Shown: one piece after another, positions 1 through 64,000 of the stretch
Layout of the letters: each line of letters opens with the position of its first letter
How positions within the stretch are numbered: the stretch's first letter is position 1
Assembly (NCBI GenBank): GCA_004353515.1
Contig: SMNZ01000005.1
Span: 248,001-312,000, forward strand
Length of the DNA stretch: 64,000 nucleotides
Direction of reading: 5' to 3'
Origin: Alteromonadaceae bacterium M269
GTDB lineage: Bacteria; Pseudomonadota; Gammaproteobacteria; Enterobacterales; Alteromonadaceae
The notes under the pieces: model-generated
Told to the model about the DNA's origin: nothing
The model's input: only the letters and a program-made list of their open reading frames with translations
Database searches by the model: none
Position numbers and translations under genes: made by a program

Positions 1-80
1 CAAGTATTAAACCCGGAATTCGTACTGAAGCAGTCTCCATTGATGAAGGGGAGGGTTTTAAGTTTCCCCGTCATCAATGA
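1..80 (+). CDS. Possible 3' end of a gene cut by the window edge
   Basis: The third frame is open from the left edge and ends at a TGA at 78-80, giving 25 residues that end in FKFPRHQ. The stop lies 17 bases before the end of the convergent PepSY-type gene, a normal spacing for convergent genes. No family can be recognised from so short a tail. An open frame of this length can occur by chance, so this is only a candidate partial gene. Confidence 0.3.
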   Translation, partial: SIKPGIRTEAVSIDEGEGFKFPRHQ

Positions 81-97
81 GAAGTTGCTTTTAGGCC

Positions 98-616
98 TTA
101 CGAACCAAAAGCGACCACGAGAATAGTAAATAAAGCCCCGCCTATTGCTATTTTGAGGCTATTCTGGGCTTTTAAGATACGTGGTAAAAACATGAGAAAT
201 GCTGAAAGTACAAAAAAGAGCAGTGCTATACCAAATGCAATATTTAGCCAGAAAAGTGGGCTGTTATTAGTTGCTTTGTGTAGCTTTGTCATTTTGGCAA
301 GAACAGGCGGATAATCTTTTCTAGTCAGCGTCGCTTCCCCAGTTTGTTTATCGTAGGAACCAACATTCAAGATGATTTTATCGGGCGTTTCTTCGATCAC
401 TTTTGCACGTCGCCTCTTGACTGCCTGAGGTACTTCTTCTGCGCTTAAGTTAGCTTCGAGTTGACGAATTTCGATCTGTTCGTATTTTAAAAAGTCAGTG
501 GGTCTAAAAATGAGTAGTACGCCACTGATTGCGTAAACTGCCATGATGCCGCTGAGGAAAAAACCTAACCAACGGTGGTATTCTCTAAATGTTTGATGGA
601 ACTTTGCTGATGCCAT
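98..616 (-). CDS. PepSY-associated transmembrane protein (short form)
   Basis: The product is a 172-residue inner-membrane protein. An N-terminal amphipathic stretch containing REYHRWLGFFLS leads into a first membrane helix at about residues 17-37. A soluble, probably periplasmic loop of about 80 residues follows, then two helices at about 121-143 and 154-171. The Y-H-R-W-L-G motif before the first helix is typical of PepSY-associated TM proteins, which often serve iron-uptake or reductase systems. The protein is much shorter than the usual 350-500 residue PepSY_TM proteins and no iron-uptake gene is visible beside it. The family call is from the N-terminal motif; the function is unknown. Confidence 0.6.
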   Translation of the reverse strand: MASAKFHQTFREYHRWLGFFLSGIMAVYAISGVLLIFRPTDFLKYEQIEIRQLEANLSAEEVPQAVKRRRAKVIEETPDKIILNVGSYDKQTGEATLTRKDYPPVLAKMTKLHKATNNSPLFWLNIAFGIALLFFVLSAFLMFLPRILKAQNSLKIAIGGALFTILVVAFGS

Positions 617-833
617 GCCTGAAAACTGCTAGGTAAATTGTGCGGCATTTATAAATGAGAATAGAAACTATTTAAAGTCTAACCCTGCTGATTATAAGTA
701 AATTTAATGTAAAGTTTGGTTGTTTGTTGATTGAAAGTTGTTTTTGGAGGAATAAGAAGCTCTTTCCATGAGCTATTTCAGTTTTTAATAGCAAAGTTAT
801 TCTGAAAGAAGATAACAAGGAAATCCTGTAGCT

Positions 834-1433
834 ATGAGTAAAAAGAACATTAAAGGTGTATTAGTTACACTAATACTTTTTCATTGCTTTCAAATTCACG
901 CCTCCGACTTAAACAGAGAGTTGCAACAAGAGCTTGGTGAAATGAGGGTTAAAGACCAAGCTGTTCGAGAAGAGTTAACAAAGATTGGATTTAATGCCAA
1001 TCCAGATGCTTTGAAAGCTTATGTTGAAAAGCAGAATAAGGTTGATGATGAAAATACTGAGAGAGCCTTAGATATATTCGAGGAATTTGGCTGGCCTACG
1101 CCTGAGTTAGTTGGCAAACAAGGTGTTAAGGATTTCTTGCTCATTATTCAGCATGCAGATTTTGAGACGCAAAAGCTGATGCTACCTAAAGTGAAATCAG
1201 CTTATGAGAATGGGCTTGTTTCTGGCCAGAATATGGCGCTACTTACAGATAGAGTGTTAGTTAAAAGTGGCCTAGCGCAACGTTATGGTACTCAAGTCAG
1301 CATCAAAGATAAGATAATAAAAGTCGATCCGGTAGAAGATGAGAACAACTTAGATCAAATCAGGGCATCAATTGGACTTGAACCTATGGAGCAATACTTG
1401 AAGCGTTTGAGATCACTCTACAACATTGAGTAG
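834..1433 (+). CDS. Secreted DUF6624-like protein
   Basis: The product has 199 residues. An N-terminal hydrophobic segment (about residues 9-22, ending near HASD) looks like a Sec signal peptide, so the protein is probably exported. The mature part has the pattern 'MRVKDQAVRE...FGWPTPELVG...LIIQHAD...QKLMLPKV...ALLTDRVLV', which I recognise as the DUF6624 family often found in Bacteroidetes and gammaproteobacteria. The family has no established function. The gene stands alone with an AAGGAAA-type ribosome site 10-15 bases before ATG. It converges on the next gene with only 15 bases between the stops. Confidence 0.6.
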   Translation: MSKKNIKGVLVTLILFHCFQIHASDLNRELQQELGEMRVKDQAVREELTKIGFNANPDALKAYVEKQNKVDDENTERALDIFEEFGWPTPELVGKQGVKDFLLIIQHADFETQKLMLPKVKSAYENGLVSGQNMALLTDRVLVKSGLAQRYGTQVSIKDKIIKVDPVEDENNLDQIRASIGLEPMEQYLKRLRSLYNIE

Positions 1434-1448
1434 AAGTCTACTTTATAA

Positions 1449-1952
1449 CTAAGAGTTCTCTTCAGTCTGAGGCTGTGCTTTTTTAGGTGCTTGGCCCCGA
1501 CTTATGTGTTGGCAAGCGAGTACATAGCCACCCAATTGATTTTTACACCATGGTAATTTTATCTCTTGCGGCTGTGCTGCTATAAAGTGATTAATCTCTT
1601 GTATGTCGATAGTTGAACGCTCGAGAGATTTTTTTACAGCTTCTTCTACCGTTTCATTATGTTCGCTACAACGCATAATAACGTATGAAAAGTTCTCAAT
1701 AATATTCGATGACATTGCGAAGTTTTCATCGTTAATTAAGCCGTGCTTTTTAGCTGAGTTTAGCCTACCTGCATAAACTCGTTGTAGCTCTTTTGATATG
1801 AAATTGAGGTTGTTGAGTGTGCTACGTGCTTGACCATCACTTGCTTTTAGAGAGTGTTTGTATTGATTCATCTCTTTTTGCAAAGACTGAGTCTTCAACA
1901 CAAAATAGATGAGAATTAAGACAGTAAATCCAATGACTCCTATGGCTACCAT
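1449..1952 (-). CDS. Hypothetical single-pass membrane protein
   Basis: The product has 167 residues: one N-terminal membrane helix (about residues 2-20), a helical charged region (about 25-70) that could be a short coiled coil, and a cytoplasmic domain with two cysteines near the C-terminus (LPWCKNQ and LACQHI). The tail is rich in Q, K, P and E and probably disordered. I chose the ATG at 1952 rather than the TTG one codon upstream because GAGGAGTA at 1961-1968 is well placed for it. I do not recognise the family. Confidence 0.6.
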   Translation of the reverse strand: MVAIGVIGFTVLILIYFVLKTQSLQKEMNQYKHSLKASDGQARSTLNNLNFISKELQRVYAGRLNSAKKHGLINDENFAMSSNIIENFSYVIMRCSEHNETVEEAVKKSLERSTIDIQEINHFIAAQPQEIKLPWCKNQLGGYVLACQHISRGQAPKKAQPQTEENS

Positions 1953-2079
1953 CAATAATTTACTCCTCTATAATTCAATGAAAAGATAATGTTTTTCATC
2001 CGGTATGACTTAGCTCGCGTTTAAAAAACAGGGTCCACTACTATACGCTTATGACGTATTTTTTGTAGAGGGTGTGTTA

Positions 2080-2400
2080 TCACTTTTTGGTATAAATTGG
2101 GCTTGGGAACTGTGCAACTTTATCTGATAACTCAGTAATTTTTGCAGAGCCTTGCTTCTCAACTTCGTCTATTCTTAGCACGCTGTGCATAGGGATATAA
2201 GTGTGCTTGACGCCTTCAAATTCGTCCTTCAATTTTTCATGAGAAGGGTCTAAAACCAAGCTAGTATGCGTATCCCAAACAAAGCCACCTATTTCAACAA
2301 ATCCAAACATTGAGCTTTGCGTGACCTCTCTTACATATAATTCATAGCGTTCGCCATTGCTGATGAATTGAATTTTGAATAAAGGTTGTTTTTCACTCAC
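2080..2400 (-). CDS. DUF1820 family protein
   Basis: This 106-residue soluble protein begins at a GTG with an AAGG ribosome site about nine bases upstream. It carries the pattern 'LFKIQF.S.GE.YELYVREV.QS.MFGFVEI..FVWD...LVLDPSHEKLKDEF.GV..TYIPMHSVLRIDEV', which matches the DUF1820 family (conserved in gammaproteobacteria including Pseudomonas) over nearly its whole length. The biochemical role is unknown. The invariant 'H.VLRIDEVEK' strand suggests a small beta-rich fold. It is a single gene with no obvious operon partner. Confidence 0.75.
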   Translation of the reverse strand: MSEKQPLFKIQFISNGERYELYVREVTQSSMFGFVEIGGFVWDTHTSLVLDPSHEKLKDEFEGVKHTYIPMHSVLRIDEVEKQGSAKITELSDKVAQFPSPIYTKK

Positions 2401-2534
2401 GCACTTAGCCTTGAATTTGTCTTAAAAGGGGCTGGATTTTAGCGGGAAATAACATTGATATAAAGTGCTTGTATATTCGAATACAAGGAAATACCTAAGC
2501 AAGTGGGTTCCAAGAATCGCTAGTTAATCTCGGG

Positions 2535-3104
2535 TTAGTTGGAAAGAGGCCCTAGCAAAGCTCTTGTCGCTATCTTAAGTTCATCAGTACCGCTAGCGAT
2601 GATGCCATTGACTGCAAAGCCTTGAACATAACTCGTTAGCTGTAAGGCTGTTGACTCAATATTGATATCGGAGCGTATTTGTCCTTTTTGCTGCGCATTT
2701 TCAAGACAACCAATAAAGCCCAACTGGAGCCTATCGATGTAATGACGACCAATATCTTTTATTTTGTCGTCGTCGTAACCCAATTCGGTTATTGCATTGA
2801 TGAGCAAACAACCTTTTCCGTTAACTAACTCTATATAGGCTTCAAAAAACTGTTCAATCGATACTAGTCCTTGATGGCTATCCAGATGTGAAACTATTGG
2901 ATTTAGCTGTGTTTCTTGATAGTGCAGAATGACTTTATAGAAAAACTCCTGTTTGCTCGAAAACTCTAAATAAAAGCCTCTACGATTAAAGTCTGTCCGG
3001 GCAATGAGCTCATCTAATATAGTGCCATGATAGCCGTGCTCGAGTAATACATCGATAGATAAGGAGAGGACTTGATCGATATTGTAGAGTGCTTTTCTTG
3101 GCAT
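2535..3104 (-). CDS. TetR/AcrR family transcriptional regulator
   Basis: The product is a 189-residue repressor-type protein. The N-terminal helix-turn-helix spans about residues 10-50, with the recognition region 'LIARTDFNRRGFYLEFSSKQEFFYKVI' split over two helices. The C-terminal ligand domain (about 75-189) includes 'GKGCLLINAITELG', a cysteine-containing segment seen in TetR regulators of the electrophile-responsive type. The ATG at 3104 is preferred over the TTG four codons upstream, although neither has a strong ribosome site. The target is probably nearby or its own promoter, but no operator could be assigned. It is distinct from SlmA at 5.2 kb. Confidence 0.8.
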   Translation of the reverse strand: MPRKALYNIDQVLSLSIDVLLEHGYHGTILDELIARTDFNRRGFYLEFSSKQEFFYKVILHYQETQLNPIVSHLDSHQGLVSIEQFFEAYIELVNGKGCLLINAITELGYDDDKIKDIGRHYIDRLQLGFIGCLENAQQKGQIRSDINIESTALQLTSYVQGFAVNGIIASGTDELKIATRALLGPLSN

Positions 3105-3223
3105 CTGTAAAGTCAAAAGAACGTTAATTCTTAGTAGACTAGTGTCTTGTAGAAAGATGTCAAGCAGCTATCTCTAGCATTTTTTTAACGATTAGATTAC
3201 CGTTGCGGCGGTTTAAGATAATA

Positions 3224-3405
3224 GGGTCTGTTGATCTTTGTGGGCAGTATGGCTAAAAAAGAGCCGCTGCCCAAAGGGCTGAAGCTAAAATGGTCCATCC
3301 CTATGTTGTCAATGACTTATTTGGATGGCCAAACGGCGTCCTTGACGCCTTGGTCTAGACCATTTTATCGTTCAGCATAAAAAATGAACAAAGATCAACA
3401 AACCC
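3224..3405. repeat. MITE-like element, GGGTCTGTTGATCTTTG family, copy A (182 bp)
   Basis: The element fills most of the 350-base gap before the M28 peptidase. Its ends are inverted copies of GGGTCTGTTGATCTTTG (3224-3240 and 3389-3405). The interior is also largely self-complementary: GGGCAG...CTGCCC at 3241-3272, AAAATGGTC...GACCATTTT nested inside, and GGCGTC/GACGCC near the centre. No reading frame is present. The left flank ends in TA. It shares its ends, but not its interior, with copies B-D, and resembles the remnant F in both ends and interior. Confidence 0.75.
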
Positions 3406-3470
3406 AAGAATAAGCTCTTAATTACATTGAGATGGTGTTTCTCAATGACTGCATTGAATAGGTTGTACAT

Positions 3471-5129
3471 ATGAACAAATCTTTAAAGATTGGATTATTG
3501 GCGGCAGTTGTAGGTATTTCTGCTTGTCAGGTTGATGTCCAGTCAACAACGACGAGCACTGAATCGGCTGCTCCTCTTGAAGCAGACTCAAGCCGCATCA
3601 AAGCGCACTTAGGTTTTCTAGCACACGATTTATTAGAAGGGCGTGATACCGGATCTCGTGGTCACGAACTTGCAACGCTTTATATCGCTTCACAGTTTGA
3701 GCAATACGGCTTAACTCCCATGGGAGATGACGACAGCTATATGCAGCGTGTTACTTTCCGTCAAGCGTTTCTTGATCAAGATTCTCCAACTTTAACATTG
3801 ACTAGGGACGGCCAAACTCAGTCGTTAGACTACCCTGCTCAATACATTACTGGCCCTAGCACACTTTACACAGATGCATCTGTATCTGCAGAAATGGTGT
3901 TTGTTGGTTACGGTATTGTCGCTCCTGAGTTGTCGCACAATGACTATGAAGGTTTAGATGTTGATGGCAAAGTGGTTGTGATGTTATCTGGTAAGCCAGC
4001 TTCTTTTCCTACTGAAGAAGGTGCACACTTTAGTTCTGGTGCTGAGAAAAGTCGCCATGCTGAAGAAAACGGTGCTATAGGTATCATTACTGTTAGTACA
4101 CCAACGGCTGAAAAAGCTCGACCTTATCAAAATCAGTTGAACTTTTTGCATGCTCCTCGTGTCCGCTGGGTTGGCAAAGATGGACAACCAGCCAATGTTT
4201 ATCCAAACCTGAAGAACAGCGCTTACTTTAGCCAAAAAGCGGCTGAAATTCTTTTTGAAGGAAGTGAACGTTCTCTCGAAGAGATATACAAGGACTTGGA
4301 AGCTGATAAGTCGCCAAAAGGGTTTGATTTAGCCTATACCTTAGATTTTTCCAAAAAGAGCACGCACAAGGAAATCACCAGCCCTAACGTTGTCGGTATG
4401 TTAGAAGGTAGCGACCCTGTATTGAAGAATGAGTATGTTGTTTATTCTGCGCACTCTGATCATATCGGTTTAGCCAAAACTGTTAAGAAAGACAAAATCA
4501 ATAATGGTGCTATGGATAATGCCAGCGGTACTTCTATCATGATTGAAACGGCTAGATTGTTCAGTGAGTTGGAAAACCGCCCTAAGCGTTCAATGTTGTT
4601 TGTTGCTGTGACTGGTGAAGAGAAAGGCTTGTTAGGTGCGGATTACTATGCGCGTAACCCAACCGTTGGTGAAGGTAAAATGGTTGCCAACGTTAACCTT
4701 GATATGCCGTTGATTACCCATGACTTCGCGGACCTGATTGCTTTTGGTGCTAATCACAGTGATCTGAAAGGCTCTGTCCAAGAAGCGGTAACTCAAGTTG
4801 GTCTTGAATTAGCAGAAGATCCGTGGCCCGAGCTGAATTTATTCACACGCTCTGATCACTACAGCTTTGTGAAGCAAGGTGTTCCAGCGGTGTTCTTATT
4901 CCCGGGATTGAAGTCTAACTCTACCGATATCGACGGAAGTAAAGAGTTCAGCCGCTTTATGGCTGCGCATTACCACAAGCCATCTGATGAACTTAATGAT
5001 GACTTTAACTGGAATGCCGCTAAGAACTTTGCGCAAATCAACTTCCAAATTGGTTTAACCATTGGTAATCAAGCTGAAAAACCAAAGTGGAACGAAGATA
5101 GTTTCTTTGGAAATACTTTCGGGAAATAA
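3471..5129 (+). CDS. M28 family zinc aminopeptidase, lipoprotein
   Basis: This 552-residue exported peptidase has a lipoprotein signal with lipidated Cys at about residue 19 (GISAC). A protease-associated (PA) insert spans about 130-260 and the M28 catalytic domain about 300-535. The metal-site motifs are visible in order: H-S-D-H near 327, 'NNGAMDNASGT' near 343-353, the catalytic 'GEEKGLLG' near 382, 'NVNLDMP' near 408 and 'SDHYSFVKQGVPAVFLF' near 461. It should remove N-terminal residues from peptides in the periplasm or at the outer membrane. It is a single gene between a MITE-like repeat and a bidirectional terminator. Substrate specificity cannot be read from the sequence. Confidence 0.88.
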   Translation: MNKSLKIGLLAAVVGISACQVDVQSTTTSTESAAPLEADSSRIKAHLGFLAHDLLEGRDTGSRGHELATLYIASQFEQYGLTPMGDDDSYMQRVTFRQAFLDQDSPTLTLTRDGQTQSLDYPAQYITGPSTLYTDASVSAEMVFVGYGIVAPELSHNDYEGLDVDGKVVVMLSGKPASFPTEEGAHFSSGAEKSRHAEENGAIGIITVSTPTAEKARPYQNQLNFLHAPRVRWVGKDGQPANVYPNLKNSAYFSQKAAEILFEGSERSLEEIYKDLEADKSPKGFDLAYTLDFSKKSTHKEITSPNVVGMLEGSDPVLKNEYVVYSAHSDHIGLAKTVKKDKINNGAMDNASGTSIMIETARLFSELENRPKRSMLFVAVTGEEKGLLGADYYARNPTVGEGKMVANVNLDMPLITHDFADLIAFGANHSDLKGSVQEAVTQVGLELAEDPWPELNLFTRSDHYSFVKQGVPAVFLFPGLKSNSTDIDGSKEFSRFMAAHYHKPSDELNDDFNWNAAKNFAQINFQIGLTIGNQAEKPKWNEDSFFGNTFGK

Positions 5130-5147
5130 CCTGATATCACTAATCAT

Positions 5148-5177
5148 AAAAAAACCCGCTTTTTAGCGGGTTTTTTA
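5148..5177. terminator. Bidirectional rho-independent terminator
   Basis: AAAAAACCCGC and GCGGGTTTTTT form an 11-base stem around a short T/A loop. Both arms end in runs of A and T, so it can end transcription of the M28 gene on the plus strand and of slmA on the minus strand. Confidence 0.9.
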
Positions 5178-5196
5178 TTACAACTGTAAAAAGCTT

Positions 5197-5787
5197 TTAA
5201 ACAAAGAATTGAGCTTTAATGACTTGCCATTGCTCGCTGAAGCCTTCTGTAGGGCGGCGAGTAAATTCACTTCTAATAAACTGATTGATACGACCATCAG
5301 TAAAACAAATTAGCAAGTTAGCAATCAGTGCTTCATCTGCACTCAATGCTTTGCCCTCACGCAGTTTACGCTCACGTAGCACTTGTCTTAGTTGTGTTTC
5401 TAAACGCTCAAAAAGCTGAGCTATACGAGTTCGCAATCTGTCTTGCTCACCCATTAACGCGTCGCCATTGAGTATGCGAGTGATGCCGGGGTTTTTCTCG
5501 GCAAAGCCAAGAAGTAAGTGCATAATAAGCTGACAGCGTGTTGCCGTGTCTTTCTCTTCACTGAGTATCTTGCTAATACGTGAGAAAAGTGTCTCTTCAA
5601 TGAACTCTATCAAGCCTTCAAACATACGAGCTTTGCTCGGGAAGTGTCTATACAAAGCAGCTTCTGACACACCAACCTGTGCGGCTAATTTTGCTGTAGT
5701 AATACGTTGTCCAGGGTTTGTTTCAAGCATGCTGGCGAGCGATTGTAATATTTGTGCCCGCCGATTGGGCCGCTTACTAGCTGGCAT
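5197..5787 (-). CDS. slmA: Nucleoid occlusion factor SlmA
   Basis: The 196-residue product is a TetR-family DNA-binding protein that, in E. coli, binds sites across the chromosome and blocks FtsZ ring assembly over the nucleoid. The N-terminal '[18 protein letters not shown]' leads into a helix-turn-helix at about 28-60 with '[32 protein letters not shown]', almost diagnostic for SlmA. The length matches the family (198 in E. coli). It lies downstream of coaBC on the same strand, a conserved neighbourhood. A hairpin at 5861-5906 separates the two genes, so it may have its own promoter. No SlmA binding site was identified in the window. Confidence 0.95.
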
Positions 5788-5860
5788 GACTACTCCTTGC
5801 CGTTAGAAGTTTAAAGGTCATTTGAGCGAATACCTTTTGTACATTGTTCATTTCATTTTC

Positions 5861-5906
5861 CGAGACTAAGCCTATTTAGGAGGCTCAAATAATGAGCTTA
5901 GTCTCG
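5861..5906. terminator. 11-bp inverted repeat between coaBC and slmA
   Basis: CGAGACTAAGC at 5861-5871 is repeated exactly inverted at 5896-5906, enclosing 24 bases. On the minus strand it lies just after the coaBC stop. No T-run follows, so it may be a pause, an attenuator, a processing site or an operator rather than a simple terminator. Confidence 0.5.
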
Positions 5907-5921
5907 ACCCGTTAAAGCCTA

Positions 5922-7130
5922 CTATCGGCTTTCAGCGTGAAACCTTTGTGCAACAAGTGCCAATAAATTTCTCGCTAGTGTTTGTTTGTCTGTCAAAGGC
6001 AATGCTTGTTCACCATCTTTCCAAAAGACGGTGAGCGCATTGTTGTCGCTGTTAAATCCGATGGATTTGTCAGAGACGTCGTTAGCCGCGATCATATTGA
6101 GTTTTTTACGCTCTAGTTTCCCTTTTGCATAATGTGCAACATCCTGTGTTTCAGCGGCAAAACCAACTGTAAAAGGAGCATCAGTTTTAGATGCAATAGT
6201 TGCAAGGATATCAGGGTTTTTGACAAGAGTAAGTGTTAACTCATCGTCTTTTGTCTTTTTAATTTTCTGATCAACTATCTCAGCTGTTCTATAGTCAGCT
6301 ACGGCTGCGCAGGCGATAAAAATGTCACAATCAGCAACTCTTTCTTCTACAGCATCAAGCATCTGCTGTGCGCTAGAAACATCTACACGCTCACACCCTA
6401 AGGGCGATTCCAGGTTAACAGGGCCTGAAACCAAACTGACTTTTGCGCCCATAGATGCAGCAGCTTGCGCAATGGCGTATCCCATTTTGCCAGAGCTGAA
6501 GTTACTAATGTAGCGCACTGGGTCAATATTTTCTCGTGTTGGGCCTGCAGTAATGACAATATGTTTGCCAGCGAATTCATTTGAAGACTGAGGCGCATTA
6601 AGTCGTTCGACTATATCCAATGGCTCTAACATTCGGCCTGGACCTACATCCCCACAAGCTTGAGAGCCTTCATCTGGGCCCAACATCAAGACACCACGTT
6701 CTCTCAATATAGCTAAATTATGCTGTGTTGCTGTGGCAGCCCACATTTGTTGGTTCATGGCAGGTGCCATGACTAGTTTTGCTGTTGTTGCTAAGCATAA
6801 TGTCGTTAGCAAATCGTCAGCTAAACCATATGTAATCTTAGCCATAATATTAGCAGTTGCCGGTGCGATAAGAATGATATCCGCCCATTTTGCTAATTCG
6901 ATATGACCCATTGCAGCTTCTGCAGCAGGGTCGAGTAGACTATCTGAAACAGGTAACCCTGAAACGGCCTGCAAAGACAATGTGCTAACAAATTCTTTCG
7001 CTGATTGAGTCAATACGACGCGTACGTTAGCGCCTGCAGCTTTTAATTTCCTAACAAGATCTGGCGTTTTATAGGCAGCAATTCCACCAGAAACACCTAA
7101 AAGCACATTTTTGTTTAATAACTGGGACAT
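5922..7130 (-). CDS. coaBC: Bifunctional phosphopantothenoylcysteine decarboxylase / phosphopantothenate-cysteine ligase
   Basis: This 402-residue enzyme performs two steps of coenzyme A synthesis: CTP-dependent coupling of cysteine to 4'-phosphopantothenate, then FMN-dependent decarboxylation to 4'-phosphopantetheine. The N-terminal CoaC flavoprotein half (about 1-180) shows 'GVSGGIAAYKTPDLVRKL', 'SLSL' and the substrate loop 'APAMNQQMW'. The C-terminal CoaB half (about 187-402) begins with 'ITAGPTRENIDPVRYISN' and 'SSGKMGYAIA'. The length agrees with E. coli (406). coaD, a later step, lies 4 kb away in the window. It is divergent from radC across 126 bases. Confidence 0.96.
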   Translation of the reverse strand: MSQLLNKNVLLGVSGGIAAYKTPDLVRKLKAAGANVRVVLTQSAKEFVSTLSLQAVSGLPVSDSLLDPAAEAAMGHIELAKWADIILIAPATANIMAKITYGLADDLLTTLCLATTAKLVMAPAMNQQMWAATATQHNLAILRERGVLMLGPDEGSQACGDVGPGRMLEPLDIVERLNAPQSSNEFAGKHIVITAGPTRENIDPVRYISNFSSGKMGYAIAQAAASMGAKVSLVSGPVNLESPLGCERVDVSSAQQMLDAVEERVADCDIFIACAAVADYRTAEIVDQKIKKTKDDELTLTLVKNPDILATIASKTDAPFTVGFAAETQDVAHYAKGKLERKKLNMIAANDVSDKSIGFNSDNNALTVFWKDGEQALPLTDKQTLARNLLALVAQRFHAESR

Positions 7131-7256
7131 AGTAAAGAAAGGGTTAACGTTGTAATATGAGTCAAAGAATGAAGAATAACATTATTGGCTGTTTTTGGCT
7201 TGCTTTGATAGTGTTATTTATTACTACTTAAGTATGACAACCATGGAAGGATTGAT

Positions 7257-7931
7257 ATGAAAATAATGGATTGGCCCCAGCAAGAACGCCCTCGTGAAAA
7301 ATTATTGAGCAAAGGCCCAGAGCAGCTCAGTGATGCAGAACTACTCGCCATTTTCTTACGCACTGGATTACCAGGTATTAGCGCCGTTGATTTAGCTCGA
7401 GGTTTGCTTAACGAGTTCGGGGATTTAAGAGAGTTACTGTCCAGTGATGTTTCCAGATTTTGCCAAGGCAAAGGTTTAGGTATCGCTAAATTTGTGCAGT
7501 TGCAAGCGACGTTGGAAATGGCGAGGCGTTACTACCAACTGCAACTAGAAAGAACGAATGCTTTTTCGAATGTAAATCAGACAGTCCGCTTTTTAATGAG
7601 TCGACTGAGGGATGAAGATCGAGAAGTTTTTGCCTTATTACTGCTCGATAGCCAGCATCAGTTGATCGAATATAAAGCGTTGTTTTATGGCAGTATTGAT
7701 AGCGCCGTCGTGTACCCCAGAGAGATTGTTAAGCTAGTCCTCGATAAGCAAGCTGCCGCTGTCATACTGGCACACAACCACCCTTCTGGTGTTGCAGAAC
7801 CTAGCATTGCAGATAAGCAAATTACTCAGCGAATAAAGTCTGCGCTTGAATTGATTGATGTCACAGTTTTAGACCATCTTATTATTGGCGATGGGCAATC
7901 GGTGTCTTTTGCACAAAGAGGATTAATATAA
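7257..7931 (+). CDS. radC: RadC family JAB1/MPN-domain protein
   Basis: The 224-residue product has an N-terminal helix-hairpin-helix-like region ('[27 protein letters not shown]', about 8-35) and a C-terminal JAB/MPN metalloprotease-like domain. The latter carries the metal motif 'HNHPSG' near residue 173 followed by the conserved 'D' of '[10 protein letters not shown]'. Despite its name the E. coli protein has no proven DNA repair role. Start ATG 7257 is preceded by AAGGA at a good distance. In many gammaproteobacteria radC is directly followed by rpmB; here a glycosyltransferase gene stands between them. Confidence 0.93.
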
Positions 7932-8059
7932 ACGTAAGGAAGGTGTCATCATCCGGTCATCTAAATTACGTATTGCTAGTGCGTGTTGATTTCTGCTGTT
8001 TAGAATAAATCCATACGGCAAAAAAACATGCACTAGGTTCATATAAAGGGTAATCAACT

Positions 8060-8884
8060 TTGTCTATCAAAATCAGCGTAATCTTTACGACCTATAATTC
8101 TCCTGACTGGATGGAAAAAGTGCTTTGGGGGTTTGAGAATCAGACTTTTAAAGACTTCGAGATCATTGTTGCGGATGATGGTTCAACTGAAGAGACAGAA
8201 AAGCGATTGTCTGAGTTCAAAAAAAACAGTTGGATGAAGATAAAGCATGTTTGGCAGAAAGATAAAGGATTCAGAAAAACGCGAATTCTCAATAAAGCCA
8301 TAGTGAAAAGTAAAAATGAGTATTTAGTTTTCACCGACGGTGACTGTATTCCGAGAAGTGACTTTCTGGAAGTGCATGCGAAAAAGGCTAAGAAAGGGTA
8401 CTTCTTGTCTGGTGGTTATCTAAAGCTGCCTATGGCTACTAGTGAGCTTATTAACGAGAAGCATATCAAGCTAGGTAAAGCATTTGATGCTGAGTGGTTG
8501 AAGAGCAAGGGGTTAGAAGATACGCATAAACTGATGAAGCTGACAGCGTCTGGATGGAAAGAAAAAATCTATAATAGTCTGACGCCAGCTAAAGCAACTT
8601 GGAATGGACACAATGCCTCAGGGTGGCGAAAAGATATTGTTGCAGCAAATGGTTTTGATGAGCGCATGCAATATGGTGGAGAGGACCGAGAGTTAGGTGA
8701 GCGCCTATTTAATCGTGGGTTAAAATCTAAACAAATTAGGTATTCAGCGATCTGCGTCCATTTAGATCACGCTAGGGGCTATGTTACCCAAGAAATGCTT
8801 AAGAAAAACAAGAAGATAAGAAAAGATACCAAACGTAAAAAGCTCACTCGTACTGCTCACGGGATCATAAAAGATCCTAATTGA
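8060..8884 (+). CDS. Family 2 glycosyltransferase
   Basis: The 274-residue enzyme begins at TTG with AAAGGG ten bases upstream; no ATG exists before the conserved first strand (SVIFTTYNSPDWMEKVL). The GT-A fold is evident from 'VADDGSTEET' near residue 38, the D-x-D-type 'TDGDCIP' near 92 and the C-terminal 'NGFDERMQYGGEDRELGERLFNRGLK' near 195-220, typical of the GT2 galactosyltransferase-type C-terminal region. The acceptor is probably a lipopolysaccharide or other surface glycan, given the surface cluster 3 kb away. Placement between radC and rpmB, and codon use richer in AAA/AAG than the neighbours, suggest acquisition by transfer. This is an inference. Confidence 0.85.
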   Translation: MSIKISVIFTTYNSPDWMEKVLWGFENQTFKDFEIIVADDGSTEETEKRLSEFKKNSWMKIKHVWQKDKGFRKTRILNKAIVKSKNEYLVFTDGDCIPRSDFLEVHAKKAKKGYFLSGGYLKLPMATSELINEKHIKLGKAFDAEWLKSKGLEDTHKLMKLTASGWKEKIYNSLTPAKATWNGHNASGWRKDIVAANGFDERMQYGGEDRELGERLFNRGLKSKQIRYSAICVHLDHARGYVTQEMLKKNKKIRKDTKRKKLTRTAHGIIKDPN

Positions 8885-8897
8885 TTGTAGAGAGTAG

Positions 8898-8926
8898 TTG
8901 AATCACCCTGGAATATACTGTATAAA
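8898..8926 (+). promoter_or_regulatory. Predicted sigma-70 promoter of rpmB-rpmG
   Basis: TTGAAT at 8898-8903 and TATAAA at 8921-8926 are separated by 17 bases, with TG directly before the -10 box (extended -10). The result is a leader of roughly 85 bases before rpmB, as expected for a strong ribosomal-protein promoter. Confidence 0.7.
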
Positions 8927-9018
8927 GTGCGCCCTCTTATATCTAGAGTAGATAGACTGACTGCGAATAACTCATGGGCTGTCAGCGTTATAGTTAAGTT
9001 AATGTGGAGACAATTACG

Positions 9019-9255
9019 ATGTCCAAAGTATGTCAAGTCACTGGCAAACGTCCTGCGGTAGGTAACAACCGCTCACACGCCAGAAATTCGACCAGACGCC
9101 GCTTTTTGCCTAATCTACAAACTCACCGTTTTTGGGTTGAAAGCGAAAACCGTTTCGTTAAATTGCGCCTTACTCCAAAAGGTATGCGCATTATCGATAA
9201 AAAAGGCATTGATTCAGTACTAACTGATATCCGTGCACGTGGCGAAAAAATTTAA
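9019..9255 (+). CDS. rpmB: 50S ribosomal protein L28
   Basis: The 78-residue protein begins '[12 protein letters not shown]', the universal L28 start, and contains '[19 protein letters not shown]' and '[15 protein letters not shown]'. The length matches E. coli (78). I use ATG 9019, with GTGGAGA at 9004-9010 as ribosome site, and not the in-frame GTG at 9004, which is part of that site. It is followed after 12 bases by rpmG in the usual L28-L33 operon. Confidence 0.98.
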
Positions 9256-9267
9256 GGAAGTTGTATC

Positions 9268-9423
9268 ATGCGTGACAAAATCAAATTGGTTTCTTCTGCG
9301 GGTACAGGTTTTTACTACACCACAGATAAAAACAAGCGTAACATGCCAGGCAAAATGGAGATCAAAAAGTACGATCCCGTTGTGCGTAAGCACGTAATGT
9401 TTAAGGAAGCAAAAATCAAGTAA
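9268..9423 (+). CDS. rpmG: 50S ribosomal protein L33
   Basis: A 51-residue frame runs from ATG 9268 to TAA 9421-9423 and reads [14 protein letters not shown], then [11 protein letters not shown] and [18 protein letters not shown]. This is a full-length L33 of the type lacking the zinc-binding cysteines (the C-minus form). AAGGAAG at 9254-9260 provides the ribosome site. The gene is too short for ORF filters of 60 residues or more and would be missed by them. It forms an operon with rpmB and ends before a clear terminator. Confidence 0.98.
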
Positions 9424-9449
9424 TCTGACTTGTTTATTGTCTCCAAGCA

Positions 9450-9470
9450 AAGCCCGGTTTTCCGGGTTTT
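9450..9470 (+). terminator. Rho-independent terminator after rpmG
   Basis: AAGCCCGG, a TTTT loop and CCGGGTTTT form a short G+C-rich stem followed by T residues, 27 bases after the rpmG stop. Confidence 0.85.
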
Positions 9471-9631
9471 GTCGTATCTGAACAACGGAAATATGAATTC
9501 ATAATTATTTGAGGCGTGTGTAGTTGGACACAATCACTTTCGAAGGTGATGGGTGAAAGATACAAAAAAATACTCATGTTCACTGTGTTACGATAAACGC
9601 CTATGTTTCAGAATGCTATGAGTTTTGCCTT

Positions 9632-10096
9632 ATGATTCGATTAGGCCAAAAAGGGGCAAATAACGTACTTATCTTCAGTATGATTATACTGATTGTGCTT
9701 TTTAGTCGGATGGATCGATTGTTTGGTCCTGACCAAGAAAGTATTCAAGGTATTGTTCCTTTATTACCTCAAGATAGCCCGTTGATTACATTAGATTTTG
9801 GTCAACACCAGATCCAACGTATTGGTAAAGGTTGGCGTATCAAGCCTGGGTTAAGTGATTCAGAGCAAGACATTGCTGATATTGCTCATCGTTGGCAAAC
9901 AACAGAGATGATTCTCTACAGTCAGGTAACCTTAACTGAACCCTATGTTGTTGTTGCGTGGCTGGCTGGAGAGGACAAAGGACGTGTTTTTAAGTTGATG
10001 TCTTTTGGTACGGATCTGTTAGTTGAATATCAACAACAAGTGTATCTTATTGCTGAACAACCCCTATCATCATTTATTCCACAGGAATTGCATTAA
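9632..10096 (+). CDS. Hypothetical membrane-anchored protein upstream of mutM
   Basis: The 154-residue product has one N-terminal membrane helix (about residues 11-26) and a soluble domain of about 120 residues, probably in the periplasm, with the pattern 'ITLDFG.H.IQRIGKGWRI' and 'WLAGEDKGRVFKL'. The stop overlaps the mutM start by one base (TAATG), so the two genes are translationally coupled. I recall similar small anchored proteins before mutM in other gammaproteobacteria but cannot name a function. A link to DNA repair is not supported by the sequence. Confidence 0.7.
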   Translation: MIRLGQKGANNVLIFSMIILIVLFSRMDRLFGPDQESIQGIVPLLPQDSPLITLDFGQHQIQRIGKGWRIKPGLSDSEQDIADIAHRWQTTEMILYSQVTLTEPYVVVAWLAGEDKGRVFKLMSFGTDLLVEYQQQVYLIAEQPLSSFIPQELH

Positions 10097-10908
10097 TGCC
10101 CGAGTTACCTGAAGTTGAAGTTAGCCGATTAGGTATTACTCCTCACATTCTAAATCAAACGATAGATAAAATAGTCATTAGGCAAAGGCAATTACGCTGG
10201 CTTATTCCTGAAGAAATTAATGATGCAGTGGGCTTAGAGATATCAGCCGTAAAAAGAAGGGCTAAGTACCTGTTAATCGAAACTCAAGCGGGGACAATCA
10301 TCTTACATTTGGGAATGTCAGGTAAGCTGAGGGTCGTGCCTGTTGAAACAGCGCTAGTGAAGCATGATCATGTAGATATCTGTTTGAGTAACGGCATGTG
10401 CCTTCGTTTCAATGATCCAAGACGTTTCGGAGCGTGCCTATGGCAAGCTTCTGACAGTGAAGGCTTGGATATTATGAATAACCTAGGTCCAGAACCGCTA
10501 ACAGATGACTTTGATGGGCAGCGCCTTTTTGAACTATCGAGAACCAAGTCTCAAGCTGTTAAGAACTTTATTATGGATAATAAAGTGGTTGTTGGTGTTG
10601 GGAATATCTATGCGAATGAATCTCTGTATTTATCTAAAGTGAACCCTCTTAAATCAGCAAAGAAAATCACCAAGAAGCAGTATTTGCTCTTAGCTGAAAA
10701 TATTAAGCTCGTTTTAGCAAGGGCAATAAAGCAGGGTGGAACAACACTTAAAGATTTTGCACAGGCTGACGGTCAACCAGGATATTTTGCGCAGGAGCTG
10801 CATGTGTATGCTCGTAAAGGCGAGGAATGTAAAGTGTGTTCAACAGAGATCGAATCTGTGGTTATTGGGCAGCGTAATAGCTTCTACTGCCCTAAATGCC
10901 AAGCTTAG
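10096..10908 (+). CDS. mutM: Formamidopyrimidine-DNA glycosylase
   Basis: This 270-residue base-excision repair enzyme removes 8-oxoguanine and formamidopyrimidines and nicks the strand by beta,delta-elimination. The N-terminus 'MPELPEVE' supplies the catalytic Pro2 and Glu3. The conserved Lys is in 'KRRAKYLL' (about 53-60). The helix-two-turn-helix region includes 'NFIMDNKVVVGVGNIYANE'. The C-terminal zinc finger has four cysteines (C-K-V-C and C-P-K-C, about 248-268) and 'GQRNSFYCPKCQ'. The length matches E. coli (269). Its start overlaps the preceding stop by one base. Confidence 0.97.
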   Translation: MPELPEVEVSRLGITPHILNQTIDKIVIRQRQLRWLIPEEINDAVGLEISAVKRRAKYLLIETQAGTIILHLGMSGKLRVVPVETALVKHDHVDICLSNGMCLRFNDPRRFGACLWQASDSEGLDIMNNLGPEPLTDDFDGQRLFELSRTKSQAVKNFIMDNKVVVGVGNIYANESLYLSKVNPLKSAKKITKKQYLLLAENIKLVLARAIKQGGTTLKDFAQADGQPGYFAQELHVYARKGEECKVCSTEIESVVIGQRNSFYCPKCQA

Positions 10909-10938
10909 AGAAAATAGGTTATAAGAGCTTAGGAGCTT

Positions 10939-11457
<519 letters not shown>

Positions 11458-11551
11458 TTATTATTATAGTTTCAACAATGAACATTAAGGGAGGCTAAGG
11501 CTAACTCATTTATCGCGCTCTGTGTAGGTTTCATCATCGAAATGTGCGACT

Positions 11552-12580
11552 TTAAAGCTTCCAATACCCGAGTTTTTTGCGGAGCTTTAGGTTGCGAATG
11601 ATATTCGCAGGTTTCTTTTCAAGGCCTTCAAAGCCAACGTTAATCATGTCGAGTGTTGCGTCAATAATGCGCTGAGATGACTTTCCATCATTGTAGGGGT
11701 GCAGTTGTTGAACAGCCTCTTCCGTTCTCTCAAGCAATTCTGCAGAGCCTGATAATACAGCATCAAGGCTGTGTTCTAGCTCATCAGCCTGTTGGATATC
11801 AATAAAGTGATCTTCAGGCGAGTGATTTTTATAGGTAATTACAGGCTTATTAAGTAATGCAAATTCGGTAATGACAGATGATGTGTCCGACACCATCACA
11901 TCAGCTGCTTGCAGCAATGGAGAGATATCAGCGTCTCTGACGATATGCAAATACTCGGACTCAATCTCCTCGAAAGGCTCCATAAGCTCTGGCGCCATCT
12001 TTGGATGGAATTTTATCAACCACTGATATTTCCCGGTGATTGCCATTGATAGAATATTTTTCTGCAATGCGGGAGATGATGTTAGCGCCGGAGAGAAGGT
12101 GGGGGCGTAGAGTATCGTCTTTAATGGCTTTTGCTTTTCCCAATGGTAGGGTTCTGTCGTGAAGAGGTCATCGACTTTGGGCCAGCCAGTTTCAGCAACA
12201 TTAAAGTGTGGATGCTGTTGTTTTAGCTCGTTAAATTTGCTGGTGAATAATGGACCTTGAGTACAGTACAAATCGAAGCAATCACGAATACGGAAATGCC
12301 CCTTTTTCTTCCATTCGAAGCCGTGAAAAACTTGTACTTTAAGACCAGGAATAAAACTAGGTACGGTATTTCCCGGTATAAAGACCGCTATAGGGTTGAA
12401 CTGTTTGACCTCACCTATGGAATGAAGCCTGTATTCATTTTTATCGAATAAAGCTTCGTTGACATCATTTCCCTCTACGAACCAAGCGACTTTATCACCT
12501 CTTTCATGTATCTCCCTTTGCAGAGGGCGAAGTATTTCAAAAGCATAATTTTGGCAAATGTAGAGCAGGTAATGTCTCAT
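11552..12580 (-). CDS. CDP-glycerol glycerophosphotransferase family protein
   Basis: The 342-residue product belongs to the TagB/TagF type (Glyphos_transf) that moves glycerol phosphate from CDP-glycerol to a glycan or polymer. Visible signatures are 'VQVFHGFEWKKKGHF' near 83, 'ILYAPTFSPAL' near 155, 'WLIKFHPKM' near 186 and 'VSDTSSVITEFALLNKPVITYKN' near 230-252. The two conserved histidines and 'SDTSS' form the active site in TagF. It overlaps the cytidylyltransferase gene by four bases (ATGA), so supplier and user of CDP-glycerol are coupled. In a Gram-negative cell the product is probably a glycerophosphate substituent of LPS or capsule. The exact acceptor is unknown. Confidence 0.85.
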   Translation of the reverse strand: MRHYLLYICQNYAFEILRPLQREIHERGDKVAWFVEGNDVNEALFDKNEYRLHSIGEVKQFNPIAVFIPGNTVPSFIPGLKVQVFHGFEWKKKGHFRIRDCFDLYCTQGPLFTSKFNELKQQHPHFNVAETGWPKVDDLFTTEPYHWEKQKPLKTILYAPTFSPALTSSPALQKNILSMAITGKYQWLIKFHPKMAPELMEPFEEIESEYLHIVRDADISPLLQAADVMVSDTSSVITEFALLNKPVITYKNHSPEDHFIDIQQADELEHSLDAVLSGSAELLERTEEAVQQLHPYNDGKSSQRIIDATLDMINVGFEGLEKKPANIIRNLKLRKKLGYWKL

Positions 12581-12972
12581 CGAATATCTCTGATAACTTC
12601 AATGATTTCTGTTGTTGAGACTGAAGGTGTTCTCGGGAGGTAACGAACTTCACAGATATCTTTAAACTCGTCGAATCGACCTTCCCAGTCATTACCCATA
12701 ACTAGAACATCGGCTTTTTTATCAAGAATATACTGTCGTTTGAGTTCGAGAGATTCTTCGACAAAAACTTCATCGACGTATTTTATGGCCTCTATAATTT
12801 CCATTCGGCTTTTAAGCGAGTAGATCGGCGCTCTGCCTTTCTTATTGATATTGAGTTCATCAGAAGAGACACCAACTATGAGTGAACTCCCATACTCTCT
12901 GGCACGTTTAAAGATGTTGACGTGGCCTACATGAAACACATCGAAAGTACCAAAGGTAATTACTCTAGCCAT
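12577..12972 (-). CDS. Glycerol-3-phosphate cytidylyltransferase
   Basis: The 131-residue enzyme should make CDP-glycerol from CTP and sn-glycerol 3-phosphate. Its signatures are 'ITFGTFDVFHVGHVNIFKRA' with the HVGH nucleotide motif near residue 15, 'YSLKSRMEIIEAIKYVDEV' and the C-terminal 'RTPSVSTTEII' near 115-125. These match TagD and Gct over the full length of the family (about 130). The neighbouring glycerophosphotransferase makes CDP-glycerol a better guess than CDP-ethanolamine or another cytidylyl product. It lies nine bases from the wzi-like gene, within the same probable operon. Confidence 0.88.
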   Translation of the reverse strand: MARVITFGTFDVFHVGHVNIFKRAREYGSSLIVGVSSDELNINKKGRAPIYSLKSRMEIIEAIKYVDEVFVEESLELKRQYILDKKADVLVMGNDWEGRFDEFKDICEVRYLPRTPSVSTTEIIEVIRDIR

Positions 12973-12981
12973 TTTATCTAC

Positions 12982-14433
12982 TTACCAACGGAAGAAAGCT
13001 GAAATTCTAGCAAATTGCTCACCGAAAACATTTCTACCCGCATAAACCTCTGTACCAAAGAATCCGTAACGAGTTGCTTTGCTGTACCTTAATTGAAGCT
13101 CGTGCGCTGTGTCGTAATCAAACACATCAGACGTTTCGTTATTAATAATACGGAAAGTTGTATTAATGATATGACCAGAAGCTAAAGTCCAATCTGCATT
13201 AAAAGAGTGTGTTTTAGAGGGGGTATCGTCGTTGAATACGCGTTCTCCACCAGCAAAGTGACCGAGAATCTGTCCTTCGTTTGATAAACCACCAGAGTAG
13301 AGAGGGTGAACATACCAAGCGGTTGACCAGCGGGTAAATTCGTAACGCAATGCTAGATTGTCTCTGAACTGGGGTAAAAATAAGCCAGCAGAAAGTGTTT
13401 CATTACCTAACTTAAAGTTTTTCTCTCCCTCAGTATCTTCACCACCTATTTCCATATAAAAAGAAATAGGGGTATACCAAGTAAAGTTAACTTTCGATGT
13501 AATAGACGCTTGTTGGTTACCAAACTCGAAGTTGGGGTCATCGCTGGTATCGATATCTCCAACATTATCAATTCCCGCAGGGTTGAAGATAGCTTCAAAA
13601 ACATCGCCTATGCTGGGATCGCGCAAACCACCACCGAATTGCAAAGTACGATTAACTCCAATTGTCCAGAAATCTAAGGGTGTCGCACTCAGGTGCAAAC
13701 CAGCATGTCTTGGTCTTCCTGGCGTGACTTGATCACCCAATCGAATACCTTCCTGTTCTTCTAGTATCGAATAGAAAACTTCGTAGCGAATGTTCCATTT
13801 CGAGATTGGTTTTGAGTTACTAACTGTTATCGAAGGCGAAGATATTGCGTGGGTACTAACAAGCACTGCTGAATCTTGGAAAGGAGAAAACCAGTGTTCC
13901 CTGTAACCCAGTTCAACCTGAGCGTATTCATGCCCGAAGCCCAGGTGGGTATTAGTATGTATCGTACCTGCATCATCTGCATATGTGGCTCCAACCGAAA
14001 CATAAGCATATGGCGTAATATAGGCTAGAGCTCCGACCGAGACCTGATAATTGCTATCAGCGTTAATGTTTCTTTGGTTCGGTAACGCCTTGCTAGTGTC
14101 GTCATTGTATGAAGCGGAGGCACTCAAATGTGTAATAGCAGCAGGTTTTGTATAACGACTTAAATAGGCTGTTAGCTGCGTATGTAAGAGCGGATGAGAG
14201 TCCTTTATTTGTGGCAGCTTTGATAGAATCTCTGACGCTTTGTAGGGTTTGGTCAGCGGAACGTTGGTTGTTAGCGCTAAAAGCCTTTCGATTTGTACTT
14301 CAACTTCGGGTGAAGTTTGTAGTGGAAGATAAGGTGAAGGACCTTTAGCCTGAGTTTGCATCGATAATGAAGTGAGGACAGCAGCAAACAACGGATAAGT
14401 AAAACGCATAATTAACCTAGCAATAGAAGACAT
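12982..14433 (-). CDS. Wzi-like capsule assembly outer-membrane protein
   Basis: The 483-residue product has a signal peptide (about 1-29, ending QTQA) and an alternating aromatic/hydrophobic pattern of beta strands ending in 'ISAFFRW', a typical outer-membrane insertion signal. Features such as 'LGYREHWFSPF', 'WTIGVNRTLQFGG' and 'YMEIGGEDTEGE' resemble the capsule assembly Wzi family (PF14052), beta-barrels that anchor surface polysaccharide. It lies in one run with kdkA and the two CDP-glycerol genes, which fits a surface-polymer role. The second ATG (residue 9, 14409) is also a possible start; neither has a clear ribosome site. Confidence 0.78.
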   Translation of the reverse strand: MSSIARLIMRFTYPLFAAVLTSLSMQTQAKGPSPYLPLQTSPEVEVQIERLLALTTNVPLTKPYKASEILSKLPQIKDSHPLLHTQLTAYLSRYTKPAAITHLSASASYNDDTSKALPNQRNINADSNYQVSVGALAYITPYAYVSVGATYADDAGTIHTNTHLGFGHEYAQVELGYREHWFSPFQDSAVLVSTHAISSPSITVSNSKPISKWNIRYEVFYSILEEQEGIRLGDQVTPGRPRHAGLHLSATPLDFWTIGVNRTLQFGGGLRDPSIGDVFEAIFNPAGIDNVGDIDTSDDPNFEFGNQQASITSKVNFTWYTPISFYMEIGGEDTEGEKNFKLGNETLSAGLFLPQFRDNLALRYEFTRWSTAWYVHPLYSGGLSNEGQILGHFAGGERVFNDDTPSKTHSFNADWTLASGHIINTTFRIINNETSDVFDYDTAHELQLRYSKATRYGFFGTEVYAGRNVFGEQFARISAFFRW

Positions 14434-14531
14434 AAGACAAGCACAGCTTGCCCTGCAAATGTTATTAACACTGGAAATTGGGACGCTACTTTATCATAAG
14501 AAAACATCTTGGAGATGATTTAACGTGTAAT

Positions 14532-15254
14532 TTATTTGAGGTTAGTTTCGTAGCCCGACATAAACTGTTTCCATGAATCTGGCTCGAAGTGATATTGAGG
14601 TTCGCGACCTTGCTCCTTGTTGAGAGAGCGTTTGAGCCGCTCAACGTTACCACTCTTCCAATTATTCCCCGGTTTGATAGCACATTTATCGAAGTCGATA
14701 AGCCAAACTTTACCGGGCTCATCCAACATAATATTGTGTATATTGAGGTCGTGGTGAAACACTTGGTGATTATGAAATGTTGCAACGGTCTGCCCAATGC
14801 GTTGCCATTCGTCAGGTGTGACTTTGCGTTCTATAAGAGTGTGATGTGCATCGCGAGCGCCCGGGATTTTGTGAATAATAATATCGGCTCGATAAAATAA
14901 GCTCGTACTTTCAAATAACAGCGCAGCAGGCTTAGGAACAGGTAAACCTAAGGACACTAATTTTTGTAGTAGTTTGAGTTCAAGATAAGCACGTGACTTC
15001 TCTAATCCAAGATTAATATACGTATCTTTTATCAATCGGCCAATCAAGCCACCTCGTAAGTAATGACGGAGTACGAGTTCATGCTCTTGATACTGAAAGA
15101 AAACCGTAATGCCTCGGCCTCGAGATATACCAGTAACCTTCTCCTGCTTTTCCCAAAATTCGTGAGTAAACATTTGGGGTTCAATTTTGGAGAACAGGTT
15201 GGGATCGTATATCATTTGCTGATTTTGCAATCTCAGCTGTTGCATTTCCGTCAT
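14532..15254 (-). CDS. kdkA: 3-deoxy-D-manno-octulosonic acid kinase
   Basis: The 240-residue product is an ABC1/RIO-like kinase that phosphorylates the Kdo residue of lipid A inner core in Haemophilus and Vibrio. Visible motifs are 'GRGITVFF' and 'LVLRHYLRGGLIGRL' near 45-75, the catalytic loop 'HHDLNIHNIMLDE' near 160 and the metal-binding 'WLIDFDKC' near 180. The final 'W' rich tail is also typical. In species with KdkA, WaaA usually adds a single Kdo that is then phosphorylated; waaA is present nearby. It is divergent from the GT9 gene and starts the minus-strand run kdkA-wzi-tagD-tagF. Confidence 0.92.
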   Translation of the reverse strand: MTEMQQLRLQNQQMIYDPNLFSKIEPQMFTHEFWEKQEKVTGISRGRGITVFFQYQEHELVLRHYLRGGLIGRLIKDTYINLGLEKSRAYLELKLLQKLVSLGLPVPKPAALLFESTSLFYRADIIIHKIPGARDAHHTLIERKVTPDEWQRIGQTVATFHNHQVFHHDLNIHNIMLDEPGKVWLIDFDKCAIKPGNNWKSGNVERLKRSLNKEQGREPQYHFEPDSWKQFMSGYETNLK

Positions 15255-15280
15255 ATTGGAGAGCTCTAATCCTGTTGTTC

Positions 15281-15299
15281 AACGAAGGTCAACAGACCC
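15281..15299. repeat. Solo end of the GGGTCTGTTGATCTTTG repeat family (remnant E)
   Basis: AACGAAGGTCAACAGACCC lies between the divergent kdkA and GT9 genes. It matches the inverted end motif of the family, as in CAAAGATCAACAGACCC of copy B, with two or three changes, and is followed by TA like other ends. No second end or interior is recognisable in the 75-base gap, so it is a decayed or deleted copy. Confidence 0.45.
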
Positions 15300-15329
15300 T
15301 ATCTATTTGCACTAAACAAGGGGTGCTAA

Positions 15330-16364
15330 GTGCATACGCCTAAAAATTTATGCTTGCTACGACTATCTGCTATAGGTGATGTTTGTCACGCAGTTGCATT
15401 GGTTACTCGTATTCGACAGCAGTCGCCAGACACCAAAATAACCTGGGTTATTGGCAAAGTAGAATATCAGCTTGTTAAAACGATTGCAGATGTTCAATTT
15501 GTTATTTTTGATAAAAAGCAAGGGACAGCCGCGTACAAACAGTTGCGTCGTGATCTCGCGGGTCAAAAGTTTGATGTGTTGTTTGCCATGCAAGTCGCGT
15601 TTAGGGCAAATTTGGCCGCCCACTTTATTAAAGCTAAACATAAAGTTGGGTTTGATTGGAGCCGAAGTAAAGAGCTTCATTGGTTGTTTACCAATAAGCG
15701 TGTTGCTGAACGGGAATACGCTCATGTCCTTGAAGGCTTTATGGACTTTGCTGATGCCATAGGCATCCCTGAACAGGAAAAAGTGTCATGGGATTTGCCT
15801 ATTCCTCAAGAAGCAGAAGATTGGGCAAGAACGCAAATATCTGAAGAACAAACCTATGTCGTCATTTCACCAGCGGCTAGTAAAGCTGAGCGAAACTGGA
15901 TAACGGAAAGGTATGCAGAAATTGCAGATTACTTATCTGAACGCAATGTGAAAGTTGTTTTATGTGGTGGGCCTACGGACACTGAAAGAGCATTGGGTGA
16001 ACGTATTACGAGTTTATGCAGTTCAAAACCTATTAACCTGATTGGCCAAAGTAGTTTAATTCAGTTGCTGGCCCTACTTAAGCGCGTTAGTGCCGTTATT
16101 GCTCCCGATACAGGACCTGCGCATATGGCGACTGTAGTAGGAACTCCTGTTATTGGTTTATATGCGCACAGTAATCCTAGGCGAACCGGGCCTTATCTAG
16201 ACCAACAAAGGGTCGTTTCAGTATATGAAGAGGCTGTGCAGAACCAGCATGGTAAACCGTGGCAATCACTCGCATGGGGAGTAAGGGCTAAGGGAGAAAA
16301 CCTGATGCAAGGGATTAGTGTCGGGCAAGTTAAAGCAAAGCTTGATGAATTGGCGTTGTATTAG
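15330..16364 (+). CDS. Family 9 glycosyltransferase (heptosyltransferase type)
   Basis: The 344-residue GT-B enzyme resembles LPS heptosyltransferases WaaC/WaaF/WaaQ. N-terminal 'LCLLRLSAIGDVCHAVALVTRI' (about 6-28) is the ADP-heptose family signature. The C-terminal half has 'VVISPAASKAERNW', 'LCGGPTDTERALGERI', 'NLIGQSSLIQLLALLKRV' and 'IAPDTGPAHMATVVGTPVIGLYAHSNPRRTGPY' (the last split by a normal turn), the donor-binding region. It starts at GTG. The position between kdkA and waaA supports a role in the inner core. Which heptose it adds cannot be decided from sequence. Confidence 0.88.
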   Translation: MHTPKNLCLLRLSAIGDVCHAVALVTRIRQQSPDTKITWVIGKVEYQLVKTIADVQFVIFDKKQGTAAYKQLRRDLAGQKFDVLFAMQVAFRANLAAHFIKAKHKVGFDWSRSKELHWLFTNKRVAEREYAHVLEGFMDFADAIGIPEQEKVSWDLPIPQEAEDWARTQISEEQTYVVISPAASKAERNWITERYAEIADYLSERNVKVVLCGGPTDTERALGERITSLCSSKPINLIGQSSLIQLLALLKRVSAVIAPDTGPAHMATVVGTPVIGLYAHSNPRRTGPYLDQQRVVSVYEEAVQNQHGKPWQSLAWGVRAKGENLMQGISVGQVKAKLDELALY

Positions 16365-16368
16365 GTCA

Positions 16369-16392
16369 CAAGCTCTGGAAAGAGCTTTGTTT
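16369..16392 (+). terminator. Hairpin after the GT9 gene
   Basis: AAGCTCT and AGAGCTT form a seven-base stem with a GGAA loop, followed by TGTTTG. It lies five bases after the GT9 stop and between convergent genes. The T-run is imperfect. Confidence 0.55.
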
Positions 16393-16403
16393 GCTGAGTA
16401 TTG

Positions 16404-17699
16404 CTAATGAATTGTTGCGTTAATCAACTCTAAAGTTTTTTGTACGGCGCCTGAGTTCGTTTCAATGACCTTTCGGCCACTTTGTCCTAAATCAGTAGCT
16501 TGCTTTGGATTTGATAGCCACTCAAGAATGACGTGTTCCATTTCCTTTGCAGTATCTGTTGTTTTGAGTCCACCTGATTCCTTAAGGGCCTCGCAGATCT
16601 CTGGATTGTTGTGTCTACTACTCCCCATGATTGAGGGTACAGCGTAAGCTGCTGCCTCTAACGCATTGTGCCCACCTCTTGGGGCAATACTGCCACCGAT
16701 AAAAGCGAAATCTGCTACTTGATACAGCTTGCTCAATACGCCCATTTTGTCGACCAGAATAACGTTGGCATCAGCAGTAATATTTTCGCTAGCTCGACAA
16801 AGCGTTAAGCTCCGTTTTTCACAGAGCTGATACACTGAATCAAATCGTTGAGGATGTCTGGGTACGATTAGTAAAGCGAGATCTGGGTATTTCGCCAAGA
16901 AATTTTCGTAGGCATCTAATATGACATTTTCTTCCGGATCATGTGTACTTCCAGCTAAAAATACGCGTTTACCCTCTAACTGGTATTCCGTGATGAGCTC
17001 ATCTTTTATCGTGCTATCAGCATGACTCTGAAGATCGAACTTCATATTGTTGGTGAGTGTTAATTTCTGAGGAGGTATCCCGAGTTCTAGGTAGTTGTCG
17101 AAGTCTCTTTGGCCCTGCGCACAGGCATGCTCAAGTTTCTGTAGCATAGGGGAAAACAAAGCACTTAATTTGCTGTAACTTTTGCAGGATTTGTTCGTCA
17201 TACGAGCATTGATAACAAGAGTTGGAATGCTCTTTAACCAAGCTTGGTGAACTAAATTGGGCCATAACTCGACTTCAGTAATCAAAATTGCAGAAGGTTT
17301 TAGCCTGTTGAGTAGTAGAGCCATAAATAAAGGGAAGTCATAGGGCAAATAGCTGTGTTGAACCCTCCGATCAAAAGACTGTATAACTCTCTGATACCCT
17401 GTGTAGGTTGTTGTCGTAATAGTGATTTTGAGGTTGTTTTGCTTGAGTAATTTTTCAATCAAGGGAGAAGCTGCTACAACCTCTCCTACAGAGACACAAT
17501 GAATCCATAGGTCACTTTGCTGCATATCGCTTTTGAGTATGCCAAATCTTTCTAGCCGCTTTTTGTCGTAACCATCTGCCTTAGTTAAGACTTTTACGAC
17601 GTTATAGATCGCTAACACTGGAACGAGTAGCGCCAATAGCAACGTATAGGCCCAAAGCGCGATTCTTTGAGAGAGTGTGTGTTTAAAAGGGCTGCTCAT
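16404..17699 (-). CDS. waaA: 3-deoxy-D-manno-octulosonic acid transferase
   Basis: The 431-residue enzyme transfers Kdo from CMP-Kdo to lipid IVA at the inner face of the cytoplasmic membrane. An N-terminal membrane anchor (about 12-35) is followed by 'DLWIHCVSVGEVVAASPLIEKLL', 'TTTTYTGYQRV', 'LPYDFPLFMALLLNRLKP', 'ITEVELWPNL', 'FLAGSTHDPEE' and 'FIGGSIAPRGGHNALEAAAYAVPSIMG' across the two GT-B lobes. I use ATG 17699; the TTG 12 codons upstream lacks a ribosome site. With KdkA nearby it may be monofunctional, an inference from other species. It converges with the GT9 gene. Confidence 0.95.
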   Translation of the reverse strand: MSSPFKHTLSQRIALWAYTLLLALLVPVLAIYNVVKVLTKADGYDKKRLERFGILKSDMQQSDLWIHCVSVGEVVAASPLIEKLLKQNNLKITITTTTYTGYQRVIQSFDRRVQHSYLPYDFPLFMALLLNRLKPSAILITEVELWPNLVHQAWLKSIPTLVINARMTNKSCKSYSKLSALFSPMLQKLEHACAQGQRDFDNYLELGIPPQKLTLTNNMKFDLQSHADSTIKDELITEYQLEGKRVFLAGSTHDPEENVILDAYENFLAKYPDLALLIVPRHPQRFDSVYQLCEKRSLTLCRASENITADANVILVDKMGVLSKLYQVADFAFIGGSIAPRGGHNALEAAAYAVPSIMGSSRHNNPEICEALKESGGLKTTDTAKEMEHVILEWLSNPKQATDLGQSGRKVIETNSGAVQKTLELINATIH

Positions 17700-18058
17700 A
17701 ATTGGTTTAGAACTACTTCTGCTCGTAAAACTCAAGTTGGTGAAAAATAAAAGCGCTAATACTACTTATAACCTGCAGCCTGTTACAGGGGCTTTTGACA
17801 GGTGTCGAATATCATACTGGTGTTGCCCTTAAACAGGTAGTTATTAATTGATTTAGCTACAAAAATGTGGCTTTCGAGATCAATGATCCAAGATGGTAAT
17901 GAGCTTCAAAAATTTGAAAGTGGATATGAGTTATTATTGATTATTAAAAATAGAACAAAATGGTATTTTTTCTTTCCAAAACAAAACCTTCCGACTATCC
18001 TTAGAAAGTAAATGTCAATAATGGAGCAGTCTGCGTGCTAAAAGGTGACGGCCTAAAA
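17700..18058. other. A+T-rich intergenic region between waaA and the PBP-like operon
   Basis: This divergent intergenic stretch must contain promoters for waaA and for the operon beginning near 18035. I see no repeat, convincing coding frame or clear -35/-10 pair with standard spacing. GGAG at 18023-18026 and AAGGTGA at 18041-18047 are candidate ribosome sites for the two possible starts of the next gene. Confidence 0.5.
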
Positions 18059-18499
18059 ATGAGGAATTTGATCATCTCTCTATTTTTAGGGTTAAGCCTT
18101 AATTTGTTTTCTAGTGTTGTCAATGCCTTAGATGTTATCGCCCATTCATCTGTAAAAGATGAGGTATTAACTAAATCGAAATTACGCCGAATTTTTATCA
18201 TGCGCCAAACTAAATGGGCGGATGGAACGCCTATTCGAGTTTTTGTTTTGGAGCAACGTTCGGAGTTGCATCAATCATTTTGCAAATCTTCATTAGGCTT
18301 ATTCCCATATCAGCTAGAAAGGCAGTGGAATAAGCTTGTTTACTCTGGGTTAGGGGAAGCTCCGACAGTGGTTAGAGATAGAGAGGCAATGTTGAAAAGG
18401 GTTGCATCGACGCCAGGCTCTATTGGTTATATAGATGACTTCACTGGTGCAGACAATATAAAGGTTATGATGCTTGAGGGAGGAAACTCCGATGATTAG
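18059..18499 (+). CDS. Small periplasmic phosphate-binding-protein-like protein
   Basis: The 146-residue product has a clear signal peptide (MRNLIISLFLGLSLNLFSS, cleavage near VNA-LD). The mature part begins 'LDVIAHSSV..EVLTKSKLRRIFIMRQTKWADGTPIRVFVLE' and ends 'VASTPGSIGYIDDF', the pattern of the small PstS-like binding-protein family (PBP_like), in which one lobe is present. ATG 18059 gives a normal signal peptide; GTG 18035 is an alternative with GGAG upstream. Its stop overlaps the next gene, so it is coupled to a beta-barrel and a GGDEF-EAL receptor. It may bind an anion or act as a periplasmic signal partner. The ligand is unknown. Confidence 0.78.
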   Translation: MRNLIISLFLGLSLNLFSSVVNALDVIAHSSVKDEVLTKSKLRRIFIMRQTKWADGTPIRVFVLEQRSELHQSFCKSSLGLFPYQLERQWNKLVYSGLGEAPTVVRDREAMLKRVASTPGSIGYIDDFTGADNIKVMMLEGGNSDD

Positions 18500-19664
18500 G
18501 CTATTGAAATTATTAGTACTTATTCATTGCTGCTTCATTTGGTTACCTACGGCAAGTGCAAATAGCAGTTGGCATGGCTTTGTGGCGCAAGGTGTCATCA
18601 GAACCAATGATAGTACCTTTGTTGATGCAGAAGAAGAATGGAGCCCTAAATTAACCGAATTGGGCATCAATGGTTCCGTTGATTTAACGCCTAGTATTCG
18701 TCTGGCTGGGCAGGCTGTTTACCTTAATGGTGGTAATCGTTACCCAGAAGGGGCTCGCCTTGATTACTTATTTTTTGATTTTGATATTTATGACAAAGGT
18801 GAGCTTAATCTCAATTTACACCTAGGTCGCTACAAAAATTACCATTGGATCTACTCAGCTACTCGAGACGTTCCTCATACTAGGCCCTCTATTATTCTGC
18901 CTCAGTCTGTGTATTTTGACGGTTTCCGTGATATTGCTGTTGGAAGCGATGGTGCGGCCCTAGTTGGAAGCTATAGCAATAATATTGGAGAGTGGGAATT
19001 CAACTGGAGCTATGGCAACTCTCCTGTAAGCCGAAAGCAGACAGAAATCTTTTTTAGTGAGCTTTCTCAAGGCAATATTGAGCAAGACTTCACTCATCAA
19101 CTCAGTGTCTTCTTGCGGCCTAAAGCAGGCCCGTTGCAGCTAGGCATCAGTTTATTGGATTCTGATTTTAGTTATGAATCTGGAGAACAAGACATTTTGA
19201 GAGATGGGATTGCTACCAGTCAGCGCGTCATGTTCACACTTCAATATGCTGCTGAAAAGTGGGATTTAACCAGTGAAATTATGCAAGAGCGTGTTGTATT
19301 CAGAGGGATTCTTGCTGACGGTTTCTTGCAAGATACTAAAGGACAAGGCGGCTATATTCAGGGGCGCTATTTTCTGAGTCGCGACATCACACTGCTAGCT
19401 AGATTAGACATGCTAGACGGAGACAAAGATGATCGAGGCGGCGATTTTTTGCAGGCAACAACAGGTATTCCAGATTACTTTGGGTTCCATGACACGGGTA
19501 CTATCGGAGTGACGTGGAATTTTAAACAGAATTGGAGGATCCAAGCAGAGTTCCATCGTGTCAAAGGTACAGCGCGTATAACACCTATCATATTTCGGGA
19601 TGTTGCTAATAACCCTGATAAGTACACTAATATTTTTGCCCTTCAAGCAACTTACTGGTTCTAA
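18492..19664 (+). CDS. Putative outer-membrane beta-barrel protein
   Basis: The 390-residue product has a signal peptide (about 1-23, ending ASA-NS) and a regular alternation of short beta strands rich in Y, W, F and G. It ends in 'IFALQATYWF', an aromatic C-terminus typical of barrels recognised by the Bam machine. Segments such as 'PSIRLAGQAVYLNGGNRYPEGARLDYLFFDFDIYD' (strand pairs) resemble porin-like proteins that accompany PBP-like and GGDEF proteins in other gammaproteobacteria. ATG 18492 with GAGGGAGGAA upstream is the start; the TTG at 18474 is inside that site. It overlaps the preceding gene by eight bases and is two bases from the next. Confidence 0.75.
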   Translation: MIRLLKLLVLIHCCFIWLPTASANSSWHGFVAQGVIRTNDSTFVDAEEEWSPKLTELGINGSVDLTPSIRLAGQAVYLNGGNRYPEGARLDYLFFDFDIYDKGELNLNLHLGRYKNYHWIYSATRDVPHTRPSIILPQSVYFDGFRDIAVGSDGAALVGSYSNNIGEWEFNWSYGNSPVSRKQTEIFFSELSQGNIEQDFTHQLSVFLRPKAGPLQLGISLLDSDFSYESGEQDILRDGIATSQRVMFTLQYAAEKWDLTSEIMQERVVFRGILADGFLQDTKGQGGYIQGRYFLSRDITLLARLDMLDGDKDDRGGDFLQATTGIPDYFGFHDTGTIGVTWNFKQNWRIQAEFHRVKGTARITPIIFRDVANNPDKYTNIFALQATYWF

Positions 19665-19666
19665 AC

Positions 19667-22135
19667 ATGAAACCCTTCGTTAGTCTCCCTTTCAAGCTAC
19701 TAGCATTACTTATCGTGATGCTGTTGATAACGGGTATTCTCATTACGCGTATATGGCTTGTTAAGATAGATGATGACTTTGAATGGCAGCAATTGCAAAA
19801 GCGCCAACTCGCTATTCAGCAATACAGTTTACTGCATCAGATAGTGCGCAATCGTATTGAGACCTCCCTTGAATCCTATGTGCAATTAAAGGCGGACGAT
19901 TCGAATCACTTACAGAGCATTATCAAAGGGCTAAACAATGAGTTTGAGTTCTTGCAGCTTCAATGGAATATGAGTGAACTCTGGCTGTTGAATGAAGATT
20001 TCTTGCCACTTTTTGAATCGACTGATGCATCCGATGAAGCCATTCAAACGATTGAAAAAACGATAGAGCTTCAAGCTCCCGTATCTAAGATCGTCTGTAA
20101 CCCAGCGTGTAATCTACTGCTGTCTCTGCCCGTGTTAACAAACGATGGTGAGGTTGCTTATCTTGCAGTCAGTCACTCTATGCTTGAGATTCTCGCCTTT
20201 CTCAATCAATCAACAGGTGCAGATCTGGCGATTGTGAGTCCGAATAAAGAGAGACTATCGGGAAGGGAACGTGTGACTGAGCTTGTTGTGTTACCGCCGA
20301 TATCCCCAACGTTACGTATGAAAATGGAATCTGTCATTGCCGCTGCTGAGAGTGAGTTAATGGTTGGGAACTTGTTAACTTCGGGCGCCAACATAGAGAT
20401 GCAAGATAAAAGCTATTTGGTCAACTTAGTGCCTTTGAATGGCAACCATAACGCGAATAATTTTATTTTTTTGGTTGAAGATATTTCAAGCTTTGTTGCT
20501 AACTATAAGCGTATTCAAACTATCGCTTTGATTGTCGCACTCAGTTTATTCTTTGTTTTAAGTGCGTTGATGTTAGTCGTGACATTTAGAGTGCGAGTTC
20601 GGATGTTAAAGTTGGCGAATAACCTACCTTTGCTCGCCGAGCACGATTACAAAACTTTCCGCGAAAACAAACCTAAACTCAGTCGTTGGCTGGAAGACGA
20701 GCTTGATTACCTTAATCGGTCTGCCGATAAATTGAGTGATGAGTTGGAGCTGCTGGACAAAGAAATAGAGCAGCGTACGAGAGAGCTCGAAAATATTGCG
20801 ATGTACGATTTAATTACCGGGCTCCCCAATCGCAATATGCTTGATTTCCAACTCAGGAAAGCCCTTTTCTCAATTGATTCAGAGCCAGGACAAGTGGGTT
20901 TACTTTTCCTTGATCTCGATGATTTTAAAAAGGTAAACGACAGCCAGGGGCACTCTATTGGTGACAGTCTTTTATTGGAAGTCTCTAAAAGGCTCAAAAA
21001 AGCGATTCGCAGCACTGATATCGCGTGTCGATTTGGAGGAGATGAGTTTGTGGTTATGGTGCCTCAATGCGATGGTGTTGAAGAGCTTAAACTACTCGGC
21101 GAGCAAATATTGATAGGCCTCAGAGATCCGATTCAAATCAGTGAAAGTCGATTTTATATGTCGACTAGCATTGGTATCGCAATGACAAGAGACAGTGATT
21201 GCAGTACCGAAGACCTTATTCGCCAAGCTGATGTTGCTATGTACGATGCGAAGGATAAAGGTGGAAGCTGTTACCGCGTTTTTGATGATGATATGTTTGA
21301 GCGTGTTGCGAAGAAAGTGATGCTAGAGAGTGAGGTTAGAGAAGCACTTAGAGATGAACATTTCTTTTTCGCGCTGCAGCCTCAGATTGATATTAACAAC
21401 AATAAGTTGATTGGTTTTGAAGCCTTATTGCGTTGGAAACACCCAACGAGAGGAATGATTGCACCAGATGATTTTATCCCGGTATTAGAAAACTCGGAGC
21501 ATATGATTGTGTTGGGGTACTGGGGCTTAAAACGTAGCTTTGAGATCTTGCAAAATATAGCGCTCTCAGGGTTTGGTAGACAGAAAATCGCGGTGAACAT
21601 GTCTGCCTCGCAGTTCCTTGACCCAGAATTGGTTCCATTTTTAATGGACTTGTTTAGTCAGTACACAGTCTCTCCCTCTCAGCTTGAACTCGAACTAACA
21701 GAGCGCTCATTGGTCGTCGATTTTGAAAAGACGCTGAGTGTCATGATGCAAATCAGGGAGTTAGGTGTCAGCTTCTCTATTGATGACTTCGGGACAGGAT
21801 ACTCCTCACTGAGTTACCTCAAGAAAATGCCTGTAGATATTATTAAAATCGATCGCAGTTTTGTGAGCGGCATGATGGACAATAAAGCCGATATGCAGAT
21901 CGTCGAGTCAACGATTGGTATGGTAAGAAGTTTAGGGATGCAGGTTATCGCTGAGGGTGTCGAAACTCGGGCCCAATTGTACCAATTACACGGGTATGAC
22001 TGCGATATGGCGCAAGGCTATTTGTTCTCAAAACCTATTTCAGAGGACGAAATTATGCAGGCGCTTGGCAAATACTGGAAACATGGTGTTTGGGAAAGCG
22101 CGAAACAACTGCAACAAGCAGCAAATCAAGCGTAG
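19667..22135 (+). CDS. Membrane GGDEF-EAL cyclic di-GMP enzyme
   Basis: The 822-residue protein has two membrane helices (about 10-29 and 284-307) around a periplasmic sensor of about 250 residues, with two close cysteines in 'IVCNPACNLLLSLPV' near 143-148. After a HAMP-like linker and a coiled coil (about 345-375) come the GGDEF domain (about 375-540, active-site FGGDEF and an RSTD inhibitory site five residues before it) and the EAL domain (about 555-805, with FEALLRWKHP, NMSASQF and DDFGTGYSSL). Both active sites look intact, so it may make or break cyclic di-GMP. It ends an operon with the PBP-like protein and the barrel, which probably deliver a periplasmic signal. Confidence 0.93.
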   Translation: MKPFVSLPFKLLALLIVMLLITGILITRIWLVKIDDDFEWQQLQKRQLAIQQYSLLHQIVRNRIETSLESYVQLKADDSNHLQSIIKGLNNEFEFLQLQWNMSELWLLNEDFLPLFESTDASDEAIQTIEKTIELQAPVSKIVCNPACNLLLSLPVLTNDGEVAYLAVSHSMLEILAFLNQSTGADLAIVSPNKERLSGRERVTELVVLPPISPTLRMKMESVIAAAESELMVGNLLTSGANIEMQDKSYLVNLVPLNGNHNANNFIFLVEDISSFVANYKRIQTIALIVALSLFFVLSALMLVVTFRVRVRMLKLANNLPLLAEHDYKTFRENKPKLSRWLEDELDYLNRSADKLSDELELLDKEIEQRTRELENIAMYDLITGLPNRNMLDFQLRKALFSIDSEPGQVGLLFLDLDDFKKVNDSQGHSIGDSLLLEVSKRLKKAIRSTDIACRFGGDEFVVMVPQCDGVEELKLLGEQILIGLRDPIQISESRFYMSTSIGIAMTRDSDCSTEDLIRQADVAMYDAKDKGGSCYRVFDDDMFERVAKKVMLESEVREALRDEHFFFALQPQIDINNNKLIGFEALLRWKHPTRGMIAPDDFIPVLENSEHMIVLGYWGLKRSFEILQNIALSGFGRQKIAVNMSASQFLDPELVPFLMDLFSQYTVSPSQLELELTERSLVVDFEKTLSVMMQIRELGVSFSIDDFGTGYSSLSYLKKMPVDIIKIDRSFVSGMMDNKADMQIVESTIGMVRSLGMQVIAEGVETRAQLYQLHGYDCDMAQGYLFSKPISEDEIMQALGKYWKHGVWESAKQLQQAANQA

Positions 22136-22158
22136 AGTTCGAGAGACTTTTTTGCTTA

Positions 22159-22186
22159 GGTTGTCGTAATCGAAAGATTACAAACC
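22159..22186 (+). terminator. Hairpin after the GGDEF-EAL gene
   Basis: GTAATC and GATTAC pair around a GAAA tetraloop, with outer GGTT/AACC pairing, 23 bases after the stop. Only a weak T-run follows, so termination activity is uncertain. Confidence 0.4.
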
Positions 22187-22239
22187 ATCTTTCATGTAAA
22201 ATGCTTTTTTAAGCAGTACCCATAACTTCTGCTTGTATA

Positions 22240-22414
22240 ATACCACTCAGTAATAATAAGTGATTACTTAGCGAGAGCTAAAATGCACTGGCTCGCTTGG
22301 AAGGAAGCCCTTGTATGCCCTTTGGCAAAAGCTTCTCGGCTTGAGTTCAAACGTCGCTCTACCTCCCACATCCATGTGGTCGTGAGCAGACCACTTATTA
22401 TTGCTGAATGGTAT
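22240..22414. repeat. MITE-like element with ATACCACTCAGTAATAATAAGTG ends (type 2)
   Basis: A 23-base end at 22240-22262 is repeated inverted at 22392-22414 with two differences. The 175-base element contains no good frame, and its right half provides only the spurious GTG upstream of kbl. It lies between the GGDEF-EAL gene and kbl-tdh and ends 65 bases before the kbl start, so it may affect the kbl promoter. Its ends are unrelated to the GGGTCTGTTG family. The first bases of the end, TAATACCA, recur at 38120 in another intergenic region. Confidence 0.7.
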
Positions 22415-22478
22415 AATACCGATCATAGAAAACGTGAAGATAAGTGGTGTGAACCGCCACTTTTTAGGAGAGTCGAAA

Positions 22479-23672
22479 GTGACCCAAGCATTTACCGATC
22501 ATTTGCAAAGCCAACTAACTGAGCTTGAGAATCAAGGTTTATTTAAGAAAGAACGTGTCATTACGAGCCAGCAACAGGCACAAATTCAGACAACTAATAC
22601 CTCTGATGTGCTTAACTTCTGTGCAAATAATTACCTTGGTTTAGCAAATAACCCTGACTTAATTACTGCAGCAAAAGAAGGTTTGGATAGTCATGGTTTC
22701 GGTATGGCGTCGGTGCGCTTTATCTGTGGTACGCAAGATATTCATAAGTCGCTTGAAAACAAGTTGAGTGCTTTCCTTGGGACTGAAGATACGATTCTTT
22801 ATCCTTCGTGTTTTGATGCGAATGGTGGTTTATTTGAAACCCTGTTAACTGATCAAGATGCAATTATTTCTGACGCTTTGAACCATGCGAGTATCATCGA
22901 TGGTGTGCGTTTATCTAAAGCGAAACGCTATCGTTATGCCAATAATGATATGAATGAGCTAGAGCAGCAGTTACAGAAAGCAACCGAAGACGGTGCTCGC
23001 TTTAAGCTGATTGCAACAGATGGCGTATTTTCAATGGATGGCATTATTGCTGACCTAGGTGCTATTTGTGATTTAGCTGATAAATACGATGCCATGGTGA
23101 TGGTTGATGATTGCCATGCAACGGGTTTTATTGGTGAAAATGGTAAGGGGAGTCACGAATACTGTGACGTAATGGGGCGTGTTGATATCTTAACTGGCAC
23201 ACTAGGAAAAGCGTTAGGCGGTGCATCTGGTGGGTATACGTCTGGTAAAAAAGAAGTCATCGCATGGCTTAGGCAACGTTCACGCCCGTACTTATTCTCT
23301 AATTCAGTCGCCCCTGCGATTGTTTCTGCGTCACTGAAAGTCATGTCTATGCTAGAAAACGGCCATGACTTGAGAGCTAAGTTGCAAGCGAACAGCGAGA
23401 GATTCAGAAGCCGTATGGAAGAAGCCGGTTTTACACTTGAAGGTAAAGATCACCCAATTATCCCCGTTATGCTTAGTGACGCAAAACTCGCGAGTGAAAT
23501 GGCAGATAAGATGCTGGAACGCGGTGTCTATGTCGTAGGTTTCTCCTTCCCTGTTGTTCCTAAAGGGAAGGCACGTATTCGCACTCAAATGTCTGCTGCA
23601 CATAGCCTAGAGCAAGTTGATTATGCGGTAGATGCCTTTATTGCTGTTGGTAAAGAGTTAGGAGTTATCTAA
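22479..23672 (+). CDS. kbl: Glycine C-acetyltransferase (2-amino-3-ketobutyrate CoA ligase)
   Basis: The 397-residue PLP enzyme converts 2-amino-3-oxobutanoate and CoA to glycine and acetyl-CoA in threonine breakdown. Key features are '[16 protein letters not shown]' near 44, '[21 protein letters not shown]' near 74, '[15 protein letters not shown]' near 208 and the PLP lysine in '[18 protein letters not shown]' near 240. GTG 22479 is chosen because TTAGGAG lies eight bases upstream and the length then equals E. coli (398); an upstream GTG falls inside the repeat. The stop overlaps the tdh start by one base. Confidence 0.95.
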
Positions 23673-24697
23673 TGCGTGCGTTAGCTAAGTTACATGCCAA
23701 GCCTGGTATCTGGATGACAGATGCTGAAAAGCCTGAAGTTGGTCATAACGACTTGCTGATTAAAATTCGTAAAACAGCGATTTGTGGAACGGATATGCAT
23801 ATCTACCACTGGGATGAGTGGTCACAAAAAACGATTCCCGTGCCTATGGTAGTCGGTCACGAGTACGTTGGTGAAGTTGTTGGTATGGGCCAAGAAGTTC
23901 GCGGCTTTAATATCGGCGATCGCGTATCTGGTGAAGGTCATATTACGTGTGGACATTGCCGAAACTGTCGCGCAGGTAGACGTCATTTATGTAGAAACAC
24001 TGAAGGTGTTGGAGTAAATCGCGAAGGAGCATTTGCTGAGTATCTTGTGATTCCCGCATTCAATGCATTTAAGATCCCAGATAATATCTCCGACGAACTT
24101 GCATCTATCTTTGATCCCTTTGGTAATGCCGTTCATACTGCGTTGTCCTTCGATTTGGTCGGTGAAGATGTACTAATCACTGGAGCTGGTCCTATCGGTA
24201 TTATGGCTGCGGCTGTCGCTAAACATGCTGGTGCACGTTATGTTGTTATCACAGATGTAAACCCTTATCGCTTGGCTTTGGCTGAGAAAATGGGCGTGAC
24301 TAAAGCGGTGAACGTGGCTAACGAGTCGTTGCAGGATGTTATGGACTCTTTAGGAATGACTGAAGGGTTTGATGTTGGCTTGGAAATGTCTGGCGTACCC
24401 GTCGCTTTCAACGATATGTTGGAAAAGATGAACCATGGCGGAAAAATCGCGCTATTAGGAATCCCTCCGAGTGAGACTTCTATTGATTGGAATCAGGTGA
24501 TTTTTAAAGGACTGATTATTAAAGGGATCTACGGTCGTGAGATGTTTGAAACCTGGTATAAAATGGCAAGCCTTATCCAAGGCGGGTTAGACTTATCGCC
24601 TATTATCACCCATGAATTTTCTGTTGATGATTTCCAAACGGGGTTCGAGACAATGGCGTCTGGACAGTCTGGAAAAGTTATTCTGAATTGGGACTAG
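23672..24697 (+). CDS. tdh: L-threonine 3-dehydrogenase
   Basis: The 341-residue zinc-dependent, NAD-linked enzyme oxidises threonine to 2-amino-3-oxobutanoate, the Kbl substrate. Catalytic zinc ligands are in '[16 protein letters not shown]' (Cys near 38) and '[10 protein letters not shown]' (His near 63). The structural zinc site is '[19 protein letters not shown]' (four cysteines, about 94-110). The nucleotide fold is '[22 protein letters not shown]' near 168-190. Length and start equal E. coli Tdh (341). Together with kbl it forms the classical two-gene threonine-catabolic operon. Confidence 0.97.
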
Positions 24698-24718
24698 TTG
24701 TAAGCAAAGGCAGTTTTT

Positions 24719-25051
24719 ATGAGTCATGAAGTCGTACTAAAGCATCTCAATGTCCAAGAGGCTGCCGAACTAATCAAAAACAACGATGTATGTGTTGTGG
24801 ATAATCGTGATGTGAACTCGTTTCATGTACGACATATTGAAGGGGCAACGCATTTATCTAATGAGAATGTTCAGCAATTCTTAGCTCAAACGTCAAAATC
24901 CGTACCTATTATTTGCTGCTGTTATCACGGTAATAGTAGCCAGCAAGTTGGTCATTTTCTGATTCAGCAAGGCTTCTCTGAAGTCTACAATTTAGATGGT
25001 GGATTTGAAGCGTGGCGGCAGGTATTTCCAGTTTCGGATTTTAATGACTGA
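24719..25051 (+). CDS. glpE: Thiosulfate sulfurtransferase GlpE (rhodanese)
   Basis: The 110-residue single-domain rhodanese transfers sulfane sulfur from thiosulfate to cyanide or thiols in the cytoplasm. The active-site loop is 'IICCCYHGNSSQQVGHFL', where the Cys before Y-H-G-N-S-S is catalytic as in E. coli. 'DNRDVNSFHVRHIEGA' and 'YNLDGGFEAWRQVFP' are also conserved. Its last eight bases overlap glpG, giving the glpE-glpG coupling found in enterobacteria. No glpR or glpD is near. Confidence 0.94.
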   Translation: MSHEVVLKHLNVQEAAELIKNNDVCVVDNRDVNSFHVRHIEGATHLSNENVQQFLAQTSKSVPIICCCYHGNSSQQVGHFLIQQGFSEVYNLDGGFEAWRQVFPVSDFND

Positions 25052-25907
25052 GCCTTCTATACTCATAGGCTTTCAGTATGAAAGTCATGCCCGATTACTC
25101 ATTCACTTTATGAAGAGCAAAGGCCTCGATGTTGGCTATTGTGTCATGGAGGGTGAATATGGACATGGTGTTGCACTCAATAATTTGTCGCAAAAAGAAA
25201 CAGCCGAAGCTTGTGTTAGCGAGTTTCTGTCTGCATCAGATCACAAAGAGCTGCAACGACAAGCATGGGAATCTGGTGAAACCGTTAAGTTAAACACAAC
25301 ACATCAGTTTGATTGGTTGAGTTTGAAAGGTGGTCTTCTGACAACACCTATTACAGGCTTGATTATTCTTTTATGTTTAGCTGTTTATTTTGCCTCATTA
25401 CTAGGCTGGCATTGGGATATTTTTCGCAGTCTTAGCATGCAATCATTTGCGGCGCTTACCGAAAGTGGGCAATGGTGGAGACTACTAGGGCCCGCCTTTT
25501 TCCATTTTGGTGCCTTGCATATCATCTTTAATTTACTCTGGTGGTGGACATTAGGTCGACAGATAGAAATTAAGCTTGGAACGAGCAGCTTGTTGCTTAT
25601 TTTCTTAACAACGGCAGTCGTTTCAAATCTTATTCAGTATGCGTTATCTGGCCCTAACTTTGGTGGACTCTCAGGTGTTGTATATGGGCTAGTTGGTTTT
25701 GTGTGGTGGATAGGATGGTTAAAACCGAGCTGGGGTATCAACTTACCAAAGCCTATTGTTGGCTTTATGCTTGTATGGCTGGTGTTAGGTTACGCTGATT
25801 TATTATGGGTAGATATGGCCAATGAAGCTCATACTTCGGGTCTCATTAGTGGCTGTCTATTAGCTTTTATTTGGAGTCGGTTGGCTAGTGAGAAGTCAGG
25901 TAAATAG
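25044..25907 (+). CDS. glpG: Rhomboid intramembrane serine protease GlpG
   Basis: The 287-residue protein has an N-terminal cytoplasmic domain (about 1-85) and six membrane helices. The catalytic serine is in 'GGLSGVVYGLVGFVWW' near 213 and the histidine in 'ANEAHTSGLISGCLLAF' near 263. 'WWRLLGPAFFHFGALHIIFNLLWWWTLG' carries the conserved H and N of the active site region. ATG 25044 overlaps glpE as ATGACTGA; a longer frame begins inside glpE but adds no conserved sequence. The protease cuts membrane-protein helices; its substrates here are unknown. Confidence 0.95.
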   Translation: MTEPSILIGFQYESHARLLIHFMKSKGLDVGYCVMEGEYGHGVALNNLSQKETAEACVSEFLSASDHKELQRQAWESGETVKLNTTHQFDWLSLKGGLLTTPITGLIILLCLAVYFASLLGWHWDIFRSLSMQSFAALTESGQWWRLLGPAFFHFGALHIIFNLLWWWTLGRQIEIKLGTSSLLLIFLTTAVVSNLIQYALSGPNFGGLSGVVYGLVGFVWWIGWLKPSWGINLPKPIVGFMLVWLVLGYADLLWVDMANEAHTSGLISGCLLAFIWSRLASEKSGK

Positions 25908-25913
25908 CTGTAA

Positions 25914-26309
25914 TTAACCCTGATACAAGTACTTGGTGAAGATGACGTCCTTTATCATTTCAGTACCCGCTTCTTTTTTCATTAATTCTCTTAACGTTTC
26001 CAAACAAGTCCGACGAATATCTTCTCTACCAGTCAGCGACTTCACTTTTTCTGCCGTCTGACGGCCAAAAATTTCTATTGTTGTCGAGCGAAGTAAAGGA
26101 GAGTGATGTTCTGCCACGTCGATATCGTCAGCGTTTTCTAATAACAGCTCTACAGTTACTCGTACATAGCCGAGTTTCTTACTTCCAGGGCTCAAATAGT
26201 TCGTCACTATATCTGGCTCCAAACCGTAGTACGCAAAGTCCTGTGCGCTAGCATATGGAACAGGTAGGGTAACCATAAGGATAAGAAGGATTCTGGAAAA
26301 TATCTTCAT
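25914..26309 (-). CDS. Secreted FliL-like protein
   Basis: The 131-residue product has a cleavable signal peptide (about 1-22, ending ASA-QD) in place of the usual FliL membrane anchor. The rest follows the FliL periplasmic domain: 'GYVRVTVELLLENADDIDVAEHHSPLLRSTTIEIFGRQTAEKVKSLTGREDIRRTCLETLRELMKKE' in segments and the final 'IKDVIFTKYLYQG'. No flagellar genes are near. I recall a FliL-like gene next to ubiC in Vibrio and Shewanella, so this is probably a conserved non-operonic paralogue. It may work at the motor or elsewhere in the envelope; the function is unproven. Confidence 0.85.
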   Translation of the reverse strand: MKIFSRILLILMVTLPVPYASAQDFAYYGLEPDIVTNYLSPGSKKLGYVRVTVELLLENADDIDVAEHHSPLLRSTTIEIFGRQTAEKVKSLTGREDIRRTCLETLRELMKKEAGTEMIKDVIFTKYLYQG

Positions 26310-26363
26310 GCAGTGACAGTTGCTCTATATTATTGTGGTTGCTGATAAGTGACGCTAACTTTA

Positions 26364-26626
26364 GGGTTTGTTGATCTTTGCTGTATAGATTTTGTTCTAA
26401 ATAAAGGCTTTTTGCTTGAGGCGTGGACTTGCAGGCTGATAGATATCAGTCAAAAGCACGCAACAAAGAGCAAGAAGTCTTTATAACGAATCCGTCGGAC
26501 AGCGTTTGTTTGTTATTTATCCGGCATTAAAGCCTGTTTGTGTAGATGACTACACGGCACAGTCTCATCTTTGCCTAAATAACAAACAACTCGCTGCAAA
26601 ACTGTACAGCAAAGATCAACAGACCC
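26364..26626 (+). repeat. MITE-like element, GGGTCTGTTGATCTTTG family, copy B (263 bp)
   Basis: The element starts GGGTTTGTTGATCTTTGCTG and ends with the inverted CAAAGATCAACAGACCC, and fills most of the 380-base gap before ubiC. It has no usable frame. Copy C at 30139 is the same element in reverse, with about 80-85 % matching bases by eye across the full length. The left end is preceded by TA. Confidence 0.85.
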
Positions 26627-26689
26627 TTATCAAATGATAACAAGGTTTTTAGTTCTCACTAAATAATTTGCACATCGACTTTAGTATAG

Positions 26690-27298
26690 GTGCTGCTATA
26701 TCATATCGGCAAATTCCCGAATAAATACAATAAATTGATTCTATCGCATTCTTTCCCTCTTAATATCGAATCTCAATGGTGTGCACCATCTGATATTCAT
26801 ATTAATGATGCTAAGCTGAAAAACTGGCTTCTCTCTACTGGGTCACTCACTGAAAGATTGCAATCTCATTGTCGTCAGTTTGCGGTATCAGTTGTTGGTC
26901 AAGGCGAAGCGGCTTTATCAGTAGATGAGTGTCAGGTGCTCGGAAGTGATAACGGGAATTGGATTGTCAGAGAAGTGATTTTATCCGGAGATGGCATCCC
27001 ATGGGTTTTTGCGCGCTCGGTGCTACCTAAAGCAGAGTTAGAGAATAACTTGAGTATGCTTTCTAGCCTTGGTAATAAGCCGTTAGGTAAAGTTATTTTT
27101 AATGATCCTCAGTTTGAGCGTTTACCTATCCAGGTGACTCAACTTGAATCAACGAACCCCCTACTTGAAAAGCTATCCATTATCTCTGAAATGCCGCTCT
27201 CTGCTCGACGTTCAGTGTTTAAATATAACGACTCTCGTTTATTAGTTGCTGAGGTATTTTTACCTCGTTCACCTGCCTACAGCCAAACCATGTCATGA
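26690..27298 (+). CDS. ubiC: Chorismate lyase
   Basis: The enzyme turns chorismate into 4-hydroxybenzoate and pyruvate, the first committed step of ubiquinone synthesis. Conserved features are '[16 protein letters not shown]', '[23 protein letters not shown]', '[11 protein letters not shown]' and the C-terminal '[21 protein letters not shown]', with the active-site Arg and Glu. The frame is 202 residues from GTG 26690, longer than E. coli UbiC (165). No ATG lies in the N-terminal part; TTG 26735 (187 residues) is an alternative and neither has a good ribosome site. The stop overlaps ubiA (ATGATGA). Copy B of the repeat lies directly upstream. Confidence 0.88.
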
Positions 27299-28161
27299 TG
27301 AAAAACATTCATTTTAATGCCTTTTTTAAGCTAATGCGTGCTGATAAGCCCATTGGCAGCTATCTTTTACTTTGGCCTACTTTAATAGCGTTATGGTTTG
27401 CAAGTGAAGGATTACCTGATCTAAAGATTCTAGCGGTATTTGTTGCTGGTGTATTTGTTATGCGCTCTGCAGGTTGTGTTATTAACGATATTGCCGATAG
27501 AAAAGTAGACGGGCATATAGAACGTACCAAGCACCGGCCGTTGGTAAGTGGTGAAGTGACAACTAGACAAGCGTTGGGCTTGTTTGGTTTTTTGGTCTTG
27601 ATAGCTTTGGGTCTAGTACTACTGCTGGATTGGAAGACGATTCTGTTGTCGATAGGCGCACTGGTTTTGGCGACTTGCTACCCATTTATGAAGCGCTTCA
27701 CTTATTTGCCTCAGTTTGTTTTGGGAGCGGCTTTTAGTTGGGCAATTCCGATGGCGTTTATGGCGATACAAGGTGAAGTGCCACTTTGGAGCTGGTGGTT
27801 GTATCTAGCCAATCTTTTATGGACAGTGGCTTACGACACGCAGTATGCCATGGTTGATCGTGAGGATGACCTGCTGGTGGGAGTGAAATCTACCGCAATA
27901 TTGTTCGGTCAATACGATAGAGCGATTATTGGCTTACTTCAGTTTGTCGTTCTGGCCATTATGGGAGCCATAGGATTCAAGCTGCAATTCAATACAGCGT
28001 ATTATCTGTTATTGTTCGTGGTAGCAGCTTTATTTATCTACCAACAATATTTGATTAGAGGGCGAGAAAGGGAACCTTGCTTTAAAGCGTTTTTGAACAA
28101 CAATTATGTAGGTCTCGTATTGGCATTTGCTGTTGTCAATCAATACGCAAATTATTTCTAG
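27295..28161 (+). CDS. ubiA: 4-hydroxybenzoate octaprenyltransferase
   Basis: The 288-residue integral membrane prenyltransferase joins a polyprenyl chain to 4-hydroxybenzoate. Two aspartate-rich motifs bind the prenyl diphosphate through magnesium: '[21 protein letters not shown]' region near 64-85 and '[13 protein letters not shown]' near 182-194. '[20 protein letters not shown]' near 13-32 is the first helix, and eight or nine helices are predicted. It overlaps ubiC by four bases, as in many relatives, and is nine bases from the chemoreceptor gene. ubiD, a later step, lies at 35 kb. Confidence 0.96.
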
Positions 28162-28170
28162 GAGCACAAT

Positions 28171-30132
28171 ATGGGTGAATGGTTAGGAAAGTTATGTAGT
28201 CCAGCAAAAAGCCTAATGTCTCAGTTTAGGTATTCTATTAAATTCACCATCGTGAGTTTGATATTCCTTGTGCCGCTTAATATCAGCGTGTTTTTGTTAT
28301 GGTACGAATATACCGACTCCATTCGTTTCACTCGCCAAGAACTCAAAGGCTTGACCGTTATTGAGTCAACCTCTCAGGAACTCAGCGCCGTCTCTATGGC
28401 AATGATCCATCATAGAACGGTGGGTGACAGCATTACACAAAGTACAATAAATAGAGAGTTAAAAGCGCTAGAAGAACTTGATAGTGATCAAGCTAAACAA
28501 GCATTTGCTGCTTATAAAGAAATCTCGAAAGGCGGCTCGCCGACTGAGATGTTCAGTGAGCTACTCGTATTTAAACAAGCTGTTACTGATTATAGTAATT
28601 TGGAGTTGGATTTAGAGTTAGACACCAGCTATCTCATTTCTAGCTTAGTGAGCACATTGCCTAAGCTCCAAGGACAATTTGTTGAAACCGCCTCTCATGC
28701 CGCAGAAGTGACACAAGCAGGGCGTTTTACTGCTGACAGCTTTATCAATCTCTCTAACAGTAATCAAGCACTTCCCGATGTCATTAATCGCGTTAGTCAT
28801 GATCTTAGTGTGGCTTATTCTGCTAACGCTGATTTAAGAAGTCGTTTGGGTAGTTCCTGGTCTTCACTGGAAAGTAATCTGAATGATTATCAACGCTGGG
28901 TCCAAACACAAATACTCGACCCTGACAGCATTCAGGTTAGTTATGATGAACTGATCAGGCGCAGTGAATCTGTGAATAAGGAAGTATCGGACTTTAGCCA
29001 GTCACTATTGCCCATTCTGCGAGAACTGCTAAATAAGCGGATTATGGACGCTCAGACCAAGAATATATTTGTTATGGCTATATCCACGATCGCTGTTGGT
29101 TTAGCAATTTACTTGTTCTTGGGCATGTACTTCTCGGTAACCGACAATATTAAAGATGTTGTTATGACTGTGCATTGTATTGCCGATGGTGACTTGACTG
29201 CGAGAATCAAGGTGCAAGGCCGTGATGAGATGCGTGCCATCGCTCAAGACACCAATCGAATGGCGGAGAATTTGGAGATGCTCGTCAGCCGTATTAGTGA
29301 TGCGATTGATACGCTCAGTGATTCCGCACGAAATTTAAAAGAAGTCACACAACAAACCATTATTGGCGTTGATGAGCAGAAAAGTGAGACAGCTGCTATT
29401 TCTAGCTCTATGAGTGACTTAACAGCAGTCGCATCGCAAGTGGATGAGAACTCAGCAACAGCTTCTGAGTCAGCTATGGTGGCTGAGAAGGAAGCGCAAC
29501 AAGGTATGAATTTGGTTGAAAGGCTGCAATCGGTCATGCGTGATATGCAGAACGAGTCAAGTCGCTCTCAGGAAGCGCTCAATCGTTTGGTAAATGACAG
29601 CAAAGACATTGGTCAAGTTTCGAATGGTATCAATGAAATTGCTGAGCAAACTAACTTACTGGCATTAAATGCGGCAATCGAAGCGGCGCGTGCGGGAGAA
29701 CATGGACGAGGCTTTGCTGTGGTAGCAGACGAAGTTAGGACACTGGCTAAGCGCACTCAGGATCAAACAGGGCAGATCCACGATATTGTTAGCAAGTTAC
29801 AACAAGCGACACAAGATACTCATACTAGCATGGAGCAGAGCCGTGAACAGATGGATCTGAGTGTAAAGGAGTCAGAAGTTGTCGGTGAAGCACTGATGAG
29901 AATCACCGATGTTATTGGCACTATCAACACTGTGAGTACAGAAATTTCCGGAGCTGCAACTAATCAAAGCCGAGTCACTAACGAAGTTGCTAACCAAGTT
30001 GATCACATTGCTAATATTTCAGAAAGTACTAAAGATGGTGCAGAGAATACTAATAGGTCAGCTGATCAACTTTTATCTTTAGTAGAAACGCTACGCAGTG
30101 AATTAGCGGCCCTACAAAAGGGACCTCAATAA
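28171..30132 (+). CDS. Methyl-accepting chemotaxis protein
   Basis: The 653-residue chemoreceptor has two membrane helices (about 22-45 and 293-315) enclosing a mostly helical periplasmic sensor of about 245 residues. A HAMP domain (about 317-370) is followed by a long coiled coil with the receptor tip '[49 protein letters not shown]' spread over about 488-535. There is no C-terminal pentapeptide for CheR/CheB docking (it ends ALQKGPQ). The ligand is unknown. A strong AGGAG precedes ATG 28171. It is cotranscribed with ubiCA by spacing, an odd partnership, and the repeat C follows seven bases after its stop. Confidence 0.94.
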
Positions 30133-30138
30133 GTCGTA

Positions 30139-30404
30139 GGGGCTGTTGATCTTTACTGTACAGTTTTGCAGCGAGTTGTTGATTATTTAGGCAAAGAAGA
30201 GACTGTGCCGTGTAGTCATTCATCTACATAAACAGGCTCTGATGCAGTATAAATAACCAACAAACGCTGTCCATAGGATTCGTTATAAAGCATTTTGTTC
30301 TTTGTTGTGCACTTTTGACTGATATTGATAAGCCTTCAAGTCCACGCCTCGATCAAAAAGCTTTTATTGAGAACAAAATCTATACAGCAAAGATAAACAG
30401 CCCC
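30139..30404 (-). repeat. MITE-like element, GGGTCTGTTGATCTTTG family, copy C (266 bp, inverted relative to B)
   Basis: The element begins GGGGCTGTTGATCTTTACTG and ends CAGCAAAGATAAACAGCCCC. Its reverse complement aligns with copy B end to end. Both flanks are TA (30137-30138 and 30405-30406), suggesting a TA target duplication. It lies between the convergent chemoreceptor and plsB genes and contains no usable frame. Confidence 0.85.
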
Positions 30405-30435
30405 TAGTGGCTTCGTAAAAAAGCCACAAAATCTC

Positions 30436-32883
30436 TTATTGTTTAATCTGAATGCGCTCAATACTCTGAGCAATGTCTGGTGAAATTAGGCTGATCACCA
30501 ACTGTTGCAGTTCAGACGTCTGTTCAGAGTGCTGTAATAAGCCTTCATCACTAGCATCTATCAATTCGTTATCTTTCAATGCATTGATAAAAGTCGATAG
30601 CACATTCTTGTCATAGAATTCAGGTGCACTGATGCCGTGAAGTGAGGATAAACGCTCCGCTAACTGTCTACTCTGACGCTCCAGAACACCACGTTGAATA
30701 CGGTTTTCTTTATCAAGTAATGTCAGTACCAAAGCATAACGCTGCAGTGTTTCCTGAATGGTTCTATTGATAAGCCACAATGAGTAAAAAGCTTTTTCAG
30801 TGTGTTCAGGTGCGCAAACCTTCCGCCCTTTTTGTACAAGTAAGCCGATCGACTTCATCTTCTGAAGGGTTTCTTCAGCATATTGAGTGCACTCTTCAGG
30901 TGTCATATACAAGAAAAGTTCTTTTTGAAGTAAGGGGTATAACTTATCGACTAGTTGTAAAAGCTGAGACTTTTCCATGCCTTTATTGGCTAGTACACCA
31001 GCTGCCAATAACGCGGGAATAGTAAATAAGTGCAGGATGTTATTTCGATAATAAGTTTGAGCGATAGCAGATTTCTTGTCTAAAGAAACAATTTTTCCGA
31101 AGCTATCCTCATGCGTTTCAAACTTCTCTAGTGAGAGGGTCTTTGCCAGTATCTCCGATGGCGTTCCTTCTGGAAGCGTCATTAAATGGCTATACGGTGA
31201 TTCTCTAAATAAGGTTAGAGTATGTTCTAACGCAGTAATAAGCTCGTATTCGGACATGGCTTTTCGTTTTGAAGCCAGAATACAAGTTGAAACCAGTGCC
31301 ATGCCACTGATGGCTGTAGCTTGGTTGATACTGCACATAACATGATTGGCTAATGAGTTTACTGTTGGCGTCAACCAAGCAGGTTTTTTATCCTGTTCGC
31401 CATCAATTGTTTCTCGCCAGTTTTCGACCTTTTTGTCCAAGAATTGGTTGAGAGAAATCGGCTCACCAAAATTCAGGAAACCGGTCCCGTAATTCCTTAA
31501 TTTCCTGATGGCTGAGAAAATATTAAAGAACGATTCTTTTTGTTTATCCTTGCCCTTAAGCTCCTTAAGGTAGCTATTAACTTCCATCACGTGTTCATAG
31601 CCAATATAGACGGGTACTAAGCTGACAGGGCGATTAATACCTTTCATCATGCTCTGTAACGTCATAGCGAGCATACCTGTTTTAGGTGGCAACAGACGGC
31701 CTGTTCTACTGCGCCCGCCCTCAAGGTAGTACTTAACTGAGTAGCCTTTGTTGAATAGGTGCTCTAAGTATTCTCTAAATATGGCTGTATAGAGTTTGTT
31801 TCCTGCAAAGCTACGGCGTAAAAAGAATGCGCCTGCCCGTCTAAAAATCCCCCCTAACGGCCAAAAGTTAAGATTAATACCCGCCGCTATATGAGGCGTT
31901 ACCAGGCCTTCGTGGTATATGGCGTAGGTCAAAAGTAGATAATCCATATGGCTGCGATGACAAGGAACGTAGATGATCTCATGGCCATTAGCAGCCAACT
32001 CCCTGACTTTATCTGCATGGCTAACCTTGATGCCAGAATAAATCTTGTTCCAGAGCTTTGTCAGTAGTCTGTCAGCTAACCTAATTAAGCCTTCGCGATA
32101 ATCTGCGGCTATCTCTTCAATGTATTTCCGAGCTAACTGTTTTGCTTCGGCCTGCGTTAGCTTTTTACTTTGGGCTTCGTCAGCAATAGCTTTCTTGACA
32201 GTCTCTGAACCCAAAACCGCATTAAACGTCTGCTGTCTCTCTAACATCCTAGGGCCAGCAAAGGACTGGCGCTTTCTCAGGAAGTGGGTGCGGGCGACCC
32301 GAATCAGCTTCTGTGCGAGCTGACTATCGGTACCATGAGTATCGAACATAGCACGAGAAGAAACCGCTTTACTGAAAACGACAAAATTGTCTCTACCAAG
32401 GAATAAAACAATGAAGAATTTTCTAAGCCAGCTGGGAGAGGCTCTATCCGCAATTAAATCTGTCCAACCAGGGTTGGATTTGCCGGGATCTCTTCCCCAA
32501 AACACGGAAACAGGCACGATTTGAAGATCGAGATCAGGATCTTCACGATGCTTTTGGAATAAGGTGGCAAAGGTGTTCATGACATCCGTGGTCTTATTGG
32601 TCTTTCTTACCACAGCTTGCGGACGCTCTAAGAAAACACAGTTTTCTTGAGCGAGTCCACCGATGTCTAACTTCTGCATGGGTTTTGGCATATCAAATTG
32701 TTTTGTTGCTTCGGCCAAAGCAACTTGATCAGTTGCAGATGCAGTTCTCAACAAGTAAAGAATAGGCTTGTTGATATCGATACCAAGTTCCTTTGAAATA
32801 TCCGCTGGAATGCACTTCGTTTTTAACAGCCATCGGGTCGGCTGTTGAACTGCCAGAAGGAAAAATTTCCGTAACCAAATCAT
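30436..32883 (-). CDS. plsB: Glycerol-3-phosphate 1-O-acyltransferase
   Basis: The 815-residue inner-membrane enzyme acylates position 1 of glycerol 3-phosphate at the start of phospholipid synthesis. The acyltransferase motifs are in order: 'VPCHRSHMDYLLL' (H-x4-D, near 309), 'GGIFRRAGAFFLRRSF' near 350, 'YYLEGGRSRTGRLLPPKTGM' near 388 and 'VSLVPVYIGYEHVME' near 423. The length is typical of PlsB (about 807 in E. coli). Location beside ubiA with opposite strand is conserved in Vibrio and relatives. It is separated from the chemoreceptor by repeat copy C. Confidence 0.97.
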   Translation of the reverse strand: MIWLRKFFLLAVQQPTRWLLKTKCIPADISKELGIDINKPILYLLRTASATDQVALAEATKQFDMPKPMQKLDIGGLAQENCVFLERPQAVVRKTNKTTDVMNTFATLFQKHREDPDLDLQIVPVSVFWGRDPGKSNPGWTDLIADRASPSWLRKFFIVLFLGRDNFVVFSKAVSSRAMFDTHGTDSQLAQKLIRVARTHFLRKRQSFAGPRMLERQQTFNAVLGSETVKKAIADEAQSKKLTQAEAKQLARKYIEEIAADYREGLIRLADRLLTKLWNKIYSGIKVSHADKVRELAANGHEIIYVPCHRSHMDYLLLTYAIYHEGLVTPHIAAGINLNFWPLGGIFRRAGAFFLRRSFAGNKLYTAIFREYLEHLFNKGYSVKYYLEGGRSRTGRLLPPKTGMLAMTLQSMMKGINRPVSLVPVYIGYEHVMEVNSYLKELKGKDKQKESFFNIFSAIRKLRNYGTGFLNFGEPISLNQFLDKKVENWRETIDGEQDKKPAWLTPTVNSLANHVMCSINQATAISGMALVSTCILASKRKAMSEYELITALEHTLTLFRESPYSHLMTLPEGTPSEILAKTLSLEKFETHEDSFGKIVSLDKKSAIAQTYYRNNILHLFTIPALLAAGVLANKGMEKSQLLQLVDKLYPLLQKELFLYMTPEECTQYAEETLQKMKSIGLLVQKGRKVCAPEHTEKAFYSLWLINRTIQETLQRYALVLTLLDKENRIQRGVLERQSRQLAERLSSLHGISAPEFYDKNVLSTFINALKDNELIDASDEGLLQHSEQTSELQQLVISLISPDIAQSIERIQIKQ

Positions 32884-33237
32884 AAATAAATCTCAGAATA
32901 AAATCGTTAGAATTATAACATAGGTCCGATATCAATTATTGCACCAAAGTCCGATTAATCAGGTGTTTAACGCATTTAGTAACATATTAGCGAGTATTGA
33001 TTTTCGAGAGATTGCGACTGTTTTTTTCGCTCACCAAAATCAAAATTTTTAAGTCAGTAGATTCCAGAAAATGTAATTCTGTTTGTATGCTTACATCCAA
33101 GGAGAAAAAATTCGTATTAAAAATAAGCATTTTTGGCTAAAAAACGATATATTTAATGCTTGATAAAATATCTGGTAACGGCATTTAGTCGAACCCTCTA
33201 GCGTATTTAAAAACAATAACAACGCAAAAGGTTTTTG
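32884..33237. other. Divergent intergenic region between plsB and a diguanylate cyclase gene
   Basis: The 350 bases are very A+T-rich and must hold the promoters of both genes. I see no repeat-family end, stable hairpin or convincing ORF. AAGGAGAAAAAA at 33101-33112 looks like a ribosome site but is followed only by an ATT-started 17-codon frame. Confidence 0.5.
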
Positions 33238-34146
33238 ATGATTAAATCTTTAAAATCAATATTTGTGGCTTTTAGGCGAAGTGGTGGCGTCGTAAATCGC
33301 AAAGGCTTGAATTTTATTGGTCTCAATCTCGTTATCAGTGTCGCGTTTGTTGTTTTTTGTTGGAAGTATGGAAGTCAGGAATTAGAAACGCCTAACTACC
33401 TTAGCGTCACTTTACGCTTTTTAGTGCTTTCGACTTATTTCGCGATGTTTTCGCTTATTGTGTTTATCCTGCTCAAGCGACACATCAAGTACTCTGTGAT
33501 TACGGGGCTTTTTCTCAATCAACTTGGCGCTTTAATCTCTCTACTCGATCTCTTCTGGATCTTTAAATCTGACTCCCTGTTGCTGCTGCGCGACTTCATG
33601 TATCTATCTGGTGGTATTTTTATAGCTATGGGATCCACTCTGTGGGTGGTCTTTACCTATAAAATGTCTATTCAAGATGCGCTAACTAAAGCGCATAACC
33701 GACGCTTTTTTGAGGTTGCCATCGAACATCATCTCAAAGGTCATCAGAACTCTGCTAAAGGCAGTTTTTTGCTCTCACTAGACATTGATGACTTTAAACG
33801 CGTCAATGATGATTTTGGCCATTCTGCTGGCGACAAAGTACTTAAGATTGTCACCAAAGTACTGAGGACAAGTGCCAGATCGAACGACATCATATGTCGA
33901 AGTGGTGGGGAAGAGTTTGAAGTGCTCCTGCTAAACTGCGATCTATCTAATGCGAAAGCTATTGCTCAGCGTGTGTTGGATAATTTGTCACGTAACACGC
34001 CACAAAACATGCCCTGTTTAACAGCGAGTATCGGATTAACAGAGATTAGGTGTGGTGATTCAGCTGACTCTGCCCGTAAACGAGCTGATGACGCAATGTA
34101 TCAAGCAAAGCGTACTGGCAAAGCCAAGTTTGTATATCAAGATTGA
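33238..34146 (+). CDS. Membrane diguanylate cyclase (GGDEF)
   Basis: The 302-residue protein has four or so membrane helices in the first 145 residues with short loops, so the sensor is membrane-embedded rather than periplasmic. The GGDEF domain (about 148-300) has 'DALTKAHNRRFFE', 'LLSLDIDDFKRVNDDFGHSAGDKVL' and the active-site 'RSGGEEFEVLL' near 222. RSND stands five residues before GGEEF, so the product-inhibition site is present. It should make cyclic di-GMP. ATG 33238 with AAAAGG upstream is preferred to the TTG directly before it. It is monocistronic and converges with fre. Confidence 0.92.
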   Translation: MIKSLKSIFVAFRRSGGVVNRKGLNFIGLNLVISVAFVVFCWKYGSQELETPNYLSVTLRFLVLSTYFAMFSLIVFILLKRHIKYSVITGLFLNQLGALISLLDLFWIFKSDSLLLLRDFMYLSGGIFIAMGSTLWVVFTYKMSIQDALTKAHNRRFFEVAIEHHLKGHQNSAKGSFLLSLDIDDFKRVNDDFGHSAGDKVLKIVTKVLRTSARSNDIICRSGGEEFEVLLLNCDLSNAKAIAQRVLDNLSRNTPQNMPCLTASIGLTEIRCGDSADSARKRADDAMYQAKRTGKAKFVYQD

Positions 34147-34164
34147 TTGTTCTTTAACCTAAAC

Positions 34165-34193
34165 TATATAAATAACAGTGAGTTATTTATATA
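34165..34193. terminator. A+T-only 12-bp hairpin between GGDEF gene and fre
   Basis: TATATAAATAAC at 34165-34176 and its exact inverted copy at 34182-34193 enclose AGTGA. The structure overlaps the last codons of fre. It has no G+C core, so termination strength is doubtful, but it is the only structure between these convergent genes. Confidence 0.45.
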
Positions 34194-34882
34194 AAGGCGT
34201 AGGCATCACCAAACAAACTTTCCGTCTTCAATCCTTGCTTGCTAAAGTCTTCTCTGACGACAGCTGCCATTTCAAAGCGTCCAGCAACATAGACCGAGAA
34301 TGGAGATAAGTCTTCGAAATCTCCCATAACAGCTTGATGCACTAAGCCTGTTTTGCCTGTCCAATTGGATTCAGGTTCTTGGACAACAGGAACGAAGTGA
34401 AACTTTGGATGCTGGCTTTCTAACGCTAGTAATTCTTGATGTTCGTATAATTCAGGTAGCTGTCTAGCACCCCAATAAAGATAAACAGGGTTTTCTAATG
34501 GTTGCTCAAGCAGCTTCTGTAAGATTGAACGGGTATAAGAATAACCTGTCCCGCCTGCCAATAAGATAATGGGAGAATCAGTGTTCTGCTTTAATGATGC
34601 TTGGCCTAAAGGTCCTTCAATAACTGCAGTGCCTTTTTCAAATTGTTCCAATACTTCCAATGCGTAACTGTTGCCAGGCATTGCGCCTATGTGAAGCTCA
34701 ATGGTACCGTCTGCTTTTTGTGCATTGGCAATGGAGAATGGGCGACGATCATTTTCACCCATAACCACCTGAATGTATTGCCCAGCTAAAAATGACATAG
34801 GCTCTTCGGGCGTCAATACAACACGTTTAACGCTTGTTGTTAGATTTTCAATTTTAGTAATTTTACAACGTGTTTCTGACAT
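34187..34882 (-). CDS. fre: NAD(P)H-flavin reductase
   Basis: The 231-residue enzyme of the ferredoxin-reductase fold reduces free flavins with NAD(P)H. Signatures are 'FLAGQYIQVVMGENDRRPFSIAN' near 31-53 (flavin site, RPFS), 'LLAGGTGYSYTRSILQKLL' near 106-124 (NAD(P)H site) and the C-terminal 'FGDAYAFI' typical of Fre/LuxG. The length equals E. coli Fre (233). It is three bases from ubiD; a fre-ubiD pair is common in gammaproteobacteria. Reduced flavin may serve iron reduction or prenyl-FMN chemistry, which UbiD needs; the latter is inference. Confidence 0.95.
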   Translation of the reverse strand: MSETRCKITKIENLTTSVKRVVLTPEEPMSFLAGQYIQVVMGENDRRPFSIANAQKADGTIELHIGAMPGNSYALEVLEQFEKGTAVIEGPLGQASLKQNTDSPIILLAGGTGYSYTRSILQKLLEQPLENPVYLYWGARQLPELYEHQELLALESQHPKFHFVPVVQEPESNWTGKTGLVHQAVMGDFEDLSPFSVYVAGRFEMAAVVREDFSKQGLKTESLFGDAYAFI

Positions 34883-34885
34883 TTT

Positions 34886-36367
34886 TTAATCATTCTGTTG
34901 TTTGAAGATATTGAGTTCGTCCCAGATATCATCAACTCTTTGTTTAACATCGGCGTCCATTTCTATTGGCACTCCCCATTCTCTATCCGTTTCACCTTCC
35001 CACTTATTAGTTGCGTCCATACCCATCTTCGAGCCTAAGCCAGAAACAGGGGATGCAAAGTCGAGGTAATCGATAGGAGTGTTTTCGACCATTAGTGTAT
35101 CACGTGCAGGGTCCATACGCGTAGTGATCGCCCAAATAACGTCATTCCAATCTCGAGCGTTTACGTCGTCATCGCAAACAATAACAAACTTTGTGTACAT
35201 GAATTGCCTGAGGAAAGACCATACACCCATCATGACGCGCTTAGCGTGTCCAGGATATTGCTTTTTCATTGTTACAACGGCAAGTCGGTATGAACAACCT
35301 TCAGGTGGTAGATAGAAATCGACAATTTCGGGGAACTGCTTTTGTAAGATCGGCACGAACACTTCGTTTAATGCGACCCCCAATATAGCGGGCTCATCAG
35401 GTGGTCTGCCTGTGTATGTTGAATGGTAGATGGGTTGTTTTCGATGCGTAATGTGAGTCACCGTAAAAACAGGGAATTCATCTACTTCGTTGTAGTAGCC
35501 AGTGTGATCTCCGTATGGACCTTCAGGGGCTTTTTCTTCAGGGTTGATATAACCTTCTAAGATAATTTCTGCTGTTGCAGGAACTTGTAAGTCATTACTC
35601 ACACACTTGGTAACTTCTGTTTTATCGCCTCTAAGCAACCCCGCAAACGCATATTCAGACAAAGTGTCTGGTACTGGTGTTACTGCACCTAATATGGTTG
35701 CTGGATCGGCTCCTAATGCAACTGACACTGGGAAGTTTTCACCGGGATTTTCCTGACACCATTCTCTAAAGTCTAAAGCACCACCTCTATGTGATAACCA
35801 TCTCATAATGACCTTGTTAGGTCCTAATAGCTGTTGACGATAGATACCGAGGTTTTGCCTGTTTTTATGAGGCCCTCGAGTAACGGTGAGTCCCCAAGTA
35901 ATAAGAGGAGCTACATCTCCAGGCCAGCATCTTTGTATGGGAAGCTTTGTTAAATCGACGTCATCACCTTCGGCAACGATTTCCTGACAAGGGGCTTTAT
36001 TAACTTGCTTAGCCGGCATATTTAGCACTTGTTTAAAGACGGGAATCTTTTCCCAAAGATCTTTAATACCCTTTGGTGGTTCCGGTTCTTTTAAGTAAGC
36101 CAGTAACTTACCGACTTCTCGAAGTGACTCCACTGATGATTGACCCATACCCAGAGCAACTCTTTCTGGTGTGCCGAATAAGTTAGCTAAAACAGGGATA
36201 TCACTCCCTTTGGGGTTTTCGAACAAAAGAGCAGGACCTTGTGCTCTAAGCGTTCGGTCTGCTATCTCGGTCATTTCGAGATCAGTGTCTATTTCTTTTG
36301 AGATGCGTACTAATTGACCAATTTTCTCCAATTGATCAATAAAGTCACGTAAGTCTTTGTATTTCAT
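34886..36367 (-). CDS. ubiD: 3-octaprenyl-4-hydroxybenzoate carboxy-lyase
   Basis: The 493-residue prenyl-FMN-dependent decarboxylase acts in ubiquinone synthesis after UbiA. '[22 protein letters not shown]' at the N-terminus, '[22 protein letters not shown]', '[11 protein letters not shown]', '[25 protein letters not shown]' near 280-305 (with the catalytic E..E/D cluster in '[11 protein letters not shown]') and '[14 protein letters not shown]'-type C-terminal '[17 protein letters not shown]' match the family fully. The length matches E. coli (497). It requires prenyl-FMN made by UbiX, which is not in this window. Confidence 0.96.
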
Positions 36368-36536
36368 GGTTATGCCCTAAGCGAAACTGAGACAAGTATA
36401 TCCTTTGGTGAACGGTGTTACGAGAACATGGCGATAAAGTTTAGTCTGTCAGCTATTTATTTTTGTCTGGCTCTGCGCAAAGAAAGTGCTACTCTAGGAA
36501 CTTCTTCCATTTCTGATGCTGGAAAAGGTTTAGCAT

Positions 36537-36779
36537 ATGCAATTTAGTACAAAAATGTATGATCAATTGAATCTACTTCTTATGTTCCCTACCGACAGCT
36601 TAATGCAAGGATTAAAAATCCATCACGATGCTGATCCTAAGTTAATAGAAGCCGCGAAAAGTCTGTACGAGTTGGGAGTGATAAGCTTGCCTGATGGCGG
36701 ATATTTGACTGATTTGGGGCTTGACTTGATAGAACATGCACAAGTCATTAAGTCAGCACTCACTCCTTCCAAACATTAG
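36537..36779 (+). CDS. TIGR02647 family small protein
   Basis: The 80-residue product has the pattern 'LNLLL.FP.DS..QGLKIHHDADP.LIEAAKSLYELGVISLPDGGYLTDLGLDLIEHAQ', which I recognise as TIGR02647, a short conserved family of gammaproteobacteria with a winged-helix-like second half. The family has been suggested to bind DNA but has no proven role. It is a single gene that converges on yaeQ with five bases between the stops. Confidence 0.8.
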   Translation: MQFSTKMYDQLNLLLMFPTDSLMQGLKIHHDADPKLIEAAKSLYELGVISLPDGGYLTDLGLDLIEHAQVIKSALTPSKH

Positions 36780-36784
36780 ATTAG

Positions 36785-37324
36785 TTAGGAGCTTAACTGG
36801 TTTACTTGAAAGTTTAACGCACTTTCGTCGCTTGTGATAAATAGACCATCTTCATCAATGTTGATGGTTAAAGACATATTTTTCTGAACCAAGCTTTCGA
36901 GAGAGTTGTAAGTTTCTGAGTCAATATGCAGAGCTTGTAGATTATTTAAACCTTCTAATTGAGCCTTATTGGGTTTCCACCAATTTTCTATTGCTGCGTC
37001 GCCATAGCTGAATATCACGACACTGGATGCCCTACCTCTCGCTCGCTTAATGCGTTTTATATCTGGCTGGCCTAAATCAATCCAACGCTCAACTGTTCCA
37101 TCGAGGTTATGTTGCCAAAGATCGGGTTCGTCTGAAGTCGATAAGCCTTTACCAAAGGTAAGTTCTGGGTGTGCGAAAAGAGAAAAGCTGATAATGCGTA
37201 ACATCATTCGTTGTGCAGTTTCTGATGGATGGCACGCAACGGTGAGGGAATGTTCTGCGTAATAATGGCGGCGAAGATCACAGATGTTGAGCTTCGCTTT
37301 ATAAATCGTTGAGCCGATTGCCAT
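36785..37324 (-). CDS. yaeQ: YaeQ family protein
   Basis: The 179-residue product starts 'MAIGSTIYKAKLNICDLRRHYYAEHSLTVACHPSETAQRMMLRI', then has 'SFSLFAHPELTFGKGLSTSDEPDLWQHNLDGTVERWIDLGQPDIKRIKRA' in segments, both diagnostic of YaeQ (181 in E. coli). The fold is PD-(D/E)XK nuclease-like with the conserved 'EPDLW' and 'IDLGQPD' residues. E. coli YaeQ was reported to compensate for loss of RfaH, but its biochemical role is not settled. It lies ten bases from the FKBP gene on the same strand and may be cotranscribed with it. Confidence 0.93.
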   Translation of the reverse strand: MAIGSTIYKAKLNICDLRRHYYAEHSLTVACHPSETAQRMMLRIISFSLFAHPELTFGKGLSTSDEPDLWQHNLDGTVERWIDLGQPDIKRIKRARGRASSVVIFSYGDAAIENWWKPNKAQLEGLNNLQALHIDSETYNSLESLVQKNMSLTINIDEDGLFITSDESALNFQVNQLSS

Positions 37325-37334
37325 TGAATTTATT

Positions 37335-37952
37335 TTAAAGGATGTCTAGTAACTCAACATCGAAGACTAGTGTTTCGAATGGGCCGATTGCTCCACCTGC
37401 GCCTTGCTCTCCGTATGCTAAATCATAAGGTACGAACAATTTCCATTTTGAGCCAACAGGCATTAGTTGAAGTGCTTCTGTCCAACCTTTGATAACACCA
37501 TTTACAGGGAACTCTGCAGGTTGGCCGCGATCATAAGAACTATCAAAAACCTGACCATTAGTTAGTGTACCGTGATAGTGAGTACGTACTGTACTTGAAG
37601 CAGTTGGTTTTTCGCCGTTGCCTTCAGTTAGAATTTCATACTGTAACCCTGAATCCAGAGTTACGACGCCATCGCGAGCCCCGTTTTCTGCTAAGAACTT
37701 TTTACCAGCTTCAATGTTGTCTTTGAATTTCTCGTTTTTAGCTGCTTGCATGCGCTCGTGAATAGCAGTGAAAGCAACATGCAGTTCTTGTTGGCTAACT
37801 TGGCTCTCGCTTTGATTAAAACCATCTACAATACCTGCGTAGACAGAATCTAAATCTAAACCATCAAAAGGGTTGCTGCGAAGCTGCTGGCCCATTTGTT
37901 GGCCTATGCCGTAACTCGCTTGTAATTCGACAGTATTGAATTTGTCTGACAT
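37335..37952 (-). CDS. fklB: FKBP-type peptidyl-prolyl cis-trans isomerase
   Basis: The 205-residue enzyme has an N-terminal helical dimerisation region ('ASYGIGQQMGQQLRSNPFDGLDLDSVYAGIVDG', about 9-42, as in FklB/Mip) and a C-terminal FKBP domain (about 95-205) with 'SSTVRTHYHGTLTNGQVFDSSYDRGQPAEFPVNGVIKGWTEALQLM' and 'VPYDLAYGEQGAGGAIGPFETLVFDVELL' in segments. No signal peptide is present, so it is cytoplasmic. ATG 37952 with CTGGAG upstream is chosen; the longer frame back to 38051 runs through the repeat element F. Match to E. coli FklB (206) is good. Confidence 0.93.
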   Translation of the reverse strand: MSDKFNTVELQASYGIGQQMGQQLRSNPFDGLDLDSVYAGIVDGFNQSESQVSQQELHVAFTAIHERMQAAKNEKFKDNIEAGKKFLAENGARDGVVTLDSGLQYEILTEGNGEKPTASSTVRTHYHGTLTNGQVFDSSYDRGQPAEFPVNGVIKGWTEALQLMPVGSKWKLFVPYDLAYGEQGAGGAIGPFETLVFDVELLDIL

Positions 37953-37964
37953 TAAAATACTCCA

Positions 37965-38309
37965 GGGTCTGTTTATCTTGTGTTTATGCTGAACGCTAAA
38001 ATCATCTAGGCCCAGGCGCTGTTTCAAAAATAGCGCGCGAGTATAACACACAAAGGGTATCCATAAAATTTGTAATAAAATTACTAAAATGATCTGGAAT
38101 TACCAAAATAGGTATGATAAATGAGTAATACCAACGGGTGTTAATTATAGTGTACAGGCCTTTTTGACCTGCTTATGGCCTCAATAATTCGCAAAAATAA
38201 GCCTTTCCGAACAGATTATAGTGTTTAGTTTGGAGGTTGTTGTCTTATTAATGACTTATTGAGATGGCCAAATAATGTCATTATTGTTGGAAGTTGATCA
38301 ATAGACCTT
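37965..38309. repeat. Degenerate MITE-like element, GGGTCTGTTGATCTTTG family, remnant F
   Basis: The 37953-38378 gap between fklB and ppc holds a copy-A type element. The left end reads GGGTCTGTTTATC at 37965, followed by TATGCTGAACGCTAAAAT, which also occurs, with one change, at the right end of copy A read in reverse. Near the right end, AATGACTTATT and GATGGCCAAA at 38250-38272 match the centre of copy A, and the end reads GTTGATCAATAGACC. The 200 bases between are unrelated to A and include TAATACCAACGG at 38120, which resembles the end of the 22.2-kb element. Ends are imperfect, so boundaries are approximate. Confidence 0.55.
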
Positions 38310-38378
38310 AGGGTGTTGTCTAAATATTTATACTGAGTTTGCACATATAAGTGTGTCTCGTGAGAAGAGGAGGTGTGT

Positions 38379-40994
38379 GTGGCTACCATAGATAACGAAC
38401 TTAAACAGACGGTGAGAGGTTTAGGATCAATTTTAGGCGAAACCATTGAAGCTCAGCTGGGAGTTGAGTGGCTACAGCGAATTGAAGATATCAGACTGTA
38501 TGGTCGCGATTCTCACGCTGGTGATAGTGAAAGCACAGAGAAGCTAAAGCGGCTGTTTCAAGAGTTAAAAGACGATGATTTACTGACAGTTGCTAGAGCG
38601 TTTTCGCAATTCCTGAATTTAGCCAATATTGCTGAGCAGGAATACAACAGCTCAAATAACTTGAAAGATGCAATGCAAGATCTGTTTGTGCATCTGGATA
38701 ATGCGAAAATTACGAAAGAGCAATTTTCAAAGGCGTTCGAGCAGTTGAATATTGATCTTGTCTTAACTGCCCATCCGACTGAAGTAACAAGAAGAACACT
38801 TATTCACAAATACAGTGAACTTGCTGATTGTTTAGATGATATCCACCAACCTCAGTTAAATGAAGGTGAACGTCAACATATCGAAGAGCGCGTCGCTGCA
38901 TTGATAAGCCAGGCTTGGCACACTAATGAAATTCGAACGCAACGCCCTACTCCGATTGATGAAGCAAAGTGGGGGTTCGCTGTTATCGAAAACTCACTGT
39001 GGGATGCAGTGCCTTCTTTTGTTCGTGAACTCAATAATAAAATTAGTGCTAAGTATGGGAGTGAATTACCTCTCGATGCGGCGCCGGTGCGCTTTAACTC
39101 ATGGATGGGTGGCGATAGAGATGGTAATCCCTTCGTTACGTCAAAGGTGACTGAAACCGTTCTTCTACTTGCGCGAAAAACGGCAGCGGAACTCTTCTCG
39201 AAAGATGTCCAGCATTTGGTTGCTGAGTTATCTATGTCTGACTGTGACGAAGAATTAACTGCCATTGTTGGTGATAGTCATGAACCCTACCGCAGTGTCT
39301 TAAGGCCATTAGCAAAGCGGCTAAACCATACTGCACTTGAAATTGAGAAGAAGCTTAAAGGCGAAGTTTTTGATAGTGAGAATTGGGTTGAATCTAATGA
39401 TGAATTATTAGAGCCACTACTTCTTTGTTATCGTTCGCTTCAAGCATCAGGTATGAAGATCATTGCTGAGAATGACTTACTCGATACAATACGCCGTGCT
39501 CATTGCTTCGGTATTCACCTTTTAAAACTGGATATCAGACAAGACTCTGAGAGACATGCCAATGTCTTTGGTGAATTGTCGCGTTACCTCGGTATGGGTG
39601 ATTACGAACAATGGAATGAAGAAGAGAAGCAAGCTTTCCTGTTACGTGAGCTAAATTCAAAACGTCCTTTATTTCCGAATAACTGGCAGCCTTCTGGCGA
39701 TGTTAAAGAAGTGCTTGATACCTGTAAGGTTATCGCCAATAACAGCGAAAATGGCTTTGGTATTTACATCATCTCAATGGCTAGTTTGCCATCGGATGTT
39801 CTTGCGGTTCAGTTACTACTAAAAGAGATGGGATGCAGTTGGCCTATGCCTGTTGCGCCTTTATTCGAGACTTTAGACGACTTGAACAATGCCAAGGATG
39901 TTATGTCTAGCTTGTTTGATATCGACTGGTACCTCGGTTATATCAAAGGGCGTCAACATGTAATGATCGGATACTCCGACTCTGCAAAAGATGCCGGAGC
40001 GTTAGCCGCTGGCTGGGCTCAGTATGAATCTCAGGAGGCATTGGTCGCTTTAGCAGAGCAACATGGTGTGGAGTTAACCTTGTTCCACGGTAGAGGTGGA
40101 ACAATAGGCCGAGGCGGGTTGCCTGCACATGGGGCGATTCTGTCTCAACCTCCTGGATCACTTAAAGGCGGCTTTAGGGTCACCGAACAAGGTGAAACTA
40201 TTCGCTATAAGTTTGGTACACCCGTGCTTGCTCGCCAGAGTTTAAGTTTATATGCCAGCGCGATACTTGAAGGGATTTTAGTACCACCTCCTGCGCCGAA
40301 AGATACTTGGCGTGAAGTCATCACGGCTATGGCTGCAGAAGGTCGGGATAACTACCGTAATGTCGTTCGTCACGACAAAGAATTTGTACCTTATTTTAGA
40401 GTAGCAACACCTGAACAGGAGCTAGGAAAGCTACCTTTGGGAAGCCGTCCTGCGAAACGTAGGCCACAAGGTGGCATCGAAAGCCTACGTGCTATTCCTT
40501 GGATATTTGCCTGGGCACAAACACGTATGGTTCTACCCTCTTGGTTAGGTGTGATGAAAGCAATACAGTCATCAATTGATAGTGGAAATGCCAATACAAT
40601 CAATGAGATGATTGAAGACTGGCCGTTCTTTAAGTCGAGACTTTCGATGTTAGATATGGTTTTCAGTAAAGCGGATGCAGCGATAGGTAAGGAGTATGAC
40701 TTGCGATTGGTTCCCGATGAACTCCGCCATTTTGGTGAAGGTTTACGTGAGGAGCTCGCAGACAGCATGAAGCTGTTGTTAAGCCTGCTTAAACAAGACG
40801 ATGTATTGGAATCGGATCCAAAAGCTAAAGAGTCTATGCACATACGTGCGAGCTATTTGCAGCCACTACATTTTGTACAGATTGAGCTCTTGAGTCGCAT
40901 AAGAGAAGCTGAAGATGAACCGAATGCGATGCTGGAAAGAGCAATGATGATTACTATTGCTGGTATTGCTATAGGTATGCGTAATACCGGATAA
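38379..40994 (+). CDS. ppc: Phosphoenolpyruvate carboxylase
   Basis: The enzyme of about 871 residues fixes bicarbonate onto phosphoenolpyruvate to make oxaloacetate. Catalytic signatures: 'LVLTAHPTEVTRRTLIHK' near 128 (His), 'NSWMGGDRDGNPFVT' near 242, 'LFHGRGGTIGRGG' near 567 and the C-terminal '...GIAIGMRNTG', whose terminal RNTG is invariant. 'GYSDSAKDAG' near 532 is also present. GTG 38379 is placed five bases after AGAGGAGG; an in-frame GTG six bases upstream overlaps that site. The length matches E. coli (883). A strong terminator follows. Confidence 0.97.
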   Translation: MATIDNELKQTVRGLGSILGETIEAQLGVEWLQRIEDIRLYGRDSHAGDSESTEKLKRLFQELKDDDLLTVARAFSQFLNLANIAEQEYNSSNNLKDAMQDLFVHLDNAKITKEQFSKAFEQLNIDLVLTAHPTEVTRRTLIHKYSELADCLDDIHQPQLNEGERQHIEERVAALISQAWHTNEIRTQRPTPIDEAKWGFAVIENSLWDAVPSFVRELNNKISAKYGSELPLDAAPVRFNSWMGGDRDGNPFVTSKVTETVLLLARKTAAELFSKDVQHLVAELSMSDCDEELTAIVGDSHEPYRSVLRPLAKRLNHTALEIEKKLKGEVFDSENWVESNDELLEPLLLCYRSLQASGMKIIAENDLLDTIRRAHCFGIHLLKLDIRQDSERHANVFGELSRYLGMGDYEQWNEEEKQAFLLRELNSKRPLFPNNWQPSGDVKEVLDTCKVIANNSENGFGIYIISMASLPSDVLAVQLLLKEMGCSWPMPVAPLFETLDDLNNAKDVMSSLFDIDWYLGYIKGRQHVMIGYSDSAKDAGALAAGWAQYESQEALVALAEQHGVELTLFHGRGGTIGRGGLPAHGAILSQPPGSLKGGFRVTEQGETIRYKFGTPVLARQSLSLYASAILEGILVPPPAPKDTWREVITAMAAEGRDNYRNVVRHDKEFVPYFRVATPEQELGKLPLGSRPAKRRPQGGIESLRAIPWIFAWAQTRMVLPSWLGVMKAIQSSIDSGNANTINEMIEDWPFFKSRLSMLDMVFSKADAAIGKEYDLRLVPDELRHFGEGLREELADSMKLLLSLLKQDDVLESDPKAKESMHIRASYLQPLHFVQIELLSRIREAEDEPNAMLERAMMITIAGIAIGMRNTG

Positions 40995-41024
40995 GCGTAT
41001 CAGGCGATGCTGTTAGTTTCATAA

Positions 41025-41056
41025 TAAAAAGCCAATCATCAGTGATTGGCTTTTTT
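41025..41056. terminator. Rho-independent terminator between ppc and the DUF2059 gene
   Basis: AAAAAGCCAATCA and TGATTGGCTTTTT form a perfect 13-base stem with a TCAG loop. A-run and T-run on both sides make it work for both convergent genes. Confidence 0.93.
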
Positions 41057-41083
41057 CTTTTTACTCTGATTTATTGGGTGTTG

Positions 41084-41953
41084 TTAAGGGGCTTTGACTG
41101 CTTCCAGTGTTTGCATAACATTGGGTAGCGTGTTGAGCATCCATTCGGTTGTGTACTCAATACCTGAATGTAAGCTCAAGTCTAAAAAGTGCTGACCAGC
41201 TTCTGTTTTCATAAATGCAGCATAAGCAGCGAGCTCTTCATTAGAGAGGTCTCTGAACTGGAATGCCATGGATGCAATCATTTGTGAACTCATTGCAGCA
41301 TCAAAACCACCTTTCATAGCTCCTAATTGTTGCTTGAAGTTCTCAGAGAAGTTCTCTGTACCAGCTGCATTAAGCTCTTTAAGAGCCGGAGAGTTTTCTA
41401 GCATGACGTCAAACATCTTAGGTACAAGTGTTTCAAACAATGCAAATATTCTGTTGCCGAGATCCAATGTATCAACTAACTGTACCAGCTGTTGATGTCT
41501 GGGATCGTCATCTCCCGCCGGCTTGTAGCTCTGCATAAACGCTTGCAACTTAGCGAAATCCAACTGTTGTTGGCTTATCAACTCTGCTTGAGTGATACGG
41601 CGTCCCATTGGGCTTACTAACCATTCTTGAACTCCTTTCAATTTTTCAGCATCACCGTTTTCAATAAAGTAATTGCGAATGTGATTAAAGGCATCGGCTT
41701 CGTTGTAGTTTGCAGCGATTTCTCCCATAAACTTTTCTAAAAACTCAGGTTTATCTTCTTCGCTGATTGGCAACATCTGAGGTATCTGTGCTAGTTGTTG
41801 AGGGATACTTTGGATGCTTATCTTAATACTTGACTGCTCCATAATGTCGTCTACTAATGCAGCATTCTTATCCTGGGCATAAGTAGTGAAACTCAAAAGC
41901 AGCAAAAGGGATGCTGTTAAAGCGGCAGTGTAATTTCTGAGTGAGATTCTCAT
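41084..41953 (-). CDS. Secreted DUF2059 domain protein
   Basis: The 289-residue product has a signal peptide (about 1-27, ending TTYA-QD) and two helical repeats. Near the C-terminus 'LSNEELAAYAAFMKTEAGQHFLDLSLHSGI' is the DUF2059-type motif 'L..Y.T..G..' ; an earlier copy appears at 'WLVSPMGRRITQAEL' near 113. Proteins of this family are periplasmic and uncharacterised. ATG 41953 with AAAGGA upstream is preferred to the GTG seven codons before it. It is a single gene. Confidence 0.7.
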   Translation of the reverse strand: MRISLRNYTAALTASLLLLLSFTTYAQDKNAALVDDIMEQSSIKISIQSIPQQLAQIPQMLPISEEDKPEFLEKFMGEIAANYNEADAFNHIRNYFIENGDAEKLKGVQEWLVSPMGRRITQAELISQQQLDFAKLQAFMQSYKPAGDDDPRHQQLVQLVDTLDLGNRIFALFETLVPKMFDVMLENSPALKELNAAGTENFSENFKQQLGAMKGGFDAAMSSQMIASMAFQFRDLSNEELAAYAAFMKTEAGQHFLDLSLHSGIEYTTEWMLNTLPNVMQTLEAVKAP

Positions 41954-42282
41954 TTTAATGGTCCTTTCTCGCACTATGCAGATAGCATATGGCGTTTGTC
42001 ATTGTATCTTTGTCCTAGTTCTTGCAGCGAGCAATAAACGTTTTGCAAGGCTGCCATGATAGCGTTTATCTCATGGCTTGCCACTCTTTTGTAAAATCAG
42101 CCAATATTCATCTAAATCACCTAATATTCACCTTTATGTCAGGCCATGAATACAGAAGAATATCACTCAGTAGGGCCCTACTTGAGTTGTAAACACTACT
42201 GACGCGCCAGTGATTTAACTTAATCGCACAGCTGGGTAAGTATGAATTGACTTGCGCAGCTATATCTATGAAGGAATAGACC
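41954..42282. other. Divergent intergenic region before the XRE regulator
   Basis: The stretch holds no gene. AATATTCATCTAAATCACC at 42102-42120 is followed at once by TAATATTCACC, a short imperfect direct repeat that could be a regulatory site. An 18-codon frame at 42147 lacks a ribosome site. GAAGGAATAG at 42270-42279 is the ribosome site of the next gene. Confidence 0.4.
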
Positions 42283-42996
42283 ATGACATTAGGCGAAAAG
42301 CTAAAGCAGCTTCGCAATGACAGAAGCTTAAGCCAACCAGAGCTTGCTGAAAAAATTGGTATTGAACAATCTTATTTGTCTAAGCTAGAGAATGATAAAT
42401 CAATGCCATCCAATGATATTTTCAAGCGTCTGCTGGCGGCGTTGGAGATCAATACATCACAATTTATATCTCAATTTGATGCGCATTATATTCGCACCAC
42501 TTTGAGTCAAATTCCAGATATCGAAAACTACATTGAAGTTGAACGAGAAAAGCGTCAATCCTCAAGCCGTAAGTTGTTAATCGGCAGTAGCTTGGCTATC
42601 GTTCTAGCAACAACACTTTTCTATACTGGTATCACAGCGATTTTATTCTCAGACACGCTCTACCAATATGAGTCTTCGGGCGTAACAGTGGAGGGGGAAC
42701 CCGCTGATCTATTTGAAGGTGGTTTGCAGCGTATGGAGCTTGACGGGCCAGAGTTTAGAAAGCAGAAAGCGTTGTTAGGCAAGCGCCGTGACCCACATGT
42801 GATGCACACGATGTTAAATAAAGGAAGTGAGTTTACATTGTCTGTAGACGGCGGACGACGCCAATACTATCTTCAGAATGATACAACGATAGAAAGGCCT
42901 GAGAATTCGGTATTGCAGATACTAGGCATTCTCTTTTTTACGGCTGGAATTATGGGGTTTGTCTATGAGCTGAGGATATCCAGATATCGCCAGTAA
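42283..42996 (+). CDS. Membrane-anchored XRE-family transcriptional regulator
   Basis: The 237-residue product begins with a Cro/CI helix-turn-helix (about 1-60: 'LGEKLKQLRNDRSLSQPELAEKIGIEQSYLSKLENDKSMPS' in segments). After a linker come a membrane helix (about 104-126), a soluble region of about 80 residues on the far side and a second membrane helix (about 209-229). The DNA-binding end is cytoplasmic and the loop between the helices is probably periplasmic, suggesting an envelope sensor that regulates directly. I recall this XRE-TM arrangement in Shewanella and Vibrio but no studied member. No target gene is adjacent on the same strand. Confidence 0.85.
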   Translation: MTLGEKLKQLRNDRSLSQPELAEKIGIEQSYLSKLENDKSMPSNDIFKRLLAALEINTSQFISQFDAHYIRTTLSQIPDIENYIEVEREKRQSSSRKLLIGSSLAIVLATTLFYTGITAILFSDTLYQYESSGVTVEGEPADLFEGGLQRMELDGPEFRKQKALLGKRRDPHVMHTMLNKGSEFTLSVDGGRRQYYLQNDTTIERPENSVLQILGILFFTAGIMGFVYELRISRYRQ

Positions 42997-43014
42997 CATC
43001 TCCCTGATATTCTT

Positions 43015-43046
43015 GGATAAACAGCCTGCTTTGTGGCTGTTTATCC
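43015..43046. terminator. 12-bp hairpin between convergent xre and pepQ genes
   Basis: GGATAAACAGCC at 43015-43026 and GGCTGTTTATCC at 43035-43046 are exact inverted copies around TGCTTTGT. There is no T-run, yet the location between two stops argues for transcription termination or mRNA 3'-end protection. Confidence 0.6.
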
Positions 43047-43075
43047 GCTGCTAAATAGTTAGAGAACAATTCGCT

Positions 43076-44437
<1,362 letters not shown>

Positions 44438-44462
44438 TTAAGGTTGTAGCATATCCTCGAAA

Positions 44463-44483
44463 GCCCAGTCTGTCGATCTGGGC
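44463..44483 (-). terminator. Weak hairpin between slt and pepQ
   Basis: GCCCAG and CTGGGC form a six-base G+C-rich stem around nine bases, after the slt stop on the minus strand. Only TTTC follows, so it is a weak terminator candidate. Confidence 0.35.
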
Positions 44484-44560
44484 GCAAAATATCCCTGTTG
44501 TCTAAGAAAATGCTCGTTTGCTTAGTAGCATTCCCAAGTAGTTTGGGTATAAGAAGTCAA

Positions 44561-46501
44561 CTATAACGACAGCTTATTTCGGCTAATGGTCATGTCAGCC
44601 AAATTATGGAATAGGTTACTTTCGTTGCCCAACAAGTGACTATAGATTTGTTGATAAGCTAAAACTGCTTTTACGTAGTTGCGCGTTTCCTTAAACGGAA
44701 TAGTCTCAACCCAGATATCAATTGGCACTTCACTGTCTTTGGGAACCCAGTTCTTAACACGACTCCAACCTGCATTATAAGACGCAGTTGCTAAGACAGA
44801 GTTATTACCCATGCGATCCATCAAGTAGCGCATGTATTGAGTACCTTGCTGAATGTTAAAAGCAGGTTCGAATAGCTTCCTCGATTTGACCTTTTTCTTT
44901 TCAATAAAATTAACCGTAGAAGGTAAGACTTGCATTAGTCCGCGGGCACCAGCTCCTGAGTTGGCATCAGCCATAAAAGAACTCTCGCGTCGCGCGATAG
45001 CAAAAGCCCAAGCAGGATCGATATTGTAGCGTTTAGACTGATTCAGCATATCTTTGTCGTAAGCTAGTGGAAAACGTAGCTTAACATCGTCTAAATAGCC
45101 CACTCTGGATAAAGTGAAGATTGCGCGATCATGCCACCCCCAGTTATTAGCAATAACCGCTGATATCAGCTTTTGTTGATCGTCTATTTGAGCTTGAAAA
45201 TGCACCCATTCTCGTCTGGCACTGGCGTAGCGTTTTATTGCAAGTAACTCTTTCGCTCTTTTCGCAGCGGGCATATTCTCTACATCGGCGATTTGTTCTT
45301 TGGAATACGCCAAAGGGTGATTCATGAGATGAACATCGCGCTTCATTTTGCCGCTAGCCATAAAACCATAGTAATGACGGTTGTCCGCTAACTTTTCAAA
45401 GATGCCTTGAGCTTGTGGAGCTGCACCAATATTTTCATAGCTACGCGCTTGCCAATACTGGTAAGTTAGGTCCGAAGAGATTTCTACTGGTGCAGCGTCG
45501 ATGATACCTAATACCTGCTGCCAATCCTGTTCTCTTAATAAATGCGTCAGGTGCCAACGGAAAAGCTCTTCATTGGCTTCAAATTTATTTGCTCGTTCGA
45601 GCCATACACGTGCTTGTTTATGATTCGCTGAAGCTAAGGACAGTGCAAAACGTCCTGCTAGATGAGCTTGTTGCTCTGATGTGAACTGGTAACGCTTAGT
45701 GACTTTACTCCAGCTCTTCAGTGCAAGGTCGCGATCACGCCAAATGAGTCGACCTAAGCCATAGGCGAGGATCTCTGCTTCTTTTTCTGGGTGTGTTCCT
45801 GGAAATTGAGAGAGTCGACTAGCGTAATTCGGTGAACGTCGGACTTTAAGCCAAAGATCTCCCAGGTATTGCAAGTCTTGGTTAAGTAGCTTTTTCAGAT
45901 AGGGAATAAGCGTATGGTTCCCGCCGTCTGCCGCTAACGCCATACGGCGCCAAATCATATCTGGTGTGCGTCGGCCTTCGTTTTGCCATACTTTAAACGC
46001 TGGATCACATTCACGAGGCTGTGACTTGCCTACCAACCACAAATCATCTATTGCCTTGAGCGCTTGTGCTTTTAACTCGGGTTGTTCGAGCTCTATTCTA
46101 ACTTTGTAACAAGCCAGTATAGGGTCGCCAATATCCTTGTAATAATGCAAGAACAGTTGAGGTTGTTCGTTTTTCGCAAGATAGGTTAGCCACTTTTTCC
46201 GAAGTGGTCTTTCAAGCGGAGTATTAGCATAGTCCGTTAGGAAGGTATCTATCTTTGCTTTGTTGGATAAGTAGGGAAAGCGTAAAAGTGTTTTCTGCTC
46301 AATGTAAGGTAGCAAAGGGTAATCTTTAAGCTTCCTAACAATTTGTTTGTATTCAGCGCTTTTAGGTTTATGCGCAATACGCTCGCCACGAGAAAAAAGT
46401 CGGCGTTGCTCCTTTGCGTCTATTTGCGCAGAAGCATTGATGGGCAGGAGAAGAGTGGCGCCCATGAAAATTGAAAAGCCGATAGCTTTAATGCTACCCA
46501 T
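44561..46501 (-). CDS. slt: Soluble lytic murein transglycosylase (Slt70 type)
   Basis: The product of 646 residues cuts peptidoglycan between MurNAc and GlcNAc with formation of 1,6-anhydroMurNAc. A signal peptide (MGSIKAIGFSIFMGATLL, cleavage near ASA-QI) directs it to the periplasm. A superhelical domain of about 430 residues ('DLTYQYWQARSYENIGAAPQAQGIF' and TPR-like helices) precedes the SLT domain with catalytic Glu in 'AIARRESSFMADANSGAGARGLMQVLPSTV' near 488-520. I use ATG 46501; the frame is open to 46552 but those codons run into the MITE end and no start has a clear ribosome site. Confidence 0.92.
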   Translation of the reverse strand: MGSIKAIGFSIFMGATLLLPINASAQIDAKEQRRLFSRGERIAHKPKSAEYKQIVRKLKDYPLLPYIEQKTLLRFPYLSNKAKIDTFLTDYANTPLERPLRKKWLTYLAKNEQPQLFLHYYKDIGDPILACYKVRIELEQPELKAQALKAIDDLWLVGKSQPRECDPAFKVWQNEGRRTPDMIWRRMALAADGGNHTLIPYLKKLLNQDLQYLGDLWLKVRRSPNYASRLSQFPGTHPEKEAEILAYGLGRLIWRDRDLALKSWSKVTKRYQFTSEQQAHLAGRFALSLASANHKQARVWLERANKFEANEELFRWHLTHLLREQDWQQVLGIIDAAPVEISSDLTYQYWQARSYENIGAAPQAQGIFEKLADNRHYYGFMASGKMKRDVHLMNHPLAYSKEQIADVENMPAAKRAKELLAIKRYASARREWVHFQAQIDDQQKLISAVIANNWGWHDRAIFTLSRVGYLDDVKLRFPLAYDKDMLNQSKRYNIDPAWAFAIARRESSFMADANSGAGARGLMQVLPSTVNFIEKKKVKSRKLFEPAFNIQQGTQYMRYLMDRMGNNSVLATASYNAGWSRVKNWVPKDSEVPIDIWVETIPFKETRNYVKAVLAYQQIYSHLLGNESNLFHNLADMTISRNKLSL

Positions 46502-46542
46502 AAAAAAGACCACCATGGAAAACTTTGTTTGTACCATAAAAG

Positions 46543-46811
46543 ATATACCCATGCTACCTCAAGACACTAGGTTTCAGCTGGAGAAAAAAATGATTGAGAC
46601 AAGGCAAATTGGCGAAGGTATAGCTGCCCTACATCAAGACAATTTAACGCAGTATCAATCATTTTTAGCCCAGCCCTTCGGGAGCTTCACAATGCTTCTT
46701 CTACTGCGTTGCACTGATTTGAAAGGTGACCACATTCCTGCATCAGTGCGCCTTGTATTAAAAGCACTGTGATAGCTCTGAAATTAGTGTCTTGAGGTAG
46801 TATGGGTATAT
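46543..46811. repeat. MITE-like element with 27-bp inverted ends (type 3), abutting slt
   Basis: Positions 46543-46569 and 46785-46811 are inverted copies of a 27-base end with one mismatch; the outer part reads ATATACCCATGCTACCTC and the inner part AAGACACTA. The 269-base interior has a 74-codon frame from ATG 46551 whose start lies inside the left end and whose protein sequence is not recognisable. Interior GCCCAGCCCTTCGGGAGC is a hairpin. The left end begins about 42 bases before the chosen slt start, so the insertion probably replaced native slt upstream sequence. Confidence 0.75.
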
Positions 46812-46899
46812 TCATCAATATGCAAGCTCTCTTACTCGTCATCTTTCAAACTGCAAAGTTGGTGGCTTCACTTGCTTGGCGCCTAAATGCATTTTGAAA

Positions 46900-47051
46900 T
46901 CTATTAAGTCTATATCGTTCCTGAAAATTCCTTTTTATCATCTGCACTTTGTTACGAACTTTTGGCTTAGATTGCTAAGCCATCAAGCTCGCACTCCAAT
47001 CAACAATCCGTTGTTTAGAACAAAATCTATACAGCAAAGATCAACAGACTC
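46900..47051 (-). repeat. Truncated MITE-like element, GGGTCTGTTGATCTTTG family, copy D
   Basis: The right end reads TTTAGAACAAAATCTATAC then AGCAAAGATCAACAGACTC, nearly the same as the left end of copy B read in reverse. Matching continues leftwards through a CTTTGTTACGAACTTTTGG segment (CTTTGTTGCGTGCTTTTGA in B reversed) and then fades. The other end is missing, and the type-3 element at 46543-46811 lies next to it, so one may have displaced the other. TA follows the intact end. The rest of the 46812-47269 gap is fadB upstream sequence. Confidence 0.65.
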
Positions 47052-47104
47052 TAGGCAATAATTATAGCCCTTATTCCTTTTGTTCTGACTCATTCGAAAA
47101 TAAA

Positions 47105-47121
47105 TTTAAACAATTGTTTGA
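47105..47121. promoter_or_regulatory. Candidate PsrA-type operator upstream of fadBA
   Basis: The 12-base palindrome AAACAATTGTTT at 47108-47119 lies within a longer imperfect dyad, 150 bases before the fadB start. Its form AAAC-N4-GTTT agrees with the PsrA site known from Pseudomonas, where PsrA controls fadBA. E. coli-type FadR sites look different. No psrA gene is in this window, so the assignment rests on motif and location. Confidence 0.45.
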
Positions 47122-47269
47122 ATTTAAGTTGAATTTTTTAAGGTCTTAAACAAGAATTGGCGCACAGATTTTCGGGGTACATATCATTAAAGCGTTAGTT
47201 TTTCGCTGATGTGTACCGAAGCCAATCATTCATTTCCATTAATTCCGGCATCGCCGAAGGAGACAAATA

Positions 47270-49423
47270 ATGATTTACCAAGGCCAAAGCCTAGCCGTCT
47301 CACTACTGGAAGATGGTATTGCGGAACTTGTTTTCGACGCTCAAGGTTCAGTCAATAAGTTTGACCGCCAAACTGTGAGTGAACTTGCAGAAGCAACGCA
47401 AATTATCCAGTCTAATTCACAAGTTAAAGGTGTATTGGTTCGCTCAGCGAAATCAACTTTCATCGTTGGCGCTGATATAACTGAGTTTACAGAGCTATTC
47501 AGCCTATCTGAAGAAGAAGTTTTGGCTTGGGTTGCTAAAACGTCTCAAGTATTCGATGGTTTTGAAGATCTCCCAGTTCCGACCGTATCTGCTATTAACG
47601 GTTTCGCCTTAGGTGGCGGCTGTGAAATGGCACTTGCAACTGACTTACGTGTAGCTGACACAACAGCAGCTATTGGTTTACCAGAAGTTAAATTAGGCTT
47701 GATGCCTGGTTTCGGTGGCACTGTGCGTTTGCCAAGAATCATCGGCGCAGACAATGCACTAGAGTGGATGACGACAGGTAAAGACAGAAAAGCAGCGAAA
47801 GCACTTGCTGAAGGTGCTGTTGATGCGGTTGTTGAGCCAGCAAACTTACGTGATAGCGCACTAGCAATATTGAAAGACGTTATCGACGGTAAGCTTGATT
47901 GGGAAAAACGTCGTGCTCAGAAAAAAGCAGCACTGACATTGGCTCCTAATGAAGCGACTATGAGCTTTGCAACAGCGCAAGCTATGGTAGCTGCTCAAGC
48001 GGGTAAACATTACCCAGCACCGCATATGATGGTTGAGACAGTAGCAAAAGCTGCTGGTTTGGACCGTGATGGTGCACTGGCATTAGAAAACCAAGGTTTT
48101 GTTAAGCTCGCTAAATCAGATGCAGCGAAAGCTCAGGTTGGTATTTTCCTTGCTGACCAATTGGTTAAAGGTAAGGGCAAAAAGCTAGCGAAAGCAGCGA
48201 CAAAAGACATTAAGCAAGCGGCAGTGCTAGGTGCTGGCATCATGGGTGGCGGTATCGCTTACCAAGCTGCTGTGAAAGGCCTTCCTGTTGTCATGAAAGA
48301 CATCAATCAGGCAGCACTTGACCTGGGTTTGAAAGAAGCGTCTAGCATCCTTAACAAGGGCATGAAGCGCGGTAGAGTTGATGGCAAGAAGATGTCAGCA
48401 ACATTAAACGCTATTGTACCTACCCTTGAATACAGCACGTTGAAAGACAGCGATATCGTGATCGAAGCGGTTGTTGAAAACCCTAAAGTGAAAGGTATCG
48501 TGCTTAAAGAAGTTGAAGGTGTTGTTGCTGATGACGCTATCATCTGTTCTAACACCTCAACTATCTCTATCAACTCTTTAGCTGAGAGTCTTGATAAGCC
48601 AGAGCGCTTCTGTGGCATGCACTTCTTTAACCCTGTGCACAAAATGCCACTAGTTGAAATTATCCGTGGAGAAAAAACGTCTGACGAGACAATTTCAGCT
48701 GTTGTTGCTGCGACATTGAAGATGGGTAAAACACCTATCGTTGTTAATGACTGCCCTGGCTTTCTAGTTAATCGCGTATTGTTCCCTTACTTCGCTGGCT
48801 TTAGCCAAATGGTATTGGATGGTGCAGATTTTGTGGCTATCGACAAAGTTATGGAGCGTCAGTTTGGTTGGCCTATGGGTCCTGCATTCTTGCTTGATGT
48901 TGTTGGTCTGGACACTGCTGATCACGCAGCTGGTGTTATGTCAGATGGCATCCCTGAGCGTATGCAAAAGATTGATAACGACCCAGTGACTTGCTTGTAT
49001 AAAGCAGAACGTTTTGGTCAGAAAAATGGCAAAGGCTTCTATAACTTTGGTGTTGATAAGCGTGGTAAGCCAACGAAGAATGCTGCAGATGAAGCTTATG
49101 CATTGTTTGCTGATCACGTTGCTGAGCGCAAAGAGTTTTCTAAAGAAGAAATCATTGCTCGTCTTATGATTCCTATGGCTAACGAAGCGGTTCGTTGTTT
49201 GGAAGAAGGCGTTGTTGCAAGTGCTGCTGAAGCAGATATGGCCTTATTGTTTGGATTAGGTTTCCCTCCATTCCGTGGCGGTATTTTCCGTTACATGGAA
49301 ACTATGGGACTAGATAAGTTCGTTGCTCTAGCTGACCAGTACGCTGAGCTAGGTCCACTATATCAAGTGACTGACGGTTTGCGCGAAATGGCAGCAGCTG
49401 GCAAGTCGTTTTTTCAACAATAA
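47270..49423 (+). CDS. fadB: Fatty acid oxidation complex alpha subunit
   Basis: The 717-residue multifunctional enzyme of aerobic beta-oxidation has enoyl-CoA hydratase/isomerase activity in the first half and 3-hydroxyacyl-CoA dehydrogenase activity in the second. '[14 protein letters not shown]' near 68, '[18 protein letters not shown]' near 110 and '[21 protein letters not shown]' near 136-156 form the crotonase site with its two Glu residues. '[18 protein letters not shown]' near 316 binds NAD and '[19 protein letters not shown]' near 450 holds the catalytic His. AAGGAGA precedes ATG. fadA follows after 18 bases, forming the alpha2-beta2 complex. Confidence 0.97.
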
Positions 49424-50605
<1,182 letters not shown>

Positions 50606-50638
50606 CTAATACGCTAGTTCAGTACCTTATTCATCTCT

Positions 50639-50684
50639 AAAAACACCATTCAGCTGATTTTACTCGGTTGAATGGTGTTTTTTT
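50639..50684. terminator. Rho-independent terminator after fadBA
   Basis: AAACACCATTCA and TGAATGGTGTTT form a 12-base stem around about 16 bases, ending in a run of seven T. The left side is also preceded by A residues, so it may serve the convergent PEP-CTERM gene. Confidence 0.9.
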
Positions 50685-50694
50685 GTATTAACCT

Positions 50695-51336
50695 CTATAT
50701 TTTCTTGCGCTTCGCCACTAAACCCAAAATACCGAATAAACACAGAACTATGCTCGAGGGCTCAGGCACAGGTGTGCTGTCTAGGCGTACTTGAGTCAGT
50801 TGCCAATTAGCGTAGGTAAAAGTGCCAAAGAGCGAAGAGTCCCTTAACGTGTTCTCTGCGCTAAATCTGATACTGTCTGCAGCACTTCCGTTAAAATTAT
50901 CGACAGTCGAAAAGAAGACATTTATGCCGGCGATGTCATAAGGCGTATAGACAGAGCAAGCTCTGCTACTGTTACATCCGAAAGTTAGAGTGCTGTCCGT
51001 ATCGAACAAACCTGCGTTGTTATCAACGAAAACAAAAGCGTCTAAAGCTGTCGAAAATATGAGACTTTGCGTTACAGTTCTTGCATCAAGCCCTGTCGTC
51101 CCTCCAAATATATCTATGAAGCTACCATCTTGGAATGCGACATCATAGAACGTTCCATTGACGTTCACATTAAATGCACCAACGAGTTGCCCGCCTTGGA
51201 TATCAAAGACAATATCTGATTCTGTTGAAAGGCTTAATACTTCATCTCCATTGCTAAGAAGTAGTGTTGATTGTGCGTTGTATGAAAATAGAATGCTAAG
51301 AGCAGCGAAAATAGAAATAATCCATGTATTTTTCAT
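50695..51336 (-). CDS. PEP-CTERM sorted secreted protein
   Basis: The 213-residue product has a signal peptide (about 1-23, ending AQS) and a C-terminal sorting tail: the motif VPEPSS, a membrane helix of about 17 residues and a basic end (AKRKKI). This PEP-CTERM architecture marks proteins cut and sorted by exosortase (EpsH/XrtA) in exopolysaccharide producers. The mature part is rich in D, S, T, F, with a likely disulfide-forming pair in 'FGCNSSRACSVY'. Its role is unknown; many such proteins are biofilm-matrix components. A second PEP-CTERM gene lies at 60.1 kb. No exosortase gene is in the window. Confidence 0.88.
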   Translation of the reverse strand: MKNTWIISIFAALSILFSYNAQSTLLLSNGDEVLSLSTESDIVFDIQGGQLVGAFNVNVNGTFYDVAFQDGSFIDIFGGTTGLDARTVTQSLIFSTALDAFVFVDNNAGLFDTDSTLTFGCNSSRACSVYTPYDIAGINVFFSTVDNFNGSAADSIRFSAENTLRDSSLFGTFTYANWQLTQVRLDSTPVPEPSSIVLCLFGILGLVAKRKKI

Positions 51337-51522
51337 TAATTATTGTTTCCTCAAAAAGGGAGTAGGTGATTTGGCGAATCGTTCAGCACAAATCACACCA
51401 TTTTTGGAAAACTAATAATAAACAGTGGGTTATAAAGGTTTTTCGCTTTTAAAAAGCAAAGGTGTAAAGGAAGTTGACATCCAACAGTAATTTTTATGGA
51501 GTAAGCTGCTAACGTCTTGCTC

Positions 51523-52518
51523 CTACTTAACCTTAACTTGATTTCTTCCTGCGTTTTTAGCTTCGTACAAGGCTTCGTCTGCTCTGTTTAGAAGTGTTTC
51601 TAACGCGCCTTTGTTTCCCCGCATGGTTAAGCCCAAGGACACGGTTACTTCGGGCAAACGCTCGCCTGTTTTTGTGTTCTTTAATCTGAGCTTAGCAACG
51701 TGACTGCGGACTCCTTCTGCAAATGCCGCTGCTTTTATCTGAGTGAAACCCGGCAAAATAAGCACAAACTCTTCGCCACCAAATCGGAAAGCCTCACCAC
51801 CTTCTTCGGTTGCAGATTGTAAGACTTTGGCCAAGCGTCTTAAAATCACATCGCCAATCAAATGCCCAAAGCGGTCATTGAAGGATTTAAAATGGTCTAT
51901 ATCAAGTATGACGACAGCCATGTCTAGAGATTTATCAGCAGTAAGAAGGTCATCGAAATACTTATCGAGCCCCTTTCTATTTTGGAGTTTTGTCAGGTTG
52001 TCTGTGAGCGCCTCTAATCTTGCTTGTTCAAGTTCTGCCTGAATTTGCTGAGTTTGTTGATGAGCTTTCATGACGCACTTTTCAAGCTCTGCTTGATTAT
52101 CTTTAATTGTTTTTGTCGCGACTTCTACTAACTCTAAAAGTTGTGGATCAACAGATGTCTGTTCCTGTTTAACGTTCGAAATCTCTTTTTCCAATGACTC
52201 TATTGACGACATGGACTGATCAGACGCGTTTTTTAAACTACCGACTGTGCCGCTAAGCTCACGGATGTTCTTATCTTCGAAACGTGTGGGCTCCTTGATG
52301 AAATCATCGTACAGGGATTCGACAAAGTAAGGGTCTATCGTTTGATTACAATCAATCGCTTTCTGAAACTTCTTAACAAGCGGTTTATTGACCTTGCTAA
52401 GGAAGTCATAGGCGACAGCGTAATTGATAGGATTACAGGGGAGTTCTTTTTCTTCTAGGAATGAGAACGCCTCATTTAAATACTCTTGAGCTTCTGTTAT
52501 TGAGTGATGATATTTCAT
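51523..52518 (-). CDS. Soluble diguanylate cyclase (GGDEF) with coiled-coil input domain
   Basis: The 331-residue cytoplasmic protein has an N-terminal helical domain (about 1-90) and a long coiled coil (about 95-165), then a GGDEF domain (about 165-330). 'DNLTKLQNRKGLDKYFDDLL', 'VVILDIDHFKSFNDRFGHLIGDVIL' and the active-site 'FRFGGEEFVLILPG' are intact. No RxxD inhibitory site stands before GGEEF (ATEEGGEAFRF), unlike the other two GGDEF proteins here. The N-terminal fold resembles that of Pseudomonas SadC-like soluble cyclases only in general layout. ATG 52518 has AGGTG just upstream. Confidence 0.9.
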   Translation of the reverse strand: MKYHHSITEAQEYLNEAFSFLEEKELPCNPINYAVAYDFLSKVNKPLVKKFQKAIDCNQTIDPYFVESLYDDFIKEPTRFEDKNIRELSGTVGSLKNASDQSMSSIESLEKEISNVKQEQTSVDPQLLELVEVATKTIKDNQAELEKCVMKAHQQTQQIQAELEQARLEALTDNLTKLQNRKGLDKYFDDLLTADKSLDMAVVILDIDHFKSFNDRFGHLIGDVILRRLAKVLQSATEEGGEAFRFGGEEFVLILPGFTQIKAAAFAEGVRSHVAKLRLKNTKTGERLPEVTVSLGLTMRGNKGALETLLNRADEALYEAKNAGRNQVKVK

Positions 52519-52579
52519 CTGCACCTGTTGGATAGGCTAAATTTGGCTGGCTTAGAAGACTTATTATGTCCCGAACTGA

Positions 52580-53008
52580 CTATTTTGCAAACAAAGTGTT
52601 GAGATCTTTAAACGCTTTAAACTCTAACGCATTGCCAAATGGGTCTAAAAAGAACAGTGTTGCTTGCTCGCCCACTTGTCCTTCAAAACGTATTTGCGGC
52701 TCCACGACAAAAGTAACGTTACTGGCTTGAAGCTTCGCTGAAAGCTGCTTCCAGTCGTCCATAGTCAGCACAACGCCAAAGTGAGGAACTGGCACTTGGA
52801 CGCCATCAACGGGGTTTTGAGCAGCCGCTGAGGGCATTTGAACGACTTCGTGTGTCACGAGCTGGTGGCCATAGAAATTCCAGTCAGCCCAATGAGTATC
52901 GCTTCTTCCCATTTCACACCCTAATGTGTCTCCATAAAAGGCAATGGCCTCCTTGATATCACTCACAGGAATTGCCAAGTGAAACGGTGGTAAAGCGTGA
53001 TTTGACAT
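52580..53008 (-). CDS. VOC superfamily (glyoxalase/dioxygenase-like) protein
   Basis: The 142-residue product has two beta-alpha-beta-beta-beta modules: '[30 protein letters not shown]' (first metal-ligand His near 10) and '[21 protein letters not shown]' (His near 75), ending in '[16 protein letters not shown]' (Glu near 131). These H...H...E ligands match the metal-binding site of VOC enzymes. The substrate is unknown. It lies 12 bases after the aldehyde dehydrogenase gene on the same strand and is probably cotranscribed, which hints at aldehyde or carbonyl handling. Confidence 0.85.
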
Positions 53009-53020
53009 AGTTTGTACTAC

Positions 53021-54397
53021 TTAAAGAAGTCGTTTTATCATGTTGAGCTTTTTAGCAGAAAACGGCGGGTAACGCACGTCCAAGTCCATGAAGTAACTTC
53101 TTTTCATGACAGTCTTCAGGTGACTAAAAGTATCAAACCCAGCTTGGCCGTGATAACTGCCCATTCCGCTGTTCCCAACACCGCCAAAGGGTAAGTCAGC
53201 ATTGACCATGAACATCATGCCGTCGTTGATACAAACATTACCCGCGCTTGTGTTAAGCATTACCTCATCTTCAATCGAAGCGTCTTTATTAAACAAGTAT
53301 AGAGCCAATGGTTTTGGTCGACTATTCACAAAGGTAACAGCCTGGCTCATGCTATCTACTTCGATAATGGGTAAGAGTGGGCCGAATATTTCGTCTGTCA
53401 TAATCGGGCTGCCAGTGTCCGGGTTTAGGATCAACGTAGGCTCAATATAACGCTCGTCGTTATCAACACTTCCTCCAAATATAATGTTTTGATTGTCGAG
53501 ATAGCTGCTGATCCTAGCCTGATGCCTGTCGCTAATGATGCGACCGTAGTCTGGACTTTTCTGAATATCCTGGCCGTAGAAAGCGGTGATTTTTTGCTTC
53601 AGCTTCTCTATAAGCTGTGCCGAAACTTTCTTATCCACTAACACGTAATCTGGTGCAACACAGGTTTGGCCTGCATTCATCCATTTGCTCCAAACTATGC
53701 GGTTAGCCGTGACATCCAGGTTTGCACTGTCAGAGACAAAACATGGGCTTTTCCCACCTAACTCAAGGGTTACTGGAGTCAAATGTTCTGCAGCTGCTTT
53801 CATCACTATCTTGCCAACGTTTTCGCCGCCCGTGTACATAATGTGATCGAACTTTTGTTTAAGTAACTCGGTTGTCTCAGGGACATCGCCTTCCACAACG
53901 GCAAACGCTTCCTTATCGAGATATTGAGGCACAATTTGAGCTAGAACTTTTGAGGTTTCTGCTGCGAGTTCAGAGGGTTTCAGTACTGCGCAGTTTCCGG
54001 CAGCTATTGCAGCTATCATCGGTGATACGACTAACTGAAAAGGGTAATTCCACGCACCTATAATCAGTACTGTACCCAAGGGCTCCGGAAGTTGGTAGCT
54101 TTTACCTGGTTGCGCAAGTATCGGCGTAGGTATTTTTCTCGGCTTTGCCCACTTTCTGATTTTTTTGATGGTGTGATCCACATCACCTGTGACGTAGCCG
54201 ACTTCTGATGTCCAGCTCTCTGATTCACACTTGTTCAGGTCTTTTTTCAATGCCTGCATGATGAGCGACTCTTGCTCAATTGCCATTTTTTTAATTTGCT
54301 TCAACTGTTCAACACGCCAGGAAATTTCACGTGTTTTACCTGTTGAGAAGTACTGTTGAAGTTTAGATACAGTTGGAGCAATGGCCTCTAATTGCAT
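53021..54397 (-). CDS. Aldehyde dehydrogenase (class 3 / coniferyl-aldehyde type)
   Basis: The 458-residue NAD(P)-dependent enzyme oxidises aldehydes. The Rossmann region has 'PLGTVLIIGAWNYPFQLVVSPMIAAIAAGN' near 103-132; catalytic Glu is in 'VTLELGGKSPCFV' near 208 and the nucleophilic Cys in 'MNAGQTCVAPDYVLV' near 241. The general 'YTGGENVGKIV' loop and absence of a C-terminal membrane tail fit ALDH3-like proteins; the C-terminus 'KRLL' is short. I use ATG 54397 (GGAGA ten bases upstream), eight codons inside the longest frame. The aldehyde substrate cannot be named. Confidence 0.93.
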   Translation of the reverse strand: MQLEAIAPTVSKLQQYFSTGKTREISWRVEQLKQIKKMAIEQESLIMQALKKDLNKCESESWTSEVGYVTGDVDHTIKKIRKWAKPRKIPTPILAQPGKSYQLPEPLGTVLIIGAWNYPFQLVVSPMIAAIAAGNCAVLKPSELAAETSKVLAQIVPQYLDKEAFAVVEGDVPETTELLKQKFDHIMYTGGENVGKIVMKAAAEHLTPVTLELGGKSPCFVSDSANLDVTANRIVWSKWMNAGQTCVAPDYVLVDKKVSAQLIEKLKQKITAFYGQDIQKSPDYGRIISDRHQARISSYLDNQNIIFGGSVDNDERYIEPTLILNPDTGSPIMTDEIFGPLLPIIEVDSMSQAVTFVNSRPKPLALYLFNKDASIEDEVMLNTSAGNVCINDGMMFMVNADLPFGGVGNSGMGSYHGQAGFDTFSHLKTVMKRSYFMDLDVRYPPFSAKKLNMIKRLL

Positions 54398-54515
54398 AGC
54401 AAATGGTCTCCGAAAAAGCATTGAAAAGAATCTGAACTCATCCTATTACTGGTATGATGAGTTGCATTTACTTGAGTGTAACTTTTTTGTTAAGAGAGTA
54501 CAAAAGTGCTGTATC

Positions 54516-54989
54516 TTAGGACTCTGAAATATGGGGTTTTCGTTTAAAAAAGAGATATAGCCAGCGAGGCATGACAAAAATCAATATCAGTATTATGGGG
54601 TAAGACAACGCGCTGACTAGTGGGTTGAAGAGTGTGTAACTAAGAACATATGAAGTATGTGGGAAGTCGGGATTATAAGATATCAATACTCGATCACCTT
54701 TTTGGACTATTCCGAGCTTGCTATAGACGTGGCCATTGACTGATGCCCAGTATATTTCGTTGTTTACTTCATATTGAATTGTCAGGTTATGGAGTTCAGG
54801 AGTTCTTTGAGAAGCGCTATAGTGATTCGGGCGTTCTCGTATCACACTTCTGTCTACAACTTCTCCATATACTAGATGGCCTGAAAAATATGATAAGAGG
54901 GCATTTTTGCTCAAAATCAAGGCCAGTAACAGACAGACAACGCCAATGACCATTGAGATACTTAAAGACTTAAATGTTTTTTCGAGCAT
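54516..54989 (-). CDS. DUF3592 membrane protein
   Basis: The 157-residue protein has two membrane helices (about 12-32 and 122-146) flanking a soluble beta-rich domain. 'GEVVDRSV' near 41, 'YEVNNEIYWASVNGHVYS' and 'GDRVLISYNPDFPHTSYV' match DUF3592. The domain between the helices faces the periplasm or the outside. DUF3592 proteins have no known function. It lies 38 bases before the next gene on the same strand, so the two may be cotranscribed. Confidence 0.7.
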   Translation of the reverse strand: MLEKTFKSLSISMVIGVVCLLLALILSKNALLSYFSGHLVYGEVVDRSVIRERPNHYSASQRTPELHNLTIQYEVNNEIYWASVNGHVYSKLGIVQKGDRVLISYNPDFPHTSYVLSYTLFNPLVSALSYPIILILIFVMPRWLYLFFKRKPHISES

Positions 54990-55027
54990 CTCAATTGCCT
55001 TCTGTTTGCGCAGAGCTCTATAGGGGT

Positions 55028-55621
55028 TTAATCCTTACAACTATTCACTTCCACAGGGTCATCGTTGAAGTTGGTTTTGTAGCAATTGTCCAGTAAAGAG
55101 CAATAACAGGCGATGGCAGAGAGTTTATGACGTTCAACGTTGATTTCGTCCCAGAGTATGCGATTTTCGTCAGTTGCTAGCAACCTAAAAAACTTACTCT
55201 CCTGACCGGCAGATATCAAACTATTAGTTACAGTTCCTGTTAGTGGTATGCCGGCTGTTTCTTTTATTGGACTATCGGCGAGACGTTTAATAAAGGGAAA
55301 ACCTTCGGCACAACAGTCTTTAAACCAGGAGTTGATGTTGGTGTAATCCTTACCCTCGTAATGAAGCTTGAATTGCTTTATGTGTGCGGGACCGACACCT
55401 CCATTTAAGATCTGAAAAGAAACTTCGAGCTCGTCATTCTCGTTGACGTTGCTTGTGCCGAATTTTAAAAACGGCCAGGTTGCAGCCTTCACTTGTTTTT
55501 CTGCCGCATCGGCTTGGATATAAGTCGCGTAGAAAGATGCGCCGGATATGGCGATTGCGCAGATTGCGAGGATAAGGTTGAGCCTTTCAAAGGCACTCTT
55601 AGCTAAATCTTTATCTGACAT
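55028..55621 (-). CDS. Hypothetical single-pass membrane protein
   Basis: The 197-residue protein has an N-terminal membrane helix (about 12-32), a charged helix and a beta-rich domain. It has a cysteine-rich C-terminus: CC near 98, then 'SAIACYCSLLDNCYKTNFNDDPVEVNSCKD', five cysteines in about 30 residues that could form disulfides if periplasmic. I do not recognise the family. It stands between the DUF3592 gene and the radical SAM gene on the same strand, and may be cotranscribed with the former. A role with it in the envelope is a guess. Confidence 0.6.
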   Translation of the reverse strand: MSDKDLAKSAFERLNLILAICAIAISGASFYATYIQADAAEKQVKAATWPFLKFGTSNVNENDELEVSFQILNGGVGPAHIKQFKLHYEGKDYTNINSWFKDCCAEGFPFIKRLADSPIKETAGIPLTGTVTNSLISAGQESKFFRLLATDENRILWDEINVERHKLSAIACYCSLLDNCYKTNFNDDPVEVNSCKD

Positions 55622-55698
55622 AACGGAGAAAGGTCGAACAAATTATTTGTTGTCACTTTCTCACTAGTTGTTTAGCGAATCAAGGATGATGGGTATAA

Positions 55699-56610
55699 CT
55701 ATCTTTCGCTACAGCTTGCACCTAGTGCGAAACAGCTGTAGCACCTGTGATGTTTCATACTGATAGAAGCTTCTAGGCTCTCGTTTAATTGGTTGCCCAA
55801 ATCATATTCCTCGTCATCGTCGACTAAGGTGCAGGCATAAACGCGCATCTGTCCTTCTTTCTTGATAATCATCCTAGAGCTTGCGCACATAAACGAGCGG
55901 CGCTGCTCTTCCGTTTGATAATGTGTCATGCAGTGTTCAGAGATATGAGGTACATCTGGCAATGAACCAGGCGGTAAAAAATCGGGAAACGCGACTATGT
56001 TAGTGTCTTCAGGTAAGCCGTTTAGGGAGAAGACTTGATGGAACTGCTGAGTAACTTCATCGCTATCTTCATCGGTTTTCATATGGCGTGCTATTGAAAC
56101 TGGAAAACCCGCCTGATGAAGCTTTCTTAATCCAATCAGTGCCTGTTCGAATTGGCCTGCACCTCTGCCTTGGTTGTGAAGTTGAGGATTGGGTGAATCC
56201 AAGCTGATGCGAAATGAAATAGGGTGCTTACTCTGTATTTCTTTGAGCGCTTCGAAGCGCTTTAACAAGGGCTCAGTTCCATTCGTTAGCACGAGGCAAG
56301 GTTTGTATTGAGACGCGTAAGCCAGGATATCGACAATATCTTTGACCAGCATGGGTTCACCGCCAGTAAAGGAAAACTGTTCGACACCTAAGGTAAGAGC
56401 TTCATCTAAATAAGGCTTAACTTCTCCAAACTTCGGTGATTGAAGCCGCTTGTCACTTGGAGATGAGCCCTCTAAGCAAAAATCACAAGACAAGTTGCAA
56501 CGAGTTCCCGTGTGAAACCACAGCTCTTTTAGCGCATGTGCACGGATGTAACCTCTGGGATCACCATTGGGCGTGAAGTGCCATGCATCACTGCGTTGAA
56601 GTTCAGCCAC
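55699..56610 (-). CDS. Radical SAM protein coupled to arsM
   Basis: The 303-residue enzyme carries the radical SAM cluster motif C-N-L-S-C-D-F-C (CxxxCxxC) near 38 and 'FSFTGGEP' near 79 (SAM-binding GGE). The C-terminus has a conserved cysteine set, 'CASS...VYACTL...HHRCYSCFALGASC', suggesting an auxiliary Fe-S cluster or metal site. I start at GTG 56610, which shares a base with the arsM stop (TAGTG) and has GGAGG nine bases upstream. The strict coupling suggests it acts on the methylated arsenical. It does not look like ArsS (the known arsenosugar radical SAM enzyme) and the reaction is unknown. Confidence 0.85.
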   Translation of the reverse strand: MAELQRSDAWHFTPNGDPRGYIRAHALKELWFHTGTRCNLSCDFCLEGSSPSDKRLQSPKFGEVKPYLDEALTLGVEQFSFTGGEPMLVKDIVDILAYASQYKPCLVLTNGTEPLLKRFEALKEIQSKHPISFRISLDSPNPQLHNQGRGAGQFEQALIGLRKLHQAGFPVSIARHMKTDEDSDEVTQQFHQVFSLNGLPEDTNIVAFPDFLPPGSLPDVPHISEHCMTHYQTEEQRRSFMCASSRMIIKKEGQMRVYACTLVDDDEEYDLGNQLNESLEASISMKHHRCYSCFALGASCSER

Positions 56611-57653
56611 TAACAGCACCCTCCAGTTGTTGGCTGACTATTTTCATCAAATGGAATAGCAGTATCTCCAACGAGAGACATGCCCTTATGCTCGCTAAAA
56701 TCTCCGCTAAACTCAAAGTTTTCAGCAAAGCGGCTACTCTTCAAAATTCGGTAGGTATTTCCGCAGACTGGAGTGGTGGCGCCTTTCTTAAAAGCGTAGT
56801 GCTTGTCTAATACGAGTTGACAGGAGTGATGCTCTACGCCACCCAAATAAGTGACTGTTTGGCCATAATCTTCTCGTGTTCTCTCCAATTCATCTGTTTT
56901 GAATAAGCGATAAGTCGCTGAGTAAAAGGCTATGTGGCCTACTTTTTCAGCGACGGCATCGTTATTAATACCGAGTCTACGATCTTTGACCAACCTTGGA
57001 TCGGCGAAACCAACGTTTTGAGATAGCTGAATGAAGTCATTCCAATAAAGGGCTCCACCAAGGCATTCGCCGTAAAGGACAGGATCCGATACCAAGTGCT
57101 GTGGGATACGGCGATCAGCGTAGACATCCGAAAAATACAGCTCGCCGCCAGGTTTTAATACTCGGTAAGCTTCTTTTAAGACATTTTCTTTATCAGGGCA
57201 CAGATTGATAACACAGTTTGATACAATGATATCAATGCTGTTATCAGCAAGATCAAGCTCATTCAAACGCTCGATATAGCCTTTCTTAAAAACCGTGTTT
57301 GCCTTTTGATAACCGAACTTTTCTCGATGATATTCGATGTGTTGATTGGCAACGGCAAGCTGCTCATCCGTCATATCGACACCAATCACCTCACCTTCTT
57401 CTCCGACCATCTGTGCTAAGGCGTAACAATCACGACCAGCACCGCAGCCTAGATCTAAAATGCGTTTACCTTTGAGTGATTGAGGGAGAACAAGGCCGCA
57501 GCCATAGTAACGTTTGAGAACTTCATCGTGGATATTAGCTAATGCACTCTTCACAAAATCAGGAATGACTTCGTCCGTTGCGCAAGCATCTGTTTGGAGA
57601 TCTTCTGATTCTTGCAAGACTTTGCCATAGTAGTTTTTTACTTCGTTGTGCAT
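56610..57653 (-). CDS. arsM: Arsenite S-adenosylmethionine methyltransferase
   Basis: The 347-residue protein has a class-I methyltransferase fold with 'ILDLGCGAGRDCYALAQMV' near 66 and 'IGVDMTDEQL' near 90. The cysteines expected of an As(III)-binding methyltransferase are in 'QTDACATDEV' near 24, 'SNCVINLCPDK' near 150 and 'GECLGGALYWND' near 194, with a C-terminal CC. 'YFSDVYADRRIP' and 'YSATYRLFK' agree with the ArsM family. Arsenite is methylated to mono- and dimethylarsenicals. A canonical promoter precedes it and AGGAGT its ATG. No arsR or arsenite pump is in the window, so the role may be biosynthetic rather than resistance alone. Confidence 0.87.
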   Translation of the reverse strand: MHNEVKNYYGKVLQESEDLQTDACATDEVIPDFVKSALANIHDEVLKRYYGCGLVLPQSLKGKRILDLGCGAGRDCYALAQMVGEEGEVIGVDMTDEQLAVANQHIEYHREKFGYQKANTVFKKGYIERLNELDLADNSIDIIVSNCVINLCPDKENVLKEAYRVLKPGGELYFSDVYADRRIPQHLVSDPVLYGECLGGALYWNDFIQLSQNVGFADPRLVKDRRLGINNDAVAEKVGHIAFYSATYRLFKTDELERTREDYGQTVTYLGGVEHHSCQLVLDKHYAFKKGATTPVCGNTYRILKSSRFAENFEFSGDFSEHKGMSLVGDTAIPFDENSQPTTGGCC

Positions 57654-57695
57654 ATTAAGACTCCTGATTTAGCCAAAGGCAGCAATAAGCGCGCA

Positions 57696-57725
57696 ACTAT
57701 AATAGTTAGTCTAGGTTAGGTTCAA
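57696..57725 (-). promoter_or_regulatory. Predicted promoter of the arsM operon
   Basis: On the minus strand TTGAAC (57725-57720) and TATAGT (57701-57696) are separated by 18 bases. The spacer has the direct repeats CTAACCTAGACTAACT, a possible regulator site. The -10 box is about 43 bases before the arsM start. Confidence 0.55.
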
Positions 57726-57805
57726 TCTACTATCGGAAAATATCTACAAATCGTCTGCCTTTCGTGAGTAATTTGTTACAGCGATATTGTTTTAAATCGC
57801 TTCAA

Positions 57806-58174
57806 CTAATTCACACGCCAAGGTGGATTCAATCTGTTTTCACCAGCCCAGTAGAGTATTAACTTATTCCCCGATGGATCATAAAGTATCGCTTCTCGCC
57901 AGAGGTAGGTTTGGTCTTGGGGAAGTTGATCAAAGGCTATGCCCTTTTCTATCAAGGTTGCTACCCAGTTATCTAAATCCTGGTGCTCGAAATAGATAGT
58001 TGAGTAATTTTTCACATTCGGATGTAAGGATAGTGAGAAACTTGAATTCCCTTCTGGACATTTGAACCTGGCATAAGCTGGACTATCGACAATAAGCTTG
58101 AATCCCAACTCTTGATAGAAGGTAACGGCCGTTGGTAGGTCGTAAACGGGCATAGTGACTTGGTTTAAATTCAT
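57806..58174 (-). CDS. VOC superfamily protein in the SoxR-controlled unit
   Basis: The 122-residue product has the VOC pattern 'LNQVTMPVYDLPTAVTFYQELGFKLIVDSPAYARFKCP' and 'AILYDPSGNKLILYWAGENR'. The first position usually held by a metal ligand is Q rather than H, so metal binding is uncertain and it may be a ligand-binding (resistance-type) VOC protein. It has a single Cys and so is not the C-As lyase ArsI. GGAAAGAGAG lies before ATG 58174. It follows a 36-residue ORF and the SoxR box and is divergent from soxR. Confidence 0.8.
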   Translation of the reverse strand: MNLNQVTMPVYDLPTAVTFYQELGFKLIVDSPAYARFKCPEGNSSFSLSLHPNVKNYSTIYFEHQDLDNWVATLIEKGIAFDQLPQDQTYLWREAILYDPSGNKLILYWAGENRLNPPWRVN

Positions 58175-58192
58175 ACTCTCTTTCCTACCAAA

Positions 58193-58303
58193 TTACTTGT
58201 TACACATAGTGCCGTTAAAAGTTTGAAAGTATGTTGCTGCTACTCTATTGATAAGTGCTAATAATGTGTTTGTGTTGTTGATAGTTTTATTGTTTGCTTT
58301 CAT
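58193..58303 (-). CDS. Small ORF (36 residues) between the SoxR box and the VOC gene
   Basis: ATG 58303 follows CTCAACGGAGACAGAAA, with GGAGA at ideal spacing. The frame reads MKANNKTINNTNTLLALINR, then VAATYFQTFNGTMCNK and TAA, 36 residues in all. Its stop is 18 bases before the VOC start, so the two would be cotranscribed from the SoxR-box promoter. It could be a small regulated protein, a leader peptide for the VOC gene, or chance. No family is recognised; the strong ribosome site is the main evidence. Confidence 0.5.
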   Translation of the reverse strand: MKANNKTINNTNTLLALINRVAATYFQTFNGTMCNK

Positions 58304-58343
58304 TTTCTGTCTCCGTTGAGTAAGTTCGAAATAAAGCTTAAAA

Positions 58344-58361
58344 CCTCAAGCTAACTTGAGG
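58344..58361. promoter_or_regulatory. SoxR box
   Basis: CCTCAAGCTAACTTGAGG differs by one base from the perfect palindrome CCTCAAGTTAACTTGAGG known for SoxR. It occupies the spacer of possible promoters in both directions: TTAAAA/TAAAGT (18 bases apart) toward soxR, and TTTACC/TAAGCT (19 bases apart) toward the small ORF and VOC gene. SoxR activates by twisting an over-long spacer, and the box position fits that mechanism. Confidence 0.92.
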
Positions 58362-58404
58362 TAAAGTGTTTTTTTAAACTTTTTTCAAAAAAGAGGAAAA
58401 GGTG

Positions 58405-58845
58405 ATGGAAGATGCAAATTTATCCGTAGGTTATGTGGCAAAAAGAACGGGTGTAAAAGTATCGACTTTGCACTTCTATGAGGAGAAAGGACTAATCTTC
58501 AGTTGGCGTAATCATGGTAATCAACGTCGTTATAAGCGTGATGTGCTGAGACGTATCTCCATTATCAAGGCTGCGCAGAGGTTAGGTGTTAGTTTGGAAG
58601 TGATCAAACAAACGTTCAACGAGTTACCTAATAATAAGACGCCCGACAAAGAAGATTGGAAAGCGTTATCGAAACGATGGCAGAACCAATTGGAAGAGCG
58701 TATTCAGTCCTTGATTAAGTTGCGTGACTCTCTAGATGGTTGTATTGGTTGTGGTTGTTTATCAATGCAGAGTTGCCCTATCTATAACCCCGAGGATGCG
58801 CTTGAAAGCGAAGGTCCTGGCCCTGTTATTCTCAATCGGAAATAG
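58405..58845 (+). CDS. soxR: Redox-sensitive transcriptional activator SoxR
   Basis: The 146-residue MerR-family regulator has the N-terminal winged helix 'LSVGYVAKRTGVKVSTLHFYEEKGLI' near 5-31, a dimerisation helix near 80-115 and the [2Fe-2S] cluster motif 'CIGCGCLSMQSC' near 119-130, with the four cysteines of SoxR in the correct C-x2-C-x-C-x5-C spacing. It is oxidised or reduced by redox-cycling compounds. ATG 58405 (after GAGGAAAAGG) is preferred to the GTG directly before. It lies immediately after the SoxR box; no soxS is present, as in most non-enteric bacteria where SoxR regulates target genes directly. Confidence 0.95.
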   Translation: MEDANLSVGYVAKRTGVKVSTLHFYEEKGLIFSWRNHGNQRRYKRDVLRRISIIKAAQRLGVSLEVIKQTFNELPNNKTPDKEDWKALSKRWQNQLEERIQSLIKLRDSLDGCIGCGCLSMQSCPIYNPEDALESEGPGPVILNRK

Positions 58846-58973
58846 TGTTTTATAGGCGCTGTCAGCACTTCAAGACAGTATGATACAGCTGTGTTTTGAT
58901 TGATGACTTGTTTCTAAAGTTAAAGACGTTAAGGTCGTCCTTTGTTGGACTCTTTGATTAGCTGGAAAACACA

Positions 58974-59990
58974 ATGAGCGTAATTGATTTACGAAGTGAC
59001 ACGGTAACTGTCCCTACACCTTCAATGCGAGAGGCTATGGCCAATGCCGGGGTGGGAGATGATGTTTACGGTGAAGATCCTACCATTATTGAATTGCAAA
59101 ACCTGGCCGCATCAATGGCGGGTATGGAAGCTGCGCTCTATGTGCCTACTGGTACGCAGAGTAATTTACTAGCGTTGTTTGCGCATTGTGAGCGTGGTGA
59201 AGAATATATTGTTGGTCAACACGCACATACCTATCGTTACGAAGGTGGTGGCGCATCTATTCTTGGAAGTGTTCAAGCGCAGCCTATCGAGTTGGAAGAT
59301 GATGGCACACTCAGCTTGGCAAAGGTTGAAAGCTACATAAAACCGGACGATCCGCACTTTGTGAAGACTAAGCTATTGTGCTTGGAAAATACGCAAGCGG
59401 GTAAAGCATTGCCGCTAGATTACTTGGCCCAAGCAAGGGAATTCGTCGATAAGCACAAACTGGGTTTACACCTCGACGGTGCTCGTGTTTTTAACGCAGT
59501 GGTTAAGCAACAGACGACATTAAAAGATATCACCCAGCACTTTGATTCAGTATCTATTTGCTTATCGAAGGGTTTGGCGGCTCCGGTTGGATCTGTGCTT
59601 TGTGGTAGCCAAGAGTTAATCAACAAAGCTCATCGTTGGCGCAAGGTGTTAGGTGGTGGAATGCGCCAAGCTGGCGTTATTGCCGCAGCTGGCATAGTTG
59701 CTTTAAACGAAATGGTAGAGCGTTTAGCTGACGATCACGACCATGCACAAATGCTAGCTCAGGGTATTAAAGATATCACAGGCCTTTCAGTAGACTTAGA
59801 TGCAGTTCAAACCAATATGGTATTTGTGGATTTTGAGCAATCTAAGCGAGAAAACATACTCTCTCAGTTCGCAGAGCAGAATATTAAGATAGGCTTTTTG
59901 GGTGAACAGATGCGACTTGTATTGCACAAAGACGTTGCTTCTGAGGATATTGAAAGGGTTATTCAGTGTTTCAAAGGCCTCAAGCTATAA
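58974..59990 (+). CDS. ltaE: Low-specificity L-threonine aldolase
   Basis: The 338-residue PLP enzyme cleaves L-threonine or L-allo-threonine to glycine and acetaldehyde. It begins 'IDLRSDTVTVPTPSMREAMANAGVGDDVYGEDPTI', typical of the family, and has 'HLDGARVFNAVVKQ' near 166 (the Asp that pairs with PLP) and the PLP lysine in 'SICLSKGLAAPVGSVLCGS' near 198. The length matches E. coli LtaE (333). It is a single gene; kbl-tdh at 22.5-24.7 kb offers a second route from threonine to glycine. It is convergent with the PEP-CTERM gene. Confidence 0.95.
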   Translation: MSVIDLRSDTVTVPTPSMREAMANAGVGDDVYGEDPTIIELQNLAASMAGMEAALYVPTGTQSNLLALFAHCERGEEYIVGQHAHTYRYEGGGASILGSVQAQPIELEDDGTLSLAKVESYIKPDDPHFVKTKLLCLENTQAGKALPLDYLAQAREFVDKHKLGLHLDGARVFNAVVKQQTTLKDITQHFDSVSICLSKGLAAPVGSVLCGSQELINKAHRWRKVLGGGMRQAGVIAAAGIVALNEMVERLADDHDHAQMLAQGIKDITGLSVDLDAVQTNMVFVDFEQSKRENILSQFAEQNIKIGFLGEQMRLVLHKDVASEDIERVIQCFKGLKL

Positions 59991-60082
59991 GGCCTTTAAG
60001 AGGTATGAGGTTATTGAGGCAAGGCTTTTGCCATTAGTTACAAATACCCGTCAAGCTAAGTGGCGTGGCGGGTGGAGCAAAC

Positions 60083-60811
60083 TTAGTGAGTAGCTTTCGA
60101 CTTGTATCTCGATGTAAACAATGCACCTAGTCCCATTAGCAATAAAAAATTGATTGCTGGCTCTGGCACTTGGCTAACAGTCACATTGAATATTTCACCG
60201 CTGAGCCCGTCGCGAATTAGGTCTTGTGTAACCAAAGCATTTCTAGCATTGATAAATGTTTCTACTTGAGTATCAGAGTAATCGACAGTTGCATTTTCCA
60301 AGTTCAGCGCAATCTCAAAGATTGTAGTTGCATCTAGAGTATTAACGTCTGAAAAGACACCATTATTATCTTGTCTTATACCGATTTCTTCTTGGAAAAA
60401 CTGATCGCCAGGAGCTGGGTTATTAGGGACAGTTGAACTGAAAGAAGTGAGAAACACGCCATCATTGTCACTAGCAATATCAATAGTGTTACCAAATTGA
60501 GTTCCGCCAGCTAGAGAGAATACACTCCCAGCAGGTAAGCTGAGTGTTAAGTCACTGAATGCGTAACGTCCTCCAGTGATGCTTGTGTTTCCGTCTGTTT
60601 GATTCGCTTCAACTCTAAAACTACCAGCGAATGTACTGCCAACAGTTAATCCATTGGTTGGGTTTCCAACAACGGAAACATCGCCAAGTTGTTCTGTGTC
60701 GGTAACGCGTACTTGAAAATCAAACTGAAATATTAAGGCAGCCTTTGCCGATAGGGGCATACTTGCGCACAGGATAATTGACAAAATTGCTATAAATCTA
60801 GGTGTTTGCAT
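60083..60811 (-). CDS. PEP-CTERM sorted secreted protein
   Basis: The 242-residue product has a signal peptide (about 1-24, ending AKA) and a C-terminal sorting tail 'VPEPAINFLLLMGLGALF' followed by basic residues (SRYKSKATH). The mature part is rich in T, N, D, V, G and contains 'FQFDFQVRVTD' and 'ATVDYSDTQVETF', beta-rich and without cysteine. The tail is the exosortase recognition form. It shares the tail design, but not obvious sequence, with the gene at 50.7 kb. Function unknown. It is flanked by ltaE (convergent) and the esterase gene. Confidence 0.85.
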   Translation of the reverse strand: MQTPRFIAILSIILCASMPLSAKAALIFQFDFQVRVTDTEQLGDVSVVGNPTNGLTVGSTFAGSFRVEANQTDGNTSITGGRYAFSDLTLSLPAGSVFSLAGGTQFGNTIDIASDNDGVFLTSFSSTVPNNPAPGDQFFQEEIGIRQDNNGVFSDVNTLDATTIFEIALNLENATVDYSDTQVETFINARNALVTQDLIRDGLSGEIFNVTVSQVPEPAINFLLLMGLGALFTSRYKSKATH

Positions 60812-61040
60812 ACTGTTTGCCTATTTATTGCGCTGTCGCAACTCTGATGGTTGTTGCGTACTGCTATGTTAAAATGCATATGTCAAATGACATTTTTATT
60901 TAGGTCTGCAAAATTGATGCCTAAATTTAAAAGTTATTTAAAATCAATTGTTTAGGTTTTTGTTTTGATCTCATAAATTGACATGTGTAAAGTTTTCCGA
61001 CAAAAATTTAATACAAGATTATTTATAAGATATAGGTTAA

Positions 61041-62249
61041 TTAACTAGCCGAAGTAAGCCACCTGATGGCACTAGGAAATCGTTTAGACCAATCCAATTC
61101 ACAATGACGACCTAGGTCGTCTTTAACCAGTTTGACGTTTTCTTCTCTCACTCCTTTAGATAGCAATAGTGCCTTCAGCATGTCTATCCTGCCGTAGTCC
61201 CCGTATTCTATTAAGCCAATATCAAAGTAGAATTTGGATCCTCTAATGTGACTTTTTTCTTTAATAGCTTTAAATAGGACCAGTTCATCATTCATGTCTT
61301 TAAAGTCGAGAGCGAGTGAGAAACCGCCAACAAAACCGAAAGTGTCATGGTGCTCAATTCCAGCGTAAAGCGCTAAGAGCCCTCCCAAAGAGCTTCCAAT
61401 TATGCCTGTGTTTTCCGTCTGTGGCTGGGTTCTAAATTGACTATCGATAAAGGGTTTCAGGCTTTGTTTGATAAAAGTGATAGTCTTTTCACCTTCGCCA
61501 ATACTTAGTTCGTTGTTCGTTTCCTTGAAGTTCCATGGGTTGTACTCACTTCGCCTGCGTTCCCCGTTTGGAATAGCTACAACAATGAGTTCCTCAAGCT
61601 CGTTTTTAGCCACTAAATCTTCAAGTATTTCATCAACTTTCCACTCGTTACTGTAGGAGGTAAATTCATCAAAAATATTTTGTCCATCAAGCATATAAAG
61701 CACGGGATATCGCTTTTCGCTATTCTGATCATAGGAGGGTGGAAGATAAACGGAGATGCTTCCTTTTCTTGCTAGCTGCGGCATATCGAAATCAGGAAAA
61801 TGTTGAATATTTCCAACAGTCGTATGGATTGGAATTTGATTAGATGTGTCTGTCTTCCATGCCGGAATTTCTAGCTTAAGCTCTGTTTGACCGGGGTTAG
61901 GTAAATGCATGTAGGTGCAGAGGCTTTTGCCTGTATCAGAAGCCGGCATATGCTGCCAATCTTTGTTTTTCACAAAGGTAAAATAGATGGGAGCTTCGCT
62001 GACAGGGATTTCAGTTTTGAGCAAACCGTTCTCGTATCTTAGCTTGTGGGTATTCAATCCGTTAAAGCGCCAATCATTGAAGCTACCCACCATATGAACA
62101 GTGTCGTCTTTATTGTAATTCTTAGGAGGATTGACTATGACTGTGAGTGTTGCAGGGTTATTGCTTGCTGGTACGCAACCTAGGAGTGAAGAAGCACAAA
62201 GTACGAAAAATAAAATACACCGATTCAAGAGCTGAATTCCCTTTATCAT
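61041..62249 (-). CDS. Lipoprotein esterase with N-terminal CBM-like domain
   Basis: The 402-residue product has a lipoprotein signal with lipobox LLGC (Cys near 25). An N-terminal immunoglobulin-like or CBM48/CBM20-like domain (about 30-130: 'HMVGSFNDWRFNG', 'FTFVKNKDW') is followed by an alpha/beta-hydrolase of the enterochelin esterase (Esterase D) family: 'ISVYLPPSYDQNSEKRYPVLYMLDGQNIFDE', 'VVAIPNGERRRSEYNPWNF' and the nucleophile elbow 'IGSSLGGLLALYAG' (Ser near 288), with Asp and His toward the C-terminus. It is probably attached to an envelope membrane and cuts an ester of unknown type. No siderophore genes are nearby. Confidence 0.85.
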   Translation of the reverse strand: MIKGIQLLNRCILFFVLCASSLLGCVPASNNPATLTVIVNPPKNYNKDDTVHMVGSFNDWRFNGLNTHKLRYENGLLKTEIPVSEAPIYFTFVKNKDWQHMPASDTGKSLCTYMHLPNPGQTELKLEIPAWKTDTSNQIPIHTTVGNIQHFPDFDMPQLARKGSISVYLPPSYDQNSEKRYPVLYMLDGQNIFDEFTSYSNEWKVDEILEDLVAKNELEELIVVAIPNGERRRSEYNPWNFKETNNELSIGEGEKTITFIKQSLKPFIDSQFRTQPQTENTGIIGSSLGGLLALYAGIEHHDTFGFVGGFSLALDFKDMNDELVLFKAIKEKSHIRGSKFYFDIGLIEYGDYGRIDMLKALLLSKGVREENVKLVKDDLGRHCELDWSKRFPSAIRWLTSAS

Positions 62250-62365
62250 GCCTTTCTCAAATAAAGAGGCTTGTTGTTTTTTGCAAGAAAGACTAGGTGA
62301 TTAGCGCTTTTAGGCCAAGATGAATACGTTTGTATTGCTAGCGAGCAGGGTGATGGAAAGAGAGA

Positions 62366-62395
62366 TTGCTCTAAAGTCAATTGACTTTAGAGCAA
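62366..62395. terminator. Perfect 30-bp palindrome after purA
   Basis: The two arms TTGCTCTAAAGTCAA (62366-62380) and TTGACTTTAGAGCAA (62381-62395) are exact inverted copies with no spacer. On the minus strand it follows the purA stop by 14 bases. The likely use is transcription termination, with the central bases as loop, but no T-run follows and a protein-binding role is also possible. Confidence 0.6.
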
Positions 62396-62408
62396 CAAAG
62401 GATGCTTT

Positions 62409-63740
<1,332 letters not shown>

Positions 63741-63867
63741 CTATCAAGATAAAACTGAGCGATCATCCGTTTTTGTACTCTTAGAGTGCTTTTGTGACCT
63801 TTTTATACGTTATAAAGGGAATTTTTCAGTTATATAACGACAAATCCAGTGAGTTGGAGTGCGAATG

Positions 63868-64000
63868 CTACAACAGATACCACAAACACACTGCGCCTAT
63901 AGTGACCAGTACACCACCCATACGCCTCATATGTGATGGCTCAAGTACACTAATTTGTTTTAAATAACGTTGCCAGGCATTAGGAAATAGGAGAGGACCT
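63868..64000 (-). CDS. YjeT/DUF2065 family small membrane protein, partial
   Basis: A minus-strand frame enters from the right edge and ends at TAG (63870-63868). The 43 visible residues read 'GPLLFPNAWQRYLKQISVLEP' (in part) and 'MRRMGGVLVTIGAVCLWYLL'. The W-R-x-x-L before an L-R-R-x-G stretch and a final hydrophobic helix fit the C-terminal half of DUF2065 (YjeT), 60 or so residues in full. In E. coli yjeT lies between hflC and purA. It is cut by the window edge and no start can be given. Confidence 0.8.
   Translation of the reverse strand, partial: GPLLFPNAWQRYLKQISVLEPSHMRRMGGVLVTIGAVCLWYLL

What the first reader, a model, noticed from the sequence alone, without database searches (positions are those of the whole stretch)
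55699..57653. arsM coupled by TAGTG to a radical SAM enzyme not resembling ArsS: candidate organoarsenical pathway
ArsM cysteine sites and SAM motif are visible. The next gene is coupled by stop-start overlap and has a CxxxCxxC radical SAM motif plus a conserved C-terminal cysteine group. Known radical SAM partners are ArsS (arsenosugar) and ArsL (arsinothricin); the sequence I see lacks the features I recall for ArsS, while the C-terminal R-C-Y-S-C could be compared with the As-binding C-terminal motif of ArsL. A role in making a non-trivial arsenical is inference. No arsenite pump or ArsR is nearby.
Basis: partly seen in the sequence, partly recalled or inferred. Interest (0 to 1): 0.6.

Follow-up and report, generated by a model that had tools for sequence, protein, structure and literature searches.

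The report
Alternative ArsS-like enzyme beside arsM
A bacterial arsenic-methylating gene is followed by a gene for an uncharacterised radical enzyme which, in dozens of other bacteria, sits among putative arsenosugar genes where the known enzyme ArsS would be, so it is probably a second, unnamed way to build sugar-linked arsenic compounds.

Summary
arsM (56610-57653, minus strand) is translationally coupled by TAGTG, with a GGAGG ribosome site, to a radical SAM gene (55699-56610). ArsM is a standard arsenite methyltransferase with all four catalytic cysteines. The radical SAM protein fails the ArsS profile (50 bits, cut-off 300) and does not have ArsL's architecture. It belongs to a distinct family with no equivalog in NCBIfam, with orthologues in Proteobacteria, Kiritimatiellota, Planctomycetota and others.

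Of 91 loci holding this family, 82 carry ArsM or the two "arsenosugar" transferases TIGR04282/TIGR04283 within 6 kb; many also carry an MTA phosphorylase, some an ArsC. The window's genome keeps TIGR04282, MTA phosphorylase, a glycosyltransferase and DUF547 at a second locus; relatives have them contiguous with arsM-rSAM. Genomes with this rSAM never have ArsS (0 of 60; ArsS is in 182 of 369 Gammaproteobacteria). Canonical ArsS takes the same place beside the same kind of ArsM elsewhere, and on the ArsM tree the partner switched at least four times.

Best explanation: an alternative arsenosugar-type synthase that adenosylates methylated As(III). The chemistry is inferred, and ArsM is missing from about a third of the genomes. 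New variant of a known kind.

The parts
56610..57653 (-). arsM, SAM-dependent arsenite methyltransferase, 347 aa
   Evidence: PDB ArsM hits E 3e-97; Cys24/52/146/198 align with the conserved ArsM cysteines; below the NCBIfam cut-off of every ArsM equivalog
55699..56610 (-). radical SAM gene of an unnamed ArsS-like family (303 aa from the GTG in TAGTG; 306 aa from the GTG at 56619)
   Evidence: CNLSCDFC, TGGEP and six further invariant Cys in 57-58 homologues; Pfam PF04055; AF2 model pLDDT 93.3
56608..56612 (-). TAGTG stop-start overlap coupling arsM to the rSAM gene
   Evidence: read directly
56620..56624 (-). GGAGG ribosome-binding site, 9 nt before the GTG start
   Evidence: read directly
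55711..55743 (-). codons of the C-terminal cysteine motif CYSCFALGASC (residues 293-303 in the 306-aa numbering)
   Evidence: invariant Cys293, Cys296, Cys303
56476..56499 (-). codons of CNLSCDFC, the radical SAM [4Fe-4S] ligand motif (residues 41-48 in the 306-aa numbering)
   Evidence: invariant Cys41, Cys45, Cys48

Best explanation
The rSAM is the key enzyme of an arsenosugar-type pathway and stands in for ArsS. ArsM makes mono- or dimethylarsenite. The rSAM cleaves SAM to a 5'-deoxyadenosyl radical and joins it to the trivalent methylated arsenic, giving a 5'-deoxy-5'-(dimethylarsino)adenosine. The MTA-phosphorylase homologue then replaces adenine by phosphate, as it does with the structurally similar methylthioadenosine. 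TIGR04282, TIGR04283 and/or the DPM1-like transferase activate and transfer the arseno-ribose to an acceptor. Shown here: gene identities, conserved clustering, mutual exclusion with ArsS, exchange of ArsS and this rSAM beside ArsM. Inferred: every chemical step of the rSAM, the phosphorylase and the transferases.
For: Neighbours score as TIGR04282 and TIGR04283 'arsenosugar biosynthesis' transferases (below their cut-offs) and TIGR01694 MTAP (above cut-off), plus thioredoxin-type ArsC (below cut-off). 82 of 91 loci have ArsM, TIGR04282 or TIGR04283 within 6 kb: 45 ArsM, 63 TIGR04282, 58 TIGR04283, 22 MTAP, 8 ArsC. 59 of 61 genomes with the rSAM hold TIGR04282 (194 of 369 in the class). ArsS is in 0 of 60 genomes with the rSAM but in 182 of 369 Gammaproteobacteria. 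All 8 rSAM genomes of that sample fall among the 20 that have TIGR04282 but no ArsS (hypergeometric p 1.6e-11). This kind of ArsM occurs in 24 ArsS genomes and 6 rSAM genomes and in only 2 of the rest (p 1e-7). Canonical ArsS sits beside the same ArsM with the same neighbours in 8 of 20 loci, once directly downstream with a 3-nt gap. At least 4 partner switches on the ArsM tree. Own genome: DPM1-like GT, DUF547, TIGR04282 and MTAP together at G000:C22, contiguous with arsM-rSAM in relatives L016, L027, L029. C-terminal Cys pattern parallels ArsS. ArsS adenosylates arsenic (Cheng et al. 2021, cited in PMC12159101).
Against: 21 of 60 genomes with the rSAM lack a close ArsM, and apart from one they show at best generic methyltransferases, so methylated arsenic made in-house cannot be the substrate everywhere; but 158 of 182 ArsS genomes lack this kind of ArsM too. 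Homology of the C-terminal domain to ArsS is only suggestive (hhalign E 0.003 over 19 columns). The profile closest to the rSAM core is Rv1681, not ArsS. TIGR04283 proper is not recognised in the window's own genome. The 'arsenosugar' names of TIGR04282/4283 are themselves annotations, not tests made here.
Confidence: 0.62

Rival explanations
1. It is simply a divergent member of ArsS itself (TIGR04167).
For: Full-length profile alignment with ArsS, 22% identity, probability 98%; parallel C-terminal Cys motif; same gene neighbourhood.
Against: 50 bits against a 300-bit cut-off; separate clade, ArsS on a very long branch; never in the same genome, while the best true ArsS proteins reach 440-477 bits.
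Confidence: 0.1
2. [quoted passage not shown]
For: arsM followed by a radical SAM gene, as in arsQML (PMC8552651).
Against: ArsL is 428 aa, motif at 194-201, only three conserved Cys; here 303 aa, motif near residue 41, nine invariant Cys. No ArsQ-type exporter was found beside the pair. MTAP and sugar-transferase neighbours fit an adenosyl product, not an aminocarboxypropyl one.
Confidence: 0.07
3. The rSAM and transferases make a different, not necessarily arsenic, product (for example a modified nucleoside or glycolipid), and ArsM is a frequent but optional lodger.
For: About a third of genomes with the rSAM lack close ArsM while keeping TIGR04282/4283.
Against: ArsM of this kind is almost confined to genomes with ArsS or this rSAM; direct overlap coupling of arsM and rSAM in many taxa; ArsC in 8 loci; repeated exchange with ArsS beside ArsM. 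ArsM-less genomes might use methylarsenicals taken up from outside (inference).
Confidence: 0.15

Closest known systems
ArsS (TIGR04167), arsenosugar biosynthesis radical SAM (seleno)protein, with ArsM
   Same: Position beside ArsM, TIGR04282, TIGR04283, FAD reductase, ArsC, PiT; radical SAM core followed by MC...YxC...HCYxC...GxSC; similar length
   Different: 50 vs 300 bits; no CNQQCLHCHVNAGP signature (CNLxCPFCLEGSKPGD instead); one extra invariant Cys (Cys230); separate clade; the two never share a genome in the sets searched
ArsL of Burkholderia gladioli arsQML (arsinothricin)
   Same: Radical SAM gene directly after arsM
   Different: 428 aa, motif at 194-201, three conserved Cys, arsQ exporter, ArsM acts after ArsL
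Rv1681 family radical SAM protein (NF049973)
   Same: Best NCBIfam match to the radical SAM core (119 bits)
   Different: Far below the 380-bit cut-off; two Rv1681-like plasmid proteins lack the C-terminal Cys set
BlsE / SkfB / MoaA (solved twitch- or SPASM-type radical SAM enzymes)
   Same: Overall fold including the C-terminal domain (Z 20.6, 19.2, 17.4)
   Different: 18-21% identity; unrelated substrates; fold similarity says nothing of the reaction

Membership tests
ArsS (TIGR04167) | Score above the curated cut-off of 300 bits | tested here: not met
   50.3 bits
ArsS (TIGR04167) | Falls inside the ArsS clade | tested here: not met
   New family, distant subfamily and ArsS are three separate groups; deep branching order unreliable
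ArsS (TIGR04167) | C-terminal HC[YF]GCxAGxGSSC with upstream MC and YDC | tested here: inconclusive
   Parallel pattern FMC...VYAC...HHRCYSCFxxGASC; profile match of that domain alone E 0.003 over 19 columns
ArsS (TIGR04167) | Gene neighbourhood with ArsM, TIGR04282 and TIGR04283 | tested here: met
   (met by the family; in the window's genome TIGR04282 is on another contig and TIGR04283 is not recognised)
ArsS (TIGR04167) | Adenosylation of dimethylarsenite | not testable with these tools
   needs enzyme assay
ArsL | About 428 aa, CX3CX2C near 194-201, only three conserved Cys | tested here: not met
   303 aa, motif near residue 41, nine invariant Cys against the published description (PMC8552651)
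ArsL | Score against an ArsL profile | not tested
   No ArsL model among the best 25 families listed; no ArsL sequence was fetched
ArsM | SAM methyltransferase with four conserved As(III)-binding Cys | tested here: met
   E 3e-97 to solved ArsM; Cys24/52/146/198 aligned
Rv1681 family (NF049973) | Score above the curated cut-off of 380 bits | tested here: not met
   118.9 bits, radical SAM core only
Radical SAM superfamily | CxxxCxxC, GGEP motif and PF04055 | tested here: met
   PF04055 E 3e-20; invariant in the alignment

The most novel reading that the evidence does not exclude
A second radical SAM family, distinct from ArsS, forms As-C bonds to the 5'-deoxyadenosyl group, and its partner MTA phosphorylase removes adenine by phosphorolysis. 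If the lipid-type (DPM1-like) transferase acts downstream, as in this genome, the end product may be a new arsenosugar lipid rather than the ArsS product.
Probability: 0.35. Interest if true: 0.75.

Novelty: new variant of a known kind. Interest (0 to 1): 0.6.

Why it matters
ArsS, ArsL and the methyltransferases are the SAM-dependent ways of forming carbon-arsenic bonds in bacterial natural products named in the review read here (PMC12159101). This would add an unnamed radical SAM family that is widespread, from marine Gammaproteobacteria to nitrifiers and Kiritimatiellota, and that replaces ArsS. It explains arsenosugar-type gene sets in genomes that lack ArsS, and its MTA-phosphorylase neighbour offers a concrete, testable enzyme for removing adenine on the way to arsenosugars. 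It also questions the annotation of the many ArsS-type clusters without ArsM.

Tried and rejected
Literature: nine full-text searches found no description of this family; the library holds only open-licence papers. The NCBIfam scan of the C-terminal 111 residues gave nothing useful. C-terminal domain alone against ArsS by hhalign: only a 19-column match, so homology of that domain is not claimed. The deep tree of rSAM families has a saturated ArsS branch, so branching order is not used. Promoter and terminator scans around the pair were at chance level. Fold search gave generic twitch/SPASM radical SAM matches and does not point to a reaction. Coincidental adjacency was considered and rejected.

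Full report
Observation. On the minus strand arsM runs 57653-56610 and a radical SAM gene follows, ending at 55699. The stop TAG and start GTG overlap as TAGTG at 56612-56608, with GGAGG nine bases before the GTG. ArsM matches solved arsenite methyltransferases at E down to 3e-97, and its four conserved cysteines align. The second protein has CNLSCDFC, TGGEP and a Cys-rich C-terminus, and its Pfam domain is Radical_SAM.

What the radical SAM protein is. NCBIfam gives no family above its cut-off: Rv1681 119 of 380 bits, ArsS (TIGR04167) 50 of 300 bits. It is single-copy in its genome. Orthologues at 51-69% identity occur in a minority of Gammaproteobacteria (7 of 369 in an even sample, the window's own genome included, plus one distant homologue at 36%) and also in Alpha- and Betaproteobacteria, Kiritimatiellota, Lentisphaerota, Planctomycetota, Omnitrophota and Hydrogenedentota (the 80 best of 234 candidates). 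Nine cysteines are invariant in 57 sequences: three of the radical SAM site and C230, C245, C263, C293, C296, C303. The predicted model is confident (pLDDT 93.3) and matches twitch/SPASM-type enzymes such as BlsE and SkfB over nearly its whole length, which fits an auxiliary Fe-S domain but not a particular reaction.

Neighbourhood. ORF clustering and tblastn around 91 distinct loci show ArsM in 45, TIGR04282 in 63, TIGR04283 in 58, an MTA phosphorylase in 22, ArsC in 8 and a mercuric-reductase-like FAD enzyme in 41; 82 of 91 have at least one of ArsM, TIGR04282 or TIGR04283 within 6 kb. Family names were checked on representatives: the two transferases score below their cut-offs (106-128 of 134; 134-165 of 182), MTAP above. 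The Emcibacter locus L064 carries the whole set in 9 kb: ArsM, ArsC, PiT-type permease, VTT and FAD proteins, sigma and anti-sigma factors, TIGR04282, the rSAM, MTAP, TIGR04283.

The window's genome. The missing partners are not in the window but at G000:C22: a DPM1-like GT2, DUF547, TIGR04282 and MTAP in a row. In relatives (L016, L027, L029) the GT2, DUF547 and TIGR04282 genes directly precede arsM-rSAM and MTAP follows. The pair in the window therefore looks like one half of a divided gene set. No TIGR04283 protein proper is recognised in this genome.

Replacement of ArsS. In 369 Gammaproteobacteria ArsS occurs in 182, TIGR04282 in 194, this kind of ArsM in 32 and this rSAM (one distant homologue included) in 8. 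No rSAM genome has ArsS, all eight lie among the 20 genomes with TIGR04282 but no ArsS (p 1.6e-11), and 30 of the 32 ArsM genomes have ArsS or this rSAM (sample members share ancestry, so p values overstate independence). In a wider set, 0 of 60 rSAM genomes have ArsS and 59 of 61, the window's genome included, have TIGR04282. Of 20 ArsM loci fetched from ArsS genomes, 8 have ArsS within about 4 kb with the same companions; in L163 ArsM is followed by ArsS after 3 nt. On the ArsM tree the partner changes at least 4 times counting only adjacent ArsS, and 8 times counting ArsS anywhere in the genome (quick tree).

Relation to ArsS by sequence. A full-length profile alignment exists (22% identity, probability 98%), but any two radical SAM cores would align in part. 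The C-terminal cysteine pattern is parallel (FMC-x17-C ... CYSC-x6-C against VMC-x14-C ... CYGC-x7-C). The domain alone gives E 0.003, better than five unrelated radical SAM controls (0.19-0.54) yet short. I therefore say 'works like ArsS, probably distant kin', not 'is ArsS'. Two Rv1681-like proteins from actinobacterial plasmids lack these cysteines.

Mechanism. ArsS adenosylates arsenic (Cheng et al. 2021, cited in PMC12159101). By established knowledge, MTA phosphorylase splits 5'-methylthioadenosine, a close analogue of 5'-(dimethylarsino)adenosine. The proposed order is ArsC, ArsM, rSAM, MTAP, then the transferases. Everything after ArsM is inferred. MTAP could instead only recycle 5'-deoxyadenosine.

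Weak points. 21 of 60 rSAM genomes have no close ArsM and, apart from one at 4e-54, at best generic methyltransferases. 158 of 182 ArsS genomes also lack this kind of ArsM. Either these take up methylated arsenic, use unrecognised methyltransferases, or the pathway has another substrate. Only experiments will tell.

Verdict. The ArsL comparison is not, and the 'unlike ArsS' claim is right for family membership but wrong for role. New variant of a known kind, interest 0.6.

Noticed in passing
G000:C22:451001-456100 (L110 about 6353-11072): The window genome's second locus: DPM1-like GT2, DUF547, TIGR04282 and MTAP in a row; adenosine kinase-like and S-adenosylhomocysteine hydrolase-like genes lie a few kb further on.
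   Followed up: yes
369-genome Gammaproteobacteria sample: 158 of 182 genomes with canonical ArsS have no ArsM of this kind, so the arsenosugar annotation of most ArsS clusters lacks its expected methyltransferase.
   Followed up: partly
TIGR04282-positive genomes G067, G110, G114, G179, G249, G266, G269, G327, G347, G379, G397, G421: Twelve genomes have TIGR04282 but neither ArsS nor this rSAM; a third radical SAM type or assembly gaps may be involved.
   Followed up: no
L142 (Roseomonas haemaphysalidis plasmid p546-1) 5016-11146: A distant (35%) subfamily of the rSAM sits with TIGR04282, DUF547, a second radical SAM gene and a phosphonate-type ABC transporter, perhaps for uptake of an arsenical or phosphonate.
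   Followed up: no
L144 (Miltoncostaea oceani plasmid) 2399-8522; L143 (Mycolicibacterium vanbaalenii plasmid) 2949-8522: Rv1681-like radical SAM genes lie beside a glycosyltransferase and DUF2064 (the Pfam domain found in the window genome's TIGR04282 protein) in one case and a PhnD-like protein and a methyltransferase in the other, a possibly related pathway.
   Followed up: no
L064 6397-7296, L051, L020: Some clusters carry an ECF-type sigma factor and a small anti-sigma-like protein next to TIGR04282 and the rSAM, or a few genes upstream of arsM.
   Followed up: no
L141 (Marinobacter adhaerens pHP-187) 9001-9916: A 54% identical rSAM copy is unannotated and matches in two pieces, so it may be frameshifted.
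   Followed up: no
window 50695-51336 (-) and 60083-60811 (-): Two secreted proteins end in PEP-CTERM-like sorting signals (VPEPSS..., VPEPAI...).
   Followed up: no
window 58402-58845 (+): SoxR redox regulator (215 bits, cut-off 117) with no SoxS gene seen beside it, close to but divergent from the arsM pair.
   Followed up: no
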